From Spirochaeta thermophila DSM 6192 (GTDB lineage Bacteria > Spirochaetota > Spirochaetia > Winmispirales > Winmispiraceae): a stretch of 64,000 nucleotides of DNA. Numbering within the stretch: position 1 is the stretch's first letter; each line of letters begins with the position of its first letter. The notes beneath the pieces are model-generated. The model had not been told where the DNA came from, made no database searches, and worked only from the letters and a program-made list of their open reading frames with translations. Shown piece after piece: positions 1-64,000 of this stretch. The stretch spans positions 2,063,501 to 2,127,500 of the forward strand of contig NC_014484.1 of the NCBI RefSeq assembly GCF_000147075.1. Reading direction: 5' to 3'. A program made the translations under genes and the position numbers.

Positions 1-1
1 A

Positions 2-31
2 ATAATACGACATGGTTTCTCCTCATGTCAA
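2..31 (-). promoter_or_regulatory. Promoter leading out of the left edge
   Basis: On the minus strand TTGACA (26-31) and TATTAT (2-7) are separated by 18 bp. The predicted transcription start lies just outside the window, so a minus-strand gene probably begins to the left. A purine-rich stretch plus ATG at 13-11 lies inside the spacer and would not be transcribed from this promoter. Confidence 0.5.
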
Positions 32-76
32 GCAGTACTTTATCTTTCACGCGTCCGTCTGGTAGGCTTTCCGTCC

Positions 77-1318
77 ATGGAGGGACTTCCCGACTATACG
101 CGCACCCCGGCCTTCGAGCGGCGGGTAAGGCGTCACGTGAAGGCACAGGAGCACCGCATCTTCGTGGAGGGGGTGGAGGCGTTTCTCCCCGAGCTCGAGG
201 CGGAGCTGGTAGCCCTGGGGTATGCGCCCGTACGGGAGCAGGGGGGATTCGGGGTGCGGGGACGGCAGGAGGATGTGTACCGCCTCAACCTCCACCTCGC
301 GGTGGCCTCCCGGGTCTGGATCGAGACGGCTTCGTTCCACGCGACGGCCACGGAGGGGGTCTTCCGAGGGGCGGCGCGGGTGCCGTGGGAGGTCTTCCTC
401 AACCCGCTCCTCCCGATACGCGTGGAGGCACGGCTCGTACACAGTCCGATCGGCCACGAGGGTCGGGCGGCGGGGGCGGTGCGGGATGCGGTGGCGCACC
501 GGTTCAGGGAGGCGGTGGGGACCGCGGTGCGCTGGGACGAGGGGACCGGGGGAGCGTGGGTGCAGCGGGTGCGGCTGGTGGGGGTGCGCAACCGGTGCCG
601 CATCCTCCTGGATACGACGGGGCCTGCCCTCTCGTTCCGCGGCTACCGGGTGGTGCAGGGCGAGGCGCCGCTCAGGGAGCACCTGGCGGCCGGGGTGGTG
701 CGGCGGGCGCTGAGGGTGTGCGGCGCATGGCCGCGGGTGCCGGATGACCTGGTGGTGGCGGATCCGTTCTGCGGGTCCGGCACGCTCGCGGTGGAGGCGG
801 CCTTCGTGGTGTACGGGGTGGCGCCGGGGAGGGGAAGGGGGTTCCTGTTCGAGCGGATGCCCTGGCACAGGGAGGGCGCGTGGGGCTTCGTACGGAGGAT
901 GGCGGGAGGGGAGGCGAAAGGGGGTCGGGTGATCGCGGGGGATGTGGACGGCGAGGCGGTGGAGGCGGCGCGGGCGAATGCACGCCGGGCGGGAGTCGAA
1001 AGCGGGATCCGCTTCCTCCAGAGGGACTTCTTCGCCCTGGACGCGGGGCAACTGGGGAGCGAGCGGGGCCTCCTCGTGAGCAACCTGCCGTACGGCGGAC
1101 GCCTCCCCCTTCCCCGGGACCTTCACTCACACGTGCTCCGCCACTTCGTGCAGGCCTTCCCCGGCTGGCGGGGGCTCTTCCTCCTTCCCTCACGCCTCGG
1201 GTCGGCCTTCCCTCCGGGGCTCTCGATGCGCCTCGTGGCCCGATTCAACCACGGGGGCATACCCGTCTCTGCGCTCTACGTCGGTCCACGGCGGGTGGAC
1301 AGCGATTCCAAAGCGTAG
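77..1318 (+). CDS. THUMP-domain class I RNA methyltransferase (RlmL/Trm14-like)
   Basis: A 413-residue protein resembling the COG0116 group of RNA guanine/adenine methyltransferases, which modify rRNA or tRNA with S-adenosylmethionine. The N-terminal ~190 residues fit a THUMP RNA-binding region. The C-terminal half is a Rossmann methyltransferase with the SAM motif DPFCGSGTLAVEAAF (residues ~230-245) and the catalytic-loop motif NLPYGG (~residue 338), the NPPY variant typical of this family. The ATG at 77 has only a weak ribosome site; an in-frame GTG at 137 is the alternative start and would still keep the THUMP domain. The exact target nucleotide cannot be read from the sequence. The fur promoter begins inside its 3' end. 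Confidence 0.82.
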   Translation: MEGLPDYTRTPAFERRVRRHVKAQEHRIFVEGVEAFLPELEAELVALGYAPVREQGGFGVRGRQEDVYRLNLHLAVASRVWIETASFHATATEGVFRGAARVPWEVFLNPLLPIRVEARLVHSPIGHEGRAAGAVRDAVAHRFREAVGTAVRWDEGTGGAWVQRVRLVGVRNRCRILLDTTGPALSFRGYRVVQGEAPLREHLAAGVVRRALRVCGAWPRVPDDLVVADPFCGSGTLAVEAAFVVYGVAPGRGRGFLFERMPWHREGAWGFVRRMAGGEAKGGRVIAGDVDGEAVEAARANARRAGVESGIRFLQRDFFALDAGQLGSERGLLVSNLPYGGRLPLPRDLHSHVLRHFVQAFPGWRGLFLLPSRLGSAFPPGLSMRLVARFNHGGIPVSALYVGPRRVDSDSKA

Positions 1319-1324
1319 TATATT
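1296..1324 (+). promoter_or_regulatory. Promoter of the Fur/PerR gene
   Basis: TGGACA (1296-1301), 17-bp spacer, TATATT (1319-1324), partly inside the 3' end of the methyltransferase gene. Predicted start ~1331 gives a 32-nt leader. Confidence 0.5.
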
Positions 1325-1340
1325 TACACTACAGTCGATA

Positions 1341-1355
1341 TTGGAATCATTACAG
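1341..1355 (+). promoter_or_regulatory. Possible Fur/PerR box in the fur leader
   Basis: TTGGAATCATTACAG has a 7-1-7 layout with 5 of 7 symmetric matches and shares the ATTACA half with the better box at dps. It lies between the predicted start and the ATG, as expected for autoregulation. Weak on its own. Confidence 0.3.
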
Positions 1356-1362
1356 AGTGTAT

Positions 1363-1800
1363 ATGAACAGAAAAGCAGAGGCCTTACGGGAAAAAGATGC
1401 AGTGGCCGTCCTCAGGGAACACGGGATAAAGGTCTCCCACCAGAGGGTCCTCATCCTCGAGTACCTGCTCGAGCACGACACGCATCCTACGGTGGATACC
1501 ATCTATCAGGACCTCCTCCCCCACGTCCCCGGACTCTCCAAGACCACCGTCTACAATACGGTGAGGCTCTTCGTCGAGAAGGGCATCGCCCAGGAGCTCA
1601 CCATAGAGGGGACGGAATTCCGCTACGACATCGCCGACCCATCCCATGCCCATTTCAAGTGTGTGCGCTGTGGCGCCCTCTACGACCTCCCCCTCCCTCA
1701 GGAACTCTCCGCAGCGCTCACGGTTCCTCCCGGTTTCAGACTCGAGGAATCGCACCTCTACCTCAAGGGACTCTGTCCCTCCTGCACACGCACGAATTGA
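1363..1800 (+). CDS. Fur-family metalloregulator, PerR-like
   Basis: A 145-residue DNA-binding repressor of the Fur superfamily. The N-terminal winged helix includes the recognition region SKTTVYNTVRLF (~residues 61-72). The C-terminal dimerisation domain carries the metal ligand region DPSHAHFKC and two Cys pairs, CVRC (~99-102) and CPSC near the end, which form the structural zinc site. It is assigned to the PerR type because the next gene is dps and a PerR-like box overlaps the dps promoter; Fur or Zur function is not excluded. The ATG at 1363 matches the family N-terminus; upstream codons in the same frame belong to the shadow of the methyltransferase gene. The ribosome site is weak. Confidence 0.85.
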   Translation: MNRKAEALREKDAVAVLREHGIKVSHQRVLILEYLLEHDTHPTVDTIYQDLLPHVPGLSKTTVYNTVRLFVEKGIAQELTIEGTEFRYDIADPSHAHFKCVRCGALYDLPLPQELSAALTVPPGFRLEESHLYLKGLCPSCTRTN

Positions 1801-1819
1801 GCGACGGGAATCCAAGGGG

Positions 1820-1848
1820 TAGACGGGAGAGGTGGTTTTTGGTATACT
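1820..1848 (+). promoter_or_regulatory. dps promoter with extended -10
   Basis: TAGACG (1820-1825), 17 bp, TATACT (1843-1848) preceded by TG one base upstream (extended -10). Predicted start ~1855, inside the PerR-like box. Confidence 0.6.
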
Positions 1849-1852
1849 CAAA

Positions 1853-1867
1853 TTGTACTAATTACAA
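1853..1867 (+). promoter_or_regulatory. PerR-like operator over the dps start site
   Basis: TTGTACTAATTACAA is a 15-mer with 7-1-7 dyad symmetry (6 of 7 positions) and close to the known PerR consensus TTATAATNATTATAA. It covers the predicted transcription start, so a bound repressor would block dps; peroxide-driven release would induce it. An overlapping dyad TACTAA/TTAGTA (1856-1874) may extend the site. Confidence 0.6.
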
Positions 1868-1899
1868 GTTAGTATAAAATTCAATTTTGGAGGTGCCAC

Positions 1900-2352
1900 A
1901 TGGCTACCGTATCCTATCCCGAAACCGCACGGTTTCTCAACGAGTACCTCGCCGATCTCTCGGTGCTCTACCAGAAACTCAGATCCTTCCACTGGAACGT
2001 GGAGGGCCCGGTCTTCTTCACCCTCCACGCAAAGACCGAGGAGTACTACGACGAGGTCGCCGAGGAGATAGACGAGGTGGCGGAGCGCATCCTCATGATC
2101 GGCTCCAGGCCCGTCTCCACGCTCAAGGAGTACCTCGAGAGGGCATCCCTCAAGGAGGCCCCCGCAAAGGCGTACCGAGCCGAGGAGATCGTGGGACACC
2201 TGGTGCAGGACTTCTCCACCCTGGTGGAGGCCCTGCATCGGGGGATCGCCGTGGCCGAAAAGGAAGGTGACCCGGGCACGGTGGACCTGCTGACCGGATC
2301 GCTCCAGCGCTACGAGAAGGAGCTCTGGATGCTCAAGTCCTTCTCGGCCTGA
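1900..2352 (+). CDS. dps: Dps-family ferritin-like DNA-protection protein
   Basis: A 150-residue four-helix ferritin-like protein. Dps dodecamers oxidise and store Fe(II) with hydrogen peroxide and shield DNA from hydroxyl radicals. The hallmark ferroxidase region FHWNVEGPVFFTLHAKTEEY (~residues 29-48) contains the conserved His, then a downstream acidic helix with DEVAEEIDEVAERIL. The start has a strong TTGGAGG ribosome site 6 nt upstream. It follows the Fur/PerR gene and has a PerR-like box over its own promoter, the classic peroxide-stress arrangement. Length is typical. A hairpin follows the stop codon. Confidence 0.92.
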   Translation: MATVSYPETARFLNEYLADLSVLYQKLRSFHWNVEGPVFFTLHAKTEEYYDEVAEEIDEVAERILMIGSRPVSTLKEYLERASLKEAPAKAYRAEEIVGHLVQDFSTLVEALHRGIAVAEKEGDPGTVDLLTGSLQRYEKELWMLKSFSA

Positions 2353-2367
2353 GATCACCGCAGAAGA

Positions 2368-2395
2368 AGAGAGGGGAGCGTTCGCTCCCCTCTCT
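2368..2395. terminator. Hairpin between convergent dps and sugar-binding-protein genes
   Basis: Perfect 13-bp inverted repeat (AGAGAGGGGAGCG and its complement) with a 2-nt centre. No T-tract on either side, so it may act as a bidirectional terminator with help or as a 3'-end stabiliser. Confidence 0.6.
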
Positions 2396-2416
2396 CTGTA
2401 GTGCATGTACAGGGGC

Positions 2417-4054
2417 CTACTTCCCCTTGTAGCCGTAGAACTGCTCCAGTTTGGCCTTACGCTCGTCGATGATGGCCTGCCCTCCGGAGCTGAGATAATC
2501 CCTCATACCCTGATCGAACACCCTGTCGAAGTCCGACGGCTTGGCGATGACGGACTGGACCAGGAGGTTGTTGCGCTTCTCGGAGAGGGCGGGACCCATC
2601 CCCTCTTCCGCCTTGATCTCTCCCACGTTGAACCGCTTGATCAGGCGAAGATCTTTCGACCAGAGATCGAGGGAGCGCACGATGAACTCGGGCTCCACCT
2701 CGGGATACCCGAGGGCCATGGACTTCCTGGTGATCTCCGGATCGCCGAGATCGAGACCGTTGAGGGTGATGGTGTAGTCGTAGTTGAAGGGGCCGTGCAT
2801 CGCAAGCTCACCCTCGACCTTGAGCATCCGGATGCTCCCATCGGCCAGCACCTCGTGGTGCACGCCCTCCTGTCCGATCTGGAGGAAGCGCCGCTTCGCG
2901 GGATCGCTGATCCAGTTCACGTACAGGAGCGATGCGAGCGGTTCCTTGTTGGAAGCGGGGAAGAAGATCTTGCGGTCAACCGGGATTCCGGAGTACTTCC
3001 TGTACTTGCCGGCGTCGTTCTTGAAGGTGTCGATCGCCACGAACGCCGCATCGGGCCCCACGATCCTCTTCAGGTTCGCGTGGATCGAGTCCTCACCACC
3101 TCGGTAGGGGTAGTCGTGGTTCTGTATGAACGACCCCACGTACCCGGCCTTCGCGAGGTTGTCAGCGGTCGGATCACCCACGGGATAGAGCGGGAAGTCC
3201 TTCCAGATGAGGCCCTCGTTGTACCACTTGTTGAGGAGCCGGATGGCCTCCTTGGTTCCCGGGTGGAGGAGGTTCCTGTCGTCGAATCCATAGATGTAGT
3301 ACTCCTCGTCGGAGATCTTGTCCGGGATGAACGACCAGATGAGGTTCCGCGCATACCAGGCCACGTCCACCGTGAGGAGGAAGGGGATCATCTTGTCCGC
3401 ATCCTTGCCCAGGAGCGTCTCCGCATTGTCGCGGAAGGCCCTGATCGTCCTCTCGAACTCCTGACGGGTCGTGGGTTCCTTGAGACCGAGCTTCTTGAGC
3501 CAGTCCTGGCGGATGAAGGTCACGGTGCCGGTGATCGGCTTACGGATCCCCTCGATGGCCCACAGGGTGCCGGTGACCGGATCCTGATCGAAGTAGATGA
3601 ACTCGTCACCCAGGAGATCCCAGAGAGCCTTCAACTGGGGCTTGTACTGGTCGAGCAGCGGAGCCAGATCCAACACACCACCCATGTTCGCATAGGTCTG
3701 GATGGTGGGATAGTCATAGGTGTAACACACGTCAGGGGCCTCACCCGCAGCGAGCAGGTTGTTGAGCACCTGCACCTCCTGCCAGCGCGGTACGGGCTTG
3801 AAGATCACTTCCACGTTGTGATCCCGGAGCATCCCTTCCTTGATGTAGTCGGTCCAGATGTTGTCGTCGGCGGGGGTACCACCACGATCCCAGATCTCCA
3901 CCGTGATCGTCCGCGTCGTGGTGAACCGGCCGTTCACCAGCTCATCCGTGCCCGCCGTCGGCGCGGCCTTGCCGCCCTTCTCCCCTTGTCCTTCCGCGAA
4001 GGCGAAGGAGACCGCCGTGAGGAGGCACAGAAGCACGATCAATGCCTTTTTCAT
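2417..4054 (-). CDS. Extracellular sugar-binding protein of an LplABC-type ABC importer
   Basis: A 545-residue family-1 solute-binding protein resembling the LplA/YtcQ group that delivers oligosaccharides to two-permease importers. An N-terminal signal peptide (hydrophobic residues ~4-20 ending in FAFA) is followed by a flexible EGQGEKGG stretch; there is no lipobox cysteine, so it is probably periplasmic. A strong AGGAGG ribosome site precedes the ATG. It is the last gene of the permease-permease-binding protein operon. A hairpin and a possible internal promoter in the 59-nt gap upstream could raise its expression. The neighbouring GH2 enzyme suggests a beta-linked oligosaccharide ligand. 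The ATPase is not encoded here, so a shared MsmK-type ATPase encoded elsewhere is likely. Confidence 0.87.
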   Translation of the reverse strand: MKKALIVLLCLLTAVSFAFAEGQGEKGGKAAPTAGTDELVNGRFTTTRTITVEIWDRGGTPADDNIWTDYIKEGMLRDHNVEVIFKPVPRWQEVQVLNNLLAAGEAPDVCYTYDYPTIQTYANMGGVLDLAPLLDQYKPQLKALWDLLGDEFIYFDQDPVTGTLWAIEGIRKPITGTVTFIRQDWLKKLGLKEPTTRQEFERTIRAFRDNAETLLGKDADKMIPFLLTVDVAWYARNLIWSFIPDKISDEEYYIYGFDDRNLLHPGTKEAIRLLNKWYNEGLIWKDFPLYPVGDPTADNLAKAGYVGSFIQNHDYPYRGGEDSIHANLKRIVGPDAAFVAIDTFKNDAGKYRKYSGIPVDRKIFFPASNKEPLASLLYVNWISDPAKRRFLQIGQEGVHHEVLADGSIRMLKVEGELAMHGPFNYDYTITLNGLDLGDPEITRKSMALGYPEVEPEFIVRSLDLWSKDLRLIKRFNVGEIKAEEGMGPALSEKRNNLLVQSVIAKPSDFDRVFDQGMRDYLSSGGQAIIDERKAKLEQFYGYKGK

Positions 4055-4081
4055 GGTATCCTCCTATATAAGATGATATAA

Positions 4082-4101
4082 ACCGCACACAACGGTGCGG
4101 T
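4082..4101 (-). terminator. Intercistronic hairpin before the binding-protein gene
   Basis: ACCGCAC and GTGCGGT form a 7-bp stem with a 6-nt loop, followed on the minus strand by TTTATAT. It could be a partial terminator or an mRNA-stabilising stem; a TTGTGT/TATATA pair nearby may also be an internal promoter. Confidence 0.35.
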
Positions 4102-4113
4102 GGAACGCCCCTC

Positions 4114-4983
4114 CTATTCCTTGATGGACCCCAGTGTCACCCCCTGGATGAAGTAACGCTGGAGCCACGGATACACCAGGAGTATCGGGACCGTGGCGAA
4201 CATGACTGCGGCCGCCTTGAGACTCTCGCTGAGGCCGAGCGGGATGTTCCCCTCGAGGGAGTAGGTCTCCACCTCGCTCACCGACTGGATGAGGAAGTAG
4301 AGGAGGAGGGAGATGGGATAGAACTCGCGCTTGTTCATGAACATGAGGGCATCGGAATAGGTGTTCCACCTCCCTACCGCGTAGAAGAGCGCGAGGGTGG
4401 CGATGATCGGCAGGGAGAGCGGCAGGTAGATGCTCACGAGTATGCGCACCGGGTTCGCACCGTCCATCTCCGCCGACTCCCGGAGGCTCGTCGGTATCGT
4501 ATAGAAGTAGTTCCTCATGAGGATGATGTTGAAGACGCTCAGGCAGTAGGGGACGATGAGCACGAGGGGGTGATTCAGGAGCCCGATGTCCTTGAGCAGC
4601 AGGTACATGGGGATGGTACCCGCATTGAAGTACATGGTGAACAGGATGAGGGACATGATCACGCTCCGTCCCTTGAGATGATCGTAGGTGAGCGGGTAGG
4701 CGCAGATCGCCGTCATGAAGAGCGAGAGCATGGTCCCGGCCGCGGTGATGATGACCGTCCAGACGAAGGCCCACGTGTACTTCGTATCCTCGAGTACGAG
4801 GCGGTAGGCTTCGAAGTTGAGCCCCTTCGGCCAGAGCCCTACCTCTCCCCTCACCAGATATTCCGAATCGCTCAGAGACCTTGCGAGCAGATTGACCATG
4901 GGCAGGAGACACACGACGATGACCAGGATGCTCACTGCCACGGCAAAGTAGTCGAGCCATCTCGAATCCCGTGACGTTCTCAT
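4114..4983 (-). CDS. ABC sugar importer permease, LplC/YtcP type
   Basis: A 289-residue inner-membrane permease of the MalG-like fold (BPD_transp_1). About six hydrophobic segments are visible, starting with WLDYFAVAVSILVIVVCLLP. The cytoplasmic EAA loop reads ESAEMDGANPVRILVSIYLP (~residues 175-194), the site that docks on the ATPase. I chose the ATG at 4983 because GGGGAGG lies 7 nt upstream; the GTG at 4989 is too close to that ribosome site. It is 14 bp downstream of the LplB-type permease and is clearly in the same operon. Confidence 0.88.
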   Translation of the reverse strand: MRTSRDSRWLDYFAVAVSILVIVVCLLPMVNLLARSLSDSEYLVRGEVGLWPKGLNFEAYRLVLEDTKYTWAFVWTVIITAAGTMLSLFMTAICAYPLTYDHLKGRSVIMSLILFTMYFNAGTIPMYLLLKDIGLLNHPLVLIVPYCLSVFNIILMRNYFYTIPTSLRESAEMDGANPVRILVSIYLPLSLPIIATLALFYAVGRWNTYSDALMFMNKREFYPISLLLYFLIQSVSEVETYSLEGNIPLGLSESLKAAAVMFATVPILLVYPWLQRYFIQGVTLGSIKE

Positions 4984-4997
4984 CTTCACACCTCCCC

Positions 4998-5942
4998 TCA
5001 GAGAATACCGCGCTCACCGAACCGCTTGGCCAGACGATCGGCCAGCACCAGGAGCATCACGTTGATGACGGACTGGAACAGACCCACCGCGGTGGTGAGG
5101 GAGAACTGGAGTCCCCGGATGCCGTAGTTGTACACGAAGATGGCAATCACATCCGAGACGTCCTTCACCAACGGATTGCGGAGCGCATAGGGTCTGTCGA
5201 AGTAGCTCCCCATGAGATGTCCCAGGGAGAGGATGAGCAGGATCACTATGGTGGGACGTATTCCGGGCAGGGTGACGTGCCAGATACGGCGGAGCCGCCC
5301 GGCCCCGTCTATGGCCGCGGCCTCGTAGAGCTCGGGGTTGATGCTCGTCATGGCCGCGAGATAGATGATGGTGTTCCATCCCACGCTCTGCCAGATCCCG
5401 AGGACCACATAGGTGCCGACCCAGTAGTTCGGGTCGTTGAGGAAGGGTATCGGCCCGGCTCCCAGCTTCTTCAGCCAGATGTTGAGGAGACCCGTATTGG
5501 GGGCGAGGAGCTGGAGGGCCATCCCGGCGATGATCACCCATGAAAGGAAGTGGGGCATGTAGGCGATGGTCTGGGTGACCCTCTTGAAGCGGTGGTACGG
5601 GAGCTCGTTCAGGATGAGGGCCAGGATGATGGGCGCCGGGAACCCGAAGAGGAGATCGAGGGAGTTGAGCATGAGGGTGTTGCGGAGCGCGAGGAGGAAG
5701 TCCCTGTTCTTGAAGGCCTTTATGAAGTACTCGAACCCGTGGTTGTCGGCCCAGGGCATCTCCCAGGGGCTCTTCACTATGCTGTACTTCTTGAAGGCGA
5801 TCTGGATATAGGTCATAGGGATGTACTTGAAGATGAAGAAGTACAGCATCGGCAAGAGGAGCATGAGATAGAGCGTCCAGTACTTGCTCAGATAGGTCCG
5901 CAGATCCCTCGTCTTCAGTGCTATACTCGGCGTTCTGTTCAT
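4998..5942 (-). CDS. ABC sugar importer permease, LplB type; probable leaderless start
   Basis: A 314-residue inner-membrane permease, partner of the LplC-type protein. The N-terminus (WTLYLMLLLPMLYFFIFKYI, then PMTYIQIAFKKY) is typical of LplB/YtcP-like proteins, and the EAA loop is YEAAAIDGAGRLRRIWHVTL. The start at 5942 matches family N-termini, whereas the upstream in-frame extension is not protein-like. No ribosome site precedes this ATG, and the TTGACA-N18-TATACT promoter is placed so that transcription should begin at the A of the ATG. First gene of the importer operon and divergent from the GH2 glycosidase. Confidence 0.87.
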   Translation of the reverse strand: MNRTPSIALKTRDLRTYLSKYWTLYLMLLLPMLYFFIFKYIPMTYIQIAFKKYSIVKSPWEMPWADNHGFEYFIKAFKNRDFLLALRNTLMLNSLDLLFGFPAPIILALILNELPYHRFKRVTQTIAYMPHFLSWVIIAGMALQLLAPNTGLLNIWLKKLGAGPIPFLNDPNYWVGTYVVLGIWQSVGWNTIIYLAAMTSINPELYEAAAIDGAGRLRRIWHVTLPGIRPTIVILLILSLGHLMGSYFDRPYALRNPLVKDVSDVIAIFVYNYGIRGLQFSLTTAVGLFQSVINVMLLVLADRLAKRFGERGIL

Positions 5943-5948
5943 GTCACC

Positions 5949-5998
5949 AGTATAGTACCAGGTTTTCGATCCTGTCAATAAAAAATTTTTTAAAATAC
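5949..5998 (-). promoter_or_regulatory. Strong promoter with UP-like element for the sugar importer operon
   Basis: On the minus strand an almost pure A/T tract (5979-5998) sits directly upstream of TTGACA (5973-5978), then an 18-bp spacer and TATACT (5949-5954). Predicted start is 5942, the first base of the permease start codon. The A/T tract fits an alpha-CTD UP element. Confidence 0.7.
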
Positions 5999-6325
5999 CT
6001 TTAACAAGTCTGTCGAAACAATACCGGCTTCTCCCTCTCCCTCCTCCTCTCCGTCCCTCGCCCTGCCGGGCACGCGGACAGGGGACGTCCCTCGTGTGCA
6101 ACTTCATCCACTATAAAAATCTAACGCTCCGGCTCTCCGGGCGTGGGAAGGACACGGCCGCCTTCCCGGAAAGAGGATCGACTGACAATAGGACAACCCG
6201 ATGACCGTGTAACCCTTGTGGGGGCCCGGCCCGCCTGCGAGGTGCCTGCAGGGTTGTGCGGACATCTCCTTTCTGGTGTAATATCCCCCATCCACGAAGG
6301 TCCACAAAGGGAGTATATACCACCC
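5999..6325 (+). other. Intergenic region upstream of the GH2 glycosidase
   Basis: No convincing gene. It holds an inverted repeat GGGAAGG/CCTTCCC flanking GGCCGC (~6150-6175), a distant dyad AACCCT/AGGGTT (6210-6256) enclosing a GC-rich stretch, and a candidate -10 TAATAT (6279-6284) with TTGTGC (6254-6259) at a long 19-bp spacing. The stems could be operator sites or a folded leader. Confidence 0.35.
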
Positions 6326-9300
6326 ATGAACCGGATGCAACTTTTCAACAACGACTGGGAGTTCGCCGTGACACCGCCCGGCACCGAGGAGTGGCACGGG
6401 CTTTCCTTCCGCCCGGTGGAGATCCCCCACGACTGGCTCATCGCTGACAGTACGCGTCTCTACGAGGACTCGACAGGCTGGTACAGGAAGATCCTCGTCT
6501 GGGAGGGGCGAGCGACGCACGCGTCCCTCTACTTCGAGGGAGTGTACATGGACAGCACCCTCTACGTGAACGGGAGGGAGGCCGGCAACTGGAAATACGG
6601 GTACTCCTCGTTCGAGCACGAGATCACCCCCTTTCTCAGGGAGGGTGAGAACGAGCTCGTGGTGAAGGTGGTGCACCGGGCCCCCAACAGCAGATGGTAC
6701 TCGGGAGCGGGAATCTATCGGAACGTGTGGCTCATCCTCCGGGGAACGAGCTACATCCCCACCCATGGGGTGTACGTGACAGTGCGAAAAGGCGAAGAGA
6801 CGTGGAGCGTGGAGATCGAGACCGAGCTCCACCTCACGCAGGAGGCGGTCCTCGAGCACACCCTGTGGTACCGGAGGAAACCGGTCTCCTCCTGCCGGAA
6901 GATGGTCTCAAGGGACACCTCCCTCGACGCCTCCTCTCTCGAGGTACGAGATCCTCTCCTGTGGAGCCCCGAGGGGCCTCACCTCTACACCCTTCTCACC
7001 CGCCTCTACGACGGCGAAGGAACCATCATCGAGGAAATTCCCACCCCCGTGGGGTTCCGCCACCTCGTCTTTCATCCCCATCGCGGCCTGCTGGTGAACG
7101 GGGTGCCCACCAAGCTCCACGGCACCTGCGAACACCACGACCTCGGCGCCCTGGGCGCGGTCTTCAATCGGGCGGCGATGCGCCACCGGCTCTCCCTCCT
7201 CAAGTCGATGGGGGTGAACGCCCTCCGGACGGCCCACAACATGCCGGCACCCGATCTCATGCATCTCGCCGACGAGATGGGATTCTTCGTGGTGTCCGAG
7301 GCCTTCGACATGTGGGAACGGCCCAAGACGCGATACGACTACGCACGATTCTTCCCCGAGTGGTACGAAAGGGACGTGGCGAGCTGGGTGCGGAGGGACA
7401 GGAACCATCCCTCCCTCCTCATGTGGAGCATCGGCAACGAAATCTACGACACCCACGTGAGCGAGCGGGGAGAGGAACTCACCCGCCTCCTCGCCGCCGA
7501 GGTGCGGAAGCACGACCCCAAGGGGAACGCCCCCGTCACCATGGGGTCGAACTACATGCCCTGGGAGGGGGCCCAGCGCTGCGCCGATATCCTCAAGGTG
7601 ATAGGTTACAACTACGGTGAGGCCTACTACCACGAACACCATGAGGCCCACCCCGATTGGGTCATCTACGGGAGCGAGACCGCCTCGGTGGTCCAGAGCC
7701 GGGGGGTATACCACTTCCCCTTCGACTGCACGATCCTGGCGGAGGAAGACGAGCAGTGCTCGGCACTGGGCAACAGCTCTACGAGCTGGGGGGCTCCTTC
7801 GCATGAGGCGTGTATCGCCGCCGACAGGGACGCACCCTTCTCCCTGGGACACTTCATCTGGAGCGGGTTCGACTACCTGGGGGAACCCACGCCCTATCAT
7901 ACCAAGAACTCGTATTTCGGTCAGATCGACACTGCGGGGTTCCCTAAGGATTCCTTCTATATATACAAAGCGGCATGGACCGACTACCGACGTGATCCCT
8001 TCGTCCACATCTTCCCCTACTGGGACTGGAACCCCGGGCAACTGATCGACGTGAGGGTGTGTTCCAACGCCCCCCGGATCGCCCTCTACCTCAACGGCCG
8101 CCTCATCGGGACCAAAGACATAGACCATCAGCACGGCACCGAGCAGACAGGGTGGTGGAAGATCCCCTACGAACCCGGCGAGCTCGTGGCCCTCGCCTAC
8201 GACGACGAGGGCAGGTGCGTGGCACGAGCGGTCCGCAGGTCCTTCGGGGATCCCGCCCGGCTCAGGCTCACCCCCTCACGGGAGTTTATCGAAGCCGACG
8301 GCCGGGACGTCGTCTTCGTGACCATAGAGATCCTCGATGCGGAGGGGAACCTCGTGGAGAATGCCTCCAGCCGGGTGCGGGTGGAGGTTCGGGGGGCGGG
8401 ACGCCTCCTCGGGCTCGACAACGGCGACAGCACCGACTACGATTCGTACCATGCCACGAGCAGGCGTCTCTTCAACGGGAAACTCATGGCCCTCATCGGC
8501 GCCACCACGGAGACGGGCCCCGTCGAGATGGTCGTCCACTCCAAGGACCTCCCCCCCGCGCGTCTCATCCTCACCGCCGTCCCCTCGGAGAGGACCGACC
8601 TCGACTGCATCTCGGTGATCCATCGGGCGGAGGAGAAACCCTGCCGCACCGGCCGGGAAGACGAGATCCCGGTGAGAAAGATCGAACTCACGGTGATCGA
8701 GGGGGCGCGGACGCTCACCCCCGACTCCCCCTCGGTACGCATCGAGGCGCGACTCCTTCCGGAGAACACCTCGTACCGCGAGGTGGAATGGAAGGCGGTC
8801 ACCCCCAACGGCATCGAGACCCCCCTCGCCCTCGTCCGGCCGGAAGGTCTCGAGGCCGTCGTCACCGCCCGCGGCGACGGGAGTTTCCTCGTACGGTGTA
8901 CCAGCAGAAACGGCACCGACACGGTACGTCTCATCTCCCAGATCGAGTGCACGGCCGAGGGATTCGGCCGACTCCACAAGGATCCGTACTCCTTCATCTC
9001 CGCAGGGCTCTACGACGACAGCAACGGGAAAGTCACGCCGGGGAACGAGAAAGGCATCGCCACCGCCCGGGACGGGATCACCATAGTGGGATTCACCGAC
9101 CTCGACTTCGGACCCGACGGGTCGGACACCATCACCATCCCCATCTTCGCCCTGAGTGCCGACCCCTACCGGCTCCAGATCTGGCGGGGCCGTCCCGAAG
9201 CCCCGGAGAGCGAGCTTCTCGCAGACGTGATCTATCGGAAAGACCCCGTCTGGAACGTGTATCAGGAGGCCCGCTATCGGCTCAGACGAAGGCTCCGGGG

Positions 9301-9751
9301 CGTGCAGTCGCTCTACTTCCTCACCGAAGCCAAGATGCACGTGAAGGGTTTCGTCTTCGAACGCCAAGTGAGGGCCTACTCCACCATCCACGCCGACGAG
9401 TACGACATGATCTACGGAGACGACTACGAGATCACCTCACAGGGTGTGGAACGCATAGGAAACAACGTCACCCTCACGTTCAAAAACCTCGATTTCGGCG
9501 ACGAACCACCGAAGCACCTCACCATCTACGGCCGTTCACGCACCGACAACAACAGCATCCAGATCCGTTTCGAGCAAGAAGACCGACGGATCGTCCACCT
9601 CATAGAGTTCCCCTGCTCCGAGGGCTCCGTGGAACGCACCTACCCCCTCCCTCCCCTCCCTCCAGGCCGCATGGATGTCTCGTTCGTCTTCCTCCCCGGC
9701 TCCTCGTTCGACCTCGGTTGGTTCAGGTTCGAAAAAGACCCCCCTCCCTGA
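6326..9751 (+). CDS. Large cytoplasmic GH2 glycosidase (beta-galactosidase-like)
   Basis: A 1141-residue glycoside hydrolase family 2 enzyme with no signal peptide, so it should act on oligosaccharides brought in by the divergent ABC importer. In order: jelly-roll sugar-binding domain (~1-145, with GWYRK and YVNGREAG), immunoglobulin-like domain (~150-250), TIM barrel (~255-560), then beta-sandwich domains. The acid/base glutamate is E372 in SIGNE and the probable nucleophile E451 in YGSETAS. The C-terminus holds two similar modules, marked by TDLDFGPDG (~residue 925) and KNLDFGDEP (~1055), that look like carbohydrate-binding sandwiches. The ATG at 6326 fits family N-termini; an AAGGGAG site is 13 nt upstream. 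Beta-glucuronidase or other GH2 specificity cannot be excluded. Confidence 0.87.
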   Translation: MNRMQLFNNDWEFAVTPPGTEEWHGLSFRPVEIPHDWLIADSTRLYEDSTGWYRKILVWEGRATHASLYFEGVYMDSTLYVNGREAGNWKYGYSSFEHEITPFLREGENELVVKVVHRAPNSRWYSGAGIYRNVWLILRGTSYIPTHGVYVTVRKGEETWSVEIETELHLTQEAVLEHTLWYRRKPVSSCRKMVSRDTSLDASSLEVRDPLLWSPEGPHLYTLLTRLYDGEGTIIEEIPTPVGFRHLVFHPHRGLLVNGVPTKLHGTCEHHDLGALGAVFNRAAMRHRLSLLKSMGVNALRTAHNMPAPDLMHLADEMGFFVVSEAFDMWERPKTRYDYARFFPEWYERDVASWVRRDRNHPSLLMWSIGNEIYDTHVSERGEELTRLLAAEVRKHDPKGNAPVTMGSNYMPWEGAQRCADILKVIGYNYGEAYYHEHHEAHPDWVIYGSETASVVQSRGVYHFPFDCTILAEEDEQCSALGNSSTSWGAPSHEACIAADRDAPFSLGHFIWSGFDYLGEPTPYHTKNSYFGQIDTAGFPKDSFYIYKAAWTDYRRDPFVHIFPYWDWNPGQLIDVRVCSNAPRIALYLNGRLIGTKDIDHQHGTEQTGWWKIPYEPGELVALAYDDEGRCVARAVRRSFGDPARLRLTPSREFIEADGRDVVFVTIEILDAEGNLVENASSRVRVEVRGAGRLLGLDNGDSTDYDSYHATSRRLFNGKLMALIGATTETGPVEMVVHSKDLPPARLILTAVPSERTDLDCISVIHRAEEKPCRTGREDEIPVRKIELTVIEGARTLTPDSPSVRIEARLLPENTSYREVEWKAVTPNGIETPLALVRPEGLEAVVTARGDGSFLVRCTSRNGTDTVRLISQIECTAEGFGRLHKDPYSFISAGLYDDSNGKVTPGNEKGIATARDGITIVGFTDLDFGPDGSDTITIPIFALSADPYRLQIWRGRPEAPESELLADVIYRKDPVWNVYQEARYRLRRRLRGVQSLYFLTEAKMHVKGFVFERQVRAYSTIHADEYDMIYGDDYEITSQGVERIGNNVTLTFKNLDFGDEPPKHLTIYGRSRTDNNSIQIRFEQEDRRIVHLIEFPCSEGSVERTYPLPPLPPGRMDVSFVFLPGSSFDLGWFRFEKDPPP

Positions 9752-9758
9752 AGGGGGG
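9739..9758 (+). terminator. Hairpin overlapping the GH2 stop codon
   Basis: CCCCCCT and AGGGGGG pair around a 6-nt loop; no T-tract follows. Likely a 3'-end structure or factor-dependent terminator. Confidence 0.4.
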
Positions 9759-9850
9759 CCGCGCTGACGAGATCATCGATCCCACACACGCCACGCACCC
9801 GCGCGGCGCCTTTGTTGCATCCTGCGCGCTTTTCTTACATACTATACACT

Positions 9851-11275
9851 ATGTCCGACTATCAGGTCTCCTTCCAGGAATTCACCGAGCAGCTCGAACA
9901 CCTTCTCACCGAACGCACCCACTACCTCAACACCACCACCCTCCCCAGGCTGAAGGACGAGCTGCGAAGCTTCCACACCGCCTACAAGACCGTCTACGAG
10001 CTGCTCCTCAAGAAGGGCCTGGTGCACGAGGACCCTTACCAGTACGAACAGCGATCCGCGGAAATCGAGATCCCCCCGAGCGACCCCTTCCCCGAACACG
10101 AAGCGGCAGACCAGATGAGCATCAGGCTCGCCGCCTTCGACACACAGCTCAACTTCCTCCTCACCTACTACCAGTTCACCATCGAGTTCCTCTCCCTGGA
10201 ACGGATCCGGAGGATCCTCCAACTCGTGAACTACATCCAATGGGACGCCTTCACCCCAACCTCGACCGACATCACCACACGTCATGCCGCCGTCCTCGTC
10301 CAGAAACTGCGCCAAGGGAACGACACCCTCTCGGGCAAGATCGCAGGCTCCTCCCTCAACGCCCTCACCCAGACGAAACAACGCATCCTCTCCCTCCTCA
10401 GGGAGCTCTCCCTCTTCCATCGGGAGGCCTACAAGTTCCGCGTCCGTCAGCTTCTCCTCCTGCAGCACCCCGCCCCGGCGGGCGCAGGGCCCCAAGAGTT
10501 CGCCTCCCACGTAAAACGCCACTTCCGGGCGACCATGGGTGATCAGCCCTATTACCGTGACCTCGTCCAGGAGATCTATGAAGAGGACCTCGGACCGCAC
10601 TCGGAACAGAAGCGGGCCGAGGTCCTCGCCCGCCTCGCAAGCCCCAGGGAAGACAGAGACCGGGAGAGGCGGCGTAAGGAAGACGCGCTCCTCCTGCTCC
10701 TCCTCGAGTCCCTCACCACCCTCCTCTCCACCTCCACCCCCCTCAGGGAAGCCTTGCGCATCCTCAACGCGAACCTCGCCCTCTATACAGGCAGGAAGAG
10801 AACCCTCTGGGAGAAGTTCAAGGACTGGATCATCTCCCTCACCCACTCCGACAGAAAGGGCCCTGTGTTCGAGCTGGACTACGTGGACATCACCACAGGC
10901 AGACAGACCACCGAATCCCTCGACATGGGGGAATTCGGCGCCTTCCTCTCACGCCTCGCCACTTCCATGGACACCTACCGGAGGAAACTCCAGCAGAGGG
11001 GACTCGAACTCCTGAGGGGGCAGGAGGACGAAGCCCTCGAGTACCTCGCCCGCACCCTCGAGCATCTGATCCGTACCATTCGAAGGCTGAAGGCCACCGA
11101 GACATATCTCAAGACCGAGCTCCAACGGACCGAACGAGAGAAGATCCTCCCCTTCAAGAACGAGGTCTCACAGATTCAGACCCTCATGCAGCGCTCGAAT
11201 CAGAAACGCCATGAGTACATCGCCCGGAAAGAGGAAGAGGAACAGCTCAGACGACTCGGCATAGAAGAGGAGTGA
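9851..11275 (+). CDS. Unknown alpha-helical, coiled-coil-rich cytoplasmic protein
   Basis: A 474-residue protein I cannot assign to a named family. It has no signal peptide or clear membrane span and is almost wholly helical and highly charged. Heptad-like stretches occur at ~1-60, ~245-290 (rich in R, E, D) and ~385-474, the tail ending in RKEEEEQLRRLGIEEE. A short hydrophobic Leu-rich patch (LLLLLLESLTTLL, ~residue 287) could be a buried helix. The ATG at 9851 (MSDYQVSF) has no ribosome site; TACTAT ends 6 nt upstream, suggesting a leaderless message. It stands alone, convergent with the AroF-PheA gene. A spirochaete-specific structural or scaffold protein is only a guess. Confidence 0.75.
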   Translation: MSDYQVSFQEFTEQLEHLLTERTHYLNTTTLPRLKDELRSFHTAYKTVYELLLKKGLVHEDPYQYEQRSAEIEIPPSDPFPEHEAADQMSIRLAAFDTQLNFLLTYYQFTIEFLSLERIRRILQLVNYIQWDAFTPTSTDITTRHAAVLVQKLRQGNDTLSGKIAGSSLNALTQTKQRILSLLRELSLFHREAYKFRVRQLLLLQHPAPAGAGPQEFASHVKRHFRATMGDQPYYRDLVQEIYEEDLGPHSEQKRAEVLARLASPREDRDRERRRKEDALLLLLLESLTTLLSTSTPLREALRILNANLALYTGRKRTLWEKFKDWIISLTHSDRKGPVFELDYVDITTGRQTTESLDMGEFGAFLSRLATSMDTYRRKLQQRGLELLRGQEDEALEYLARTLEHLIRTIRRLKATETYLKTELQRTEREKILPFKNEVSQIQTLMQRSNQKRHEYIARKEEEEQLRRLGIEEE

Positions 11276-11278
11276 GGG

Positions 11279-13183
11279 CTAGATCCTGCTCCGATAGAGC
11301 CCCAACACCTTCAGGTTCTCCGCCACCCCGTCCAGCGCTTCCATGGTCCGGTGGAAGACCGAGAGATCCTCTGGCAACTCCATGTCGAGGAAGAACATGT
11401 AGTTCCAGGGCTTACCCAGTATGGGACGCGACTCGAGCTTCTTGAGGTTGAGTCGCGCATCGGCGATCACCCCGAGACACCTGAAGAGGGCACCCGGCTG
11501 GTCGGGCGTCTGGAAACTGATCGAGGCCTTGGTCGGCCGGGGCACCTCAGGGTGTTCGAGCCGGGCGATGATGAAGAAGCGTGTATAGTTCCTCGGATTC
11601 GTCTCGATGCCCTGTTTGAGCACCTTCATCCCGTAGTAGCCGGCCGCCACCTCGTTGGCGATCGCGGCCAGAGAAGGGTCGCCTTCCCGGGCGATGAAGG
11701 CCACGGCACCCGCGGTATCATAGAAGGGTACCCGCTCCCAGGAGGGGAACTGATCGAGGAATCGGGCGCACTGGGCGAACCCCTGGGGGTGTGAATACAC
11801 CTTTTTTATGTCCTCGAGTCTCGCCGAAGGCAGCCCTATGAGACTGTGCTCCACCCGTATCTGGGTCTCACCCACGATCTTCACGTCGGGATACTGGAGG
11901 AGGAGGTCGTAGTTCTCCAGAATGGACCCAGAGAGCGAGTTCTCGATGGGGATGATCCCATAGTCCACCTTTCCCTCGAGCACTGCATCGAACACCGCAG
12001 AAAAGGAAGGAGTCGGCACCCCCGAGACCTTCCGATCCGCGAAATAGAGGGCGAGCGCCTTCTCCGAAAAGGCCCCATGCTCCCCCTGGAAGGCCACCAG
12101 GAGTGATCCCCCCTCACGGTCCGGATGTGGAGCCGCCGCCACAGGGATGGGCCGACGTTCAGGCACGCGCTCCACCTCCTTGCCGAGGACCGGGGCGAGG
12201 GCCTCGAGATCCCTCATGAGCTTCTCGAACTGCTCGGGATAGAGCGACTGGGCGCCGTCCGAGAGCGCCCGGTCGGGATCCACGTGCACCTCCACCATGA
12301 GCCCGTCCGCGCCCGCCGCCACTGCGGCAAGGGCCATGGGAGGGACCTTGGTGCGGATCCCGGTCGCATGGCTCGGGTCCACGATCACCGGGAGGTGACT
12401 CAGCTTCTTCACCACGGGGATGGCAGAGAGATCGAGGGTGTTCCGGGTGTACGTCTCGAAGGTGCGTATCCCCCGCTCGCAGAGGATCACGTCTTCGGCA
12501 CCGTGGGCGAGGAGGTATTCCGCGGCCATGAGCCACTCCTCTATGGTGGCGGCGAGCCCGCGCTTCAAGAGCACGGGCTTCCCCGTGGCGCCCACGCGTT
12601 TGAGGAGTTCGAAGTTCTGCATGTTACGCGCCCCTATCTGGAGCACGTCCACATACCGGCACAGGAGGTCCACATGTTCGGTGGCCACCACCTCCGAGAC
12701 CACGGGGAGCCCCGTCTCCTCGGACGCCTCCTTGAGGTACTCGAGCCCCTTCTCCCCCAACCCCTGGAACGAGTACGGGGAGGTCCTCGGTTTGAAGGCC
12801 CCGCCGCGGAGGATCACGGCCCCCGACTCCTTCACCCGGTGGGCCGCCTCGAGGATCTGGTCCCTGCCCTCGACAGCGCACGGGCCTGCGATCACCGTGA
12901 TCCGATTGCCCCCTATCCGCACCCCGTTTCGCAGGGTCACCACGGTATCCGTTTTCTTGAACTCCCTCGAGGCGAGCTTGTAGGGCTTGGTGATGGGGAT
13001 CACGCGGGCCACACCCGGAAGGAGTTCCACCTCCCTGAGGTCCACCGTCACCTGTCCCACCGCTCCGAGGATGGTCTCCTCCTCACCCACGATCTCACGG
13101 ACCTTCAGGTTCCTGCTCTCCAGGAACGCCCTTATGCGGGCCTTCTTCTCCGGGGAGACCCCCCGTTCCAGCACGATGACCAT
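11279..13183 (-). CDS. aroF-pheA: Fused DAHP synthase and prephenate dehydratase
   Basis: A 634-residue fusion of the first step of aromatic biosynthesis with the phenylalanine-branch step. Residues 1-70 form a ferredoxin-like regulatory domain as in Thermotoga-type DAHP synthases. Residues ~75-335 are the type-I-beta DAHP synthase barrel (GPCAVE 100-105, [11 protein letters not shown] 131-141, DPSHATG 269-275). After a Pro/Arg linker (~340-358), residues ~361-540 are prephenate dehydratase ([10 protein letters not shown], catalytic TRF 534-536). Residues ~550-634 are an ACT domain with the Phe-binding ESRP motif (584-587). No chorismate mutase domain is present. The ATG lacks a ribosome site and lies 1 nt from a predicted transcription start. 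Feedback by phenylalanine through the ACT domain, and possibly of DAHP synthase too, is inferred. Confidence 0.9.
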
Positions 13184-13190
13184 GCACCAG

Positions 13191-13219
13191 AGGTTAGTGC
13201 GAAGGTTTCCTCATGTCAA
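13191..13219 (-). promoter_or_regulatory. Promoter giving a 1-nt leader for the AroF-PheA fusion
   Basis: TTGACA (13214-13219), 17-bp spacer, TAACCT (13191-13196) on the minus strand. Predicted start 13184 is one base before the ATG. The promoter lies within the 3' coding end of the upstream transglycosylase gene. The -10 is only a 3 of 6 match. Confidence 0.5.
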
Positions 13220-13940
13220 CCGGCTGGAGTCTCCCCACCTCGGTCTTGAAGAAACGTTCGAGATCGGTGGGGCGAATCACAGAGGAGAGATAGGAGAAGA
13301 ACTCCTTTTCGAGGCGCGTTCTATAGGCGAAGAACTTGTCGATGTACCGCAACGTCATGGCCGGGGCCCCTCTGGTGAAGACCCGATGTTTCCCCGCATT
13401 GTACATCGCCAGGGCCAGGACCTCGCTCCCCCCCTCTTCCAGACAGTACTTGAGGTAGGAGATCCCATAGCGGGCATTGATCTCGGGATCGAAGAACTCC
13501 TCCTCGGTGAGGAAGGGGAAGGTGCGGGAATTGAGCTGGAAGAGCCCCCTGTCCACCGACGAGGGATTCTCGTTCACGGCGAAGGGATAGAACTCGCTCT
13601 CCACATAGGCGAGGGAGAACGCAAGGAAAAGGGGGACGTCGAACTTGTCGGCATACCGGAGGATCGGAAGCGCCACCTCCGGGTCGCCGGTCAGGTTGAT
13701 GAAGAAGTCTTCCACCAGAGGTCGGGTGAGCTCCTCCCGGTAGAGGAAGAGCGCCGGCGCTCTCTCCTCATGGGCCTCCTCCAGGAGCGAGAGGATCACC
13801 GGCCTATCCTCCGGGGAAACCACATCCCTCTGAGGGAGCGGCATCCATTCCCCTGGAGACTGGACATAGGGAACCTCGGTACAACTCAAGAGCAGAATCC
13901 CTCCCCCAAGCACCATCCAACGCAAGAGTATCTGTCTCAT
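13194..13940 (-). CDS. SLT-type lytic transglycosylase lipoprotein
   Basis: A 248-residue peptidoglycan-cleaving enzyme anchored as a lipoprotein: the signal sequence ends at the lipobox LLLSC (Cys ~20). The transglycosylase domain (~90-200) shows the catalytic Glu in YVESEFYPFA, the second motif SSVDRGLFQLNSRTF and the third motif MYNAGKHRV, which together define the lysozyme-like SLT fold. The N-terminal ~75 residues after the lipobox are not recognised. A GGAGAGG stretch lies upstream of the ATG at a long spacing. It is followed 10 bp later by the AroF-PheA gene, whose promoter is inside its 3' end, so the two need not be co-regulated. Likely role: cell-wall turnover or insertion of envelope machinery. 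Confidence 0.87.
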   Translation of the reverse strand: MRQILLRWMVLGGGILLLSCTEVPYVQSPGEWMPLPQRDVVSPEDRPVILSLLEEAHEERAPALFLYREELTRPLVEDFFINLTGDPEVALPILRYADKFDVPLFLAFSLAYVESEFYPFAVNENPSSVDRGLFQLNSRTFPFLTEEEFFDPEINARYGISYLKYCLEEGGSEVLALAMYNAGKHRVFTRGAPAMTLRYIDKFFAYRTRLEKEFFSYLSSVIRPTDLERFFKTEVGRLQPVDMRKPSH

Positions 13941-14342
13941 TGTTCTGCATCCTCTCCCTGCGTGTCATCCGGGGTGATCGTGTCACACAGCACACACTGC
14001 AATCGAACGTTTTGCACTGTTAAAGATACTAAAAGCGGCCGTGAGGTAAAGCGAGTATGCCCCTATTCCCCGAAAAGATCAAGCATGGAGATTCTGGAGA
14101 TATGAGAGATTTTAAAGATTTTTGCAGAGGACGTTTCGGCCTGAGGGAGAGAAGGAGCCCGCATCCCGCGGGCTCACATCCGGTTTACACACCATTCATG
14201 GAGGAAGGTCTCTCCTATTAACGGCCGCCCTGAAGAAAACTTGACGAAAAATCATCCCGGACGCCCCTCTCCACCTGTCGGACATCCCGACGGGCCCACC
14301 TCCCGGGGCGACGAATTTACACTGGCGGTATCACGAAGCACA
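13941..14342. other. Intergenic region between transglycosylase and xylanase genes
   Basis: No gene found. It contains a hairpin GAGCCCGC/GCGGGCTC (14155-14175, 5-nt loop) with no T-tract, and A/T-richer stretches at ~14010-14125 that probably hold the divergent transglycosylase promoter; no clear -35/-10 pair was found there. Confidence 0.4.
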
Positions 14343-14372
14343 TGGTATAATGCCTTTATAAAGGCATTATAC
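14343..14372 (+). promoter_or_regulatory. Xylanase promoter inside a perfect 28-bp palindrome
   Basis: The interval 14345-14372 is a perfect palindrome: half-site GTATAATGCCTTTA followed by its exact complement. It embeds an extended -10 (TG at 14343-14344, TATAAT at 14346-14351) and the predicted start (~14358) falls at its centre, so a dimeric repressor bound here would shut the promoter. No good -35 is present, consistent with reliance on the extended -10 or an activator. Confidence 0.7.
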
Positions 14373-14391
14373 TTAAATCGGGAGAAAAACG

Positions 14392-15435
14392 ATGAAAACC
14401 GCACGATCCATCTTCTTCCTGGGGCTGGCGGCCCTGGTCCTCTTCACCTCGTGTCAGCCGGGGACCATGCGTGGACTGGCCGACAGACGGGACTTCCTCT
14501 TCGGAGTGGCCGTCGCCTCCACCGATCTCCTCGACCCCACGGCATCGAAGATCCTGCAAGAGAACTTCAACCTCCTGGTGGCGGAGAACATCATGAAGCT
14601 CCAGTATCTCCGCCCGAGCCCCACGCTCTGGAACTGGCGCCCTGTCGACGACCTCGTGAACTTCGCGAAAGAGCACAGGATGAAGCTCAGGGGTCACACC
14701 TTTCTCTGGCACAACCAGAACCCGCCCTTCATCAACAGACTGGGCAGGAACGACAGAGATCGGGCCATCACGATCCTCGAGGAGACCATCACCGGCGTCC
14801 TCACCCGCTACAAAGGAGTCTTCTACGAGTACGACGTGTGCAACGAAGTGATAGACGATGAGGGAAGATTCCGGGAGAACTCCCCGTGGTACCGGGCCAT
14901 CGGCCCAGAATACATAGACATGGCCTTCCACACGGCCCGCAAGGCGGATCCGAACGTGAAGCTCATCCTCAACGACTACAACAATGAGTACAAGGGAACG
15001 ATCAAGGGGGACGCCTTCTACACCCTGGTGAAGGGCATGGTGGAACGAGGGGTGCCGATCGACGGCGTGGGTTTCCAGCTCCACCTCATGGCCGAACACC
15101 CGCTGAACGAGGAGGCCCTCCGGGCGAACATCCAGAGGTTCAGGGAACTCGGCCTCTCCGTCTCCTTCACCGAGGTGGACGTCCGCATCAAGCTCCCCGT
15201 CACCCCCGAGAAAGAAGCCGCCCAGAAGGCGATCTACGAGAGCCTCCTCAGGATCGCCCTCGAGGAGGACGTGTCCTGCTTCGTCATGTGGGGATACACC
15301 GACGCCAACAGCTGGATCCCCGGGAGTTTCCCCGGCTACGGCAGCGCCCACATCTTCGACGAAAAGCTCACTCCCAAACCGGTGTACTTCGCCATGCAGG
15401 AGATCCTGAAATCGTACCACCCCGACAGGAACTAG
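14392..15435 (+). CDS. GH10 endo-1,4-beta-xylanase lipoprotein
   Basis: A 347-residue secreted xylan-degrading enzyme of glycoside hydrolase family 10. A lipoprotein signal ends in LFTSC (Cys21), so the enzyme is probably tethered to the outer membrane or periplasmic side. The single (alpha/beta)8 catalytic domain fills the rest of the protein: conserved GHTFLWHNQ (101-109), acid/base E152 in DVCNEVIDD, nucleophile E261 in FTEVDVRI, and the substrate motif NDYNNEY (~194-200). No carbohydrate-binding module is attached. The ribosome site GGGAG is 8 nt from the ATG. Control by a dedicated repressor is likely because a perfect palindrome covers the promoter. It stands alone, ~5 kb from the GH2 and importer locus. 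Confidence 0.93.
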   Translation: MKTARSIFFLGLAALVLFTSCQPGTMRGLADRRDFLFGVAVASTDLLDPTASKILQENFNLLVAENIMKLQYLRPSPTLWNWRPVDDLVNFAKEHRMKLRGHTFLWHNQNPPFINRLGRNDRDRAITILEETITGVLTRYKGVFYEYDVCNEVIDDEGRFRENSPWYRAIGPEYIDMAFHTARKADPNVKLILNDYNNEYKGTIKGDAFYTLVKGMVERGVPIDGVGFQLHLMAEHPLNEEALRANIQRFRELGLSVSFTEVDVRIKLPVTPEKEAAQKAIYESLLRIALEEDVSCFVMWGYTDANSWIPGSFPGYGSAHIFDEKLTPKPVYFAMQEILKSYHPDRN

Positions 15436-15445
15436 AGCATCGAGA

Positions 15446-15468
15446 GGGGGCGTGGGATCCGCGTCCCC
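15446..15468 (+). terminator. Hairpin after the xylanase gene
   Basis: GGGGGCGTGG and CCGCGTCCCC form a 10-bp stem with two G-T wobbles and a 3-nt loop; no T-tract. Confidence 0.4.
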
Positions 15469-15512
15469 TCCCCCTAGATCCCCATCCATCGCTTGCACAC
15501 AGCCGGACCAAA

Positions 15513-15541
15513 TTGCAAAGCCTCGGGAAAAGGGATATAAC
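15513..15541 (+). promoter_or_regulatory. Promoter of the receiver-protein/OppA operon
   Basis: TTGCAA (15513-15518), 17 bp, TATAAC (15536-15541). Predicted start 15548 leaves only 4 nt before the ATG at 15552. Confidence 0.6.
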
Positions 15542-15551
15542 AGTAGGGGTG

Positions 15552-15923
15552 ATGAGACGCATACTCTACGCAGAGGACGAGTTCACCAACCGAAGGATCG
15601 TGGAGGTCCTCTTCACCTCCGCAGGAGTACACTGCGACCTCGTGGCGGACGGAATCAGGGCCCTGGAAAAAGCCCTCACCGAGGAGTATGATCTCATCAT
15701 CCTCGATCAGTACATGCCGGGTCACCGTGGAGACGTGGTGGCCCGGAAGATACGAGAGAAGAACAGAGAGGTACCCATCGTCGTGATCACGAGCGACGAG
15801 GCGGAGATCCCGAGACTCAGGGAAGCGGGCGTCACCGAGGTCTTCATCAAACCGCTCCACAGGGAAGACTACCAGAGGATCCTGAGGCGATACTGCGGCC
15901 CCTCCCACGAAGATAGTTATTAA
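15552..15923 (+). CDS. Stand-alone CheY-like receiver protein
   Basis: A 123-residue single-domain response regulator. The acidic pocket E8-D9, the phosphoacceptor D52 in ILDQYMPG, the switch T80 in VITSD and the invariant K100 in FIKPL are all present, so it should be phosphorylatable. There is no output domain; it must act by protein contact, as CheY or Spo0F do. No histidine kinase is nearby. It is followed 9 bp later by an oligopeptide-binding protein, an unusual partner. The ATG is chosen because the sequence starts directly at the receiver fold; a G-run sits immediately upstream but the predicted leader is only 4 nt. Confidence 0.88.
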   Translation: MRRILYAEDEFTNRRIVEVLFTSAGVHCDLVADGIRALEKALTEEYDLIILDQYMPGHRGDVVARKIREKNREVPIVVITSDEAEIPRLREAGVTEVFIKPLHREDYQRILRRYCGPSHEDSY

Positions 15924-15932
15924 GGAAGGAAT

Positions 15933-17561
15933 ATGAAACGAGTACCTGTCATACTGCTCATCCTCTCCCTTTTCGCTCCTCTCACCACGGCGGGGGAAGA
16001 GGCTCGGGACCAGGAGTTCGTCGTGAACATCCTCCCCTTTCCCTCCAACCTCAACCCCCAGCGCATCAGCACCACCAACGAGGCCCAGATTGCACTCGCC
16101 CTCTTCGAAGGGCTCCTCACCTACCACCCTTCCACACTCGCCCCCATGCCGGGTGTGGCCCGGAAATGGGAGTGGAACAAAGACTACACCCGCATCACCT
16201 TCTACCTGAGAGAGAACGCACGCTTCTCGGACGGCACCCCCATCACCGCAGCCCACTTCAGGGAAAGCTGGCTCTACCTCATCGCCCACAACCTGCCGTA
16301 CGCCTCGCTCCTCGACGTGATCACCGGTGCCCGCGCACTCCGAGAGGGGAAGGGGTCACCTGAAAAGGTGGGTATTGTGGTAAAAGACCCCCACACGCTC
16401 GTCCTTACCCTCACCAATCCCGCCCCCTACATCCTCAAGTTCCTCCCCCACACCGCCTTTGCACCCACCGCCTCGGGCATGGATCTCTCACGGACCTGGG
16501 CACCCTCACGAGACCTCGTCGGGAACGGTCCATATCGCATTCTGAAGGTGGAAAAAGACCGTCTGGTACTGGAAAAGAACCCCCAGTATTGGGACCAGGA
16601 GTCGGTGAAGATCCCTCGCCTCGTGATCACCTCATACGACGATCCGGAGCGTGTGATGCGCCTCTTCAACGGAGACGCCCTCCACTGGGTGGCCGATGGA
16701 TACGACCTGTCACTCCTCAACAACAGGAAGGCACTCGTCCTCAACCCGCTCTTCGCCACCACCTTCTACTTCTTCAACGCATCCACCCCCCCCTTCGACG
16801 ATCCCCGCGTGCGCAGGGCCCTGGCCCTCCTCGTACCCTGGGACGAACTCCGCTCTTCCGATCGCTACTTCTTCCCCACCTCACACCTCGTCCCCCAGAT
16901 CCCGGGATACCCCGAGGTCGAGGGCATCACCGAACCCGACGAGAAGACCGCCCTCTCACTCCTCCAGGAGGCGGGATTCCCCGAAGGCAAAGGCCTCCCG
17001 GTCATCACGTGCTATGCCATGGAGGGCGGGCAGGAGGAGATCGACATACTGACGCGGCTCTGGAGGGAGAGGCTCGGCCTCCAGGTGCAGGTGAAGGCCT
17101 TCACCTCCATGCAGGCCTACTTCAACGCCATGGAGCAGGACCCCTCGTTCCACCTCGCCTCCATCACCTGGCTGGGTGATTTCCCGGATCCGCTCACCTT
17201 CCTGTCACTCTGGGAATCGGGCGGCTCTCTCAACTACGCCCGCTTCTCCTCCCCCGAATACGATGAACTCCTGCGGGAGGCCAACACCACACAGGGGAAA
17301 GAGCGCTACTCCCTCCTCGCGCGGGCCGAGGAGTTCCTCATCTCGGAGAGCGCGGTGATCCTTCCCATAGCCCACAGCCCCGCCCTCAACCTCGTGGACC
17401 TCGACTGGATAGGCGGATGGTACCCGAACCCCCTCGACATCCACCCCTTCCATACCCTCGAGTTCCTTCCCACCGAGCTCGGCCCGGGAGTGGTCCGATC
17501 GGAAGAGCGGGAAGGGATCCCTCAGCGTCTCCTCTTCCTCACACGATCGAGGAAGGAGTGA
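15933..17561 (+). CDS. Family-5 oligopeptide-type ABC solute-binding protein (OppA-like)
   Basis: A 542-residue periplasmic binding protein of the SBP_bac_5 family that captures peptides or related ligands. A signal peptide (MKRVPVILLILSLFAPLTTA) precedes the mature domain; no lipobox. Family hallmarks include LTYHPSTLAPMPGVARKWEW near residue 70 and the following FYLRENARFSDGTPITAAHF. An AAGGAAGG ribosome site precedes the ATG. No permease or ATPase gene lies beside it, so it is an orphan subunit here, co-transcribed with the receiver protein. It may feed a remote transporter or act as a ligand sensor. Its 3' end overlaps the convergent VTT-protein gene by 40 bp. Confidence 0.88.
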   Translation: MKRVPVILLILSLFAPLTTAGEEARDQEFVVNILPFPSNLNPQRISTTNEAQIALALFEGLLTYHPSTLAPMPGVARKWEWNKDYTRITFYLRENARFSDGTPITAAHFRESWLYLIAHNLPYASLLDVITGARALREGKGSPEKVGIVVKDPHTLVLTLTNPAPYILKFLPHTAFAPTASGMDLSRTWAPSRDLVGNGPYRILKVEKDRLVLEKNPQYWDQESVKIPRLVITSYDDPERVMRLFNGDALHWVADGYDLSLLNNRKALVLNPLFATTFYFFNASTPPFDDPRVRRALALLVPWDELRSSDRYFFPTSHLVPQIPGYPEVEGITEPDEKTALSLLQEAGFPEGKGLPVITCYAMEGGQEEIDILTRLWRERLGLQVQVKAFTSMQAYFNAMEQDPSFHLASITWLGDFPDPLTFLSLWESGGSLNYARFSSPEYDELLREANTTQGKERYSLLARAEEFLISESAVILPIAHSPALNLVDLDWIGGWYPNPLDIHPFHTLEFLPTELGPGVVRSEEREGIPQRLLFLTRSRKE

Positions 17562-18208
17562 AGCTGATCCCTGAAGAGAACTCCCAACAGGAATAACACG
17601 AAGGCAGCCGCCCCGATGACCCCCGCCACCAGCCACTCCTGCTCGAAGAGGGCATGTCCGAGCCATACGCTCCCGACGATGCCGGGGAGACGGGCCGTCA
17701 TGGAGAGGAGGAAGAAGAGGGAGAACGGGAGGTTCCCCACACCCGCCACATAGCAGAGGACGTCCTTGGGGATGCCGGGGATCAGGAAGAGGAGGAAGAG
17801 CGCGCCCTCTCCCCGGGAGGAAGAGAGGAACCGGTCGAACCGTCTCAGCTCCCCCTCACCGACGAGGGAAGAGACGAAGCCCCTCCCCGAGAGGCGGGCG
17901 AGAAAGAAGTTGAAACACGATCCCAGGCCGATCCCCACCACGCTCAGGAGGAAGCCCTCCCACTTCCCGAAGAGGAATCCCGCCGCCACCTGGACCACCT
18001 CACCGGGGAGGACGAAGATCACCACCTGGAGCACCTGGAGCCCGAGGAAACCTAGCGCACCGTAGAGGCCCCAGGAGCGGACCAGGCGGACGATCCTCTC
18101 GGGATCCGTGAACATCTCCCAGAGGGAGGGAACGAGGAAGAACACCAGCGCAAGCGATACGAGGAAGAACCCCGGAAAGAGGAGGTCCTTCCACCTGAAG
18201 TCTCTCAT
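17522..18208 (-). CDS. VTT-domain (TVP38/DedA-like) membrane protein
   Basis: A 228-residue inner-membrane protein with a VTT/SNARE-associated domain, the family of DedA and TMEM64/TVP38 proteins, which includes lipid scramblases and flippases in other organisms. About five or six hydrophobic segments are visible. The hallmark region FVLPGEVVQVAAGFLFG (~residues 67-83) and the later PGIPKDVLCYVAG (~145-157) match the two re-entrant motifs. Start: ATG 18208 or the adjoining GTG 18211. There is no ribosome site and a TATCAT element (18218-18223) would place transcription start at 18211. Substrate unknown; a role in membrane lipid homeostasis is inferred. Confidence 0.85.
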   Translation of the reverse strand: MRDFRWKDLLFPGFFLVSLALVFFLVPSLWEMFTDPERIVRLVRSWGLYGALGFLGLQVLQVVIFVLPGEVVQVAAGFLFGKWEGFLLSVVGIGLGSCFNFFLARLSGRGFVSSLVGEGELRRFDRFLSSSRGEGALFLLFLIPGIPKDVLCYVAGVGNLPFSLFFLLSMTARLPGIVGSVWLGHALFEQEWLVAGVIGAAAFVLFLLGVLFRDQLHSFLDRVRKRRR

Positions 18209-18240
18209 CACAGGGGCATGATAGACGACTTCCTCACTAT

Positions 18241-18269
18241 TTGACTACCGGGGAGGATTTCTATATACT
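18241..18269 (+). promoter_or_regulatory. carD-ispD-ispF promoter
   Basis: TTGACT (18241-18246), 17 bp, TATACT (18264-18269). Predicted start 18276, giving a 3-nt leader before the carD ATG. Confidence 0.7.
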
Positions 18270-18278
18270 TGGGACACC

Positions 18279-18932
18279 ATGACCAGCAGGAACACGTCCG
18301 CCCAACCCGAACCCCAGTTCAAGGTGCACGATCACGTGGTTTACCCACTCCAGGGAGTGGGTGAGGTGGTACGGATCGAGGAAAGGGAGTTCAAGGGAGA
18401 GGGACTCCTCTACTACGTGATCTACATCCCGGTCTCCGACATGACGGTGATGGTTCCTGTCCACAAGGCCGCGGAGATAGGCATCAGACCCATCGTATCC
18501 AGGGAGGAAGCTCTCGAAGCCCTCGACTTCATCTCCGAGAACCCCCAGGCAGGCCCCACCGACTGGAAGACCCGCTACCAGATGAACCTGGATCTCCTCA
18601 AGAAGGGAAGCGTGATGGACATCGCCCGCGTGGTCCGGGCCCTCTACTACCGAAGCAAGATAAAGGAGCTGCCCATCCTGGAACGCAAGCTCTTCGACAA
18701 CGCCCTCCGCATTCTGGTGGACGAGATATCCTTTGCCCTCGAGATCTCCGCGAAAGAAGTGGAGGCCCGCATCTTCCAGCAACTCGAACAGGAGAGCGAG
18801 CCCCTCGAGGAAGAAGAAGAGGACCTATTCGAGGAAGAGGACGAAGATCTGAATTTCGAAGAAGACGAGGAAGAGGACGGGGACGACATGGAGGACGCAG
18901 ACCTGGACGAAGAGGACGATTCCGAGGAATGA
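18279..18932 (+). CDS. carD: CarD/CdnL-family RNA polymerase-binding regulator with acidic tail
   Basis: A 217-residue transcription regulator. Residues ~14-70 form the Tudor-like RNA polymerase interaction domain (VHDHVVYPLQGVGEVVRIEE), which contacts the beta subunit. Residues ~75-170 are the helical DNA-binding domain (DWKTRYQMNLDLLKKGS, ALYYRSKIKELPILERKLFD), which stabilises open promoter complexes in characterised homologues. Unusually, the last ~45 residues are almost entirely Asp and Glu. It overlaps ispD by 4 bp (ATGA), and ispD overlaps ispF the same way, so translation is coupled; mycobacteria show the same gene order. The leader is predicted to be only 3 nt. A perfect 8-bp hairpin lies inside the coding region at 18343-18362. 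Confidence 0.92.
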   Translation: MTSRNTSAQPEPQFKVHDHVVYPLQGVGEVVRIEEREFKGEGLLYYVIYIPVSDMTVMVPVHKAAEIGIRPIVSREEALEALDFISENPQAGPTDWKTRYQMNLDLLKKGSVMDIARVVRALYYRSKIKELPILERKLFDNALRILVDEISFALEISAKEVEARIFQQLEQESEPLEEEEEDLFEEEDEDLNFEEDEEEDGDDMEDADLDEEDDSEE

Positions 18933-19603
18933 GCGCCGATGCCGGTTTCGTGGTCACCGCAGCGGGAGCGAGCGTCCGGATGGGCGGAGCCCGGAAGAAA
19001 GAATACCGCCTCCTCGATGGCCTCCCCGTACTCCTCCACAGCATCCAGGCAGCCTTCCAAACCGGACTCTTCGACCGCTATGTGGTAGTGCTCCCTCCAG
19101 GGGACGAGGCGGTCTGGTACGATGAGTTGCTCCCGCTCCTCGACAGCCCATGTCGAGATCTCGTCACCCTTGCACCGGGTGGGACCTCACGTCAGGAGTC
19201 GGTCTTCCACGCCCTCGAGGCCCTCTCGGGAGAACCCCCGGAGATCGTCCTCATCCATGACGGCGCCCGCCCCTGGGTGAGCCCGGCCCTCATCGGGAGG
19301 GTGTACCGAAAGGCGAGAGAGAAGGGAGCCTGCATCCCGGTGGTCGCCCTCGTGGACGCCCCAAAGAGGATAGGCCCCACCGGGGAAGTCGTGGAACACC
19401 TCGACAAGCACCACCTCGTGGGGGCCCAGACCCCGCAAGGTTTCCGCTTCTCCCTCATCTATGAGGCCCACAGGCGGTTCCACGATCGTCTCCACCTCTT
19501 TCCGGACGATGCCGCCCTCTGTCACGCGGCAGGTATCCCTGTCCATACGGTGGAGGGAGATCCGGTCAACAGGAAGATCACCTTTCCCTGGGATCTACCA
19601 TGA
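18929..19603 (+). CDS. ispD: 2-C-methyl-D-erythritol 4-phosphate cytidylyltransferase
   Basis: A 224-residue enzyme that makes CDP-methylerythritol from MEP and CTP in the non-mevalonate isoprenoid pathway. The N-terminal CTP-binding loop AAGASVRMG.RKKEYRLL (residues ~11-29) has the conserved Gly-rich, Arg and Lys residues. IHDGARPWV (~109-117) and the C-terminal VEGDPVNRKITFPWDL are also diagnostic. Its start overlaps the carD stop (ATGA) and its stop overlaps the ispF start, so the three genes are translationally coupled. Length is normal. Confidence 0.94.
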   Translation: MSADAGFVVTAAGASVRMGGARKKEYRLLDGLPVLLHSIQAAFQTGLFDRYVVVLPPGDEAVWYDELLPLLDSPCRDLVTLAPGGTSRQESVFHALEALSGEPPEIVLIHDGARPWVSPALIGRVYRKAREKGACIPVVALVDAPKRIGPTGEVVEHLDKHHLVGAQTPQGFRFSLIYEAHRRFHDRLHLFPDDAALCHAAGIPVHTVEGDPVNRKITFPWDLP

Positions 19604-20076
19604 GAATCGGAATGGGTTACGACAGCCACAGACTCAAGAAAGGGCGCCCCCTCGTGCTGGGCGGTGTGCAGATACCCTCCCCTCGTGGGGAGGCAGGACA
19701 CTCGGACGGGGACGTACTCCTCCATGCCATCACCGACGCCATCTACGGCGCCCTCGCGGAGGGAGATATAGGCACGCACTTTCCCCCTTCCGATCCTCGC
19801 CACAAGGACAAGCCCAGCAGGTTCTTCCTCTCGCACGCACTCGATCTCATGGAGTCCCGCGGTTTGCGTATCGTCAACCTGGACTGTACGGTGATCCTCG
19901 AACGTCCCAGGCTCGCCCCCCACAGGGAGGCCATCCGCGCCTCTCTCTCGGCGCTCCTCTCCCTCCCCCCCGATGCCGTCTCCATAAAAGCCAAGACAAA
20001 GGAAGGCCTCGACGCCGCCGGGCGAGGCAAGGCGATCGAGGCCTTTGCAGTGCTCCTGCTCGAAGCGAGGGTGTGA
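19600..20076 (+). CDS. ispF: 2-C-methyl-D-erythritol 2,4-cyclodiphosphate synthase
   Basis: A 158-residue homotrimeric enzyme that cyclises CDP-methylerythritol 2-phosphate to MEcPP with release of CMP. Metal ligands D8 and H10 (GYDSHRL) and H42 region (AGHSDGDVLLHAITDA) are present, as is the substrate motif DIGTHFPPSD. The C-terminal TKEGLDAAGRGKAIEAFA matches the family signature. Last gene of the carD-ispD-ispF operon; it ends 4 bp from the convergent KaiC-like gene, leaving no room for a separate terminator. Confidence 0.94.
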   Translation: MRIGMGYDSHRLKKGRPLVLGGVQIPSPRGEAGHSDGDVLLHAITDAIYGALAEGDIGTHFPPSDPRHKDKPSRFFLSHALDLMESRGLRIVNLDCTVILERPRLAPHREAIRASLSALLSLPPDAVSIKAKTKEGLDAAGRGKAIEAFAVLLLEARV

Positions 20077-20079
20077 GAC

Positions 20080-20787
20080 TCAGTCCTCCTCGGAGATGAG
20101 GAGCGTCTTGGGATCGAGCACCAGATGGAGATCGGTATCCCCCAGTCTGTCCCTGTCCTTCACCAAGTGGAGGGTCACTCCGTCCTTTCCGGGGAGGAGG
20201 AGAAGGACCACATCCAGCATGTCCTTCACCGGATCCAGGAGCACCGGGAAACTCCCCTCGTCCACTTCCGGGGCCTCCTCGCCGGTGGAGGCGGAGAACC
20301 AGAACGAGATCCCCAGGTCCTCGGCGACCTCTTTGAAAAGGGCGAACTCATGAGGATCGACCGTGGTGAACTCATAACCATCCACGATCACCTGATCCAC
20401 GTCGAAGGCCCCACCCTCCTTGAGGGCCCTGAGGGTAGCCACCACGTGGGAGGTCTTCGCCCCCTCCTTGTGAAAGTTGAGGATCACGCGGTTTCGGATG
20501 ATCTCCTCGTGCACATCCATAGCGTTCTCGAGGTTCCGCTTCCTCGCGATCTCCTTGAAGATGTCCTCGTACCAGTCGATGAGGTGATGGACGTTGGGGG
20601 CGTAGGAGATGTGGATCACGTGTTTGCCTCGGAAGAGCTTGTCCGTCGCGACATGGACGAGACAGGCCGTCTTTCCTATCCCCTTCTTGCCGGTGAGGAC
20701 TCCTATCTCTCCGGGCTTGAGCCCGCCATGGAGGGAACGTTCGAGGATACGGAGCGGACTCCTCTTGATCAGCTCTGTCTTTACCAT
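20080..20787 (-). CDS. KaiC/RecA-superfamily ATPase, single domain
   Basis: A 235-residue protein built around one RecA-like fold. The Walker A motif is GKKGIGKTACL (~residues 33-43) and a Walker B-like strand VDQVIVDGYEF occurs near residue 138. This resembles KaiC/RAD55-like NTPases, but the family member and substrate cannot be named. No membrane segment or partner domain is present. The start at 20787 has AGGAGG 8 nt upstream, and the longer in-frame extension overlaps the EF-G gene. It lies 14 bp after EF-G and is probably co-transcribed with it. A regulatory ATPase is the cautious call. Confidence 0.75.
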   Translation of the reverse strand: MVKTELIKRSPLRILERSLHGGLKPGEIGVLTGKKGIGKTACLVHVATDKLFRGKHVIHISYAPNVHHLIDWYEDIFKEIARKRNLENAMDVHEEIIRNRVILNFHKEGAKTSHVVATLRALKEGGAFDVDQVIVDGYEFTTVDPHEFALFKEVAEDLGISFWFSASTGEEAPEVDEGSFPVLLDPVKDMLDVVLLLLPGKDGVTLHLVKDRDRLGDTDLHLVLDPKTLLISEED

Positions 20788-20801
20788 ACGAAGGCCTCCT
20801 C

Positions 20802-22898
20802 TTACCCTTCCACCTTTGCTTTTTTCTGGAACTTCTGTTTCAGTTCCTCGGCGATATTCACGGGAACCTTCGCGTACCGGGCGAACTCCATGCTGAACTC
20901 CGCCTTCCCTTGGGTGAGGGACCTGAGCACCGTCGAGTAGCCGAACATCTCGCTGAGCGGCACCTCCGCCTCCACCCGGCACATCATCCCGTCCTCTGTA
21001 CTACTCAGTATAATACCTCGACGCTGGTTGATGCTAGCGAAGATGTTTCCCTGGAACTCGGTAGGCCCTTCCACGGTGACCTTCATGATGGGTTCGAGTA
21101 TGACCGGGTCGGCCTTCTCGTACGCCTCTCTGAAGGCGCCGATCGCGGCGAGCTGGAAGGCGATGTCGGAGGAGTCCACCGGATGGTACTGGCCATCGTT
21201 GATGACTACCCTCACACCCACCACAGGGAACCCGATGAGGCTCCCCTTCTCCATGGCCTTCTGGAACCCCTTGTCACAGGAGGGGATGTACTCGTTGGGG
21301 ATCACCCCGCCTTTGATCTGATCCACGAACTCGTAGGTCTTCCCCTCTTCCAGGGGGATCGGTTCGATGTATCCGGCCACCCGTCCGTACTGTCCGGATC
21401 CGCCCGTCTGCTTCTTGTGGAGATAGTCGAAGTCGGCCCGCTTCGTGATGGTCTCACGATATGCCACCTGGGGCATGCCGGTCTCCACGTCGGCCTTGTA
21501 CTCACGCCGCATCCGTTCGATATACACATCGAGGTGAAGCTCGCCCATCCCCTGGATGATGGTCTCATTGGTCTCCGGATCGATGTACACCCTGAAGGTG
21601 GGGTCCTCCTTGGCGAAGCGGTTGAGCGCCTTGGCCACAGCGTCCTCGGACTTCTTGTCCTTGGGCTTTATGGCGAGCGAGATCACCGGTTCCGGGACAT
21701 ACATGGAGGTCATGGCGTAGTTGAGCGAAGGATCACAGAAGGTGTCGCCCGAGACGCAGTCGATCCCGAAGAGGGCCACGATGTCCCCACAGCGGGCCTC
21801 CGAGATGTCCTCCATGTGGTTCGCGTGCATACGCACGAGCCGCCCGATCTTGAATTTCTTCCTGCTCCGGGTGTTCAAGAGCTCCATGCCCTTCTTCACC
21901 GTGCCCTGGTAGATCCTGATGTAGGTGAGCTGGCCGTACTGTCCGTCCTCGAGCTTGAACGCATAGGCCACCGTGGGTGCATCGTCCACGGACGAGAGCT
22001 CCACCTCGGCCTCGTCGTTCGAAAGATCGAGCGCCACGTTCCTGATGTCGTAAGGCGAAGGGAGATACCGCACTACTCCGTCGAGGAGGGGCTGCACCCC
22101 CTTGTTCTTGTAGGCCGCCCCCATGAAGATGGGACAGAGCTTCAGCGAGAGGGTCCCCTTGCGGATCGCATCGTGAATGAGGTCTTCGGGGATGTCCTCG
22201 CCTTCCAGAATGGCCTCCGCGAGATCGTCGGAGTACATGGAGAGGGCGTCGAGCATCTCCTCCCGTTTTGCCTCCGCCTCGGCCACGAGTTCGCCGGGGA
22301 TCTCGGCTTCCACCACGTGTTCACCGTTGGCGCCCTCGAAATAGAGGGCCTTCATGGTAATGAGATCCACCACTCCCTTGTGCTGATCCTCGAGCCCGAT
22401 GGGGATCTGGACCAGGACTGCATCGAGTCCCAGCTTCTCCTCTATCTGATCGCGCACCTTGTAGGGGTTGGCCCCCACGCGGTCGCACTTGTTGATGAAG
22501 GCGAGCCGGGGGACCCGGTAGCGCTTGAGCTGTCTGTCCACCGTGAGCGTCTGCGACTGCACCCCGCCGACCGCACAGAGCACGAGCACGGCGCCGTCGA
22601 GCACCCTGAGCGCCCGTTCCACCTCGATGGTGAAATCCACGTGCCCCGGCGTATCGATGATGTTGATCATGTGATCCTTCCAGGTCACATGGGTGGCCGC
22701 CGAGGTGATGGTGATACCCCGCTCCTTCTCGAGCTCCATGTAGTCCATGGTAGCGCCCGCCCCATCCTTCCCCTTCACCTCGTGGATCTGGTGGATGCGG
22801 TTGCAGTAGTAGAGGATCCGCTCGGTGAGAGTGGTCTTCCCCGAGTCGATGTGTGCGCTGATCCCTATGTTGCGCATGTGTTTCTGGAAATCGTTCAT
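20802..22898 (-). CDS. fusA: Elongation factor G, mitochondrial-EFG1-like (spirochaetal EF-G1 type)
   Basis: A 698-residue translational GTPase that drives ribosomal translocation. GTPase motifs: P-loop AHIDSGKT (15-22), switch [23 protein letters not shown], and NKCD in place of the usual NKxD consensus residues NKMD. Domains II-V follow, ending in a Lys-rich tail. The stretch [20 protein letters not shown] and AVGGVQSQT closely recall mitochondrial EFG1 rather than standard EF-G. Spirochaetes are known to carry two such paralogues with split translocation and recycling roles; by resemblance this is the translocase. A GAAGGAG ribosome site precedes the ATG. The KaiC-like gene follows. Confidence 0.92.
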
Positions 22899-23075
22899 AG
22901 CTCCTTCCTTCTCTCCTCCTGAGAGTTGTATGGCTCCATTGTCGAGGATTGATCCCCCAATGATGTGCGTACTACACAATCGAAAAAAACGACGTGCGCG
23001 TCAACCTTGTTATGAAATCACTGCCCGAGTCGCCTGAGGATAGAACATTTTCGGAAAAAGATCAATCACCCCTCG

Positions 23076-23720
23076 CTACACCATCGCCGCATCCACCACC
23101 TTCTCCACGAGCGGTTCCACGATGGAGCAGGCTTCCTCCTTGGAAAGACCCTCCACCTTGACGATGAAGAGGGCGCTGGTCGGATCCTCACCGAGGAAGG
23201 TCCCCAGGGAGACGATGTTCCCCCCGGCCCGGGCGATGGCGGAGGCGATGTCCGCGATCTCGCCCCGCCTCTCGGGGATGAGAAGGGTGAGCCGCACCCC
23301 TTTCTTCCTGGTACCGAAGAGTTCCACGAACCGCTTGAAGATGTCGCTCTCGGTGATGATCCCCACGAGCTTCTCCCCCCGAACCACGGGGAGCCCTCCG
23401 ATGTTGTTGTCCACCATGATCCGGGCCGCATCCTCGATGTAGGTGTCCTCCGTCACCGTGATCACCGGCGTGCGCATCACCTCCTTGATCCTCACCTTCG
23501 AGAGGAGCTGCGCCATTTCGTAGACGTTGAGCGTGGTGGCGGGAGACGGTGAGGCGTAGAGCAGGTCCTTCTCCGAGACGATCCCCACCACTCTCCCCTT
23601 CTCGTCTATCACGGGAAGGCGATGGATCTTCTCCCTCCGCATCAGCTCCTGTGCATCGGAGAGCGTCGTCGCAGGAGTCACGGTCACGGGGTTGTGTGTC
23701 ATCACCTGGGCTACTTTCAT
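23076..23720 (-). CDS. Tandem CBS-domain protein with C-terminal ACT-like domain (AcuB-like)
   Basis: A 214-residue cytoplasmic ligand-sensing protein. Two CBS motifs occupy ~1-60 (MTHNPVTVTPATTLSDAQEL, then GIVSEKDLL) and ~75-130 (MRTPVITVTEDTYIEDAARI, then GIITESDIF), forming a Bateman module that usually binds adenosine nucleotides. Residues ~140-214 resemble an ACT domain, giving the AcuB-type layout. The ribosome site AGGAGGTGATGC lies directly upstream and the predicted leader is ~12 nt. It sits just after livF, but has its own promoter, so it may be independent. The regulated target is unknown. Confidence 0.85.
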   Translation of the reverse strand: MKVAQVMTHNPVTVTPATTLSDAQELMRREKIHRLPVIDEKGRVVGIVSEKDLLYASPSPATTLNVYEMAQLLSKVRIKEVMRTPVITVTEDTYIEDAARIMVDNNIGGLPVVRGEKLVGIITESDIFKRFVELFGTRKKGVRLTLLIPERRGEIADIASAIARAGGNIVSLGTFLGEDPTSALFIVKVEGLSKEEACSIVEPLVEKVVDAAMV

Positions 23721-23738
23721 GCATCACCTCCTCTCTTC

Positions 23739-23768
23739 AGCATAGTACCCGAAATCCGGATCTGTCAA
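23739..23768 (-). promoter_or_regulatory. Promoter of the CBS-domain gene
   Basis: TTGACA (23763-23768), 18 bp, TATGCT (23739-23744) on the minus strand, starting 3 bp after the livF stop. An overlapping TACTAT would give a 15-bp spacer. Predicted start ~23732. Confidence 0.6.
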
Positions 23769-23770
23769 AA

Positions 23771-24467
<697 letters not shown>

Positions 24468-24475
<8 letters not shown>

Positions 24476-25262
24476 TCTCCACCTCCTCTCCGAGATACGC
24501 CTTTATCACCTCGGGGTTCCGACGGATGCTCTCGGGATCCCCTTCCGCGATGATCCTGCCGTAGTCCAGAACCACGATGCGCTCGCACACGTTCATCACC
24601 AGACTCATGTCGTGCTCGATGAGCAGGATCGTGAGGGAGAAGCGCTCCCTGATGAACCGTATGAGGTCCATGAGCGCCCTGGTCTCCTTTGGATTCATCC
24701 CGGCGGCAGGCTCGTCGAGCAGGAGGAGCACGGGATGCGTGGCGAGAGCCCGCACGATCTCGAGCTTCCGCTGTTCGCCGTAGGGGAGGTTCTGGGCGAG
24801 TTCACGGGCCTTCCCTTCGATGCCGAAAATGGAAAGGAACTCCATGGCCTCATCCACGAGGGCCCGCTCACCGTGGTAGTACCGCCCGGTACGGAACACC
24901 GCATCGAGGAGCGAGTAGGGAACCCTGTAGTGGTAGGCGATGAGGACGTTCTCGAGCACACTCCTCCCTTTGAGGAGCCGGATGTTCTGGAACGTACGGG
25001 CGATACCCCTGCTCGTGATCTGATGGGGCTTGAGGTCGGTGATGTCCCTCGGCTCCTCGTCCCGCCTCCCCCTGAAGAGGATCCTCCCGGAGGTGGGCCG
25101 GTAGATGCCGGTGAGCATATTGAAGACCGTGGTCTTGCCCGCGCCGTTCGGACCGATGAGGCCCACGAGCTCGCCCTCACCGAGGGTGAGGCGGAAGTGG
25201 TCCACGGCCCTGAGACCGCCGAATGAAATCGAAAGATCCCGTACCTCGAGTATGGACTTCAT
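24468..25262 (-). CDS. livG: Branched-chain amino-acid ABC importer ATPase LivG
   Basis: A 264-residue ATPase partner of LivF. Walker A GPNGAGKTT (~37-45), the LivG-specific insertion around GRRDEEPRDITDLKPHQITS, a family-typical GIARTFQNIRL, and Walker B LLLDEPAAGMNPKE. The signature region (LPYGEQRKLEIVRALA) has the YGEQR form typical of LivG. Its ATG overlaps the livM stop by 4 bp (ATGA), so translation is coupled. Confidence 0.93.
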
Positions 25263-26254
25263 GTCGGATCTCCTTCCTCGGATGCACGCTTCCCGCCGGC
25301 CTTGCGGAAGAGAGACGAGATGGAGATCTCCCTCTCCCCGAAGAGGCCTTGAGGTCTGAAGAGCATCATCACGATGAGGATGAGCGGATAGATGACCATC
25401 CGGTAGTCCTTGAGGAATCTGAGGAACTCCTGGAGGGAGGTGAGAAGGAAGCCCGCCACCACGGTGCCCGTGATGCTCCCCATGCCGCCGAAGACCACGA
25501 TGATGAGTATCTCCACGGATTTGAGGAAGGTGAACGTCTGGGGGGTGAGGTAACCGAAGAAGGGGGCATACAACCCTCCTCCCAAGCCTGCGATGAAGGC
25601 CGAGAGGGTGAACGAGAACATCTTGTAGCCGAAGACATCGATACCCATGGTGTGGGCAGCGATCTCGTCGTCACGTATCGCGATGAGGGCCCTGCCGTAG
25701 GAAGAACGCACCACGGTGTACATGAGTGCGATCACGAGGAACATGAAGACGAGCACCACATCCATGGCCACGATCTGCTTGAGCATCCTCCCCTCGGCGA
25801 AAGGCGGCACCCCTTTGAGCCCCGCCGCCCCACCCGTGAGGGAAGGGAGGTTGATGATGATCACACGGATCACCTCACCGAAGGCGAGGGTCACGATGGC
25901 GAGATAGTCGCCCCTGAGCCGGAACGTGGGGAACCCGATGAGCATCCCCACCACGGCGGCGAGGAGCCCTCCCGAGATCACGCCGAGCACAGGGGGGAAT
26001 CCCAGGAGCATCATGGTGAGGGCGCTCGTGTAGGCCCCTACCGCCATGAATCCCGCATGGCCGATGGCCAGCTGCCCGGTGAACCCGGTGATGAGGTTGA
26101 GCCCGAGCGCCACGATCACGTTGATCCCGGAGAGGGTGATCACCTGGGCCGTGTAGAGTGTGGTGAGCCCCGACCGCACGAGGGCGGTGACTGCGGCAAC
26201 CACGACGATGGAGAGTCCCGCGAGCACGAGCCCGTCTCTGTATTCTTTTCTCAT
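25259..26254 (-). CDS. livM: Branched-chain amino-acid ABC importer permease LivM
   Basis: A 331-residue inner-membrane permease with about eight to ten hydrophobic segments. Conserved LivM stretches include GLNLITGFTGQLAIGHAGFM (~52-71), LRGDYLAIVTLAFGEVIRV and the ATPase-coupling loop GRALIAIRDDEIAAHTMGID. The start at 26254 follows the livH stop by 2 bp and has a GAAGG ribosome site overlapping the end of livH; the longer open frame upstream is the shadow of livH. Coupled to livG downstream. Confidence 0.92.
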   Translation of the reverse strand: MRKEYRDGLVLAGLSIVVVAAVTALVRSGLTTLYTAQVITLSGINVIVALGLNLITGFTGQLAIGHAGFMAVGAYTSALTMMLLGFPPVLGVISGGLLAAVVGMLIGFPTFRLRGDYLAIVTLAFGEVIRVIIINLPSLTGGAAGLKGVPPFAEGRMLKQIVAMDVVLVFMFLVIALMYTVVRSSYGRALIAIRDDEIAAHTMGIDVFGYKMFSFTLSAFIAGLGGGLYAPFFGYLTPQTFTFLKSVEILIIVVFGGMGSITGTVVAGFLLTSLQEFLRFLKDYRMVIYPLILIVMMLFRPQGLFGEREISISSLFRKAGGKRASEEGDPT

Positions 26255-26256
26255 GT

Positions 26257-27156
26257 CTACACCTTCTCGCTGGTTTCTTTCCCGAAGAGTCCCGAGGGCT
26301 TCACGAGCAGGATGAGGATGAGGATGCCGAAGGCGATCGCATCGGCGAGCTGCGAGTTGATGAAGCCCTTCGTGTAGGTCTCCGCAAGCCCCATGATGAA
26401 CCCTCCCACCATGGCGCCGGGGATGCTCCCGATACCACCCAGTACGGCCGCCACGAAGGCTTTGAGCCCGGGCATGATGCCCATGTACGGCTCGATGAGG
26501 GGGTAGGCCGAGGCGAAGAGGATCCCCGCGGCCGCGGCGAGGGCCGACCCGAGGGCGAAGGTGAAGGAGATCACCCGGTTGACGTCGATCCCCATGAGGG
26601 CACTCGCGGGCTTGTCGTAGGAGACGGCCCGCATGGCCTTCCCCACCTTGGTGCGTTCCACGATATAGGAGAGCACGAGCATGAGCACCACCGAGACCAC
26701 GATGATGAGGAGCTGGATGTTGCTGATACCCACTCCCCCGTAGCTGAGGAAGACCGAGGGGGGAGTCGGGAACTGCCTCGGATTGGGCCCGATGAAGGGG
26801 AGGACGCGGGCGAGGTTCTCGAGGAAGAGGCTCACCCCGATCGCGGTGATGAGGGCGTTGATACGGGGCGCGTTCCTCAGAGGCTTGTAGGCGAAGCGCT
26901 CGATGATCATGCCGAGGATGGCGCTCCCAGGCATGGCCACCAGGAAGGCGAGCACCAGGCCGAGGGGGGTGGGGCCGGTCACCATGAGCACGAAGTAGGC
27001 CATGAAGGTGCCGAGCATGAGGATGTCGCCGTGGGCGAAGTTGATGAGCTTTATGATCCCGTAGATCATGGTGTAGCCGATGGCGATGAGGGCGTAGATC
27101 CCTCCCAGCGCGATCCCATTGACGGTCTGTTGCAGGACTTCCCCCAGCAGGTTCAC
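26257..27156 (-). CDS. livH: Branched-chain amino-acid ABC importer permease LivH
   Basis: A 299-residue inner-membrane permease, heterodimer partner of LivM. The N-terminus LQQTVNGIALGGIYALIAIG and the motif INFAHGDILMLG are diagnostic, and the coupling loop reads GKAMRAVSYDKPASALMGID. It starts at a GTG (27156) with GAGGAG 6 nt upstream. A strong hairpin (27186-27209) separates it from livJ, so membrane components should be made at a lower level than the binding protein. Confidence 0.93.
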   Translation of the reverse strand: MNLLGEVLQQTVNGIALGGIYALIAIGYTMIYGIIKLINFAHGDILMLGTFMAYFVLMVTGPTPLGLVLAFLVAMPGSAILGMIIERFAYKPLRNAPRINALITAIGVSLFLENLARVLPFIGPNPRQFPTPPSVFLSYGGVGISNIQLLIIVVSVVLMLVLSYIVERTKVGKAMRAVSYDKPASALMGIDVNRVISFTFALGSALAAAAGILFASAYPLIEPYMGIMPGLKAFVAAVLGGIGSIPGAMVGGFIMGLAETYTKGFINSQLADAIAFGILILILLVKPSGLFGKETSEKV

Positions 27157-27185
27157 AGCGAACTCCTCTCAATGACACACAGGAT

Positions 27186-27209
27186 AAAGGGGGGCTCGAG
27201 CCCCCCTTT
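27186..27209 (-). terminator. Attenuator-like hairpin between livJ and livH
   Basis: A perfect 24-bp palindrome: AAAGGGGGGCTC and its exact complement, so the stem ends in TTT. Placed after the binding-protein gene and before the permeases, it should act as a partial terminator or processing/stability element. Confidence 0.7.
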
Positions 27210-27227
27210 GACGATTTGTCACGAATC

Positions 27228-28397
27228 TCACGGGTTGACCGTGGCGGCGTACTTCACCACGAGGCTTCCGCCCTCTTGCGTGATGGCGTTCACCACCGCG
27301 GACTTCACCGGATTGCGGTTCTCGTCGAACCTGATGTACCCGGTGACGAACTTGCCTTCGACCTGGGCGAGGGCGTCGCGGATCGCCTTCGGATCAATAA
27401 TTGCTACCTTTTCTTCGTTCTCCTTCTCCTCAACCCGTACTCCCTTCTTGAGGGCCTCGCCCAGGATCTTCATGGCATCGTAGCCCAGGGCCGCGAGGGC
27501 GCTCGGGGTCTTGCCGAACTTCTCGGAGTACTTCTTCACGAATTCCTGTACGTCCTTGTCGTCGGACTCGGGCGAGTAGTGGTTGGAGAAGTAGGAGTTG
27601 GCCACCTCGAGACCGGCCACGTCGGTGATCCCGTCCCAGCCGTCGGCACCCAGGAGCGGGATATCCATCCCCTGGGCCCGAGCCTGCTTTGCGATGAGGG
27701 CCACGGTGTTGTAGTAGTCGGGCAGGAAGAGGACGTCGGGATCCTGTGCCTTTATCTTGGTGAGCTGGGCATTGAAGTCCTTGTCACCGGTCTGATAGGA
27801 CTCGAAGGCCACCACCTCGCCGCCGAGGGCGGTGAAGGCATCTTTGAAGTTGTTGGCGATACCGGAGGAATAGTCGTTCGCCACGTCGAAGAGCACGGCT
27901 GCCGTACGGGCGCCGAGGTTCTCATAGGCGAACTTCGCCACCACGGTCCCCTGGAACGAGTCGATGAAGCAGGCCCGGAAGATGTAATCGCCTGCGAGCG
28001 TCACCTGGTCGTTGGTGGCGGTGGGGGTGATGAGGGGCACCTGATCGGACTGCGCGGAGTCGACCACTGCGAGCGTGCAGTTCGAGGTGAGGGGTCCCAC
28101 GATGGCAGCCACGTTGTCCTGGGTGACGAGCTTGAGGTAGGCCGCCTTGGTCTTCTCGGGATTACCCTCGTCGTCCTCCACGATGACCTCGATGGGCACA
28201 CCGTTCACCCCGCCTGCGGCATTGATCTCCTCCGCCGCGAGCTTGATGGCGTTGGTGGTATCCACGCCGTAGGTGGAGAGGGTGCCGCTCGTGGGCATGA
28301 TGACGCCGACCTTGATCGTCTTTTCTCCGCCACCCTGCGCGAACACGAACGTGGAGACCGTCAACACTACCAGCACAATGGAGAGCAGTCTCTTCAT
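27228..28397 (-). CDS. livJ: Branched-chain amino-acid-type periplasmic binding protein
   Basis: A 389-residue type-I periplasmic binding protein (Leu/Ile/Val family) that captures amino acids for LivHMGF. Signal peptide MKRLLSIVLVVLTVSTFVFA, then the mature N-terminus IKVGVIMPTSGTLSTYGVDT. Ligand-pocket regions such as VGPLTSNCTLAVVD and PLITPTATND are visible. A GGAGGAGG ribosome site precedes the ATG. First gene of the liv operon; the inverted repeat at the promoter suggests regulation. True ligand (branched-chain amino acid, amide or related) cannot be fixed by sequence alone. Confidence 0.9.
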   Translation of the reverse strand: MKRLLSIVLVVLTVSTFVFAQGGGEKTIKVGVIMPTSGTLSTYGVDTTNAIKLAAEEINAAGGVNGVPIEVIVEDDEGNPEKTKAAYLKLVTQDNVAAIVGPLTSNCTLAVVDSAQSDQVPLITPTATNDQVTLAGDYIFRACFIDSFQGTVVAKFAYENLGARTAAVLFDVANDYSSGIANNFKDAFTALGGEVVAFESYQTGDKDFNAQLTKIKAQDPDVLFLPDYYNTVALIAKQARAQGMDIPLLGADGWDGITDVAGLEVANSYFSNHYSPESDDKDVQEFVKKYSEKFGKTPSALAALGYDAMKILGEALKKGVRVEEKENEEKVAIIDPKAIRDALAQVEGKFVTGYIRFDENRNPVKSAVVNAITQEGGSLVVKYAATVNP

Positions 28398-28421
28398 GCG
28401 TCTTACCTCCTCCTGAGTTTA

Positions 28422-28460
28422 GGGTGACATTAGATTACACCCATTTTCTTTTTGTGTCTA
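28422..28460 (-). promoter_or_regulatory. liv operon promoter with overlapping dyad
   Basis: TAGACA (28455-28460), 17 bp, TAATCT (28432-28437) on the minus strand; predicted start 28425. A dyad GGGTGNNAT-N3-ATNNCACCC (28422-28442) overlaps the -10 and start, a plausible repressor site. Leader ~28 nt with strong ribosome site. Confidence 0.5.
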
Positions 28461-28664
28461 TATGGAGAATAAAGAAAACCAGCCGAGGCTTGATATATCA
28501 GCATACCCCCATTTTAGCAGTAGAATGTGCAGAAATTTTCAATCTTTTTTGTTCATATGCCATTTCTATAGATCAAAAACCGCCAAAACACGACAAAAAC
28601 CACTCCAATAAACCCCTCCCCCCTCCTTTTGGGTCCGCTTTCCCGTTCGTGTCTCGAGGATACC
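28461..28664. other. A/T-rich intergenic stretch
   Basis: No gene recognised. About 28440-28620 is markedly richer in A/T than the rest of the window. An open frame here continues into the phosphoribosyltransferase gene but shows no protein-like pattern. Likely regulatory sequence for the two divergent genes. Confidence 0.4.
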
Positions 28665-28692
28665 TTGCCTTTTTTCCGAAAACAGGTAGAGT
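28665..28692 (+). promoter_or_regulatory. Promoter of the phosphoribosyltransferase gene
   Basis: TTGCCT (28665-28670), 16 bp, TAGAGT (28687-28692). Predicted start 28699, one base before the ATG. Moderate match. Confidence 0.45.
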
Positions 28693-28699
28693 ATTGTCC

Positions 28700-29236
28700 A
28701 TGGAGAGTTCGGCCTACTACTTCACCTATGAGGACATCCATCGGACCGTGGAACGCCTCGCCCGGCGTATACAGGAGTCCCGGTTCGATCCCGATGTCAT
28801 CGTCGCCATAGGAACGGGAGGGTTCATACCCGCCCGCATCCTCCGCACATACATCGAGAAACCCATTCTCACCGTGGGTATCGCCTACTACGACGTGAAC
28901 AACAGACCCATGGAGGTGCCTCAGAAGATCCAGTGGATCGACGAGGTGGAGAAAAAGCTCAAGGGCAGACGCATCCTCCTCGTGGACGAGGTGGACGACA
29001 CACGCTCCACCCTCGCCTACTGCCTCTCGGAGCTCCTCCGCAACGAGCCCGCGGCCATCTCCGTGATGGTGCTCCACAACAAACGGAAGCCCAAGAAGGC
29101 GGAGTTTCCCCCCGGTATATCACAGGTGTTCGTGGGAGAGGATCTCGAGGACTACTGGGTCTATTACCCCTGGGACGCCCTCGACATAGAGGAACACTAC
29201 AGGAAGGCGAGGGCTCAGCGCTCCCCTGGAGCGTAG
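28700..29236 (+). CDS. Purine-type phosphoribosyltransferase
   Basis: A 178-residue type-I phosphoribosyltransferase. The PRPP-binding loop is ILLVDEVDDTRST (~residues 93-105) and an N-terminal VAIGTGGFIPARIL loop (~34-47) matches xanthine/hypoxanthine/guanine salvage enzymes such as Gpt or Xpt1. It would convert an imported purine base plus PRPP to the nucleotide. The convergent neighbour is a BMP-type nucleoside importer, supporting a salvage role, and the two genes overlap by 22 bp at their 3' ends. The ATG has no ribosome site; the predicted leader is 1 nt. Exact base preference is not certain. Confidence 0.85.
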   Translation: MESSAYYFTYEDIHRTVERLARRIQESRFDPDVIVAIGTGGFIPARILRTYIEKPILTVGIAYYDVNNRPMEVPQKIQWIDEVEKKLKGRRILLVDEVDDTRSTLAYCLSELLRNEPAAISVMVLHNKRKPKKAEFPPGISQVFVGEDLEDYWVYYPWDALDIEEHYRKARAQRSPGA

Positions 29237-30138
29237 GGCTCTCCCAGCATGGCGGGTTCACGTCCTCTCCGCCGCTCCCTCCGCAGCCCTTCGGTCGTGA
29301 GGATGAGGAGGGTGGCGAGATAGGGGAGCATCGCAAGGAGGTTGGGGGAGAACCCCCACGGCTGGAGCACGTACTGCAGCACGAAGATCCCGCCGAAGAG
29401 GAAGGCTCCCCAGACCGCCCGCAGGGGATGCCACAGCGAGAAGATGGTGAGCGCCACCACGATCCACCCACGACCTCCCACCACGCCCTCGGTCCACGAG
29501 GCCGTGTACGAGAGCACGAGCTGGGCCCCCGCGAGCCCCGAAAACGCCCCCCCTGTCACCGTGGCGAGGATTCTCACCCGTTGTACCGGCACTCCTTCGC
29601 TCTCGGCTGCCCGCGGATGCTCACCCACCGATCGTAGGATCACCCCGCCTCGGGTATGATAGAAGAAGAACCAGAGGAGCACTGCGAGCACGAGCCCCAG
29701 GTAGAAGAAGGCGCTCTGAGAAAAGAGCACCCCGACGACGGGGATCTCAGAGAGGAAGGGCACATCGAGGGGAGCGACCCGTACCGGCTGACGCATGCCG
29801 ATGTAGGACTTGCCCCACACGCTCGCGATACCGGTACCCACCATGGCGAGGGCGAGACCGGACACCACTTGATTGCCTCGGAGGCTCACCGAGAAGAAGG
29901 CGTGCACTCCGGCGAGCAGGGCTGCGGCCGCCATGGCCGCGAGCACCGCGAGGAGGGCGCTTCCCGTGGAGAACCCCACCATGAAGGCCACCACCGCTCC
30001 CACCGACATGAGTCCCTCGATACCCAGGTTGAGGATACCGGCCCGTTCGGTGAGCACTTCGCCCAGGATGCCGAGAAGGAGGGGGGTCCCGGCGACGAGG
30101 GTCCTCTGGAGGAGCGAATGAAGCAGGGTCATGTCCAT
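29215..30138 (-). CDS. Nucleoside ABC importer permease (BMP/NupQ-type)
   Basis: A 307-residue inner-membrane permease of the BPD_transp_2 family. The N-terminal GEVLTERAGILNLGIEGLM (~24-42) is the characteristic motif of permeases paired with BMP lipoproteins, and a second landmark is LRSVGEHPRAAESEGV. The ATG at 30138 shares one base with the upstream stop (TGATG), implying translational coupling. Last gene of the importer operon. Confidence 0.9.
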   Translation of the reverse strand: MDMTLLHSLLQRTLVAGTPLLLGILGEVLTERAGILNLGIEGLMSVGAVVAFMVGFSTGSALLAVLAAMAAAALLAGVHAFFSVSLRGNQVVSGLALAMVGTGIASVWGKSYIGMRQPVRVAPLDVPFLSEIPVVGVLFSQSAFFYLGLVLAVLLWFFFYHTRGGVILRSVGEHPRAAESEGVPVQRVRILATVTGGAFSGLAGAQLVLSYTASWTEGVVGGRGWIVVALTIFSLWHPLRAVWGAFLFGGIFVLQYVLQPWGFSPNLLAMLPYLATLLILTTEGLRRERRRGREPAMLGEPYAPGER

Positions 30139-31214
30139 CAGATCCTCCCGGATCGGATCACGATGCGATAGTTGAGGAAGAACTCCGCTGCAACGAGCGA
30201 GAGGAGGAGGATGCCGTTGAAGACCTGGACGGTGGAGGCGGGAAGCCCCACCGAGATCTGAAGCGCATCCCCTCCCACCGCGATACCGGCGAAGAAAAAG
30301 GCGGTGAGCGGCACGAGGACCGGATTCCGCCGGGCGAGCCATGCGACGATGATCCCGGTGAACCCGTATCCGGCCGAGATATTCGCGGGATACGAGAGGT
30401 GGTAGTGGATCGCGGCCACCTCACCCACACCCGCGAGACCCGCGAGGGCCCCGGAGAGGGCCATGGCGAAGAGGAGCACCGGGCCGGTATGGATCCCGGC
30501 GTAGCGCGCGGCATCCCGGCTCTCTCCCACCACGCGCACTTCGTAGCCCAACCTCGTCCGGTAGAGGATGATCCATGCCGCTCCCACGGCCACCAGGGCC
30601 ACTACGAGGGTGAAGAGGTGAATGCGGGTACCCGGGAGGAGGGGGATGCGCGCCGAGAGGGGAAAATCGTCCGTGTAGGGGTACCCCTGCTGGGTCGCCC
30701 CCCTCCACGGACCCACCACGAGCAGGGTGACCAGCTCGAACGCGATGTAGTTGAGCATGAGGGTGGCGATCACCTCGTTGACCCCGAAGCGCTCCTTGAG
30801 GAGCACCGGGATCGAAGACCAGAGGGCCCCTCCGAGTGCCCCTGAGAGCATCATGAGGGGGAGGTTCACCCACAGCGGAAGGGCATGGGCCACGTTGAGG
30901 GCGTACCACGTGGCGGCCACGGCGCCGGCGAGGAGTTGGCCCTCGGCGCCGATGTTCCAGAACTTCGCCTGGAAGGGGATGCACAACCCCACACCGATGA
31001 GCACGAGGGGGATGGCCTTCGCGAGGGTCTCCTTGAGGCCGTACACACTGCCGAAGGATCCGGAAAACACCTCGACGATCACCTGCAGGGGGTCTGCCCC
31101 CTTGAGGAGGAAGAGGAACCCCACCACCAGCACCCCTCCCGCCAGAGCGAGGCCGATGACGGCGGCGGAGAAGGCCATCCCCGCCTCGAGTCTCCGTTCG
31201 ATCTGCACCCTCAT
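30138..31214 (-). CDS. Nucleoside ABC importer permease (BMP/NupP-type)
   Basis: A 358-residue inner-membrane permease, first of the two channel subunits. The stretch LCIPFQAKFWNIGAEGQLLAG (~78-98) is typical of this family, as are LKERFGVNEVIATLMLNYIA and GYEVRVVGESRDAARYAGI. About ten hydrophobic segments. It overlaps the ATPase gene by 4 bp (ATGA) and the next permease by 1 bp, so three membrane-complex genes are translationally coupled. Confidence 0.9.
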   Translation of the reverse strand: MRVQIERRLEAGMAFSAAVIGLALAGGVLVVGFLFLLKGADPLQVIVEVFSGSFGSVYGLKETLAKAIPLVLIGVGLCIPFQAKFWNIGAEGQLLAGAVAATWYALNVAHALPLWVNLPLMMLSGALGGALWSSIPVLLKERFGVNEVIATLMLNYIAFELVTLLVVGPWRGATQQGYPYTDDFPLSARIPLLPGTRIHLFTLVVALVAVGAAWIILYRTRLGYEVRVVGESRDAARYAGIHTGPVLLFAMALSGALAGLAGVGEVAAIHYHLSYPANISAGYGFTGIIVAWLARRNPVLVPLTAFFFAGIAVGGDALQISVGLPASTVQVFNGILLLSLVAAEFFLNYRIVIRSGRI

Positions 31215-32728
31215 ACGCGGGCCTCCACGCCTGCCATGTGATAGCCGATCTCCTCCACGTCCACCTCCTCTGCCGGGGCGAGGAAGACCATCCTCCCACG
31301 GTACATGACGCCGATGAGGTCAGAGAGCTCCAGGATTTCCTCGAGGTCCTCGGAGACGAGGAGGACCGCCGCCCCCTCGTCGCGCTGCCTGAGGATCTGC
31401 CTGCGTATGTACTCCGTGGCCCCCACGTCGAGCCCATACGTGGGGTGCGAGGCCACCAGGAGGTCCGGCTTCCGACTCATCTCCCTCCCCAGGATGAGTT
31501 TCTGGATGTTACCCCCGGAGAGGTTTCCGGTGCGGGCATAGATCGAAGGGGCCTCCACCCCGAAGTCGTCCACGATCCTACGGGCGTGCTCCTCCATGGA
31601 ACGGACGTTGAGGAAGACGACATCTGAGAACGGTCTCATGTGGTGGTGCTTGAGAACCGCGTTCTCATAGATGAGGAGGTTGGGCACGGTCCCGAACCGG
31701 AGTCGCTCTTCGGGGATGTGGCCCACCCCCAGGGCATGGAGCACCCGGGGGGTCGCCCCGGTGACACCGTGTCCCTTCAGCCGTATCACTCCCGAGACAG
31801 GCCTCCTCAGGCCGGTGATGGCCTCCACGAGCTCCTTCTGCCCGTTCCCCGACACGCCTGCGACGCCCAACACCTGATGCCGCCTTATCGTGAAGCTCAC
31901 CCCCTCCACCGCGGTCTCACCCCTGTCACCCCGGACCACCAGGTCCTCCACCTCGAGCACCACCTCCCCCGGTTCCACGGGACGCCGATCCACCGAGAAG
32001 ATCACCTCCCGGCCCACCATCATGCGGGCGAGCTCCCGCTTGTCGATCGAGGCCGTAGAGGCCTCGCCCACCACCCGGCCCTTCCGCAGGACCACCACAC
32101 GGCCGCACACCTGGAAGATCTCCTCCAGCTTGTGCGAGATGAGGATCACCGCGTGTCCCTGGGCCGCGAACTCCCGCAACACCGAGAAGAGCTCCTGCGT
32201 CTCCTGGGGGGTGAGGACCGAGGTGGGCTCGTCCAGTATGAGCACGTCGGACCCCTGAATCAAGGCCTTCACGATCTCCACGCGCTGTCGCTGCCCGGCC
32301 GAGAGCTCCCACACGAAGGCATCGAGATCGAGAGGGAACCCATACCGTGCGAGGATCGCCTCCACCTTCCGCCTCATCGCCCTGTGGGGGAACAAGAACG
32401 GAAGGGATGGGTCCGCCAGGACGAGGTTCTCGAGCACGGTGTGGTTCTCCACCAGCATGGAGTGCTGGGGCACCATGCCGATGCCCGCCCGTATCGCGTC
32501 CGCAGGGGAGCGGAAGCGGACTTCACGGCCGTCCACGAGGATGGAACCCGAGGTGGGTTGGTAGAGGCCGTAGAGGATGTTCATGAGCGTGGTCTTCCCT
32601 GCCCCGTTCTCTCCGAGGAGGCCCACGATCTCGCCCGCCCTCACGGAGAACGAGACATCACTGTTGGCCACCACCTGGGGGAAGACCTTGGTGATCGCCT
32701 TGAGCTCGAGGGATTGGACCTTCGGCAT
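31211..32728 (-). CDS. Nucleoside ABC importer ATPase with two cassettes (NupO-type)
   Basis: A 505-residue ATPase with duplicated nucleotide-binding domains, as in RbsA and NupO. First cassette: Walker A GENGAGKTT (~42-50), signature LSAGQRQRVEIVKAL and Walker B VLILDEPTSVLTP. Second cassette: degenerate Walker A GVSGNGQKEL and signature LSGGNIQKLILGREM, the usual asymmetric arrangement. The start at 32728 has AAGGAG 7 nt upstream; the 15-codon in-frame extension is not conserved-looking. Follows the BMP lipoprotein gene after a GC-rich hairpin. Confidence 0.92.
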   Translation of the reverse strand: MPKVQSLELKAITKVFPQVVANSDVSFSVRAGEIVGLLGENGAGKTTLMNILYGLYQPTSGSILVDGREVRFRSPADAIRAGIGMVPQHSMLVENHTVLENLVLADPSLPFLFPHRAMRRKVEAILARYGFPLDLDAFVWELSAGQRQRVEIVKALIQGSDVLILDEPTSVLTPQETQELFSVLREFAAQGHAVILISHKLEEIFQVCGRVVVLRKGRVVGEASTASIDKRELARMMVGREVIFSVDRRPVEPGEVVLEVEDLVVRGDRGETAVEGVSFTIRRHQVLGVAGVSGNGQKELVEAITGLRRPVSGVIRLKGHGVTGATPRVLHALGVGHIPEERLRFGTVPNLLIYENAVLKHHHMRPFSDVVFLNVRSMEEHARRIVDDFGVEAPSIYARTGNLSGGNIQKLILGREMSRKPDLLVASHPTYGLDVGATEYIRRQILRQRDEGAAVLLVSEDLEEILELSDLIGVMYRGRMVFLAPAEEVDVEEIGYHMAGVEARV

Positions 32729-32783
32729 CGACCGCTCCTTCCTGCTTCCGGTATCCGGAGGACGCCCAGACACGAGAGGGGAA

Positions 32784-32807
32784 GCCGCCCCGCGGGAGCG
32801 GGGCGGC
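32784..32807 (-). terminator. Hairpin between the BMP lipoprotein and ATPase genes
   Basis: Perfect 10-bp GC-only stem GCCGCCCCGC/GCGGGGCGGC with a 4-nt loop, no T-tract. Same position in the operon as the livJ-livH hairpin. Confidence 0.6.
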
Positions 32808-32818
32808 GATTCCGTGCA

Positions 32819-33988
32819 TCAGTCCCGGGGAAGCGGAGTGACCACGTTGTCCACGTGGTAGTCCATGGAGAGGAGCTCATCCTTGGTGGCGCGGACTCCC
32901 TCCGGGATCCGCAGCGCGCCCTTTTGATCGTAGACGGGTCCGGTGAAGGGTTCGAACTCCAGGGTCTTCATCTGCTCGTACCGCTTCATCACCAGATCGT
33001 AGACAGAGATCTTCCCAAGATCGGGGGTCTCCACCGTGAGCTCCTTGAGGCGGGGTACGAACTTCTCGTTGATGGGTTCGTCGAACTCCCCACCGAGGAG
33101 CGCAGCCCCCTCCCCGGCCCTCCACCAGAGGTCCTCGCTCTTCCAGGTACCGTCGTGGATGTCCTTCAGGATCTTCTCGTACATGATGCCCCAGTCCACC
33201 AGCTGGCCCGAGACCACGGCATCCTCTCCGAAGCGCTGCATGGGGCTGTAGTGGCTGAAGGCATAGACCGGCTTCCCCTTCTCGGTGTACTCCTGGGCCA
33301 CCTCGATCACCGCCGGGGAATCCTCGGTGAAGGCGAGGACATCCACCCCCTCCGCCACGAGGGCCTCGGCCGCCTCGCGCGCCTTGTTGGGATCGTACCA
33401 GCTGTAGATCCAGCGTACGTGCACCTCGGCGTCGGGATTGACCGCCTTCACCCCCAGGGCGTAGGCGTTGATGTGGCGGACCACCTCGGGGATGGGATAG
33501 GCCCCTACGTATCCCACCTTGCCCGATGCGGTGAGGGCGCCGGCCATGAGGCCGTTGAGGTAGTAGATCTGGTAGAGCTCGGCGAAGTAAGTCCCCAGGT
33601 TCTCGGCCCGCTTGAAGCCCGAGCAATGCATGAGGATGGTATCCGGATACCGCTGGGCGGCCTTCACCGTCTCGTCCATGTAATCGAAGCTCGTGGTGAA
33701 GACCACATCGCACTGCTCCTCGTTCACGAGCCGGTCGATGATCCTCCCGGCATCGCCGGGGGCCACGGACTCCACGTACACCGTCTTCAGCCAGGGGAAC
33801 TTCTCTTCCACGTACTTCCGCCCCTGGTCGTGGGCATGGGACCACCCGTAGTCACCCACGGGTCCCACGTAGACGAAACCCGCCTTCAGGGTCTTCTCCC
33901 CGACGGCCCCTTCCTCTTTCCTCGCGCATCCCGTGAGGATGAGAGCCATCGCGAGACCCACTGCAAGAAGCGAGAGACCTCGTTTCAT
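32819..33988 (-). CDS. BMP-family nucleoside-binding lipoprotein
   Basis: A 389-residue lipoprotein of the basic membrane protein (PnrA/BmpA/TmpC) family, substrate-binding subunits for purine-nucleoside import in spirochaetes. The signal ends in the lipobox LTGC (Cys ~20). Mature landmarks are GFVYVGPVGDYGWSHAHDQG, FTTSFDYMD and GAYPIPEVVRHINAYALGV. The ATG at 33988 has AAAGGAG 8 nt upstream, preferred over the in-frame ATG at 34006. First gene of a binding protein-ATPase-permease-permease operon next to a purine phosphoribosyltransferase. Confidence 0.92.
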   Translation of the reverse strand: MKRGLSLLAVGLAMALILTGCARKEEGAVGEKTLKAGFVYVGPVGDYGWSHAHDQGRKYVEEKFPWLKTVYVESVAPGDAGRIIDRLVNEEQCDVVFTTSFDYMDETVKAAQRYPDTILMHCSGFKRAENLGTYFAELYQIYYLNGLMAGALTASGKVGYVGAYPIPEVVRHINAYALGVKAVNPDAEVHVRWIYSWYDPNKAREAAEALVAEGVDVLAFTEDSPAVIEVAQEYTEKGKPVYAFSHYSPMQRFGEDAVVSGQLVDWGIMYEKILKDIHDGTWKSEDLWWRAGEGAALLGGEFDEPINEKFVPRLKELTVETPDLGKISVYDLVMKRYEQMKTLEFEPFTGPVYDQKGALRIPEGVRATKDELLSMDYHVDNVVTPLPRD

Positions 33989-34055
33989 CGATCGTACTCC
34001 TTTCATCTCGAGAAGTGTGGCGCAGGTACATGAAAGATGCCCGAACGTGTACGTC

Positions 34056-34085
34056 ATTATGGAGAAAGAGCTCACCTCCGGTCAA
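34056..34085 (-). promoter_or_regulatory. Promoter of the nucleoside importer operon
   Basis: TTGACC (34080-34085), 18 bp, CATAAT (34056-34061) on the minus strand; predicted start ~34049, leader ~61 nt with a normal ribosome site. Confidence 0.55.
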
Positions 34086-34140
34086 CCAGGCCCGGCGAGG
34101 GCTCGGGCTTCGGACGTGTGGAAGGGTTCCGAGGACTTCC

Positions 34141-34959
34141 TCAGAGGATACGTTCCTCCATCCAGAGGAGCAGGTCGTGGAACACCTCCTCCTCGGTGAG
34201 ATCGAGGAGGAGGAAGTGTCCTCCGCGGCGGTACCTCCGGAGGACCCGCTCATCAGCCGGCACTTCGTCGTAGAGGGAATCGATCCCTCCGCGGGGGACG
34301 AGGGGGTCGTGATCCCCGCAGGCGATGAAGACCGGGAGGGCGAGTCTCCTCCTCCGCTCCCGGGAGAGGGCGAGGAGCTTCCTCAGAGCGGTGTGGAACG
34401 AAGACGGTACCTTCCCGCTACAGAGGGGATCCCGCAGGATGCGGAGGGAGAGGAGCGGGTCGACTACTCCGTGGACTTCGGGCCCCGGTCCTCCGAGCGA
34501 GGGGAAGCGGGTGCCCCACAGGCGACGCGGGAGGCTCTCGGAGGTGGGAAAGGGCGACGAGAGGACCAGGCCCGCGCATCGGCCGGGGCTCATGAGCCCG
34601 AAGGCGAGGGCGAGGCTCGCACCCGCCCCCTCCCCTGCGAGGAAGAGAGGCACGTCCTCGAAGAGACCGTCGCACATATGGAGGAGGTCCTCCACAAGGT
34701 CGAGGAGTCCCTCGGGGGAGAGGGGAGGGGTCCGCCGAGGACAGGAGACCCCCTGGCCCGGAAGGTCGGGCGCCGCCACGCCGAACCCGTGAGATGAGAG
34801 GAATCCTCCCACCCTCACGTAGAAACCGGAGTGGAGGCCCGCCTCGTGGAGGAGGAGCACACCGGCTCGCGGGGCGTGCTGTGGGTGCCACACCCTGTGG
34901 AAGACGAGATACTCCTCATACTCTCTCCAGAACTCGTCGTACGGGAGGCTCTTTTCCAT
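34141..34959 (-). CDS. Alpha/beta-hydrolase-fold protein lacking the nucleophile serine
   Basis: A 272-residue protein resembling monoacylglycerol-lipase-like serine hydrolases (Hydrolase_4). The oxyanion strand VLLLHEAGLHSGFY (~34-47), the acid D218 in ACGDHDPLV and the catalytic-position H248 in RGGHF are all present. The nucleophile elbow, normally GxSxG, reads G109-E-G111-A-G113, so the serine is glycine. A serine follows at 115 but is off register. It may be a non-catalytic binding protein or use another nucleophile; decay is unlikely because the frame is intact. The ATG has an AGGATGG-like weak site and lies ~30 nt from a TATACT element. No functional link to neighbours is evident. Confidence 0.75.
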   Translation of the reverse strand: MEKSLPYDEFWREYEEYLVFHRVWHPQHAPRAGVLLLHEAGLHSGFYVRVGGFLSSHGFGVAAPDLPGQGVSCPRRTPPLSPEGLLDLVEDLLHMCDGLFEDVPLFLAGEGAGASLALAFGLMSPGRCAGLVLSSPFPTSESLPRRLWGTRFPSLGGPGPEVHGVVDPLLSLRILRDPLCSGKVPSSFHTALRKLLALSRERRRRLALPVFIACGDHDPLVPRGGIDSLYDEVPADERVLRRYRRGGHFLLLDLTEEEVFHDLLLWMEERIL

Positions 34960-35049
34960 GGCCCATCCTGCCCGTGATCACCTCACAGTATACACGGGAA
35001 CAGGGAATCGCGCCACAAGAAAACGGGGCCCACGGCCGCCAACGGGGAT

Positions 35050-36129
35050 TCAGTAGAGATAGCCGAAGCTCATCCTGAAGGGTGTGCACACGGAGCCGTC
35101 GACATTCGTGCCCAGGAGGCGCCACTGGGTGGTCACACCGAGCTGGAAATAGGGGGTAAAATCGAAGAAGAACCCCATTCCAGTATCCGCCACGAGTGTT
35201 GATTCAGACGGGGTTTCGTCCCAAAAGCAGCCTGTATCCACGAAGGCCACCACCACCGGCCAGAGGATCCCCCCGAGGAGCTCGCCCACAGGAGGGAGGT
35301 ACCACCTGAGTTCCACGTCGGCGGCCCACGAGGTGAGGGTGTCGAGTCCGGCTCCGTCGACGCCTCTCAGATACCCCAGCCTCGTACCCTTCTCATAGAA
35401 CGGCACCGCATCACCCCACACCTTCTCCCCCGTCAGGAGGAAGGCCGCGAGGAGAGACGTCGCGTTCACCTGTGGATCCCTGTCCCAGAGGGGGAGATAC
35501 CCCCGCACCTCCCCTCCGACCCCCGAGAACGAGAGAGGCTCTCCCGAGGGCGTGGAACCCCAGCCCGGAGGGACCGTCCTGTACCAGAGCCCCGCCCACA
35601 CTCCCTGCTCGTAGCCGTGGACAGGGTGGACCTCCACATAGTCCACGAAGACTCTTGCCCGTAGCTCATGCTGGAGAGCCCCATCCCTCTCCGGGAGCCG
35701 GGAGAGGAAGAGGAGCTCCTCGGTGTCCCTGCGATCGAGGTGGTCCCGCCACAGTCCGGCATATTCCAGGGTGACACCCACATAGTCATGGGTTCTCGTG
35801 GCGAGGAAGGCCTGGGTGATCCCGAACCGCCACCGGCTCTTCAGGTAGTGGTATCCTGTATCCCCGGATGGGGGCGAGGCCCCATCCCCGGTGTAGATCC
35901 TCCCGTCCGGAAGACGGTAGTAGGCACCGTCCGTGGCCCACGCCACATCGGCTCCCAGGAAAAGGGAAGGATGGAGCGGAGGTTTATAGAAAGGAAAGAG
36001 CCGCCACGTGATCGTCGCCCCCGCTCCCCAGAGCGTGGGATAGGGGCTGATCTCCACGGGGGAGCCATCTCCTGCTCCGAGGGGGAAGAGCACACACACC
36101 ACAAGGACCGCGACGCCAAGGGCTCTCAT
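35050..36129 (-). CDS. Predicted outer-membrane beta-barrel protein, function unknown
   Basis: A 359-residue exported protein: signal peptide MRALGVAVLVVCVLFPLGAG, then many short alternating hydrophobic/aromatic strands rich in Trp, Tyr and Gly (for example WGAGATITWRLFPFY and FRMSFGYLY). The final residue is aromatic, as expected for a barrel recognised by BamA. No named family is recognised. An AAGGAGG ribosome site precedes the ATG. It lies 72 bp after the thiamin-precursor importer ATPase, with a small hairpin between, so it could be the outer-membrane component of that locus; this is inference. Confidence 0.65.
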   Translation of the reverse strand: MRALGVAVLVVCVLFPLGAGDGSPVEISPYPTLWGAGATITWRLFPFYKPPLHPSLFLGADVAWATDGAYYRLPDGRIYTGDGASPPSGDTGYHYLKSRWRFGITQAFLATRTHDYVGVTLEYAGLWRDHLDRRDTEELLFLSRLPERDGALQHELRARVFVDYVEVHPVHGYEQGVWAGLWYRTVPPGWGSTPSGEPLSFSGVGGEVRGYLPLWDRDPQVNATSLLAAFLLTGEKVWGDAVPFYEKGTRLGYLRGVDGAGLDTLTSWAADVELRWYLPPVGELLGGILWPVVVAFVDTGCFWDETPSESTLVADTGMGFFFDFTPYFQLGVTTQWRLLGTNVDGSVCTPFRMSFGYLY

Positions 36130-36201
36130 GGGGCCTCCTTACCTGGTGTCACTCCCATTATCGGCAGAGGGCGTGACTGTCTTCAGGCGGTCAGATCGAG
36201 C

Positions 36202-37008
36202 TCACCCGGACCAGGTTCTGAGTTCTTCCAGTATGTTCGCTTTGAGGGAGAGGTACTCAGTGGTGAGGAGATGCTCCCTGGTCCTCGGACGGGAGAAGGG
36301 AACCGGGTGAGCTGCCACCACGCGCCCCGGCCGGGGTGAGAGCACCAGGATGCGATCGGCGAGGAGGATGGCCTCGTCCACGTCGTGGGTGACCAGGAGC
36401 ACCGAGGTGGAGAGGCGGTCCACCACCCCCAGGAGCCACTCCTGAAGGCGCTCTCTCGTGATGGCGTCGAGTGCACCAAAGGGCTCGTCCAGGAGCATGA
36501 CGTCGCTTCGGTAGAGGTAGGTGCGAAGGAGGGCCGCCCTCTGACGCATCCCACCCGAGAGCTGGGAGGGATAGTAGTCCTCAAAGCCGCTAAGGCCAAA
36601 GACCTCCAGATGGGCACGCGCCTTCCTCCGCGCCTCTCTCCAGCCGTACCCCTTGAGGACGAGGGGAACCGCCACATTGTCGAGCACGGTCTTCCAGGGG
36701 AGGAGGAGGTCCCGTTGGTGCATGTAGCTCACCTTGCTGGTCTGGCCGGTGATCTCCTCACCGTCAAGGAGGGCCCTCCCAGAGACCGGCAGGAGGAGGC
36801 CGGAGAGGATCCTGAGGAGGGTGCTCTTCCCGCACCCCGAAGGGCCGAGAAGGCAGAGGAACTCGCCCTCTGCAAGGGAGAAGGAGATCCCTTCCAGCAC
36901 CGCGAGGTCGCCGAAGCGCATGGAGATCCCCTCCGCCTGCAGCTTGGCCGGGCGGGGCACAGGGGAGGAGACTCCCTCGCGAGAAGGCTCTATCTCCTTT
37001 TTGTTCAT
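36202..37008 (-). CDS. ABC importer ATPase, thiamin-precursor (ThiZ/SsuB-like)
   Basis: A 268-residue ATPase of the nitrate/sulfonate/taurine-type importer group. Walker A GPSGCGKSTLLR (~residues 54-65), Q-loop SYMHQRDLLLPWKTVLDNVA, signature LSGGMRQRAALLRTYL and Walker B VMLLDEPFGALDA. It belongs with the NMT1/THI5-like binding protein and permease upstream, hence the thiamin-precursor assignment. It is preceded by GAGGAGG and separated from the binding-protein gene by 145 bp containing duplicated hairpin units. Confidence 0.85.
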   Translation of the reverse strand: MNKKEIEPSREGVSSPVPRPAKLQAEGISMRFGDLAVLEGISFSLAEGEFLCLLGPSGCGKSTLLRILSGLLLPVSGRALLDGEEITGQTSKVSYMHQRDLLLPWKTVLDNVAVPLVLKGYGWREARRKARAHLEVFGLSGFEDYYPSQLSGGMRQRAALLRTYLYRSDVMLLDEPFGALDAITRERLQEWLLGVVDRLSTSVLLVTHDVDEAILLADRILVLSPRPGRVVAAHPVPFSRPRTREHLLTTEYLSLKANILEELRTWSG

Positions 37009-37034
37009 GCGGGTCCCTCCTCAGGACGGATGAG

Positions 37035-37137
37035 GGGGCGGCACCGGATACCGCGCCGCCCCTGCGTCCGTATCACGTGTGAGCGGGGGAAGACCGGCCT
37101 CCACGCGTGAGGCGTGCTCCCCTGCATCCACATCACG
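37035..37137 (-). repeat. Tandem hairpin units between binding-protein and ATPase genes
   Basis: Two 19-bp direct repeats, 37059-37077 and 37119-37137 (16 of 19 identical; plus-strand core CCCCTGC-TCC--ATCACG), 60 bp apart. Read on the minus strand each precedes a hairpin opening with GGGG: the second is a perfect 8-bp stem GGGGCGGC/GCCGCCCC (37035-37062), the first an imperfect stem with inner GCCTC/GAGGC (~37087-37122). Probably a duplicated attenuator or mRNA-processing element. Confidence 0.5.
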
Positions 37138-37153
37138 CGCCGTAGTCCTTACG

Positions 37154-38137
37154 TTACGGCAGGAACTCGTTGGTGAAGGCCTCCTCGGGCACGAAGGCGC
37201 CTTCGAGCAGTCCATGGCGTGTGAGCCAGTCGGCAAACCGCCGCCACACCTCCAGCTTCATCTCGCCCCAGCGGGCCGCCCCCCTCGCGTACTGGCCTGC
37301 GAGATACCGCTGGCTCTCCCGAACCAGATCGGGATCGAGCTCGGGCGCATAGGAGAGGAGGATCTCCGCCCCCTCGTCCGGGTGTTCGATGGCGAACCGG
37401 TACCCCCGGCTCGTGGCCCTGAGGAAGGCGCGCACCACCTCGGGATGCTGCTCGATGTACCCGTCGGTGGTGACGAGGACCGGGGTGTAGTAGTCGAGGG
37501 CGGGCTCTATCTCGGCGATGGGGATGTAGGTGATGGGAATCCCCTTGAGCCGGGCGGCCACCCCATCCCACCCTTCGAAGATCCACATGAAGTCCACCTC
37601 TCCTTCGGTGGCGGCGAAGAAGTCCACCGCCCTTACCGTGACGTTGCGCACCTTGGCGTAGTCGGCGCCATAGGCCTGCATCACAGCCTTGAGCACCGCC
37701 TCCTCGATGGGCGAGCCCCATCCGCCGTAGGTCTTGCCCTCGAAGTCCTTGGGGGTCCTGATCCCCTCCTCCACGCGGGCCGCGAACCCCGAGGTGTTGT
37801 GCTGGATCACGGCGGCGATGGCCTTGACGGGCCGTCCCGCAGCCCGCGCATAGGTGACCTCCTCCTGATAGCTCACGGCGAACTGGGCCTTGCCGGCCAG
37901 GAGGAGCGAGACCCCACCGGTCTCAGGAGGGGTGATGATCGAGACAGCGAGGCCCTCCTCACGGTAGTAGCCCTCCTCGAGGGCCACGTAGAGTCCGGTG
38001 TGGTTGGTGTTCACGGTCCAATCAAGGACCACAGTGATCGGAGTGAGGGAAGGTCTCTCCCCCCCTCCCGCTGCAGGAAGGATTCCTGCTATCAGGATGA
38101 GGCCTGCGCACACGCTCACGATCCGGAACGTCCTCAT
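37154..38137 (-). CDS. NMT1/THI5-like thiamin-precursor binding protein (ThiY-like)
   Basis: A 327-residue periplasmic binding protein with signal peptide (MRTFRIVSVCAGLILIAGIL). The mature N-terminus VVLDWTVNTNHTGLYVALEE and the segments IAAVIQHNTSGFA and KTYGGWGSPIEEA are diagnostic of the ThiY/THI5 group, which binds formylaminopyrimidine or hydroxymethylpyrimidine for thiamin salvage. The start at 38137 has GAGGAG 8-9 nt upstream and overlaps the permease stop by 4 bp. The small thiamin-binding protein at the head of the operon supports the assignment. Precise ligand is inferred. Confidence 0.87.
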   Translation of the reverse strand: MRTFRIVSVCAGLILIAGILPAAGGGERPSLTPITVVLDWTVNTNHTGLYVALEEGYYREEGLAVSIITPPETGGVSLLLAGKAQFAVSYQEEVTYARAAGRPVKAIAAVIQHNTSGFAARVEEGIRTPKDFEGKTYGGWGSPIEEAVLKAVMQAYGADYAKVRNVTVRAVDFFAATEGEVDFMWIFEGWDGVAARLKGIPITYIPIAEIEPALDYYTPVLVTTDGYIEQHPEVVRAFLRATSRGYRFAIEHPDEGAEILLSYAPELDPDLVRESQRYLAGQYARGAARWGEMKLEVWRRFADWLTRHGLLEGAFVPEEAFTNEFLP

Positions 38138-38949
38138 GGTACACTCCTCATGTGAGTACGATCCCCCGCGTTCCGCGAGGGGCCTGTGACGGTCTCCCGC
38201 CGCGCCCTCCAGGGCATGGCGAGACGGGATACGAGCTTCACCAGGTACACCACCACGAGGCTCGCCACCACGACCACGAGTATGGCGGCGAAGACCCGGG
38301 CAGTGGAGAAGGTCTTGTAGGCACGGAGCATGTAGACCCCGAGCCCCCGGGGGGCACCGAGCCACTCCCCGATCACCGCGCCCATGATGCTGTAGGTGGC
38401 CGAGACCGTGAGGCCCGAGAAGAGGGAAGGGAGGGCGGCGGGGAAGCGCACGAGCCAAAAGGTCTGCCACCACCCGGCCCTCATGGAGGCGAAGAGGTCG
38501 AGGAGCTCGGGGTCCACCGAGGCGAGGCCGTCGAGGAGGCTCACGATCACCGGGAAGAAGCAGACAAGCACCACCACCATGAGCTTGCTCGTAAGTCCGT
38601 AGCCGAACCAGATGAGGAAGAGGGGATAGAGGAAGATGATGGGGATGGTCTGGGAGATCACCAGGAAGGGGTAGAGGGCGGCGCGGAGACGGGGGAAGGC
38701 GTCCAGCACGAGGGCGAGTCCCACGCCCAGGAAGACGCCCACCAGGAAGCCGCCGAGACCGGAGAGCAGGGTGGCGCCCAGGTGCGGGAGGAGGAGCGGG
38801 GCCTGGCGGACGAGCTCGGCGAGGACGGCGCTGGGGGCGGGGAGGAGGAAGGGGGAGACGGCGCCGAGCCGGGAGGCGGCCTCCCACACGGCGAGGAGTC
38901 CCACGCCGGTGAGGAAGGGGCTAGCGGTACTTCTCCAACTTCTCCTCAA
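38134..38949 (-). CDS. ABC importer permease, thiamin-precursor (ThiX/SsuC-like)
   Basis: A 271-residue inner-membrane permease of the BPD_transp_1 family, with about six hydrophobic segments beginning at FLTGVGLLAVWEAASRLG. The coupling loop is DLFASMRAGWWQTFWLVRFP (~150-169). The start is uncertain: the open frame allows TTG at 38949, which overlaps the previous gene by 29 bp and has only a weak ribosome site; a GTG at 38904 is the alternative but would cut into the first membrane helix. Its stop overlaps the binding-protein ATG. Confidence 0.83.
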   Translation of the reverse strand: MRRSWRSTASPFLTGVGLLAVWEAASRLGAVSPFLLPAPSAVLAELVRQAPLLLPHLGATLLSGLGGFLVGVFLGVGLALVLDAFPRLRAALYPFLVISQTIPIIFLYPLFLIWFGYGLTSKLMVVVLVCFFPVIVSLLDGLASVDPELLDLFASMRAGWWQTFWLVRFPAALPSLFSGLTVSATYSIMGAVIGEWLGAPRGLGVYMLRAYKTFSTARVFAAILVVVVASLVVVYLVKLVSRLAMPWRARRETVTGPSRNAGDRTHMRSVP

Positions 38950-39208
38950 AGCTCACTCCCTCGGGCACATAGTCGGTCTTGATCACCGCGGCCACCCGCC
39001 ACGCACCCTCCTGCTCGCAGATCCGGTGCGCCTCCTTCACGATCTCGAGGAGCTCGTCGAGCTCGCCCTCCATCGTGGTCTCCATGGGCCCCACCACGTA
39101 CCGCACCCCCGAGGCCCGGATGTACTCGATCACCCGGTCCACCACCCGGTAGAGCCGATCCTGTTCCACCATGGGGAGTATCTGAAGACTCACATGTGCG
39201 TTCGCCAT
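38921..39208 (-). CDS. Small thiamin-binding protein of the MTH1187/YqgV (DUF77) family
   Basis: A 95-residue soluble protein of ferredoxin-like fold; family members bind thiamin or its phosphate. Recognisable stretches are ANAHVSLQILPM at the N-terminus and VVGPMETTMEGELDELLEIV (~39-58). It heads a minus-strand operon with a ThiXYZ-like importer, an association also seen in other bacteria, where it may sense vitamin status or carry the ligand. The ATG at 39208 sits 4 nt after a predicted transcription start. No TPP riboswitch fits in the ~106 bp between this gene and the divergent diguanylate cyclase. Confidence 0.85.
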   Translation of the reverse strand: MANAHVSLQILPMVEQDRLYRVVDRVIEYIRASGVRYVVGPMETTMEGELDELLEIVKEAHRICEQEGAWRVAAVIKTDYVPEGVSFEEKLEKYR

Positions 39209-39218
39209 AGGCACCCAA

Positions 39219-39247
39219 ATATTACTTGTTTTGTCGGATTTAGTCCA
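39219..39247 (-). promoter_or_regulatory. Promoter of the thiamin-precursor importer operon
   Basis: TGGACT (39242-39247), 17 bp, TAATAT (39219-39224) on the minus strand. Predicted start 39212 leaves 4 nt before the ATG at 39208. Confidence 0.5.
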
Positions 39248-39276
39248 GAGGGCCGCACGTGGACCGTCTCCGTTGT

Positions 39277-39305
39277 TTGAAAACACCCTCCCCGCGTCCT
39301 ATACT
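39277..39305 (+). promoter_or_regulatory. Promoter of the diguanylate cyclase gene
   Basis: TTGAAA (39277-39282), 17 bp, TATACT (39300-39305). Predicted start 39312, 3 nt before the ATG at 39315; no ribosome site. Confidence 0.7.
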
Positions 39306-39314
39306 ATAGACGAC

Positions 39315-42300
39315 ATGTACACGATACGACAACCGGAGGCACCTTCCGCACGAGGCATCCCCCTCTCACGCTCCCTCACCTTCAGGATATTCACCACCCA
39401 CGTGGTGAGCGTACTCCTGGTACTGGGGTTGATGATATTCCTCAGCTCCCTCTTCTTCAAAAACTTCACCACCCGGATGGCCGAGGAGGAGGCCCTCGAG
39501 GAGAGCCGGCGCCTCGTGGAAACCGTAGAGCAGGTGGGAAAGACACTCATACTCAATGCGCTCAAAGAGGAGGTGGACCGCGCCCTCCTCCTCGTACGGC
39601 AGACGGCCCGCCACGTGGAAGAGGGCATCGTCTCCGAAGGAGAGGCACAGAGGACGGTACGCTCGGCCCTCCGCTCGTGGAAGATCGCCCGTGAAGGCTA
39701 CTTCGTGATCCTCGACTCGGAGGGGAATATCCTGCTCCACCCTTCCCCCGAGGTGGAGGGGACCAACCAGCTCTCCTACTGGGTCACTGCGTATCAGACC
39801 CGGGTGAAGCGCGGGTATCTCGAATACGACCGCCAGAATCCCGGAGAGCCTGGCCCCAGGAAGAAGGTCCTCTACATGGACTACTACGCCCCCTGGGACT
39901 GGATCGTGACCGCCACCGCGTATAAAGAAGAGTTCGGCGAACTCGTCAACCTCACCCTCCTGTCCACCCTCATCTCCACCCTCTCCGGCGATACCGGTAT
40001 GCAGGTCTTCATCCTGGACGGATCTCCGCTCCCCCTCGCATCCACGGACCCCGCCCCGGAAAAAGGGCTCCTCCAGGAACTCACCTCTCTTGAAGAAGAT
40101 GGGGGATTCTCCTGGAGGACGTACCAGGGGGTGCAATGGGCCCTGGCCTGGAGGATCATCCCCGACTTCGGCTGGAAGGTGGTGGTGCTCCAACGCCCCC
40201 TCCTCCAGGAGCGGATCTACTCCTCGTTCCTCCTCTTCTCGCTCGGTATCCTGGGTCTCGCCTTCATCCTCTCCCTTGGACTCTCCATCTACTTCTACTT
40301 CTCCCTCACCAGGCCCATTCTGAGGGCCATCCCCGTGCTCCGCCTCGCCACCGCGGGCAAGCTCGACCTCAGGCTCACGGACCTGCCTTCGAACGAACTC
40401 GGCCTCCTCGGGGCCTACTTCAACACCCTCATGGACTCGCTCCAGCGTACCATGGAGGAGAAGGACTCCCTGGTGGAACGGGCCGCCTTCCTCGCCCGGT
40501 TCCCCCAGGAGAACCCCAACCCCGTGGTCTTCGTGAACGAACAGGGCAGGATCACCTACGCCAACCGGAGCGCCGCCCGCATCTTCGGGCTCCCCGAAGG
40601 CTTCTGCGACGAAGGGCCCCCGCCTCCCCTTAAGGGGATCATCCACCAGGCGGGACCCGAACTCCAGGACATCAAGGTGGGCGACCGGTGGTACTCGTTC
40701 ATCGCCTCCCCCAGCACCAGTCCCCGGGGCACCTTCTACTTCGGCAGGGAGACCACGCGGGAGCGGGAGTACCGCACCTCCCTCCTCCTCTTCCGGTGGA
40801 TCTTCGAACACGCCTATGAGGGCATGGTCGTCACCGACAAAGAGGGGAACATCGAGATGGTGAACCCCGCCTTCACCGAGATCACCGGCTACTCCGAGGA
40901 AGAAGTGATAGGAAAGAATCTCCGCATCCTCAAATCCGATCATCACCCTCCCGAATTCTTTGAGAGGATGTGGCACGACCTCACCACAAAGGGGTGGTGG
41001 GCCGACGAGATATGGAACCGGAGGAAGTCGGGTGAGGTGTATCCCGAGTGGCTCTCCATCTCCCGGTTCACCGATACCGAGGGGAAGGTCCACTACGTGG
41101 GCATCTTCCACGAGATCTCCAAGCAGAAGGAGCTGGAGGAGAGGTTACGGTACCTCGCCTATCATGATGCCCTCACCGATCTCCCCAACCGGTTCCTCCT
41201 CGAAGACAGGCTCGACCGGGAGTGCGCCCGTGCACGGAGGGAAGGGAAGAAGGTGGGCCTCATCTTCGTCGACCTGGACAACTTCAAACAGGTGAACGAC
41301 ACCTTCGGTCACCGCACCGGCGACCTCTACCTGGTACACGTGGCCCGCCTCCTCAGAGAGGCATGCCGCGAGGTGGACACGGTGGCACGAATCGCCGGTG
41401 ACGAGTTCGTCATCATGCTCCCAGGGCTCTCCCAGAAGGCCTTCGCCCTCTCGGTGCTCGAACGCATATTCAGGGTCCTTCGGGAGCAACCCTTCCAGCA
41501 CGGGAACACCACCCTGGAGGTCTCGCTCAGTGCAGGCCTCGCCTTCTTCCCGGACGACGGTGGGAGCGTCTCGGAGATCCTCTCGAGGGCCGACATTGCC
41601 CTCTATCGGGCGAAGCGACAGGGCAAGAACCAGTACGCAGTCTTCCAGAGGGAAGACCAGAAGGTCCTCGAGGAACAGCTCGGCCGGTACGACCTTCTCA
41701 GGACGGCACTCGCCGGAAGAACGGTGAAGGTCGACTGGGAACCCTGGGAGGACCGAACCGGACGCATCGCCTACCTCGAGGCCCTCCTCTCCTGCGAGAA
41801 GGACCCCTCCCTCAACCCCGGCGCGATACTCACCATGGCCGAAGAGGTGAACCTTGGGGGAACCGTGGGGGAACTCATCCTGGAGGGCATGGCCACCCTC
41901 CTCCACGGTGCCGGGGAAGGGGCCATCCCCCCGGACGCCATTCCGCCCCTGGTCGCCCGGATCCCACCCTCCCTCCTCTTCGATCAGTCGTTCCTCTCCA
42001 CGCTGAGGGACATGGGGGAGGCCTACCACCTTCCTCCCGGCCACCTCATCCTCCTCCTCCCCTTCCGGTCAGGCATGCTCCCCGAACATCTCGTACGCGC
42101 GGTGGAGGAGGTACGGAGCATGGGGATCACCGTGGGTCCCCCTGGGCCGTGGATCCCTCTCGAACCGAGGGACGACGCCATCCACCTCCCCTTCGTCATC
42201 CTGCCCTATCCGCGCCTCCTCGCCTTCAGGCATGAGGTGGAAGGGAACGAGTCCTCCCTCACGGCCCTCATGCACCTGTTGCGGTACAGGAACCAGAAGG

Positions 42301-42455
42301 TGGTGGTGGAAGGAGTGGGCGACGAGGGAGGTCTCTCCTGGGTATGGGGGCTGGGAGCCGACCTGGCCGCAGGCCCCGCCGTCCACGGCAGGCTTCCTGC
42401 AGAGCAGGTCCTCCCGCTCCTCAGGGCGCACCTGGGGGAAAAGGGAGAGCCCTAG
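39315..42455 (+). CDS. Membrane diguanylate cyclase with Cache, PAS, GGDEF and degenerate EAL domains
   Basis: A 1046-residue c-di-GMP signalling protein. Order: TM helix (~25-50), periplasmic Cache-like sensor (~55-315, GYFVILDSEGNILLHP), TM helix (~325-350), HAMP (~350-400), weak PAS (~415-480), canonical PAS (~505-620), GGDEF (~625-790), EAL-like (~800-1046). The GGDEF active loop is AGDEF (694-698), an accepted active variant, with an I-site RxxD at 685-688, five residues before it, for product inhibition. The EAL domain keeps EALL (~820) and a late VVVEGVGDEGG, but the metal-binding Asn, ExT and DDFG motifs are gone, so phosphodiesterase activity is unlikely. The ATG at 39315 lacks a ribosome site. 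Confidence 0.9.
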   Translation: MYTIRQPEAPSARGIPLSRSLTFRIFTTHVVSVLLVLGLMIFLSSLFFKNFTTRMAEEEALEESRRLVETVEQVGKTLILNALKEEVDRALLLVRQTARHVEEGIVSEGEAQRTVRSALRSWKIAREGYFVILDSEGNILLHPSPEVEGTNQLSYWVTAYQTRVKRGYLEYDRQNPGEPGPRKKVLYMDYYAPWDWIVTATAYKEEFGELVNLTLLSTLISTLSGDTGMQVFILDGSPLPLASTDPAPEKGLLQELTSLEEDGGFSWRTYQGVQWALAWRIIPDFGWKVVVLQRPLLQERIYSSFLLFSLGILGLAFILSLGLSIYFYFSLTRPILRAIPVLRLATAGKLDLRLTDLPSNELGLLGAYFNTLMDSLQRTMEEKDSLVERAAFLARFPQENPNPVVFVNEQGRITYANRSAARIFGLPEGFCDEGPPPPLKGIIHQAGPELQDIKVGDRWYSFIASPSTSPRGTFYFGRETTREREYRTSLLLFRWIFEHAYEGMVVTDKEGNIEMVNPAFTEITGYSEEEVIGKNLRILKSDHHPPEFFERMWHDLTTKGWWADEIWNRRKSGEVYPEWLSISRFTDTEGKVHYVGIFHEISKQKELEERLRYLAYHDALTDLPNRFLLEDRLDRECARARREGKKVGLIFVDLDNFKQVNDTFGHRTGDLYLVHVARLLREACREVDTVARIAGDEFVIMLPGLSQKAFALSVLERIFRVLREQPFQHGNTTLEVSLSAGLAFFPDDGGSVSEILSRADIALYRAKRQGKNQYAVFQREDQKVLEEQLGRYDLLRTALAGRTVKVDWEPWEDRTGRIAYLEALLSCEKDPSLNPGAILTMAEEVNLGGTVGELILEGMATLLHGAGEGAIPPDAIPPLVARIPPSLLFDQSFLSTLRDMGEAYHLPPGHLILLLPFRSGMLPEHLVRAVEEVRSMGITVGPPGPWIPLEPRDDAIHLPFVILPYPRLLAFRHEVEGNESSLTALMHLLRYRNQKVVVEGVGDEGGLSWVWGLGADLAAGPAVHGRLPAEQVLPLLRAHLGEKGEP

Positions 42456-42473
42456 GCCGAAAAAGGAGGGGCC

Positions 42474-43598
42474 CTAGGCCCCCAGGTGATCGAGCACGAT
42501 GAGGAGGGCCCTCCTCACCGGCTCGGCAGCCCCCCAGAGGAGCTGATCGCCCACCGTGAAGGCGGTGAGAAACTCCGGTCCCATCTTCATGAAGCGCACC
42601 CGGCCCACGGCCACGGTGAGGGTGCCGGAGACCGCCGCAGGAGTGAGTTCCCTGCAGGTGGCCTCGCGTTCATTGGGGACGAGCTTGGTCCACCGGCTCG
42701 AGGAGGCGATGAGCTCCTCGGCCTCCTTGAGCGAGATGCGCTTCTTCAGCTTTATGGTGAGGGCCTGGCTGTGGCTTCGCATGGCCCCGATCCGCACGCA
42801 GATGCCGTCCACCGGCACAGGATCATCCTGTCGTCCCAGGATCTTGTTCGTCTCGGCATACCCCTTCCACTCCTCCCGCGTCTGCCCGTCCTCCACAGGC
42901 CGGTCGATCCACGGGATGAGGCTCCCTGCGAGGGGCACCCCGAACTCCTGTACCGGGAACTCCGGGCTCCGCATCCGCTCCGCCACCCTGCGGTCGATCT
43001 CCAGGATGCTCGAGGCAGGGTCCTGGAGGAGGTCGTGGGCCGCATCGCCCAGGACCTTCATCTGAGCGAGGAGCTCGCGCATGTGCCGGGCCCCCGCCCC
43101 TGAGGCCGCCTGATAGGTCATGGAGGAGAGCCACTCCACCAGGTCTTCCCTGAAGAGCCCTCCTATCGCCATGAGCATGAGGCTCACCGTGCAGTTGCCG
43201 CCGATGTAGTTCTTGATCCCCCTGGAGAGGGCCTCGTCGATCACATGCCGGTTCACGGGATCGAGCACGATGACCGCATCCTCCTCCATACGGAGGGTGG
43301 AGGCGGCATCGATCCAGTAGCCCTTCCATCCCTCTGCGCGGAGCCTGGGGTACACCTCTTTGGTGTAGTCGCCTCCCTGGCACGAGACGAGGATGTCACA
43401 GGAGGCGAGGGTCGTGGTATCGTAGGCATCCTTGAGGATGCCGGTGTCGAACCCGAGATCGGGACCCTTCTGCCCGGCCTGCGACGTGGAGAAAAACACA
43501 GGCTCGAAGCGACCCGAGAAGTCGTGCTCTTCCTTCATGCGCTGCATGAGGACCGAGCCCACCATGCCGCGCCACCCGATGAACCCTACCCTGACCAT
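42474..43598 (-). CDS. asd: Aspartate-semialdehyde dehydrogenase
   Basis: A 374-residue NADP-dependent enzyme that reduces aspartyl phosphate to aspartate semialdehyde for lysine, diaminopimelate, threonine and methionine. N-terminal dinucleotide motif [14 protein letters not shown], catalytic C136 in GGNCTVSLM, and the substrate/NADP region ASGAGARHM and [11 protein letters not shown]. The length and motifs fit the E. coli-type (Gram-negative) subgroup. The ATG has only a G-run at -2 to -5, too close to be a ribosome site, and the promoter places the transcript start at the A of the ATG. Convergent with the diguanylate cyclase gene, 18 bp apart. Confidence 0.94.
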
Positions 43599-43604
43599 AC
43601 CCCA

Positions 43605-43633
43605 AGCATAGCAGACAGAGGAGGCCCCTTCAA
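43605..43633 (-). promoter_or_regulatory. asd promoter with start at the ATG
   Basis: TTGAAG (43628-43633), 17 bp, TATGCT (43605-43610) on the minus strand; predicted start 43598 is the first base of the start codon. Confidence 0.65.
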
Positions 43634-43643
43634 GGTACGCCGC

Positions 43644-45338
43644 CTACCGGGGCGGGAGGAGGAGCACGTGGGTGATCACCCCTTCAGGCACGGTGAGGTG
43701 GAAGGTCTTCTTCCCCCTGAAGGACCGCGCGGCCGCGTAGAAGACATTGGAGGCGGCGGAGAGCTCGCCCAGGGAGTCTTTGCTCTCATACACCACAGGC
43801 CCCGGCTCCTGGATCACATCGCCGTCCTCGGTCCTCCGGTAGTACCTGAAAAAGTCGATGGATCCCAGACGGTAGACGATACCGTCGATGGTCGAGGTGA
43901 ACCACGTACCTGTATTGTAGCGGTACCCCTCCGGCATGTCCGTACGGTCGGAGGTGAGCACGGCCACCGCCCACTGGGCCACCAGGTCCTCCATGGAGGT
44001 ATACACGCCACCCGCCTCTCGTACGGCCTTCTCCACCGCGTCTTTTCCCCCGTAAGGGCTCTGGACCACCCGCCGGAGGAAGGAGGCCCCACCGAAGTTG
44101 CGCGCCCCCCAGGCTCCGAAGGCGTAGGTGGTCGCATAGTCGAGCAGGTCGAACCCCTCGGTCTTCATGAGGGGCAGGGAGGTGTACTGGTTGTAGTAGG
44201 GTATCCGACCCTCGGTGTTGCCGGGATCGCCGGGTCCTCCCACCTGGGAATCGACCCCCCGGGGCCCCTCCACCCCCACCTTGTCCGCGAGGAGGTCCTC
44301 CGCCACCTGACTGCACATCTCGTCGAGCCACACCTCTGAGATCCCCCCACGGAGCACGGTCTTCTGGTAGAAGTTGACCATGTGCTGGAACTCGTGCACC
44401 AGGGTGGAGAAGACGATCTTCGGCCACTCGTCGGAAGGATCCCACACCCCGTCGCCGCCGTCGTTCGCGTACATCGGGGCGTCGATGGTGAACATGACCC
44501 GCTCGTTCGAGACAGGATCCTCGCCGTAGTACTGGAGATAGGAGTTGTCGAACTGGTGGATCGCGGCGAAGTAGCCCACGATCCCTCCCTCGGTACTCCC
44601 GTCACCCCCTATGTCGGTGAGGAAGATGGTGATACTCCCGTCGAAGGGAATGAGATCCACGTAAGGGTGATCCCCCCACTCAGGCCCCAGTATGGTCGTG
44701 AGCCAGTCGTAGATGTCGTTATAGAACCCCGACGAGAGGAAACGTGCGGCGAGCTCGTCCACCATCTGTGGGGTGATGGTGCCCCACTGGTCGTCGGCCA
44801 CCCAGATGGAGAGGGTGCGGGGTCCCTGTGGTGTATCCTCCGTCCCTACAAAGCGGCAGGTGGCGTTCACCGAGCGGATCGTGTCCGCCACCTCGTAGAA
44901 GGGGCCCACATCGCCCACGGTATCGGCCCGCACCTCGGAAGGGGTGAGGGCCGCACGGGGGAGCGTCCGCCTCGTACCCCGGGAGAGGAGGAGCTGGGCG
45001 AGGCGGGCATTCTCGTTGGCGATGCGAGCCTCGCCGGAGGCCGGCTCGGGGAACACCACAGGAAGCCGCAACGCCCCGGGATGGGGGAGCCGAACCCCAT
45101 CCACCGCGAGCGGAGCCACACTCACCACCTGCGTGCCGGAGTAGGAAGGGGACGAGGAGAAGACGAAGTAGACGTCCTTCGGTTCCTGGAGCTCCACCGC
45201 GTAGTCGAACTCCCCAGACGAAGAGAGCCGCACGATGCCTGCGTGCTCAGCCAGCGGCTCGGTCTCGGGGAAGAAGAAGGAGCAGGAGAGGGTGAGCCCC
45301 AGGAGCACCCCCGCCGAGGACCAGAGCACCTTCTTCAT
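43644..45338 (-). CDS. M30-like zinc metallopeptidase lipoprotein
   Basis: A 564-residue exported protein. The signal ends in the lipobox LTLSC (Cys ~19), so it is probably surface- or periplasm-anchored. The zinc motif is HEFQH (315-319, in LVHEFQHMVNFYQK), followed ~20 residues later by EVWLDEMCSQ, an arrangement like the hyicolysin/M30 family. The N-terminal ~180 residues include a beta-rich segment; the C-terminal ~100 residues are also beta-rich. Substrate unknown; secreted protein breakdown or envelope protein processing is inferred. Its start overlaps the stop of an upstream small exported protein by 4 bp, so the two are coupled. Confidence 0.83.
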   Translation of the reverse strand: MKKVLWSSAGVLLGLTLSCSFFFPETEPLAEHAGIVRLSSSGEFDYAVELQEPKDVYFVFSSSPSYSGTQVVSVAPLAVDGVRLPHPGALRLPVVFPEPASGEARIANENARLAQLLLSRGTRRTLPRAALTPSEVRADTVGDVGPFYEVADTIRSVNATCRFVGTEDTPQGPRTLSIWVADDQWGTITPQMVDELAARFLSSGFYNDIYDWLTTILGPEWGDHPYVDLIPFDGSITIFLTDIGGDGSTEGGIVGYFAAIHQFDNSYLQYYGEDPVSNERVMFTIDAPMYANDGGDGVWDPSDEWPKIVFSTLVHEFQHMVNFYQKTVLRGGISEVWLDEMCSQVAEDLLADKVGVEGPRGVDSQVGGPGDPGNTEGRIPYYNQYTSLPLMKTEGFDLLDYATTYAFGAWGARNFGGASFLRRVVQSPYGGKDAVEKAVREAGGVYTSMEDLVAQWAVAVLTSDRTDMPEGYRYNTGTWFTSTIDGIVYRLGSIDFFRYYRRTEDGDVIQEPGPVVYESKDSLGELSAASNVFYAAARSFRGKKTFHLTVPEGVITHVLLLPPR

Positions 45339-46012
45339 GACCCACCTCCCGATTCGAGTGCCACGGAGATGCGGGCGCCACCCAGGGCCCGCCAGGCAAC
45401 ACTCATCCCGCCTCCCTCATCCCACCAGAGGAGCGCGAGATGACCTGCGAAGAAGGCCTCCAGCGACCACCGGCCGGGGAGCGAAAACCTCCAACCGGTC
45501 TCCACCCCTCCCCAGGGAAAGAGGCGAGAACCCTCGACCACGTGCGAGGCCGCCACCTCCACGTCCTCCCATCGGGAGGTGGTCACGACGGAGCCGGGGA
45601 GGATGCCCGCCCCCAGGGCCCCTCCGAAGAACCATCCCTCCCCCCGGGACGAGAAGTAGTAGGCCGTCCTGAGGCCCGCCTCCACCGCGACTGACTCTAC
45701 CGTGGAGAGCGAGGAGGGCAGCTCATCGTCCCTCAGGAAGAGGGAACCGGACCACACCCCCACCCCCAGAAGTCCGCCCATGGAGAGCCTCGGGAGGACC
45801 CGCCATTCCATGCCCACGGCCCCACACCACACAGGGGAAAAGGCGGGAGCAGCCTCCTGCCCCAGGCTCTCGGCACGCAAGACCTCGGTCTTTGCCCAGG
45901 AACCACCCCATCCTCCTGTTCCACCTGCAGCAGACACATCGAGGGAGAGGGAACCGAGGGACATGCTGGAGAGAAGGATCAAGAGGGAGACCCACACACC
46001 TCGACGATTCAT
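45335..46012 (-). CDS. Small exported protein of unknown function, barrel-like
   Basis: A 225-residue protein with a signal peptide (hydrophobic ~7-24, LLILLSSMSLGSLSL). The mature part is Gly, Ser and Trp rich with alternating hydrophobic residues (for example VGMEWRVLPRLSMGGLLGVG), consistent with an outer-membrane or periplasmic beta structure; it ends in GGGS rather than an aromatic residue. Not recognised. It is translationally coupled (ATGA) to the downstream metallopeptidase lipoprotein, suggesting a shared task such as secretion or anchoring of the peptidase. Confidence 0.6.
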   Translation of the reverse strand: MNRRGVWVSLLILLSSMSLGSLSLDVSAAGGTGGWGGSWAKTEVLRAESLGQEAAPAFSPVWCGAVGMEWRVLPRLSMGGLLGVGVWSGSLFLRDDELPSSLSTVESVAVEAGLRTAYYFSSRGEGWFFGGALGAGILPGSVVTTSRWEDVEVAASHVVEGSRLFPWGGVETGWRFSLPGRWSLEAFFAGHLALLWWDEGGGMSVAWRALGGARISVALESGGGS

Positions 46013-46054
46013 CGTCTCACCATCCTACACGGTCTTTTGCCTCACACGTAAAGG

Positions 46055-46077
46055 AAAAAGAGCCGCCGAAGCGGCCC
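46055..46077 (-). terminator. Intrinsic terminator of the OMP gene
   Basis: On the minus strand GGGCCGC-TTCG-GCGGCTC forms a 7-bp stem with a UUCG tetraloop, followed by TTTTTCCTTT. The clearest Rho-independent terminator in the window. Confidence 0.85.
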
Positions 46078-46096
46078 TTTGGGGTACCGGACATGG

Positions 46097-46795
46097 TTAG
46101 AACTTGTATCCTATCCCTACAGAGAACTCAAGGGCAGTGAGGGAGGAAGAAGCCGAAGTGGCCCCTCCATCATCCTTCATATATGACACCCAGTCGGACA
46201 TATAGGGCTGGCTGAGGACCATGCTAAAGAGGAGCTGACTTCTGAGATAGAGCTTATCGAAGGGCACGTCCACAGCGCCACCCAGGAGGAGGCGGAGATT
46301 GTTGAAATAACTGTAGCCCACCGTATCGCCGTCGTTGTTGGTTATCGTATCAGGATCGACTTTTTCCCCGTCATCATCATAGAAATTAATACATATATCG
46401 TATGCGAGACCTCCCACCGGAGCGAGAACCACGCCTCCAAGATCGAAGGGATACTTACCCAACGCTTCCAGAGTGATGTAGTGCCACGCAGCATCGGTAT
46501 CATCCAGATCCATATCTAAAGACACACCCGACACAGTGTACTCATACTTCCCGCCGTTATAGGAGGTAACAAGATACCCGACCCCTACCTGTCCATACGT
46601 AAAATCGCCAAATACTTTTCCGCCCAGTCCGAGCAGATTGAACGATCTTTTCATTTCCTCATCATAATAACTATTCGAGGCAGAGAGGGTCTGCCATGCA
46701 GGACCGACCACGAAGCTGGCACCTGCACTGATGTCGAGGGCTACGAGCGAACCCGCGACGAGGATCAGACACAACAGAACCAATCCTTTCTTCAT
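46097..46795 (-). CDS. Predicted outer-membrane beta-barrel protein
   Basis: A 232-residue exported protein: signal peptide MKKGLVLLCLILVAGSLVAL, then amphipathic strands such as FGDFTYGQVGVGYLV and a terminal strand ending in GIGYKF with the C-terminal Phe expected of a BamA substrate. Asp-rich loops (LDDTDAA, DDDGEKVDPDTITNNDGD) could bind calcium. No named family recognised. Single-gene unit with a good promoter, strong ribosome site (GGAGGTG) and an intrinsic terminator, so probably well expressed. Its G+C content is lower than that of its neighbours. Confidence 0.7.
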   Translation of the reverse strand: MKKGLVLLCLILVAGSLVALDISAGASFVVGPAWQTLSASNSYYDEEMKRSFNLLGLGGKVFGDFTYGQVGVGYLVTSYNGGKYEYTVSGVSLDMDLDDTDAAWHYITLEALGKYPFDLGGVVLAPVGGLAYDICINFYDDDGEKVDPDTITNNDGDTVGYSYFNNLRLLLGGAVDVPFDKLYLRSQLLFSMVLSQPYMSDWVSYMKDDGGATSASSSLTALEFSVGIGYKF

Positions 46796-46831
46796 CTTAC
46801 ACCTCCATGGTGAGGGTTATGGTATAGCGAC

Positions 46832-46860
46832 ATGCTATGCTGTTCACATCGTCTTGTCAA
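46832..46860 (-). promoter_or_regulatory. Promoter of the small OMP gene
   Basis: TTGACA (46855-46860), 17 bp, TAGCAT (46832-46837) on the minus strand, with an A/T-rich tract upstream. Predicted start ~46825; ordinary leader of ~29 nt. Confidence 0.65.
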
Positions 46861-46941
46861 GTGGATTCGTGTAAATTTTTTGTAAAAAAGAAAATACCAA
46901 AAACCTCCAAAATCTCCATTTTCTCCACTCTCCACCCCGTG

Positions 46942-46970
46942 TTGACGTTGCGGGGAAACAGGCCCATAAT
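46942..46970 (+). promoter_or_regulatory. Promoter of the SH3 lipoprotein gene
   Basis: TTGACG (46942-46947), 17 bp, CATAAT (46965-46970). Predicted start 46977, one base before ATG 46978. Confidence 0.6.
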
Positions 46971-46977
46971 CCTTTTC

Positions 46978-48249
46978 ATGATGCGACGAGCCGCTTTGTT
47001 CTTCCTTGCGCTGAGCGTGGCATGGTTCGTATCCTCCTGCGGATCCCGCACCATAGGCTACGCGGTGGTCCTCTGGTCGCCCGATGAGACGAAACTCCCT
47101 ACCGGGACGATCATCCCCGTGTTCAAGGAGTCGCAGGTCTACGACACCTACACGGTGATGATGGGTGAGGAGCTCGTCGACGTGCCGCGGTGGCAGCTCG
47201 CCCTCCATCCCTCGCGAGAAGAGGCCGAGAAGGCCGTGCAGGAGATGGGGGAGTACCGGACCTCGTTCGCCACCGCCGTGGTGAACGCCGCACGGGTGCG
47301 CAAAGGCCCGGGGACCGACCAGGAGGTGGTCTACAAACTCGCGGAGGGCGAGCGGGTGAAGATCCTCGCCCCGCCCGTGGTGGAGGAAGAGAGCGGCCGT
47401 CTGTGGTTCAAGGTGTACACAACGGGCGGGATCACGGGCTTCTGTGAGGCCTCGCTCCTCAAGGTGGGCACGGGGGAGAGGCAGGACCGGTCCCCGCCGG
47501 CGGGGGGGGCCGAGAGGCTCACCCTCCTCCAGAAGGGGCCCTGGCGCCCTCTCTACTTCAAGGAGATGAAGGAGCGGGGGAGGATCGACCTCTACCGGGT
47601 GAGCCCTGCCTACGGCTTCTTCGTCGATACCGAGACGCGCACCATCACCGTCTCCGTGCCCGGCAGGAGCACGCGGTTCTCGTACGAGCGGTTCCTCCCC
47701 ATCTCCGACTCGGAGTTCGTCCCCGAAGGGGCCCCGGTGCGCATCTTCTTCCGCGATCAGGAGACGATCGCGGTCCAGTATCCCTACGGCACGAGGACCT
47801 ACACCGATCTCTTCTGCCTCTTCCCCGACGATGTGAACCTGCTCATCTCCGAGGAGATGGCGCGGAGGGAGAGCGCCTACCGGGAGCTCATCGCCCCCGG
47901 CTCGAGGCTGGTGAGCAGCTCGTACGGTATCCTCACCCTCAATCCCGACAAGACCTTCCGCTGGGAGCGGCCCGGCACCCTCAAGGGCAGGTACATACCC
48001 GCCTCGGCGGCCCCCACGGGGACGATAGAACTCTCGGTGCTCCTGGGGGAGGAACTCGAGTCCAGGTACGACGGGGTGCTCGTCTTCCGGTTCGACAACA
48101 CCTCCTCGGAGGAGAAGGTCTACTTCCTCTACAAGAAGGAGCCGGGAAGCATCAGGCTCTTCTACCTCCCCGCCTCCTCGGTGGTGCGCAATGTCGCCGT
48201 GAGCGAGCCGAGGGTCCCCGTGGTCCTCTACTTCTCGTACATGGAGTAG
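46978..48249 (+). CDS. SH3-domain lipoprotein of unknown function
   Basis: A 423-residue exported lipoprotein: signal with lipobox VSSC (Cys ~21). A bacterial SH3 domain lies at ~95-165 (TAVVNAARVRKGPGTDQEVV, then WFKVYTTGGITGFCEASLL), a fold that often binds cell-wall peptides. The remaining C-terminal ~250 residues are beta-rich and unrecognised. Tandem ATG codons at 46978 and 46981 follow a predicted 1-nt leader without a ribosome site. It is followed 2 bp later by the ABC-F gene. Role likely at the envelope; not determined. Confidence 0.75.
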   Translation: MMRRAALFFLALSVAWFVSSCGSRTIGYAVVLWSPDETKLPTGTIIPVFKESQVYDTYTVMMGEELVDVPRWQLALHPSREEAEKAVQEMGEYRTSFATAVVNAARVRKGPGTDQEVVYKLAEGERVKILAPPVVEEESGRLWFKVYTTGGITGFCEASLLKVGTGERQDRSPPAGGAERLTLLQKGPWRPLYFKEMKERGRIDLYRVSPAYGFFVDTETRTITVSVPGRSTRFSYERFLPISDSEFVPEGAPVRIFFRDQETIAVQYPYGTRTYTDLFCLFPDDVNLLISEEMARRESAYRELIAPGSRLVSSSYGILTLNPDKTFRWERPGTLKGRYIPASAAPTGTIELSVLLGEELESRYDGVLVFRFDNTSSEEKVYFLYKKEPGSIRLFYLPASSVVRNVAVSEPRVPVVLYFSYME

Positions 48250-48251
48250 TC

Positions 48252-50192
48252 ATGCCGGGCGTGGTGCTCGAGGGCGTGGGGGCACGCGTCGGAGAACGTG
48301 TGCTCTTCACGGATCTCTCCTGGACGGTACAGGAAGGGGTGCGGGCTGCGGTGGTGGGTCCCAACGGGAGCGGCAAGTCCACCCTCCTCAGGATCATGGC
48401 GGGCCTGCGCGAACCCGACGAGGGTCGGGTCGTCTACTCGGGCGGGGCCCGGGTGGGGTACCTGCCCCAGTGGGGCATCACCACCCCGGACGGCACGGTC
48501 TGGGAGGAGGCGGAGCGGGCCTTTGATCGCTTCCGCGAGATGGAGAGGAGGGTCCACGCCCTGGGGGAGGAGGCGGCACGGGTCGATGGGCCGCAAGCCC
48601 TCAGGATCGCGGAGGAGATGGCCTCCCTCCAGGAGGCGATCCTCTTCTCAGGTTACTACGAGCGGGAGGGAGAGATCCACCGGGTGCTCAAGGGGCTGGG
48701 CTTCGACGAGGCCGACTTCTCCAGGCCCTGCGGCACCTTCTCGGGCGGCTGGCAGATGCGCATCGCCCTCGCCCGACTCCTCCTCGAGCGGCCCCACGTC
48801 CTCCTCCTCGACGAGCCCACCAACTACCTCGATCTTGAGGCCCGGATCTGGCTCCGTTCCTTCCTCAAGGGCTGGGAGGGAGCCGTGGTGACCGTCTCCC
48901 ACGACCGCGACTTCCTCGACGCGCTCATCGACGAGGTGGTGGAGATCTTCGCAGGCGGGGTGAAGCGGTACCGGGGTACCTACTCGCGCTACGAGGCACA
49001 GCGCACACAGGAGATCGCCCGGCTCATCAAGGCCTACGAGGCACAGCAGAAGGAACGGGAACGCCTCCAGGCCTTCATCGACCGGTTCAGGGCCAACGCC
49101 AACAGGGCCTCCCAGGTCCAGGCCCGGATCCTCCGGCTCGAGAAGATGGAAGAGGTGGCGCTTCCCCCTCACCTGGTCCCGGTACACGTCCGCTTCCCCT
49201 CTGCGCCGCCCTCGAGCAGGGTGCTGGTCCAGACCGAAGGCCTCGGCAAGGCCTACGGATCCCGCCAGGTCCTGAGAGAGGTGCGGCTGGAGGTGAGCCG
49301 GGAGGAACGGGTAGTGATCGCAGGGCCGAACGGTGCGGGGAAGACCACGCTCCTGCGCATCCTCGCGGGCGAGGATCTGGCCTACACCGGCACCCTCCGC
49401 TACGGCACCGGCGTGGTCCCCGGCTACTTCGCGCAGGACGTGGCGGAACGCCTCTCGGGACCGCAGACCGTGCTGGAGGAAGCCCTCCGGGTTGCGGCGG
49501 GGAAGGAGCAGGAGGCACGGGACGTGTTGGGGGCCTTCCTCTTCCGGGGGGAGGAGGTGGACAAACCCCTTGCGGTCCTCAGCGGCGGTGAGCGGTCGCG
49601 CCTCGCCCTCGCGCGCCTCTTCTTCTCCGGCGCGAACCTCCTCATCCTGGACGAACCCACCAACCACCTCGATCTCCACACCAAGGACGCCCTCTGCGAT
49701 GCCCTCTCCTCCTTCGAAGGCGGCATCGTCTTCGTCTCTCACGATGCGCACTTCAACCGCACCCTCGCCACCAGGGTCCTCTACCTCCACGAGGGCACCC
49801 TCCGGGAGTTCCCGGGACCCTACGACGAGTTCCTCCGCTGGTGGGAGGAGACCCTCATTCCCTCCCGAAGGGACACCCCCCATCCCTCCCCGCCGAGTCG
49901 TACCGAGAGCGAGGCCCAGAGACGGCGGACGGAGCGAAAGGCCCTCCAACGGAGACTCCGCCAGTGCGAACGGGAAGAGGAGGAGCTCCTCCTCCGTCTG
50001 GAGGCCATCGAAGAAGATCTCGCCCGGATCCACCGGGAGATGGCCCGACCCGAGGTCTACACCGACGGGGAGCGAACCCGCACCCTCAAGGAACGCCTCG
50101 CCACCCTCGAGGAGGAGCAGATCCGCCTCCAAGGCCGCTGGGAAGAGGTGGCCCACGAGATCGAGGCACTCAAGAGGGATCTCGAGAATTGA
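48252..50192 (+). CDS. ABC-F family ribosome-associated ATPase (Uup/EttA-like)
   Basis: A 646-residue soluble protein with two ABC cassettes and no membrane domain. Walker A motifs GPNGSGKST (~36) and GPNGAGKTT (~358); signatures FSGGWQMRIALARLL and LSGGERSRLALARLF; Walker B segments DEPTNYLDLE and DEPTNHLDLH. The interdomain linker (~240-310, KAYEAQQKERERLQAFIDRF) and a C-terminal charged coiled coil (~560-646) resemble Uup/ABCF3-type proteins that act on ribosomes. GGAG lies 6 nt upstream of the ATG, inside the end of the SH3 lipoprotein gene. Likely role: rescuing stalled or tuning translating ribosomes. Confidence 0.88.
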   Translation: MPGVVLEGVGARVGERVLFTDLSWTVQEGVRAAVVGPNGSGKSTLLRIMAGLREPDEGRVVYSGGARVGYLPQWGITTPDGTVWEEAERAFDRFREMERRVHALGEEAARVDGPQALRIAEEMASLQEAILFSGYYEREGEIHRVLKGLGFDEADFSRPCGTFSGGWQMRIALARLLLERPHVLLLDEPTNYLDLEARIWLRSFLKGWEGAVVTVSHDRDFLDALIDEVVEIFAGGVKRYRGTYSRYEAQRTQEIARLIKAYEAQQKERERLQAFIDRFRANANRASQVQARILRLEKMEEVALPPHLVPVHVRFPSAPPSSRVLVQTEGLGKAYGSRQVLREVRLEVSREERVVIAGPNGAGKTTLLRILAGEDLAYTGTLRYGTGVVPGYFAQDVAERLSGPQTVLEEALRVAAGKEQEARDVLGAFLFRGEEVDKPLAVLSGGERSRLALARLFFSGANLLILDEPTNHLDLHTKDALCDALSSFEGGIVFVSHDAHFNRTLATRVLYLHEGTLREFPGPYDEFLRWWEETLIPSRRDTPHPSPPSRTESEAQRRRTERKALQRRLRQCEREEEELLLRLEAIEEDLARIHREMARPEVYTDGERTRTLKERLATLEEEQIRLQGRWEEVAHEIEALKRDLEN

Positions 50193-50203
50193 GCCGGTTT
50201 CGC

Positions 50204-50232
50204 TTGCCCATCCCGGGCCTTTCCTCTAGTAT
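50204..50232 (+). promoter_or_regulatory. exoA promoter with start at the ATG
   Basis: TTGCCC (50204-50209), 17 bp, TAGTAT (50227-50232). Predicted start 50239 equals the A of the exoA ATG. An AAGGA at -6 to -2 is too close and would not be transcribed. Confidence 0.55.
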
Positions 50233-50238
50233 AAGGAC

Positions 50239-51009
50239 ATGATATCGGTCTACTCATGGAACGTGAACGGCATCCGCGCCGCGGCGAAGAAAGGCCTCCT
50301 CGAATGGATCGAGAAGGAGCGTCCAGAGATCCTCTGTCTCCAGGAGACGAAGGCCCGGAAAGATCAGCTCCCCTCTGAGCTCGCCCGGCCCGACGGCTAT
50401 CACACCTACTGGGCCGAGGCCGACAAACCCGGCTACAGCGGGGTGGCCCTCTTCACCCTCCACGAGCCTGCGAGCGTGGAACCGCTGGGCGTGGACGAGT
50501 TCGACCGGGAAGGGCGTACCCTCATCGCCGACTTCAGGAGCTTCGTGCTCTTCGACTGCTACTTCCCCAACAGCCAGGAGGCGGGAGCCCGTCTCGACTA
50601 CAAGCTCGCCTACTGCAACGCGGTGAAGGAGCGGGCCGATGCCTACGTGGCGGCGGGGCGGCACGTACTCATAAGCGGCGACTTCAACATCGCCCACACC
50701 CCCCTCGACCTCGCGCGTCCCGAGGCCAACGAGAAGAACCCCGGCTATCTCCCCGAGGAACGGGAGTGGATGACGTACTTCCTCTCCTCGGGCTATGTGG
50801 ACACCTTCCGCATGTTCACCAAGGAGGGCGGACACTACACGTGGTGGACGTACCGCTTCAAGGCCAGGGAGAAGGACATAGGGTGGCGCATCGACTACCA
50901 CTGCGTGGACGAGAGGTTCAAGGACAAGGTGAAGGAATCGGTCATCCTCAAGGACGTGATGGGTTCCGACCACTGTCCCGTCAAGATCACCCTCGACGTG
51001 GCGGTGTGA
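50239..51009 (+). CDS. exoA: Exodeoxyribonuclease III / AP endonuclease
   Basis: A 256-residue base-excision-repair nuclease of the ExoIII/APE1 family that nicks 5' of abasic sites. Catalytic residues are visible: N7 in SWNVNGIRAA, E34 in CLQETKA, the Tyr/Asp-Asn pair in ISGDFNIAHTPLDL (~150-163) and the terminal GSDHCPV. Length is typical. The gene is probably transcribed alone from a promoter giving a leaderless message. Confidence 0.94.
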   Translation: MISVYSWNVNGIRAAAKKGLLEWIEKERPEILCLQETKARKDQLPSELARPDGYHTYWAEADKPGYSGVALFTLHEPASVEPLGVDEFDREGRTLIADFRSFVLFDCYFPNSQEAGARLDYKLAYCNAVKERADAYVAAGRHVLISGDFNIAHTPLDLARPEANEKNPGYLPEEREWMTYFLSSGYVDTFRMFTKEGGHYTWWTYRFKAREKDIGWRIDYHCVDERFKDKVKESVILKDVMGSDHCPVKITLDVAV

Positions 51010-51052
51010 GCCGGGCTTTTCTTTTTGGCCCTCCCGTGATACGTTTATACAC

Positions 51053-51616
51053 ATGAAGATCCGCTACAATGCCCCGGTGGTGCTCACGTTTGGTCTCTTG
51101 TCCACGGTCATCCTCATGCTCGACCTCTACGCCGGCACCAACCTCACCCTTCGCCTCTTCTCGGTGCCGGGAAGGAGCGCCTTCGAACCCTCGTCCCTCG
51201 TGCACTGGCTGCGCCTCTTCACCCATGTACTGGGACACGCCTCATGGGCCCACCTCCTGGGCAATGTGGCGCTCATACTGCTCCTCGGCCCCATGCTCGA
51301 GGAGAAGTACGGGAGCGGGAGGCTCCTCGGGATGATCCTCGTCACCGCCCTCGCGACCGGGATCGCCAACATCCTCCTGTTTCCCACAGGGCTCCTGGGC
51401 GCGAGCAGCGTGGTCTTCATGATGATCATCCTCTCCTCGTTCGCCAACAGGAGAGGCAACGAGATCCCCCTCACCTTCATCCTGGTGGTCATCATCTACC
51501 TGGGCCGGGAGATAAGCGCAGCCTTCCAGCAGAACAACGTGAGCGAGTTCGCCCACCTCATAGGCGGCCTGTGCGGAAGCGTCTTCGGCTTCCTGCGCAC
51601 CAAGGGTAGATCGTGA
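51053..51616 (+). CDS. Rhomboid-family intramembrane serine protease
   Basis: A 187-residue membrane protein with about six hydrophobic segments. Rhomboid hallmarks: [14 protein letters not shown] (~62-75, oxyanion His and Asn), the nucleophile S118 in LLGASSVVF (the usual GxSG reads GASS), and the partner H168 in [11 protein letters not shown]. The catalytic dyad is therefore intact. Only the basic 6-helix core is present. The ATG at 51053 has no ribosome site; TATACA ends 2 nt upstream of it, so another short-leader transcript is possible. Substrate unknown. prfA follows 13 bp later. Confidence 0.83.
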
Positions 51617-51629
51617 TCCGGAGCACCCC

Positions 51630-52703
<1,074 letters not shown>

Positions 52704-52704
52704 T

Positions 52705-53553
52705 ATGTCCACCTACCGTGAACTCCTCACCGAGGCCACCCGCACCCTCACCCGTGCCGGCATCCCCACCCCCTTCTTGGATGCCCTCCTCATCCTCTCC
52801 CAGGCCTCCGGGCTCTCCAAGGAGGCCCTCCTCGCCTCCTACCCCGAGCCCGTACCCCCCGAGACCGGCCGCACCTTCGAGTCCCTCCTCGCCCGCCGCC
52901 TCGCAGGCGAACCAGTCTCCTACATCCGGGGCCTCAAAGAGTTCTACGGACTCACCTTCCACGTGGACCGCCGCGTCCTCGTCCCCCGCCCCGACACCGA
53001 GGTCCTGGTGGACGCCGCCCTCACCCTCATCCGCCGCGACCCCGCCATCACCCACATCCACGACGCCTGCACCGGCACCGGCTGCATCCTCATCGCCATC
53101 CTCGCCCACACCCCCCGCCCCCTCACCGCCTCGGCCTCCGACGTGAGCGAGGAAGCACTCGACGTCTTCAGGGAGAACGCCTCCCGCCTCCTCGGCACCG
53201 TCCCCCCCCACCACCGATCCGACCTCCTCTCCTCCGTCCCCGGCCGCTTCCACCTCATCACCGCCAACCCCCCCTACCTCACCGAGGAGGAAGTCGCCGT
53301 CATGAAGGCCTCGGGCTGGCCCGAACCGGCCCTCGCCCTCGCCTCGGGCCCCGACGGGCTCTCCCACATCCGTCGTCTCATCCCCCAGGCACTGGATCAT
53401 CTCGTTCCCGGTGGGTATCTTATATGTGAGCATCACGACGCCCAAGCCGACGCCGTGGCCGAGCTCTACCGGGAGGCCGGATACACCCACGTCCGGCACC
53501 TCCCCGACCTTGCAGGAAGGAGGCGCGCGACCCTCGCGCGGAAACCCCTATGA
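52705..53553 (+). CDS. prmC: Release-factor glutamine methyltransferase
   Basis: A 282-residue SAM-dependent enzyme that methylates the glutamine of the GGQ motif in RF1 and RF2. The N-terminal helical domain (~1-85) precedes a Rossmann fold with VPRPDTEVLVDAA, HDACTGTGCILIAI (SAM loop; D-C-T-G-T-G) and the catalytic ANPPYLTEEE. It begins 1 bp after prfA and its stop overlaps the rel start (ATGA). Third codon positions are extremely C-rich in this gene. Confidence 0.94.
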   Translation: MSTYRELLTEATRTLTRAGIPTPFLDALLILSQASGLSKEALLASYPEPVPPETGRTFESLLARRLAGEPVSYIRGLKEFYGLTFHVDRRVLVPRPDTEVLVDAALTLIRRDPAITHIHDACTGTGCILIAILAHTPRPLTASASDVSEEALDVFRENASRLLGTVPPHHRSDLLSSVPGRFHLITANPPYLTEEEVAVMKASGWPEPALALASGPDGLSHIRRLIPQALDHLVPGGYLICEHHDAQADAVAELYREAGYTHVRHLPDLAGRRRATLARKPL

Positions 53554-55538
53554 GCCCTGCGCTTCTCATCGACCGGACGCTCACCCCCTCGCTCGGCCGC
53601 TACACTGACGAGGAGAAGGCCCGCGTACAGGAGGCCGCGAGGTGGGCCGCCCAGCTCCACGAAGGGCAGCTGCGGGCGAGCGGCGAGCCCTACATCAGCC
53701 ATCCCCTCGAGGTGGCCCGCATCCTCGCCGACCTCGGCATGGACACCGGCACCCTCATCGCCGCCCTCCTGCACGACACCATAGAGGATACCGGCACCAC
53801 CAGGGACGAGATCGCCTCACGCTTCGGAGAGGAAGTGGCCCTCCTCGTGGAGGGCGTGACCAAGATCTCCTCCCTCAGGGCGCGCAACCGCAAGATCCAG
53901 GCCGCCGAGAGCATACGCAAGATGCTCCTCGCCATGGCGAAAGACATCCGCGTCATCCTCATCAAGCTGGCCGACAAGCTCCACAACATGCGCACCCTGC
54001 AGTACCTCCCGCCCGCAAAGCAGAAAGCCATCGCCACCGAATGCCTCGAGATCTATGCCCCCCTCGCCGAGCGCCTCGGCATGTCCTCGCTCAAGGACGA
54101 GCTGGAAGACCTGGCCCTCAAGCACCTCCAGCCCGAGGTGTACGCAGAGATCGAGCACTACGTGAACGAACGGATCGAAGCCCGCACCGCTCTCCTCGAG
54201 GAGATCGCTCTGAACACGAAGAAGGCGGCTGAACGGGAGGGGATCGCGGTGGAGATCCAGATGAGGCGGAAACACCTCTACTCCATCTACCAGAAGATGA
54301 AACGCAAGGCCCGTCCGCTCGAAGAGATCTACGATGTACTGGGCATCCGCCTCCTCTGCAACACCGAGACCGAGTGTTACACCCTCCTCGGCATCGTCCA
54401 TCGCCTCTACAAGCCCCTCGAGGGCCGCTTCAAGGACTACATCGCCATGCCCAAGGCCAACCGCTACCAGAGCCTCCACACCACGGTCATGGTCCCCGGA
54501 GGCACACTGGTGGAAGTCCAGATCCGCACCCACCAGATGCACCGTACCGCCGAGTACGGTATCGCGGCCCACTGGCTCTACAAGGAGGGCATCACCCCCC
54601 ACCGGGTCGACGTGGGCGAGCTCTCCATCATCAACCGTCTCAGGGAGTGGAGTTCCCTCAAGGCCACCTCCGGTCAGTTCCTCGAAGAGATAAAACAGGA
54701 GATCCTCCGCGACTCCATCTACGTCTTCACCCCCAAAGGGGACGTGATAGAACTCCCCAAGGGCGCCACACCCATCGACTTCGCCTACCACATCCACACC
54801 GACATAGGCGATCACCTGGCGGGAGCCAAGGCGAACGGCATCATCATCCCCATCACCGCCGAACTCCAGAACACCCAGGTGGTCGAGATCATCACCTCAC
54901 CCCATGCGCATCCACACATCGGCTGGTTGCGCGCCGTGAAAACCGCACGGGCGAGGTCCAAGATCAGGGCCTGGATCAACCGCCACGACACCACCTACCT
55001 CGTCGAGAAGAACGTGGTGGTGAAGAAACCGTCCGAACCCTCCCCGCCCCCCTCCCCGCCTCGCGCACGCCCCGGAGAGGCACTCAGGGAGGAGAAGAAG
55101 ATCGGCATACGGGTAGGCACCGAGCGCAACCTCCTCGTACGCTTCGCCCGCTGCTGCCACCCCGTGACGGGTGACGACATCGTAGGCTACGTCTCCAGGG
55201 GAAGGGGGATCATCATCCACCGCCGGGACTGCCCCAACCTCTCGAACATCGAGGACTTCGCGAGGAGGCAGATAGAGGTGGAGTGGGAGAGTGTCTCGCC
55301 GCGCACCACCTGGCACGTGCGGGTCCGTTCCCGACACACCGGCGACCTCTTCTCTGAGGTGGAAGGGGCCATCCGCAAGCTCGGGGGCCACCTCATCGAG
55401 GGCAAGATCACCGAACAACGCCTCGACGAACTGGACGCCTATTTCACCCTCGAGATCGACCGCAAGGAACAGGTCCGCCGGGTACTCAAGGCAATCCGCG
55501 CCATCCCCTCGGTGAAGAGCGTGAGCCTTGTCGAGTGA
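53550..55538 (+). CDS. rel: Bifunctional (p)ppGpp synthetase/hydrolase
   Basis: A 662-residue stringent-response enzyme. The HD hydrolase domain (~40-190) has ISHPLEVARILADLG and the catalytic LLHDTIEDT. The synthetase domain (~225-345) has EIYDVLGIRLLC and RFKDYIAMPKANRYQSLHTT; the R-x-K-D form is that of bifunctional Rel/SpoT. TGS (~390-450, YVFTPKGDVIELPKGATPID), a Cys-Cys zinc-finger-like segment (RFARCCHPVTGDDI) and a C-terminal ACT domain follow. It is shorter than most Rel proteins, with a Pro-rich linker (~505-520) in place of part of the helical region. Translationally coupled to prmC. Confidence 0.92.
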   Translation: MSPALLIDRTLTPSLGRYTDEEKARVQEAARWAAQLHEGQLRASGEPYISHPLEVARILADLGMDTGTLIAALLHDTIEDTGTTRDEIASRFGEEVALLVEGVTKISSLRARNRKIQAAESIRKMLLAMAKDIRVILIKLADKLHNMRTLQYLPPAKQKAIATECLEIYAPLAERLGMSSLKDELEDLALKHLQPEVYAEIEHYVNERIEARTALLEEIALNTKKAAEREGIAVEIQMRRKHLYSIYQKMKRKARPLEEIYDVLGIRLLCNTETECYTLLGIVHRLYKPLEGRFKDYIAMPKANRYQSLHTTVMVPGGTLVEVQIRTHQMHRTAEYGIAAHWLYKEGITPHRVDVGELSIINRLREWSSLKATSGQFLEEIKQEILRDSIYVFTPKGDVIELPKGATPIDFAYHIHTDIGDHLAGAKANGIIIPITAELQNTQVVEIITSPHAHPHIGWLRAVKTARARSKIRAWINRHDTTYLVEKNVVVKKPSEPSPPPSPPRARPGEALREEKKIGIRVGTERNLLVRFARCCHPVTGDDIVGYVSRGRGIIIHRRDCPNLSNIEDFARRQIEVEWESVSPRTTWHVRVRSRHTGDLFSEVEGAIRKLGGHLIEGKITEQRLDELDAYFTLEIDRKEQVRRVLKAIRAIPSVKSVSLVE

Positions 55539-55554
55539 AGCATCGGAGAGGGTG

Positions 55555-55582
55555 TTGCCTTTTCTTATTTATTTAGTAATAT
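55555..55582 (+). promoter_or_regulatory. tpx promoter
   Basis: TTGCCT (55555-55560), 16 bp of A/T-rich spacer, TAATAT (55577-55582). Predicted start ~55589, leader ~23 nt with AGGAGG. Confidence 0.55.
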
Positions 55583-55611
55583 TTTAAGGATCATACGATA
55601 CAGGAGGCGAC

Positions 55612-56109
55612 ATGGCCACCGTGACACTGAAAGGCGAACCCATCCACACCGTAGGGGAACTCCCGGCTCCCGGGCAGAAGGCTCCGGACTTCCTCCTCAC
55701 CACCGTCAACCTCACGGACGTCACCCTCGCAGACTTTCGGGGGAAGAAGAAGATCCTCAACATCGTCCCCAGTCTCGACACCGGGGTGTGCGCCACCTCG
55801 GCCAAGCGCTTCAACGAAAAGGTACGAGGCCGGGCCGATCTGGTGGTCCTCACGATAAGCTGCGACCTTCCCTTCGCCCAGGACCGCTTCTGCAAGGCCG
55901 AGGGGATCGACAACGTGATCACCCTCTCCCAGCTCCGCAACAAGGAGTTCGGCAAGGCCTACGGTGTGGAGATCGCCGACGGGCCGCTCGCAGGCCTCCT
56001 CGCCCGCGCCGTGGTGGTCCTCAACGAGCACGACACCGTGGTCTACACAGAACTCGTTCCAGAAATTACGCGAGAACCCAACTACGACGAGGCCCTCAGA
56101 CACGTGTAG
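55612..56109 (+). CDS. tpx: Thiol peroxidase (atypical 2-Cys peroxiredoxin)
   Basis: A 165-residue antioxidant enzyme that reduces hydrogen peroxide and organic peroxides using thioredoxin. The peroxidatic Cys is C60 in [11 protein letters not shown] and the resolving Cys is C94 in [10 protein letters not shown], the spacing characteristic of Tpx. The preceding SCD (C84) is also typical. AGGAGG lies 5 nt upstream of the ATG. It is a single gene between rel and the convergent export operon. No convincing PerR-like box was found at its promoter. Confidence 0.94.
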
Positions 56110-56118
56110 GTACGGGCT

Positions 56119-57348
56119 TCACTCGTACCGCAGGGCCTCGTGCGGCATGAGGGAGCCTGCCTTGCCGGCCGGGTAGACCCCGGAGAGCATCCCGGTGGCG
56201 AGGGCGAGGAAAAAGGCGAAGAAGACCACCTTGAGGTCGATGAGCACAGGCCAGCCCGCCCACTCTCCCACGAGATAGGCGACCAGGTAGGAGACGCCGA
56301 TCCCCAAAAGGCCTCCGCCTCCGCAGACGAGGAGGGACTCGAGCAGGAACTGGACGACCACGTGCCGCCGCTTGGCCCCGATGGCCTTTCGGATCCCTAT
56401 CTCCCTGGTGCGCTCCTTCACCGAGACGAGCATCACGTTCATGATCCCTATGGCCGCTACGAGGAGGGCGATCCCCGCGAGGATCGCCACCGCAGTGGTG
56501 ATGGTGCCGATCACCTGGTCGATCATCTGGATCTGCGTCTTCATGTCGACCACCATGAACTTGTGGAGCCCGTCCGCGGTCCGACCGTGCCGCTTCTCCA
56601 GGATCTCGAGGATCTCCCGCTTGGCCTCCAGCACCCGCTCGAGGCTCACCGCCTTGCAGAATACCACCTCGTAGTCCTGTGTCCGCCGTGAGAAGATGCG
56701 TTCGAAGGCGTACACCGGGAGGATGACCGAGTTGTTGAAGGTCTCGTCCGGATCCGAGAGGCTCACGCCGTAGGTCTTTTCCTTGCGGGCGAGCACCCCC
56801 ACCACCCGCACCGGCTCTCCCGCGATCCTCACATACTCTCCCACCGCGTTCCCTCCGGGAAACAGCTCCTCGGCCACGAGCGAGCCCACGATGGCGACCT
56901 TCTCCTTGGTCCTCACCTCCTCTTCGGTGATGAGCCTCCCCTCGGCGAGGCTGAACTCCCAGAAGTTGATGAAGCTCAGGGTGGTGCCGGTGACCGTGAG
57001 CTGCTTCTCCGCGTACCTCGTCTCGAGGACGGTGCGTAGCTGCACCACCGGTGTCACGTCGCGTATGAACCGGCCGTAACGCTCCAGATCGGCCACATCC
57101 TCGGGGGTGAGGAACTCCACCCGGAAGCTTCCCCCCTCCGACCTGGCGGCCCAGTTGGGCTGCACGATGAGGGTGTCGGGTCCCATCCCCTGGAATTCCT
57201 CCATGATGATGGCCTTTCCGCCTTCACCCGCCGCCATCACCACGATCACGGCCGACAGCCCCACCACCACCCCCAGGAGGATGAGGATCGTCCGCGAAGG
57301 ATGCGCCCAGAGCGACTGCAGGGCTTCCACCAGGAGGAGCCGTCCCAT
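56119..57348 (-). CDS. MacB-type ABC exporter permease, second copy
   Basis: A 409-residue FtsX-like permease with a MacB topology: N-terminal TM helix (AHPSRTILILLGVVVGLSAV, ~15-34), a large periplasmic domain (~40-280) and three C-terminal TM helices. The pre-TM motif KERTREIGIRKAIGAKRRHV is diagnostic, and the protein ends in PHEALRYE. The ATG at 57348 is 1 bp after the preceding permease gene. The two permeases are related but clearly different, so they probably form a heterodimer with one shared ATPase. Confidence 0.88.
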   Translation of the reverse strand: MGRLLLVEALQSLWAHPSRTILILLGVVVGLSAVIVVMAAGEGGKAIIMEEFQGMGPDTLIVQPNWAARSEGGSFRVEFLTPEDVADLERYGRFIRDVTPVVQLRTVLETRYAEKQLTVTGTTLSFINFWEFSLAEGRLITEEEVRTKEKVAIVGSLVAEELFPGGNAVGEYVRIAGEPVRVVGVLARKEKTYGVSLSDPDETFNNSVILPVYAFERIFSRRTQDYEVVFCKAVSLERVLEAKREILEILEKRHGRTADGLHKFMVVDMKTQIQMIDQVIGTITTAVAILAGIALLVAAIGIMNVMLVSVKERTREIGIRKAIGAKRRHVVVQFLLESLLVCGGGGLLGIGVSYLVAYLVGEWAGWPVLIDLKVVFFAFFLALATGMLSGVYPAGKAGSLMPHEALRYE

Positions 57349-57349
57349 G

Positions 57350-58570
57350 TTACACCTCGTACCTGAGGGCCTCGACGGGCATGAGCCGCGAGGCGAGATA
57401 GGCAGGATAGAGCCCGAACGCCATCCCCAGGACCAGGGCTCCCATGATGGTGAGCACCACCACGCCTGCAGAGAGCATGAACTGCCACGAGAGGGCCGCA
57501 CACACCGCAAGGGCGATGAGCACCCCCAGGAGCAGGCCGGTGCCGCCGCCCAGGAGACAGAGGACCACGGCCTCCACCAGGAACTGGAGGAGGATGTCCC
57601 TCCGCTTCGCACCCACGGCCATGCGGACACCGATCTCCCTCGTACGTTCGGTGACGGCCACGAGCATGATGTTCATGATCCCCAGCCCCCCCACGAGGAG
57701 GGACACGGCAGCGATCACCGTGACGATGAGGGAGACGATGGAGAGGATCCGGTCCACCATCTCCACGTAGGTGGAGAGCCGCTCCACGCGGAACCGCGGT
57801 TCGTCCCGGAGGAACCCGTAACGGATCCTCAAGTGCTCGTCCACCAGGCGGGCCGCTCGCTCGGCCGCCTCGGGGGTGTCGAAGTCGAGGAGGTAGACCC
57901 AGTACCGCCCCGGAATCCCGGGCCAGACCACCCCCTCGAGCAGGGTATGGGGCACGAACACCGAGAGATTGCCGCTCCCGTCCGAGAGGAACTCGGTCTG
58001 GGGGTTCCGCTCCACGGTCACCCCCACCACTGTGTAGAGCGAGCCGCCCACCTGGATGCGCTGCCCCACCGCAGGCTCATCCTCGAAGAGACGCAGGGCG
58101 AGCTCGGGGCCGATCACGCACACCCGCTGCCCGGTCTCCACCTCCTCGTGGGTGAAGCCCCTCCCATCGGCGATCCCTATGGAGAAGAGGTCGAAGTGGT
58201 GCTCGCTCACACCCACCACGCCGGTGACCTCCCGCCTTCCCCTGAAGGCCACCTCCATGGTGGCGCCGACGATGAGCGGCTCCCCCCTGCGGAATCCCGG
58301 GAGGCTCCGGAAGTAGAAAACATCCCGCTCGTCGAGGAACCGCCTCGACTCGCCCGCCACATAGGCCCGCCAGTTCACCTGGGCCCACACGAGCGTGGTG
58401 CCGTACTTCCCCACCACCTCGCCTATGGAGGAGCGGAAGGCGAGTCCCACGATGGAGATCGCGATGAGGGCCGCCACCCCTATGTTGATGGCGAGCATGG
58501 TGAAGAACGAACGGATCTTGTTCTCCTTTATGACATCGCCCGCCTGGAGCAGGGCCTCACGGAGGTCCAT
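57350..58570 (-). CDS. MacB-type ABC exporter permease, first copy
   Basis: A 406-residue permease of the same family: first TM helix in [20 protein letters not shown], a periplasmic domain (~50-275), then three TM helices with [20 protein letters not shown] before the second. It ends in PVEALRYEV. The start at 58570 overlaps the ATPase gene by 14 bp. Part of the Yip1-TolC-adaptor-ATPase-permease-permease operon; the exported substrate could be a lipid, peptide or lipoprotein. Confidence 0.88.
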
Positions 58571-59348
58571 GGGTCCCCCCATGCTTCTCGATGGCGGAGG
58601 AGAGCTCCTCTTCGTCGAGGTTCGCCACGCGAGCGAGCTCCTCCTCAGCGACCTTGCGCCGCTGGACGCGCTCGTCGCCCCGGATGAGGCCGTCCCTGAG
58701 GTACACGATGCGCTCGGCGTGGAGCGCGATATCCATCTCGTGGGTGACCATGAGGATGGTGGCCCCCTCCCTGTGGAGCTGCTGGAAGAGGGCCATGATG
58801 GAGAGCCCGGTGCGCGAGTCGAGGTTCCCCGTGGGCTCATCGGCGAGGATGATGGCCGGCTCCACCACGAGGGCCCGCGCAATGGCCACCCGCTGACGCT
58901 GGCCGCCCGAGAGCTCGTTGGGGCGATGGTGCATGCGGTCAGCGAGATCCACGCGGGCGAGGGCCTCCTCGGCCCGCCTGCGCCGCTCCCGCTCGGGGAT
59001 GCCGGCGTATACCAGAGGGAGCTCCACGTTCTTGAGCGCCGTCATCCGGGGAAGGAGGTTGAAGGTCTGGAACACGAACCCCACCTTCCTTCCCCTCACG
59101 TCGGCGAGCTGGTCGTCCGTGAGGGTGGAGACATCCTCCCCTTCAAGGTAGTAGGTCCCCGAGGTAGGCCTGTCGAGACAACCCACGATGTTCATGAGCG
59201 TGGACTTGCCCGACCCGCTCGCCCCCATGATGGCCACGAACTCGTTGCGCCGGACGGTGAGCCATATGCCCCTGAGGGCCTGCACCTCCACTTCGCCCAT
59301 GGTGTACGTCTTGGTGACGCCCTCGAGGCGGATGACCTCGTCCATCAT
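58557..59348 (-). CDS. MacB/LolD-type ABC exporter ATPase
   Basis: A 263-residue ATPase. Walker [16 protein letters not shown] (~42-56), signature [17 protein letters not shown] and Walker [17 protein letters not shown], the LolD/MacB subgroup hallmark. The C-terminal ~35 residues form a charged extension ([20 protein letters not shown]) not usual in LolD. Tandem ATG codons at 59348 and 59345; overlaps the adaptor stop by 4 bp and the first permease by 14 bp. Confidence 0.92.
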
Positions 59349-60610
59349 CCCTCTCCCTCTTCGCCGTCCTTCACCTTCACCTTCACGCGCATCCCCTCCT
59401 CGAGGTCCCTGCGTCTCCCCGGAACCACGAGGTCGCCCTCCGAGAGCCCCTCACGCACCTCCACCTTGCCCGGCAAGAGGCTCCCCACCTTCACCTCCGT
59501 CCTCCTCACCACGAACCCTTCTTCGTCCTCCTCCACCCGCCAGACGTAGGCCGCGTCCTTCTCGATCCAGTAGGCGTCGAGCGGGACGACGGGTGAAGTC
59601 CGGCGGTCTCCTTCTATGAAGACCGAGCAGCTCGCCCCTATCCACACACCCTCCCGCTCATCCAGACGGATCCGCACCCGCGCCATCCGCCCTTCGCCAG
59701 TCTGCTCCAACACGGGCGAGATCCACACCACCTCGCCTTCGAGCTCCCTGTCGGGGGCCACGTCGGCCTCTACCCTCACCCGCGCCCCCTCCCGCACCTT
59801 GGGGAGGTCCACCTCGTCCACCTGGGCCACCACCTCGAGCTGGGAATCGTCGTGCAGCTGCGCCACCGGCGTGCCGGCCGCCACCACCGCCCCCCGCTTC
59901 ACGAGCACCCGTGAGACCACGCCCGTGATCCCGGCCCGCACCACGTACCGCTCCACCTGCTCCCTCGCCGCCGCCAGCTGAGCTTCGGCCTGCCGCACCT
60001 CAGGCGAGGAGGCCACCACCAGGTCCACCGGCGGGAGCACCTCCGGGACAGGGGCATCGGGCTCACGCCCCTCCCTGAGGTTGAGCTGCTGCCTCGCCGC
60101 GGCGAGCTGCTCCCCCGCTCGCGCCACCTGGTCCTCGGCCTGGCGGAGCTCCTCGTCACTCGCGGATCCTATCCCGTGCAGTTCCCTCACCCGCTCGAGG
60201 TTCTTCCGTGCCTCCTCGAGCGCGGTCGAGGCATCGCGATAGGCGATCCTCAGGTTCACCACCTCGCGCCGCACCGCCAGCTCGGCCGCAGCCCTCTGGG
60301 CCTCGGCCTGGAGGAGGGCGCCCTCCACCTCCGAGGTATCGAGCCGCACCAGGATCTCCCCCTTACGCACCCTCTCGCCCTCCTCCACCAACACGTCCTT
60401 CACCACACCCGACGCCTGGGCCACCACCTGCATCTCCTCCTTCGCCCGGATCTCCCCCCGGGCGGCCACCTCGTCCACCACCGCTTCCAGCCGTACGCGC
60501 ACTGCCTCGACCTCGGGGAGGCCTCCTCCACGCCGCATCCGCGCGATGTTCACCCCGATGAGGGCCACGAGGAGCACCACGAGAACTCCCACCACGATGT
60601 GTCGTTTCAT
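59345..60610 (-). CDS. MacA-like periplasmic adaptor protein
   Basis: A 421-residue membrane-fusion protein. A single N-terminal membrane anchor ([17 protein letters not shown]) is followed by the first lipoyl half ([20 protein letters not shown]), a long alpha-helical hairpin (~90-190), the second lipoyl half ([20 protein letters not shown]), beta-barrel and membrane-proximal domains. It links the MacB-type transporter to the TolC-like outer-membrane channel. GAGGAGGAGAG precedes the ATG. An Asp/Pro-rich insert occurs near residue 190. Confidence 0.9.
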
Positions 60611-60650
60611 CTCTCCTCCTCATCTCATCACGTGATCGGTTGCACACATC

Positions 60651-62114
60651 CTACCGCCGGGCCTCGCCACGGCCCGTGAATCCGCTCCGCACCAGGTCCA
60701 CCAGGTCGTACCCGGCCAGCGACCAGACCTCGAGCACCGCGAGGTTGTAGTCCACGGTGTGCTGAAAGGCCTCGAGCAGGGCCCTATCGAGGGCCAGCTT
60801 CTTCTCCTGTACCGCGTGCACCGTGGTGCGGCCTGCCTCGAGGTCGCGCTCCGCCACCTCCAACTCCATCCGGGCCGCCTCCACGAGCATGGCATCCACC
60901 TCCCGCTGGCGTTCGTATCTGGCGATCTTCCCCAGCAGGGAGGCGGCCCGCATACGCACCCCCGCCTGGACGGTCGCACACTCGGCCTCGGCCCGGCGGG
61001 CCCGTGCCTCCGCGGCCTCGATCCTGCCCGCCGCCGCCCCTCCATCGGCGAGCCTGAGGGAAAGCGAGACCGACCCCTGGAGCCCGGTGGTGTACTCATC
61101 CTCGTCCAGGCTCCGTGAGTGCGAGGCACCGAGACTCACCTCGATCGAAGGGGCGGCATCCCTCCGCACGAGCACCACCCCGGCCCGCTCGAGCCCCGCA
61201 GCCACGGATGCCCTCCGCACCTCGGGGGATCGGGCCACCACCTCCTCGACCGTGAGCCCGGGGGCGGGGAAGGGGGCGAGCTCTCCCTCCCCGGGGAACG
61301 CCGTGAGACCATAGGCCTCCTGCACGTACGAGGCGAACTCCCGGTAGACGGCCTCGGCCTCCTCGAAGGCGAGCTTCTCGCGCTCGGCCTCTGCCCTGCT
61401 CTGGAGGAGGGCCGTACGGGTCCACAGCCCGAGGGCCGACTCCCGCTCGATCCGCTCGGCCCGAGCCACCGTCGCCTTCATCCGTTCTTCGGCCAGCTGC
61501 CGCTGGTAGGCGAGCACGAGGAGGTGGAAGTAGTCTTCGGCCGCAGCACGTACGAGCTCGTTGCGGGCCGAGAGCGAGGAGAGGGCCGCTTCCTCCTCTC
61601 GGAGCCTGAGCTGATCCTGCACCGCCCTGAAGACCCCGGTCACGAGGGGCTGGGAGAGGGAAAGACCCGCGGTGAACGAGAGGGAACGGGCAGGCTCGAT
61701 CGAATAGCCGGGGAGCGAAGCCGCGGCCTCGGGCTCCACCTCCCCCACGTCACTGTAAGAGGAGCTCCCCTGAAGCGAGCCTGCGAGCGTCCCACCCGTG
61801 GGGAGGAGCTGGGAAGCCGTGAGTCCCACCCCTGGCACCACCGAAACCCGGTGACGAACATCCACCGGACCCAGTTCCTCCATCTCGGAGTGTGCCACCA
61901 CCTCGTCCTGCACCTCGAGCGGCACCGAAAGCCCCACGCCGGGCAGGAGCGAGGCCCGCTGCTCCCTCAAGGCCGCTTCCCGGGCCGCCTGCGCAGCCTC
62001 GAGTGCCTCACCCTGGGACGAAGCGAGGGCGGCCTCGAGAAAGGACCGGAACCCGTCCGCCCGGACAGCCCCCGGGAGGAGCAGGAGCAGGAGAAAGGGA
62101 ACCCCTCTCCTCAT
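60651..62114 (-). CDS. TolC-family outer-membrane efflux protein
   Basis: A 487-residue exported protein with a signal peptide (MRRGVPFLLLLLLPGAVRA) and two repeats of helical OEP domains. The long Ala/Glu/Arg-rich coiled coils at ~185-270 and ~370-450 and the intervening strands GLSLSQPLVTGVF and GLQGSVSLSLRLADGG are typical. It provides the outer-membrane duct for the downstream adaptor and ABC exporter. Its start overlaps the Yip1 gene stop by 4 bp (ATGA); the adaptor follows after 40 bp. Confidence 0.87.
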   Translation of the reverse strand: MRRGVPFLLLLLLPGAVRADGFRSFLEAALASSQGEALEAAQAAREAALREQRASLLPGVGLSVPLEVQDEVVAHSEMEELGPVDVRHRVSVVPGVGLTASQLLPTGGTLAGSLQGSSSYSDVGEVEPEAAASLPGYSIEPARSLSFTAGLSLSQPLVTGVFRAVQDQLRLREEEAALSSLSARNELVRAAAEDYFHLLVLAYQRQLAEERMKATVARAERIERESALGLWTRTALLQSRAEAEREKLAFEEAEAVYREFASYVQEAYGLTAFPGEGELAPFPAPGLTVEEVVARSPEVRRASVAAGLERAGVVLVRRDAAPSIEVSLGASHSRSLDEDEYTTGLQGSVSLSLRLADGGAAAGRIEAAEARARRAEAECATVQAGVRMRAASLLGKIARYERQREVDAMLVEAARMELEVAERDLEAGRTTVHAVQEKKLALDRALLEAFQHTVDYNLAVLEVWSLAGYDLVDLVRSGFTGRGEARR

Positions 62115-62875
62115 ACCGCGCCCGGCACGAACAACACCGGCACCACCGAGAAGGCCACGAAGACCACGTAGAAGAGCACCGTCACGAGCACGGCCTTTCT
62201 CCGGGGCACTCCCACACTTGAGACGAGTCCTGCGTAGAGGAGCACCAGGTAGAGGATGGAAAAGATGTCCGTGGCCGCATTGACGAGGGCGTACCCCACG
62301 TGCCCCAGGTCGGAAGGCGTGAGGACCGCGGCCAGACTCAGTGGGGGCTGGAGGGCGTACCCGAGATCGAGCGAGGTGCGCACGTTCCGGAAAAGGGCAT
62401 ACGGATCGGCGCTCACCACCAGGATCTCCCTGATGAGGCTCCCCAGGAGGAGCACGGGATAGGCGAAGACCCCCACCGCATAGGCGTGCCTGAACCGAAC
62501 CGCCACTCCCCCCACGCGCGCCCCCACCCAGACGAGGACCCCCACGAGGAGGAGCCCTACGACCACGCTGATTCCGCTCCCCACCACGCTCGAGACGATG
62601 GACCACGTGCGTATCCCCGGGGAGGAGAGCTGCTGCTCCATCTGCGAGACCTGGGCCTCGGAAAGCTCCTGACCCATGGCCTCGAGGGTCTGCACCTGCA
62701 TCCTCACCAGGGCCTCCTGGTAGGCGGGGTGCGTCATCACCGGCACCAGGAGCGCCGTGATCACCATGGCGAGGAGGGCACACATCAGGGTGGGCATCCC
62801 CACCTTTGTCCCGACCGAGACGTCCTTGAATCCGTTGAAGGGATCGAAGAGCACCTGTTTCCACGTCTTCCACAT
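62111..62875 (-). CDS. Yip1-family integral membrane protein
   Basis: A 254-residue protein with about five TM helices after a short N-terminal cytoplasmic part that carries WKQVLFDPFNGFKDVSVG, the entry motif of the Yip1 domain. A helical, Gln/Glu-rich loop (~55-85) separates the first and second membrane segments. It heads the export operon, with GGAG 6-7 nt upstream of its ATG, and is coupled to the TolC gene. Its biochemical role is not known; a helper in assembling the exporter is inferred from context. Confidence 0.8.
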   Translation of the reverse strand: MWKTWKQVLFDPFNGFKDVSVGTKVGMPTLMCALLAMVITALLVPVMTHPAYQEALVRMQVQTLEAMGQELSEAQVSQMEQQLSSPGIRTWSIVSSVVGSGISVVVGLLLVGVLVWVGARVGGVAVRFRHAYAVGVFAYPVLLLGSLIREILVVSADPYALFRNVRTSLDLGYALQPPLSLAAVLTPSDLGHVGYALVNAATDIFSILYLVLLYAGLVSSVGVPRRKAVLVTVLFYVVFVAFSVVPVLFVPGAV

Positions 62876-62918
62876 GGTCCGCTCCTTTTGTGTTCTACCA
62901 AGCTATGACAGTATATCA

Positions 62919-62947
62919 AATCTACCACGGGAACGCCGTCCCGTCAA
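62919..62947 (-). promoter_or_regulatory. Promoter of the export operon
   Basis: TTGACG (62942-62947), 17 bp, TAGATT (62919-62924) on the minus strand. Predicted start ~62912; the leader (~37 nt) has a normal ribosome site. A second -10-like TATACT lies just downstream (62910-62915). Confidence 0.5.
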
Positions 62948-62994
62948 GGGATCGGCACTAGTCTCTTCCCGTTGGGTGATCCTGTCAACTTCCC

Positions 62995-63023
62995 TTGTCA
63001 GGGACCTCCAGGTGCACTATGCT
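62995..63023 (+). promoter_or_regulatory. Promoter of the LytS-like sensor gene
   Basis: TTGTCA (62995-63000), 17 bp, TATGCT (63018-63023). Predicted start 63030, immediately before the AAAGGAGG ribosome site; the leader is about 13 nt. Confidence 0.65.
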
Positions 63024-63042
63024 TGTACTAAAGGAGGCCTCC

Positions 63043-64000
63043 GTGTCCTTCCTCCAGGAGGTGATCTTCAACCTCGCCCTCATCCTTGGCCTCACGGGGC
63101 TCTCCGAGCTCCTCGCCCGCCGCTGGCTTCCCCGACACCCCTCGGGGAAGGTCGTCCAGGGCCTCCTCTTCGGCGCCGTCACCCTGGTGGGCATGACCTT
63201 TCCCGCGCACCTCGCCCCCGGTGTCATCTTCGACGGCCGCTCGGTCCTCATCAGCCTCTGCGCCTTCCTCATGGGCCCCCTCTCCGGCGCCCTCGCCGCC
63301 GTGCCCGCCGCGGTCTATCGAGTCATCCTCGGAGGGCCGGGAGCCCCCACCGGCGTGCTCGTCATCCTCTCCTCCTACCTCCTGGGCACACTGGGACGGG
63401 GTCTCGTCAGGAGGTACCACTTCCCCTACTCCCTCGCCTCCATAGGTATCCTGGCCCTGGCCGTGCACGTGGTGATGCTCCTCCTCATGTTCACCCTCCC
63501 GAAACCGCTCGTGTACCCCACCATCGGCGCCATCTGGGAGGCGGTGCTCCTCGCCTATCCGCTCGCGGAACTCGCAACGGGCGCCATCCTCCTCGACCAC
63601 CTCCTGGTCCGAAAGTCCACACACGAGGCGAAGGCGGCACTCACCCTCCAGCTCACCACCCTCAAGAGCATAGGGGATGCGGTGATCGTCACCGATCCGG
63701 AGGGGAGGGTCCTCTTCCTCAACCCTGTGGCCGAACGTCTCACGGGCTGGTCCACCGGGGAGGCCGTGGGGAGACCCATCGACGAGGTCTTCGTCATCGT
63801 GAACGAGGAGACGGGCGAGGCCGCCCCGTCGCCCGTGAAGCGTGTGCTCGAAGAGGGAGTGGTGGTGGGGCTCGCCAACCACACCGTGCTCCTCTCCCGG
63901 GACGGCACCACCATCCCCATCGCCGACAGCGGGGCACCCATCCGCACCGAAGAGGGAACGATCCTGGGCGTGGTCCTGGTCTTCAAGGACCAGAGTGCGG
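63043..64000 (+). CDS. LytS-type membrane sensor with PAS domain, incomplete at the right edge
   Basis: 319 codons are visible with no stop. The N-terminal ~175 residues are a 5TM-5TMR_LYT sensor: PGVIFDGRSVLISLCAFLMG and the Gly/Pro-rich VYRVILGGPGAPTGVLVIL are characteristic. A PAS domain follows at ~200-310 (SIGDAVIVTDPEGRVLFLNP, then GVVLVFKDQSA). The output, probably GGDEF or histidine kinase, lies outside. I chose the GTG at 63043 because AAAGGAGG is 5 nt upstream; the in-frame ATG at 63019 is part of the -10 element and should not be transcribed. Confidence 0.83.
   Translation, partial: MSFLQEVIFNLALILGLTGLSELLARRWLPRHPSGKVVQGLLFGAVTLVGMTFPAHLAPGVIFDGRSVLISLCAFLMGPLSGALAAVPAAVYRVILGGPGAPTGVLVILSSYLLGTLGRGLVRRYHFPYSLASIGILALAVHVVMLLLMFTLPKPLVYPTIGAIWEAVLLAYPLAELATGAILLDHLLVRKSTHEAKAALTLQLTTLKSIGDAVIVTDPEGRVLFLNPVAERLTGWSTGEAVGRPIDEVFVIVNEETGEAAPSPVKRVLEEGVVVGLANHTVLLSRDGTTIPIADSGAPIRTEEGTILGVVLVFKDQSA

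Follow-up and report, generated by a model that had tools for sequence, protein, structure and literature searches.

A sigma-70-type promoter abutting the start codon of a sugar-type ABC transporter operon in Spirochaeta thermophila, and its predicted leaderless transcript

The gene for permease 1 heads a putative three-gene ABC transporter operon on the minus strand of Spirochaeta thermophila DSM 6192. It is preceded by what is very probably a sigma-70-type promoter, from which transcription of the permease 1, permease 2 and binding-protein genes would begin at the AUG or at most ~3 nt before it. The leaderless start of permease 1 is well supported, because the distance from the promoter to the ATG is conserved in six orthologues and a Shine-Dalgarno (SD) sequence is absent. 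The window is the whole 64,000-nt stretch of DNA that was analysed (G000:C1:2063501-2127500); the genome, G000, consists of one contig of 2,472,645 bp. Positions below are those of the window.

Promoter and operon architecture

The promoter occupies 5940-5998 and is read on the minus strand. A pure A/T tract of 19 bp (5979..5997), the candidate UP element, is followed by the -35 box TTGACA (5973..5978), which matches the consensus at all six positions, an 18-bp spacer (5955..5972), the -10 box TATACT (5949..5954; five of six), the six nucleotides GGTGAC (5943..5948) and the ATG of permease 1 (5940..5942), with a predicted +1 at A5942 or 1-3 nt upstream. GGTGAC lies outside the transcript if +1 is A5942. 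The 3' part of the spacer, TGGTAC, falls within the conserved block TGnTAnTATACTnGT and, together with the bases that follow it on the minus strand, contains an overlapping extended -10 box, TGG-TACTAT. The minus-strand sequence thus confirms the stack of A/T tract, TTGACA, 18 bp and TATACT described in an earlier note, except that the tract was given there as 20 bp and measures 19 bp plus the TT of the -35 box.

The two boxes match the consensus at 11 of 12 positions with 18-bp spacing, which is above chance. When both strands of the window were scanned with spacers of 16-18 bp, nine promoters had at least 10 of 12 matches, compared with a mean of 0.85 (maximum 2) in 20 Markov-1 control runs, and two had 11 of 12, compared with a mean of 0.05 (maximum 1). 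The second 11/12 promoter (minus strand, position 31) has 12 A/T in the 20 bp upstream, versus 19 of 20 at the permease promoter. The description of the permease promoter as the most complete in the window is therefore fair, as it is the only one of the two that carries an A/T tract. An inverted-repeat search of 5930-6330 for a palindromic operator revealed nothing convincing at the promoter except the A/T palindrome.

The assignment of the A/T tract as a UP element, also made in that note, is plausible because an A-rich block near the -35 box is found in all six orthologues and the contact residues of RpoA are kept. The tract lies directly 5' of the -35 box, and counting the TT of that box the pure A/T run is 21 bp. 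This ties for the longest among the 13 pure A/T runs of at least 15 bp counted in 864 kb of sampled genome sequence (61.9% GC), two of which reach 21 bp. The RpoA encoded in the genome has a C-terminal domain carrying VRSSNCLK and NFGKKS, which match the residues that contact UP-element DNA.

Permease 1 (4998..5942, minus strand) is a sugar-type ABC transporter permease of 314 aa that matches PF00528 (70.6 bits). It is followed by permease 2 (4114..4989, minus strand; PF00528), which has the SD sequence GGGGAGG (4991..4997) and starts at GTG 4989 or at ATG 4983, the latter with the better SD spacing. The last gene of the putative operon encodes an extracellular solute-binding protein (2417..4054, minus strand; PF01547) and has the SD sequence AGGAGG (4060..4065). 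Since the second and third genes have these SD sequences, leaderless initiation would be needed for the head gene alone. The interval between permease 2 and the binding-protein gene contains a perfect hairpin of 6 bp, CCGCAC-CGTTGT-GTGCGG (4083-4100, minus strand), with a T-rich stretch after it. This hairpin could act as a weak terminator or stabilise the RNA, and could lead to uneven expression.

A GH2 enzyme gene with its ATG at 6326 is divergent from the operon, and a GH10 gene is present in the window. No NCBIfam model scored above its cut-off for the operon proteins, which gives them no specific name. The fold families of the permease pair and the binding protein are compatible with a putative aldouronate/uronate ABC transporter; the neighbours are GH2, GH10 and, in relatives, UxuA and GH8.

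In the mechanism proposed here, RNA polymerase would start transcription at A5942, or 1-3 nt upstream by way of the overlapping TGn-TAnTAT box, and its alpha C-terminal domain would bind the A/T tract as a UP element. Ribosomes would initiate at the AUG that forms the 5' terminus of the RNA, where there is almost no predicted structure, and genes 2 and 3 would be translated from ordinary SD sites. The first 40 nt have a predicted folding energy of -1.9 kcal/mol versus a mean of -7.0 for SD-led genes (n=209), of which 3.3% are as weak. The strong transcription and 70S-type initiation proposed in the earlier note are predictions, as is stimulation by the UP element.

Conservation of the layout and the position of the start

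An orthologue search of 394 genomes of the class (E <= 1e-100) yielded 16 loci in 15 genomes. The layout TTGACA-N18-TATACT-N6/7-ATG was found in four of these, in G000, G001, G221 and G300. In the remaining 12 loci the scan placed no promoter-like sequence 10 nt or less from a candidate start, and most have SD-like purine runs as judged by eye. Two more loci with the layout were identified among 80 homologues from named genomes, one from a Treponema sp. MAG (L097) and one from a Gracilinema caldarium MAG (L100). All six loci therefore have TTGACA, an 18-bp spacer and TATACT in common. The -10 box is 6 nt from the ATG here, with only GGTGAC between them and hence no room for an SD in a leaderless transcript, and 6 or 7 nt from it across the six loci; in the four orthologues beyond the genus the distance is 7 nt. 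The flanks are unalignable beyond the genus despite the conserved promoter layout, and the G000 spacer shares 8-11 of its 18 bases with each of the four loci beyond the genus. An A-rich block (AAAAATT or AAAATTTTT) occurs shortly 5' of the -35 box in all six loci, and 14-19 of the 20 bp upstream of that box are A/T.

The 80 homologues, which are largely from Clostridia and other Firmicutes, were also surveyed for SD sequences. This survey is permissive, as the best of all candidate starts was taken and no control was used; it found AGGAGG, GGAGG, AGGAG, GAGG, GGAG or AGGA in 60 homologues, GGGG only in 14 and none of these in six, two of which are the leaderless loci L097 and L100. Most homologues carry an SD, and the leaderless layout is most simply read as a property of a subset of spirochaetes. 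The operon provides a clean case in which orthologous operon-head genes appear to lack a leader in some lineages and to be SD-led elsewhere.

Codon statistics and the N-termini of the orthologues agree with ATG 5942 as the start of permease 1. The reading frame is open 5' of this codon as far as ATG 6107. A start at ATG 6107, which would give a protein of 369 aa, was rejected since the extension is not codon-like, scoring -0.15 per codon versus 0.48 in the gene; the lowest 55-codon stretch within the permease 1 gene scores 0.30. Differences between G000 and G001 at the three codon positions number 3/1/2 in the upstream extension versus 4/5/25 in the gene, and there is no third-position bias in the extension. 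Additionally, G000 and G001 show no differences across the 56 bp of 5998-5943, compared with six in the preceding 109 bp, which is weak evidence by itself. A start internal to the gene would give the RNA a normal leader, and sequence alone is no proof of start codons; however, no further in-frame start occurs until 78 nt inside the gene (offset 84 from the -10 box), within the protein region shared by the orthologues, and that start has no SD before it, which makes this reading highly improbable.

The position of +1 relative to ATG 5942 depends on which -10 box is used. With the extended box TGG-TACTAT, the leader would be only 1-5 nt long and +1 would lie at about 5945 or 5944. Its TGn-TAnTAT register is kept in six of six orthologues, but TACTAT matches the consensus at only four of six positions and requires a 15-bp spacer, whereas TATACT matches at five with 18 bp, and we consider its use rather doubtful. 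A slightly longer transcript could also use GGTGA weakly as an SD, since GGTGA before the ATG matches the outer part of the SD, the complement of the 16S tail. It is improbable that the gene has an ordinary leadered transcript from a main promoter farther upstream, with 5978-5949 as a minor one. The open upstream frame and a second TTGACA ~38 bp upstream in G001 would fit such a transcript. However, among minus-strand promoters with at least 9 of 12 matches in 5979-9000 there is none but that at 7924, which falls within the divergent GH2 gene. Near the ATG, the GGTGA immediately before it is the sole SD-like run, and the unit conserved among the relatives is the same promoter at the same distance. 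Transcription from the TATACT promoter is the preferred reading. Here the earlier note, which placed +1 exactly at the A of the ATG, holds for the leaderless start, with its conserved distance and lack of an SD, and is too precise in its "exactly": A5942 and positions up to ~3 nt upstream are indistinguishable in the sequence, giving a predicted leader of 0-3 nt.

A conserved promoter element and recurrence of the arrangement

The unusual part of this promoter is a conserved element that spans the spacer, the -10 box and the start and that also precedes uxuA in one relative. G000, G001, G221 and G300 each contain a single copy of TGnTAnTATACTnGT, always at the permease promoter. The version in the relatives, CTAATATACTAGTATCCATG, has a second copy in G300, where the same predicted leaderless promoter stands before uxuA (L195, G300:C10, 10010-10049, plus strand). 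In G221, uxuA is located 3' of the binding-protein gene, and genes for a GH8 enzyme and a polysaccharide deacetylase are upstream of the operon. With up to three mismatches allowed, the relatives' element was found in five places in the four genomes: the permease promoters of G221 and G300, uxuA of G300 and two others. The latter two were judged to be chance matches and not regulon members because their ATG opens only 8-10 codons. The same search gave no match to the relatives' version in G000 or G001. The uxuA gene of G000 is in a different place from the permease operon and is SD-led, which counts against a shared regulon in this genome.

The spacer and the surroundings of the -10 box are conserved beyond what sigma needs, which suggests an operator overlapping the promoter, perhaps that of a regulator of uronate or xylan-sugar use. 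As the element is shared with uxuA and the neighbours include uxuA, GH8 and GH10, we infer that the operon is a transporter for uronates or glucuronoxylan sugars with such a promoter-overlapping operator. A further proposal is put forward tentatively, as a possibility on the lower side of even: the ~25-bp element from TGnTAnTATACTnGT to the ATG may serve at once as -10 box, operator of a uronate regulator and translation start, and be used by the transporter operon and also by uxuA in one relative. Repression would then be locked to leaderless initiation, and the arrangement would have replaced an SD-led layout in some spirochaetes.

The earlier note implied that a zero-length leader is an oddity, which is unsupported because the arrangement recurs in the genome and the class and is known from the phylum. 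TTGACA-N16-18-TATAMT occurs 24 times in the genome and its reversed form does not occur. In six of the 24, an ORF of at least 130 aa begins with ATG or GTG 6-7 nt past the -10 box; promoter L044, with an ATG at 7 nt that opens only 64 aa, was left out of the six. Promoters with at least 9 of 12 matches were paired with start codons at offsets of 0-45 in two samples of the genome, sample 1 of 464 kb (313 genes) and sample 2 of 400 kb (288 genes). The window lies in sample 1, so the permease promoter is counted once in its own statistic. Start codons fell 6-10 nt past the promoter in 16 of 50 pairs in sample 1 and 11 of 58 in sample 2, compared with means of 1.58 (maximum 6) and 1.33 (maximum 4) for shuffled motifs (24 controls per sample). 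At a threshold of at least 10 of 12 matches, the numbers are 10 of 21 in sample 1 and just 3 of 27 in sample 2. The 16 pairs of sample 1 represent 13 distinct promoters, as three are paired with two starts each; these 13 and the 11 of sample 2 correspond to ~4% of 601 genes, a raw figure that includes chance matches.

In 60 genomes of the class, TTGACA-N16-18-TANAMT is followed by ATG at 6-8 nt 455 times versus 184 times at 12-14 nt, counting every ATG with or without an open frame. An excess at 6-8 nt is found in 48 genomes, seven have fewer and five are equal. The excess is very strong in G025 (30 vs 7), G033 (28 vs 5), G045 (33 vs 5), G012 (14 vs 1) and G055 (14 vs 0).

Three other genes on the plus strand of the window have similar promoters. 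A CarD-family gene (18241-18932; PF21095, PF02559) has a 10/12 promoter with the -10 box only 9 nt before its ATG, so that the mRNA of this CarD-like transcription factor may have almost no leader. A GGDEF/EAL/PAS/Cache gene (39277-42455; ATG 39315) also has a 10/12 promoter with its -10 box 9 nt before the ATG. An SH3_3-domain gene (46942-48249) has the leaderless-like arrangement TTGACG-17-CATAAT-7 nt-ATG, with a second in-frame ATG immediately after the first.

Comparison with known systems

A search of the literature on leaderless spirochaete or Treponema genes and on transcription starts of Spirochaeta thermophila found no report on the permease gene. In start-site annotation of such genomes, -10 boxes should be checked as well as SD sequences. 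Leptospira belongs to the same phylum as the present genome. A dRNA-seq study of Leptospira interrogans reports that the primary transcription start is the translational start in 184 genes at 30 degrees C and 170 genes at 37 degrees C, and that ~440 genes have a leader of less than 10 nt (PMC5243855). Because leaderless mRNAs are already mapped there, the permease would be a further case of a kind of gene known in the phylum. Additionally, a genome-level prediction gives leaderless genes in six of 18 spirochaete genomes, with an average of 3.9% (PMC3160421).

The gene setting resembles the aldouronate utilisation cluster of Paenibacillus sp. JDR-2, where a sugar ABC transporter likewise accompanies genes for xylan and glucuronate use (PMC4765114); on the present side the setting consists of GH10 in the window and of GH8 and uxuA beside an orthologous operon. 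This likeness is one of gene setting, and the substrate of the present transporter is a prediction. The promoter resembles those of Deinococcus-Thermus, where the -10 motif is typically ~6-7 bp before the ORF and gives leaderless mRNA (PMC12340547); however, most such genes there lack a classical -35 box, whereas that of the permease promoter is perfect, and they amount to about one third of ORFs versus ~4% of the sampled genes here at the threshold used. In Leptospira, the dRNA-seq study found no E. coli-like sigma-70 motif (PMC5243855), whereas the permease has a near-consensus promoter and an A/T tract. The present case would extend the picture of leaderless genes beyond Leptospira to xylan-associated spirochaetes whose sigma-70 promoters are near consensus.

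Follow-up and report, generated by a model that had tools for sequence, protein, structure and literature searches.

A perfect palindrome lies on the apparent promoter of a GH10 glycoside hydrolase gene in the 64-kb window (the whole stretch of DNA that was analyzed), which raises the question of whether the symmetry marks a regulatory binding site or was acquired by the promoter without being kept as one. A preliminary description of this DNA took the first view, proposing that the palindrome marks a strong operator at which a regulator of xylan use binds. The features needed to follow the argument are given below, with positions counted from the first base of the window.

13194–13940, minus strand: divergent SLT-domain (lytic transglycosylase-like) gene (PF01464)
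14343–14351, plus strand: extended -10 element TGG-TATAAT, TGGTATAAT, assigned from sequence; a rare motif, unchanged in the sister species
14345–14358, no strand assigned: left arm of the palindrome, GTATAATGCCTTTA, which includes the -10; 0/14 differences from the sister species
14358–14359, plus strand: symmetry centre and predicted transcription start, placed by distance to the -10
14359–14372, no strand assigned: right arm of the palindrome, TAAAGGCATTATAC; 2/14 differences from the sister species
14380–14384, plus strand: Shine-Dalgarno-like GGGAG (AGGAG in the sister species)
14392–15435, plus strand: GH10 glycoside hydrolase (endo-xylanase family; PF00331, 300.6 bits, 1.6e-89) with a lipoprotein-type signal peptide, the lipobox being read from the sequence

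The palindrome occupies 14345–14372, where GTATAATGCCTTTA is followed directly by TAAAGGCATTATAC, so that two perfect arms of 14 bp meet with zero spacer (28 bp); as read in the window the whole element is GTATAATGCCTTTATAAAGGCATTATAC. The preliminary description had reported a perfect 28-bp palindrome, which does exist, although the interval quoted for it (14343–14372) is 30 bp long and takes in, at its start, the TG that belongs to the extended -10. Its placement of the element across the -10 and centred on the predicted +1 is fair as a prediction, the symmetry centre (14358/14359) falling 7–8 nt past TATAAT (14346–14351).

Chance expectation was calculated from base composition, and perfect palindromes were counted in a background sample of 464 kb, made up of the 64-kb window and twenty 20-kb stretches (400 kb) of the same genome. 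About 6e-4 such palindromes were expected per 64 kb and about 0.02 per genome (2,472,645 bp). The palindrome at the GH10 promoter was the longest perfect one in the 464 kb, followed by arms of 12 and 11 bp (24 and 22 bp in all, both GC-rich, the 24-bp one intergenic), and in block-wise dinucleotide shuffles the arms of perfect palindromes were never longer than 11 bp. The perfect form is therefore not a plain random-sequence accident, and the earlier judgement that chance occurrence is very unlikely is borne out. Other symmetric elements were seen in the window. A 24-bp perfect palindrome, AAAGGGGGGCTCGAGCCCCCCTTT (27186–27209), occupies the spacer that separates a branched-chain-amino-acid-type binding-protein gene from the gene of its permease (both minus strand) and is probably an intercistronic hairpin. 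A near-perfect 28-bp palindrome, AGAGAGGGGAGCGTTCGCTCCCCTCTCT (13/14), was found at 2368–2395, near the 5' ends of ORFs 1858–2406 (minus strand) and 2405–4081 (plus strand).

The sequence at 14343–14351 matches TGnTATAAT, the pattern of an extended -10 sigma-70 promoter, and the ATG of the GH10 gene (14392) lies 41 nt past the last base of the -10. Genome-wide, the extended -10 TGNTATAAT occurred 17 times, against 7 occurrences of a reversed-pattern control, and the other occurrences were mostly directly 5' of plausible genes, often with TTGACA approximately 17 nt upstream. No good -35 was found at the GH10 promoter. In the sister genus (G002), TATAAT also precedes the start codon of the GH10 orthologue, and the palindrome is absent. 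Because TGNTATAAT is rare, stands mostly at plausible promoters and is unchanged in the sister species, the extended -10 promoter in front of the GH10 gene is probably real.

Upstream, the divergent SLT gene starts >400 bp from the palindrome. The other neighbours encode a GH2 enzyme, a DAHP synthase/prephenate dehydratase fusion, a receiver-only protein, an oligopeptide-type solute-binding protein (SBP5) and a VTT-domain protein. A domain scan gave no DNA-binding (HTH) regulator among the examined neighbour genes or the other window ORFs scanned, in agreement with the earlier statement that no regulator gene is adjacent. The TetR-type HTH nearest to the palindrome is approximately 14 kb off, just beyond the window, and the genome as a whole holds nine TetR_N matches and seven LacI matches. 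The sole transcription-related neighbour is a CarD-family gene (18279–18932), which adjoins ispD- and ispF-like genes; proteins of the CarD type bind RNA polymerase, not an operator. A GC-rich inverted repeat, GAGCCCGCATCCCGCGGGCTC (14155–14175), lies in the divergent intergenic region between the SLT and GH10 genes and is identical in the sister species. Among the open-access papers found, none describes regulation in Spirochaeta/Winmispira thermophila.

An operator of the regulon type recurs at co-regulated genes, and recurrence was not found in any of the searches made. With 20 dyad positions and at most 3 mismatches, the whole 2.47-Mb genome gave only the GH10 site. The 14-bp half-site (at most 2 mismatches) was found elsewhere in the genome only inside two unrelated coding sequences, and the 16-bp core (at most 3 mismatches) gave 3 matches against 4 for the control, hence nothing above control. 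The outer TATAAT mirror, at several spacings, likewise gave nothing above control. When the 464 kb were scored over all 28 positions (threshold ≥17/28), the best other score was 18, and shuffled-arm controls reached 19. Beyond this genome, the dyad was absent from the 296 others of the class (297 searched, self only), and viral contigs held no copy. The GH10 orthologues of Treponema/Gracilinema MAGs (67–68% identity) have different upstream DNA, in which the palindrome is absent. The preliminary description had suggested looking for the dyad upstream of other glycoside hydrolase genes; it did not recur there, and the promoters of the four other GH10 genes of the genome carry no related dyad. 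That description would have given up the operator if the palindrome recurred at no carbohydrate gene and xylanase expression became constitutive after its mutation; the first, computational half of this is what was observed.

Conservation was assessed against the sister species G001, which is 97.8% identical over 18 kb (2.2% divergence). The left (-10) arm showed no differences at its 14 positions. The right arm differed at two of 14 (14365, C/T, and 14370, T/A), both changes breaking the symmetry, and the remaining GH10 leader differed at 4/19. Taken together, 14359–14391 form a local cluster of divergence (6/33 against the 2.2% background, P = 7e-5) that includes GGGAG versus AGGAG and is among the densest in the 18 kb compared. 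Because 6 of 33 positions differ where 2.2% is the background, the right arm appears to evolve like leader and not like the -10. The two half-sites were thus not both conserved more than their flanks, the right arm being changed at 2/14 in a region of 2.2% divergence. As the right arm is not alignable in the sister genus (G002), which is the closest outgroup, or in the Treponema/Gracilinema orthologues, the change is not polarized. If the perfect form is ancestral, G001 has lost the symmetry, and this would argue equally against tight constraint in G001.

Dyads at other promoters of the same genome provide a comparison. At locus L091 (G000:C1:1755300-1756400, minus strand), TGGTATAAT at 1755851–1755859 is followed by a LacI/CRE-like dyad, ATGCAAGCGATTGCAT, situated in front of a CBM48-domain gene, with an alpha-amylase-like lipoprotein gene diverging on the other side; the -10 and the first 15 dyad bases are the same in G001, and the surrounding leader differs by approximately 20%. 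At L086 (G000:C1:1496200-1497300, minus strand), a CBM4/9 lipoprotein gene has a TTGACA / TGGTATAAT promoter, after which comes the dyad CGATAACATGTTAACG, fully kept in G001 amid 79% identity. At L090 (G000:C1:1645000-1646500, minus strand), a LacI-family gene has an extended -10 promoter, after which comes the dyad ATGAAAGCACTTTCAT, a possible autoregulatory site, and a GH10 gene lies approximately 4 kb away. These LacI-type dyads follow the same type of promoter as the GH10 palindrome and are similarly placed relative to the -10, but they are 14–16 bp long, whereas the GH10 palindrome is 28 bp and lacks their CG centre. They also differ from it in conservation: the L091 and L086 dyads persist in the sister species although the DNA around them has diverged, and the right arm of the GH10 palindrome is not conserved there. 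In ATGCAAGCGATTGCAT and CGATAACATGTTAACG together, 31/32 bases are kept in G001 (the sole change is the outermost base of ATGCAAGCGATTGCAT), with flanks and leaders approximately 20% diverged. On this comparison of sequences, the L091 dyad appears the better operator candidate. The conservation at L091 and L086 may be how a constrained operator looks in this genome pair, a look that the GH10 palindrome does not have, and the contrast is suggestive only.

The account narrowly favoured, and held tentatively, is that the promoter is real and that the symmetric right arm is incidental, not kept as a binding site. The left arm would be the functional extended -10 (TGGTATAAT) of a sigma-70-type promoter predicted to drive the GH10 gene from a start close to the symmetry centre, and a cognate regulator would presumably be absent. 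An AT-rich promoter and leader would already have formed an imperfect inverted repeat (for example 12/14, as in G001), a template-switch (quasi-palindrome) correction would have made it perfect in this lineage, the presumed direction being from a G001-like form to the perfect one, and the right arm would now be evolving as ordinary 5' leader. Inverted repeats with imperfect arms are hotspots of mutation, where template switching by the polymerase raises the complementarity between the arms (PMC7202029). Like the products of such correction, the GH10 palindrome has an imperfect and a perfect version in a pair of relatives and changes clustered in one arm (PMC7202029), but the direction of change is not proven here. 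In the relative G001 the imperfect version is 12/14 and both differences are symmetry changes; they fall inside a 6-nt stretch of a single arm, which is what one correction event would be expected to produce. Quasi-palindromes of at least 12/14 numbered approximately 2.5 per 464 kb in shuffles (approximately 13 per genome), and 10 were observed at exactly 12/14 in the 464-kb sample. Three points tell against incidental symmetry. It would still take a coincidence to place a perfect palindrome exactly on a promoter without selection. A 12/14 match may serve well as an operator, and most real operators are imperfect. The contrast between the right arm and the control dyads is drawn from a small number of bases (2/14 against 1/32); in this small sample 2/14 against 0/32 gave P = 0.09, and the contrast with 1/32 is weaker.

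A repressor operator is the closest competitor and is itself plausible enough to be kept in play, at somewhat lower probability. A dimer or dimer pair (TetR/QacR-like, covering 28 bp from approximately -13 to +15), encoded elsewhere, would block RNA polymerase until an inducer such as a xylo-oligosaccharide was present. Its perfect two-fold symmetry is far above chance, a position over the -10/+1 is the classic repressor location, the nine TetR_N and seven LacI matches are at hand in the genome, and LacI-like dyads stand directly after TGGTATAAT at the CBM48/alpha-amylase locus, the CBM4/9 gene and the LacI-family gene. As in QacR/TetR-type systems, a long palindrome overlaps the promoter and start; a regulator gene is not adjacent, the TetR_N matches lying elsewhere, and qacR adjoins qacA. 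As a precedent, QacR binds a 28-bp perfect palindrome at the start site, the region concerned running from -6 to +21 (PMC9210681). This operator (IR1; Staphylococcus, TetR family) shares with the GH10 palindrome its length, perfection, overlap with the start and AT-rich outer arms (PMC9210681), but there is no sequence similarity beyond composition, and the GH10 site also covers the -10 and has no regulator gene beside it. Among spirochaetes, promoter and operator overlap at TroR of T. pallidum (PMC2628430), likewise a dyad on a sigma-70-type promoter; the TroR operator differs in being 18 bp, of other sequence and devoted to metal regulation, with the regulator in the same operon. Against an operator, the site is unique, and no regulator has another copy in front of its own gene. 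No regulator gene was found among the examined neighbours (the nearest TetR match being approximately 14 kb away), the sister species does not conserve the right arm, and orthologues lack the dyad. What stands of the proposed strong operator for xylan use is its location on an apparent promoter core before a GH10 gene and a symmetry beyond chance; the proposal itself is unproven, and is weakened because the dyad does not recur and its right arm is not conserved while the L091 and L086 dyads are. A more specific version is doubtful. In it, an unlinked repressor devoted to this one site in the genome would bind the 28-bp palindrome as a dimer pair and gate one surface-anchored GH10 enzyme, forming a xylan switch for a single gene that is distinct from the LacI-type dyads of the other carbohydrate promoters.

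It is improbable that the palindrome acts as RNA, being transcribed from an unseen upstream promoter into a 12-bp hairpin before the ribosome site that stabilizes the mRNA or modulates translation. A transcript of the whole palindrome does fold well (-18.1 kcal/mol, z = -6.5), but the palindrome itself holds the only convincing promoter element; an mRNA made from that element would begin at the centre, include just one half of the palindrome and lose the stem (-3.1 kcal/mol, z = -0.8). The stem also drops to -10.0 in the sister species, with no compensation, and neither an Rfam family nor a terminator-type T tract was found. An intrinsic terminator or Rfam RNA was rejected separately, there being no GC-rich stem with a T tract and no family match. 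A mirror promoter is very improbable. In it, the inverted TATAAT of the right arm (14371–14366, minus strand) would start transcription in the opposite direction, in competition with the GH10 promoter. Symmetry does put TATAAT on both strands, but the minus-strand -10 lacks a TG extension and a recognizable -35, the substitution at 14370 changes it in the sister species, and the divergent SLT gene starts >400 bp away.

The preference for a real promoter with incidental symmetry over an operator is thus slight, and the meaning of the site depends on which of the two holds. If it is an operator, it would offer an entry point to the control of one of the xylanases of a cellulose- and xylan-degrading thermophilic spirochaete. 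If it is a mutational product, it would be a caution that perfect symmetry at a promoter, even where a random string would hardly produce it, is weak evidence for an operator if the two half-sites are not both conserved. Better operator candidates, with conservation footprints, are present in the same genome.
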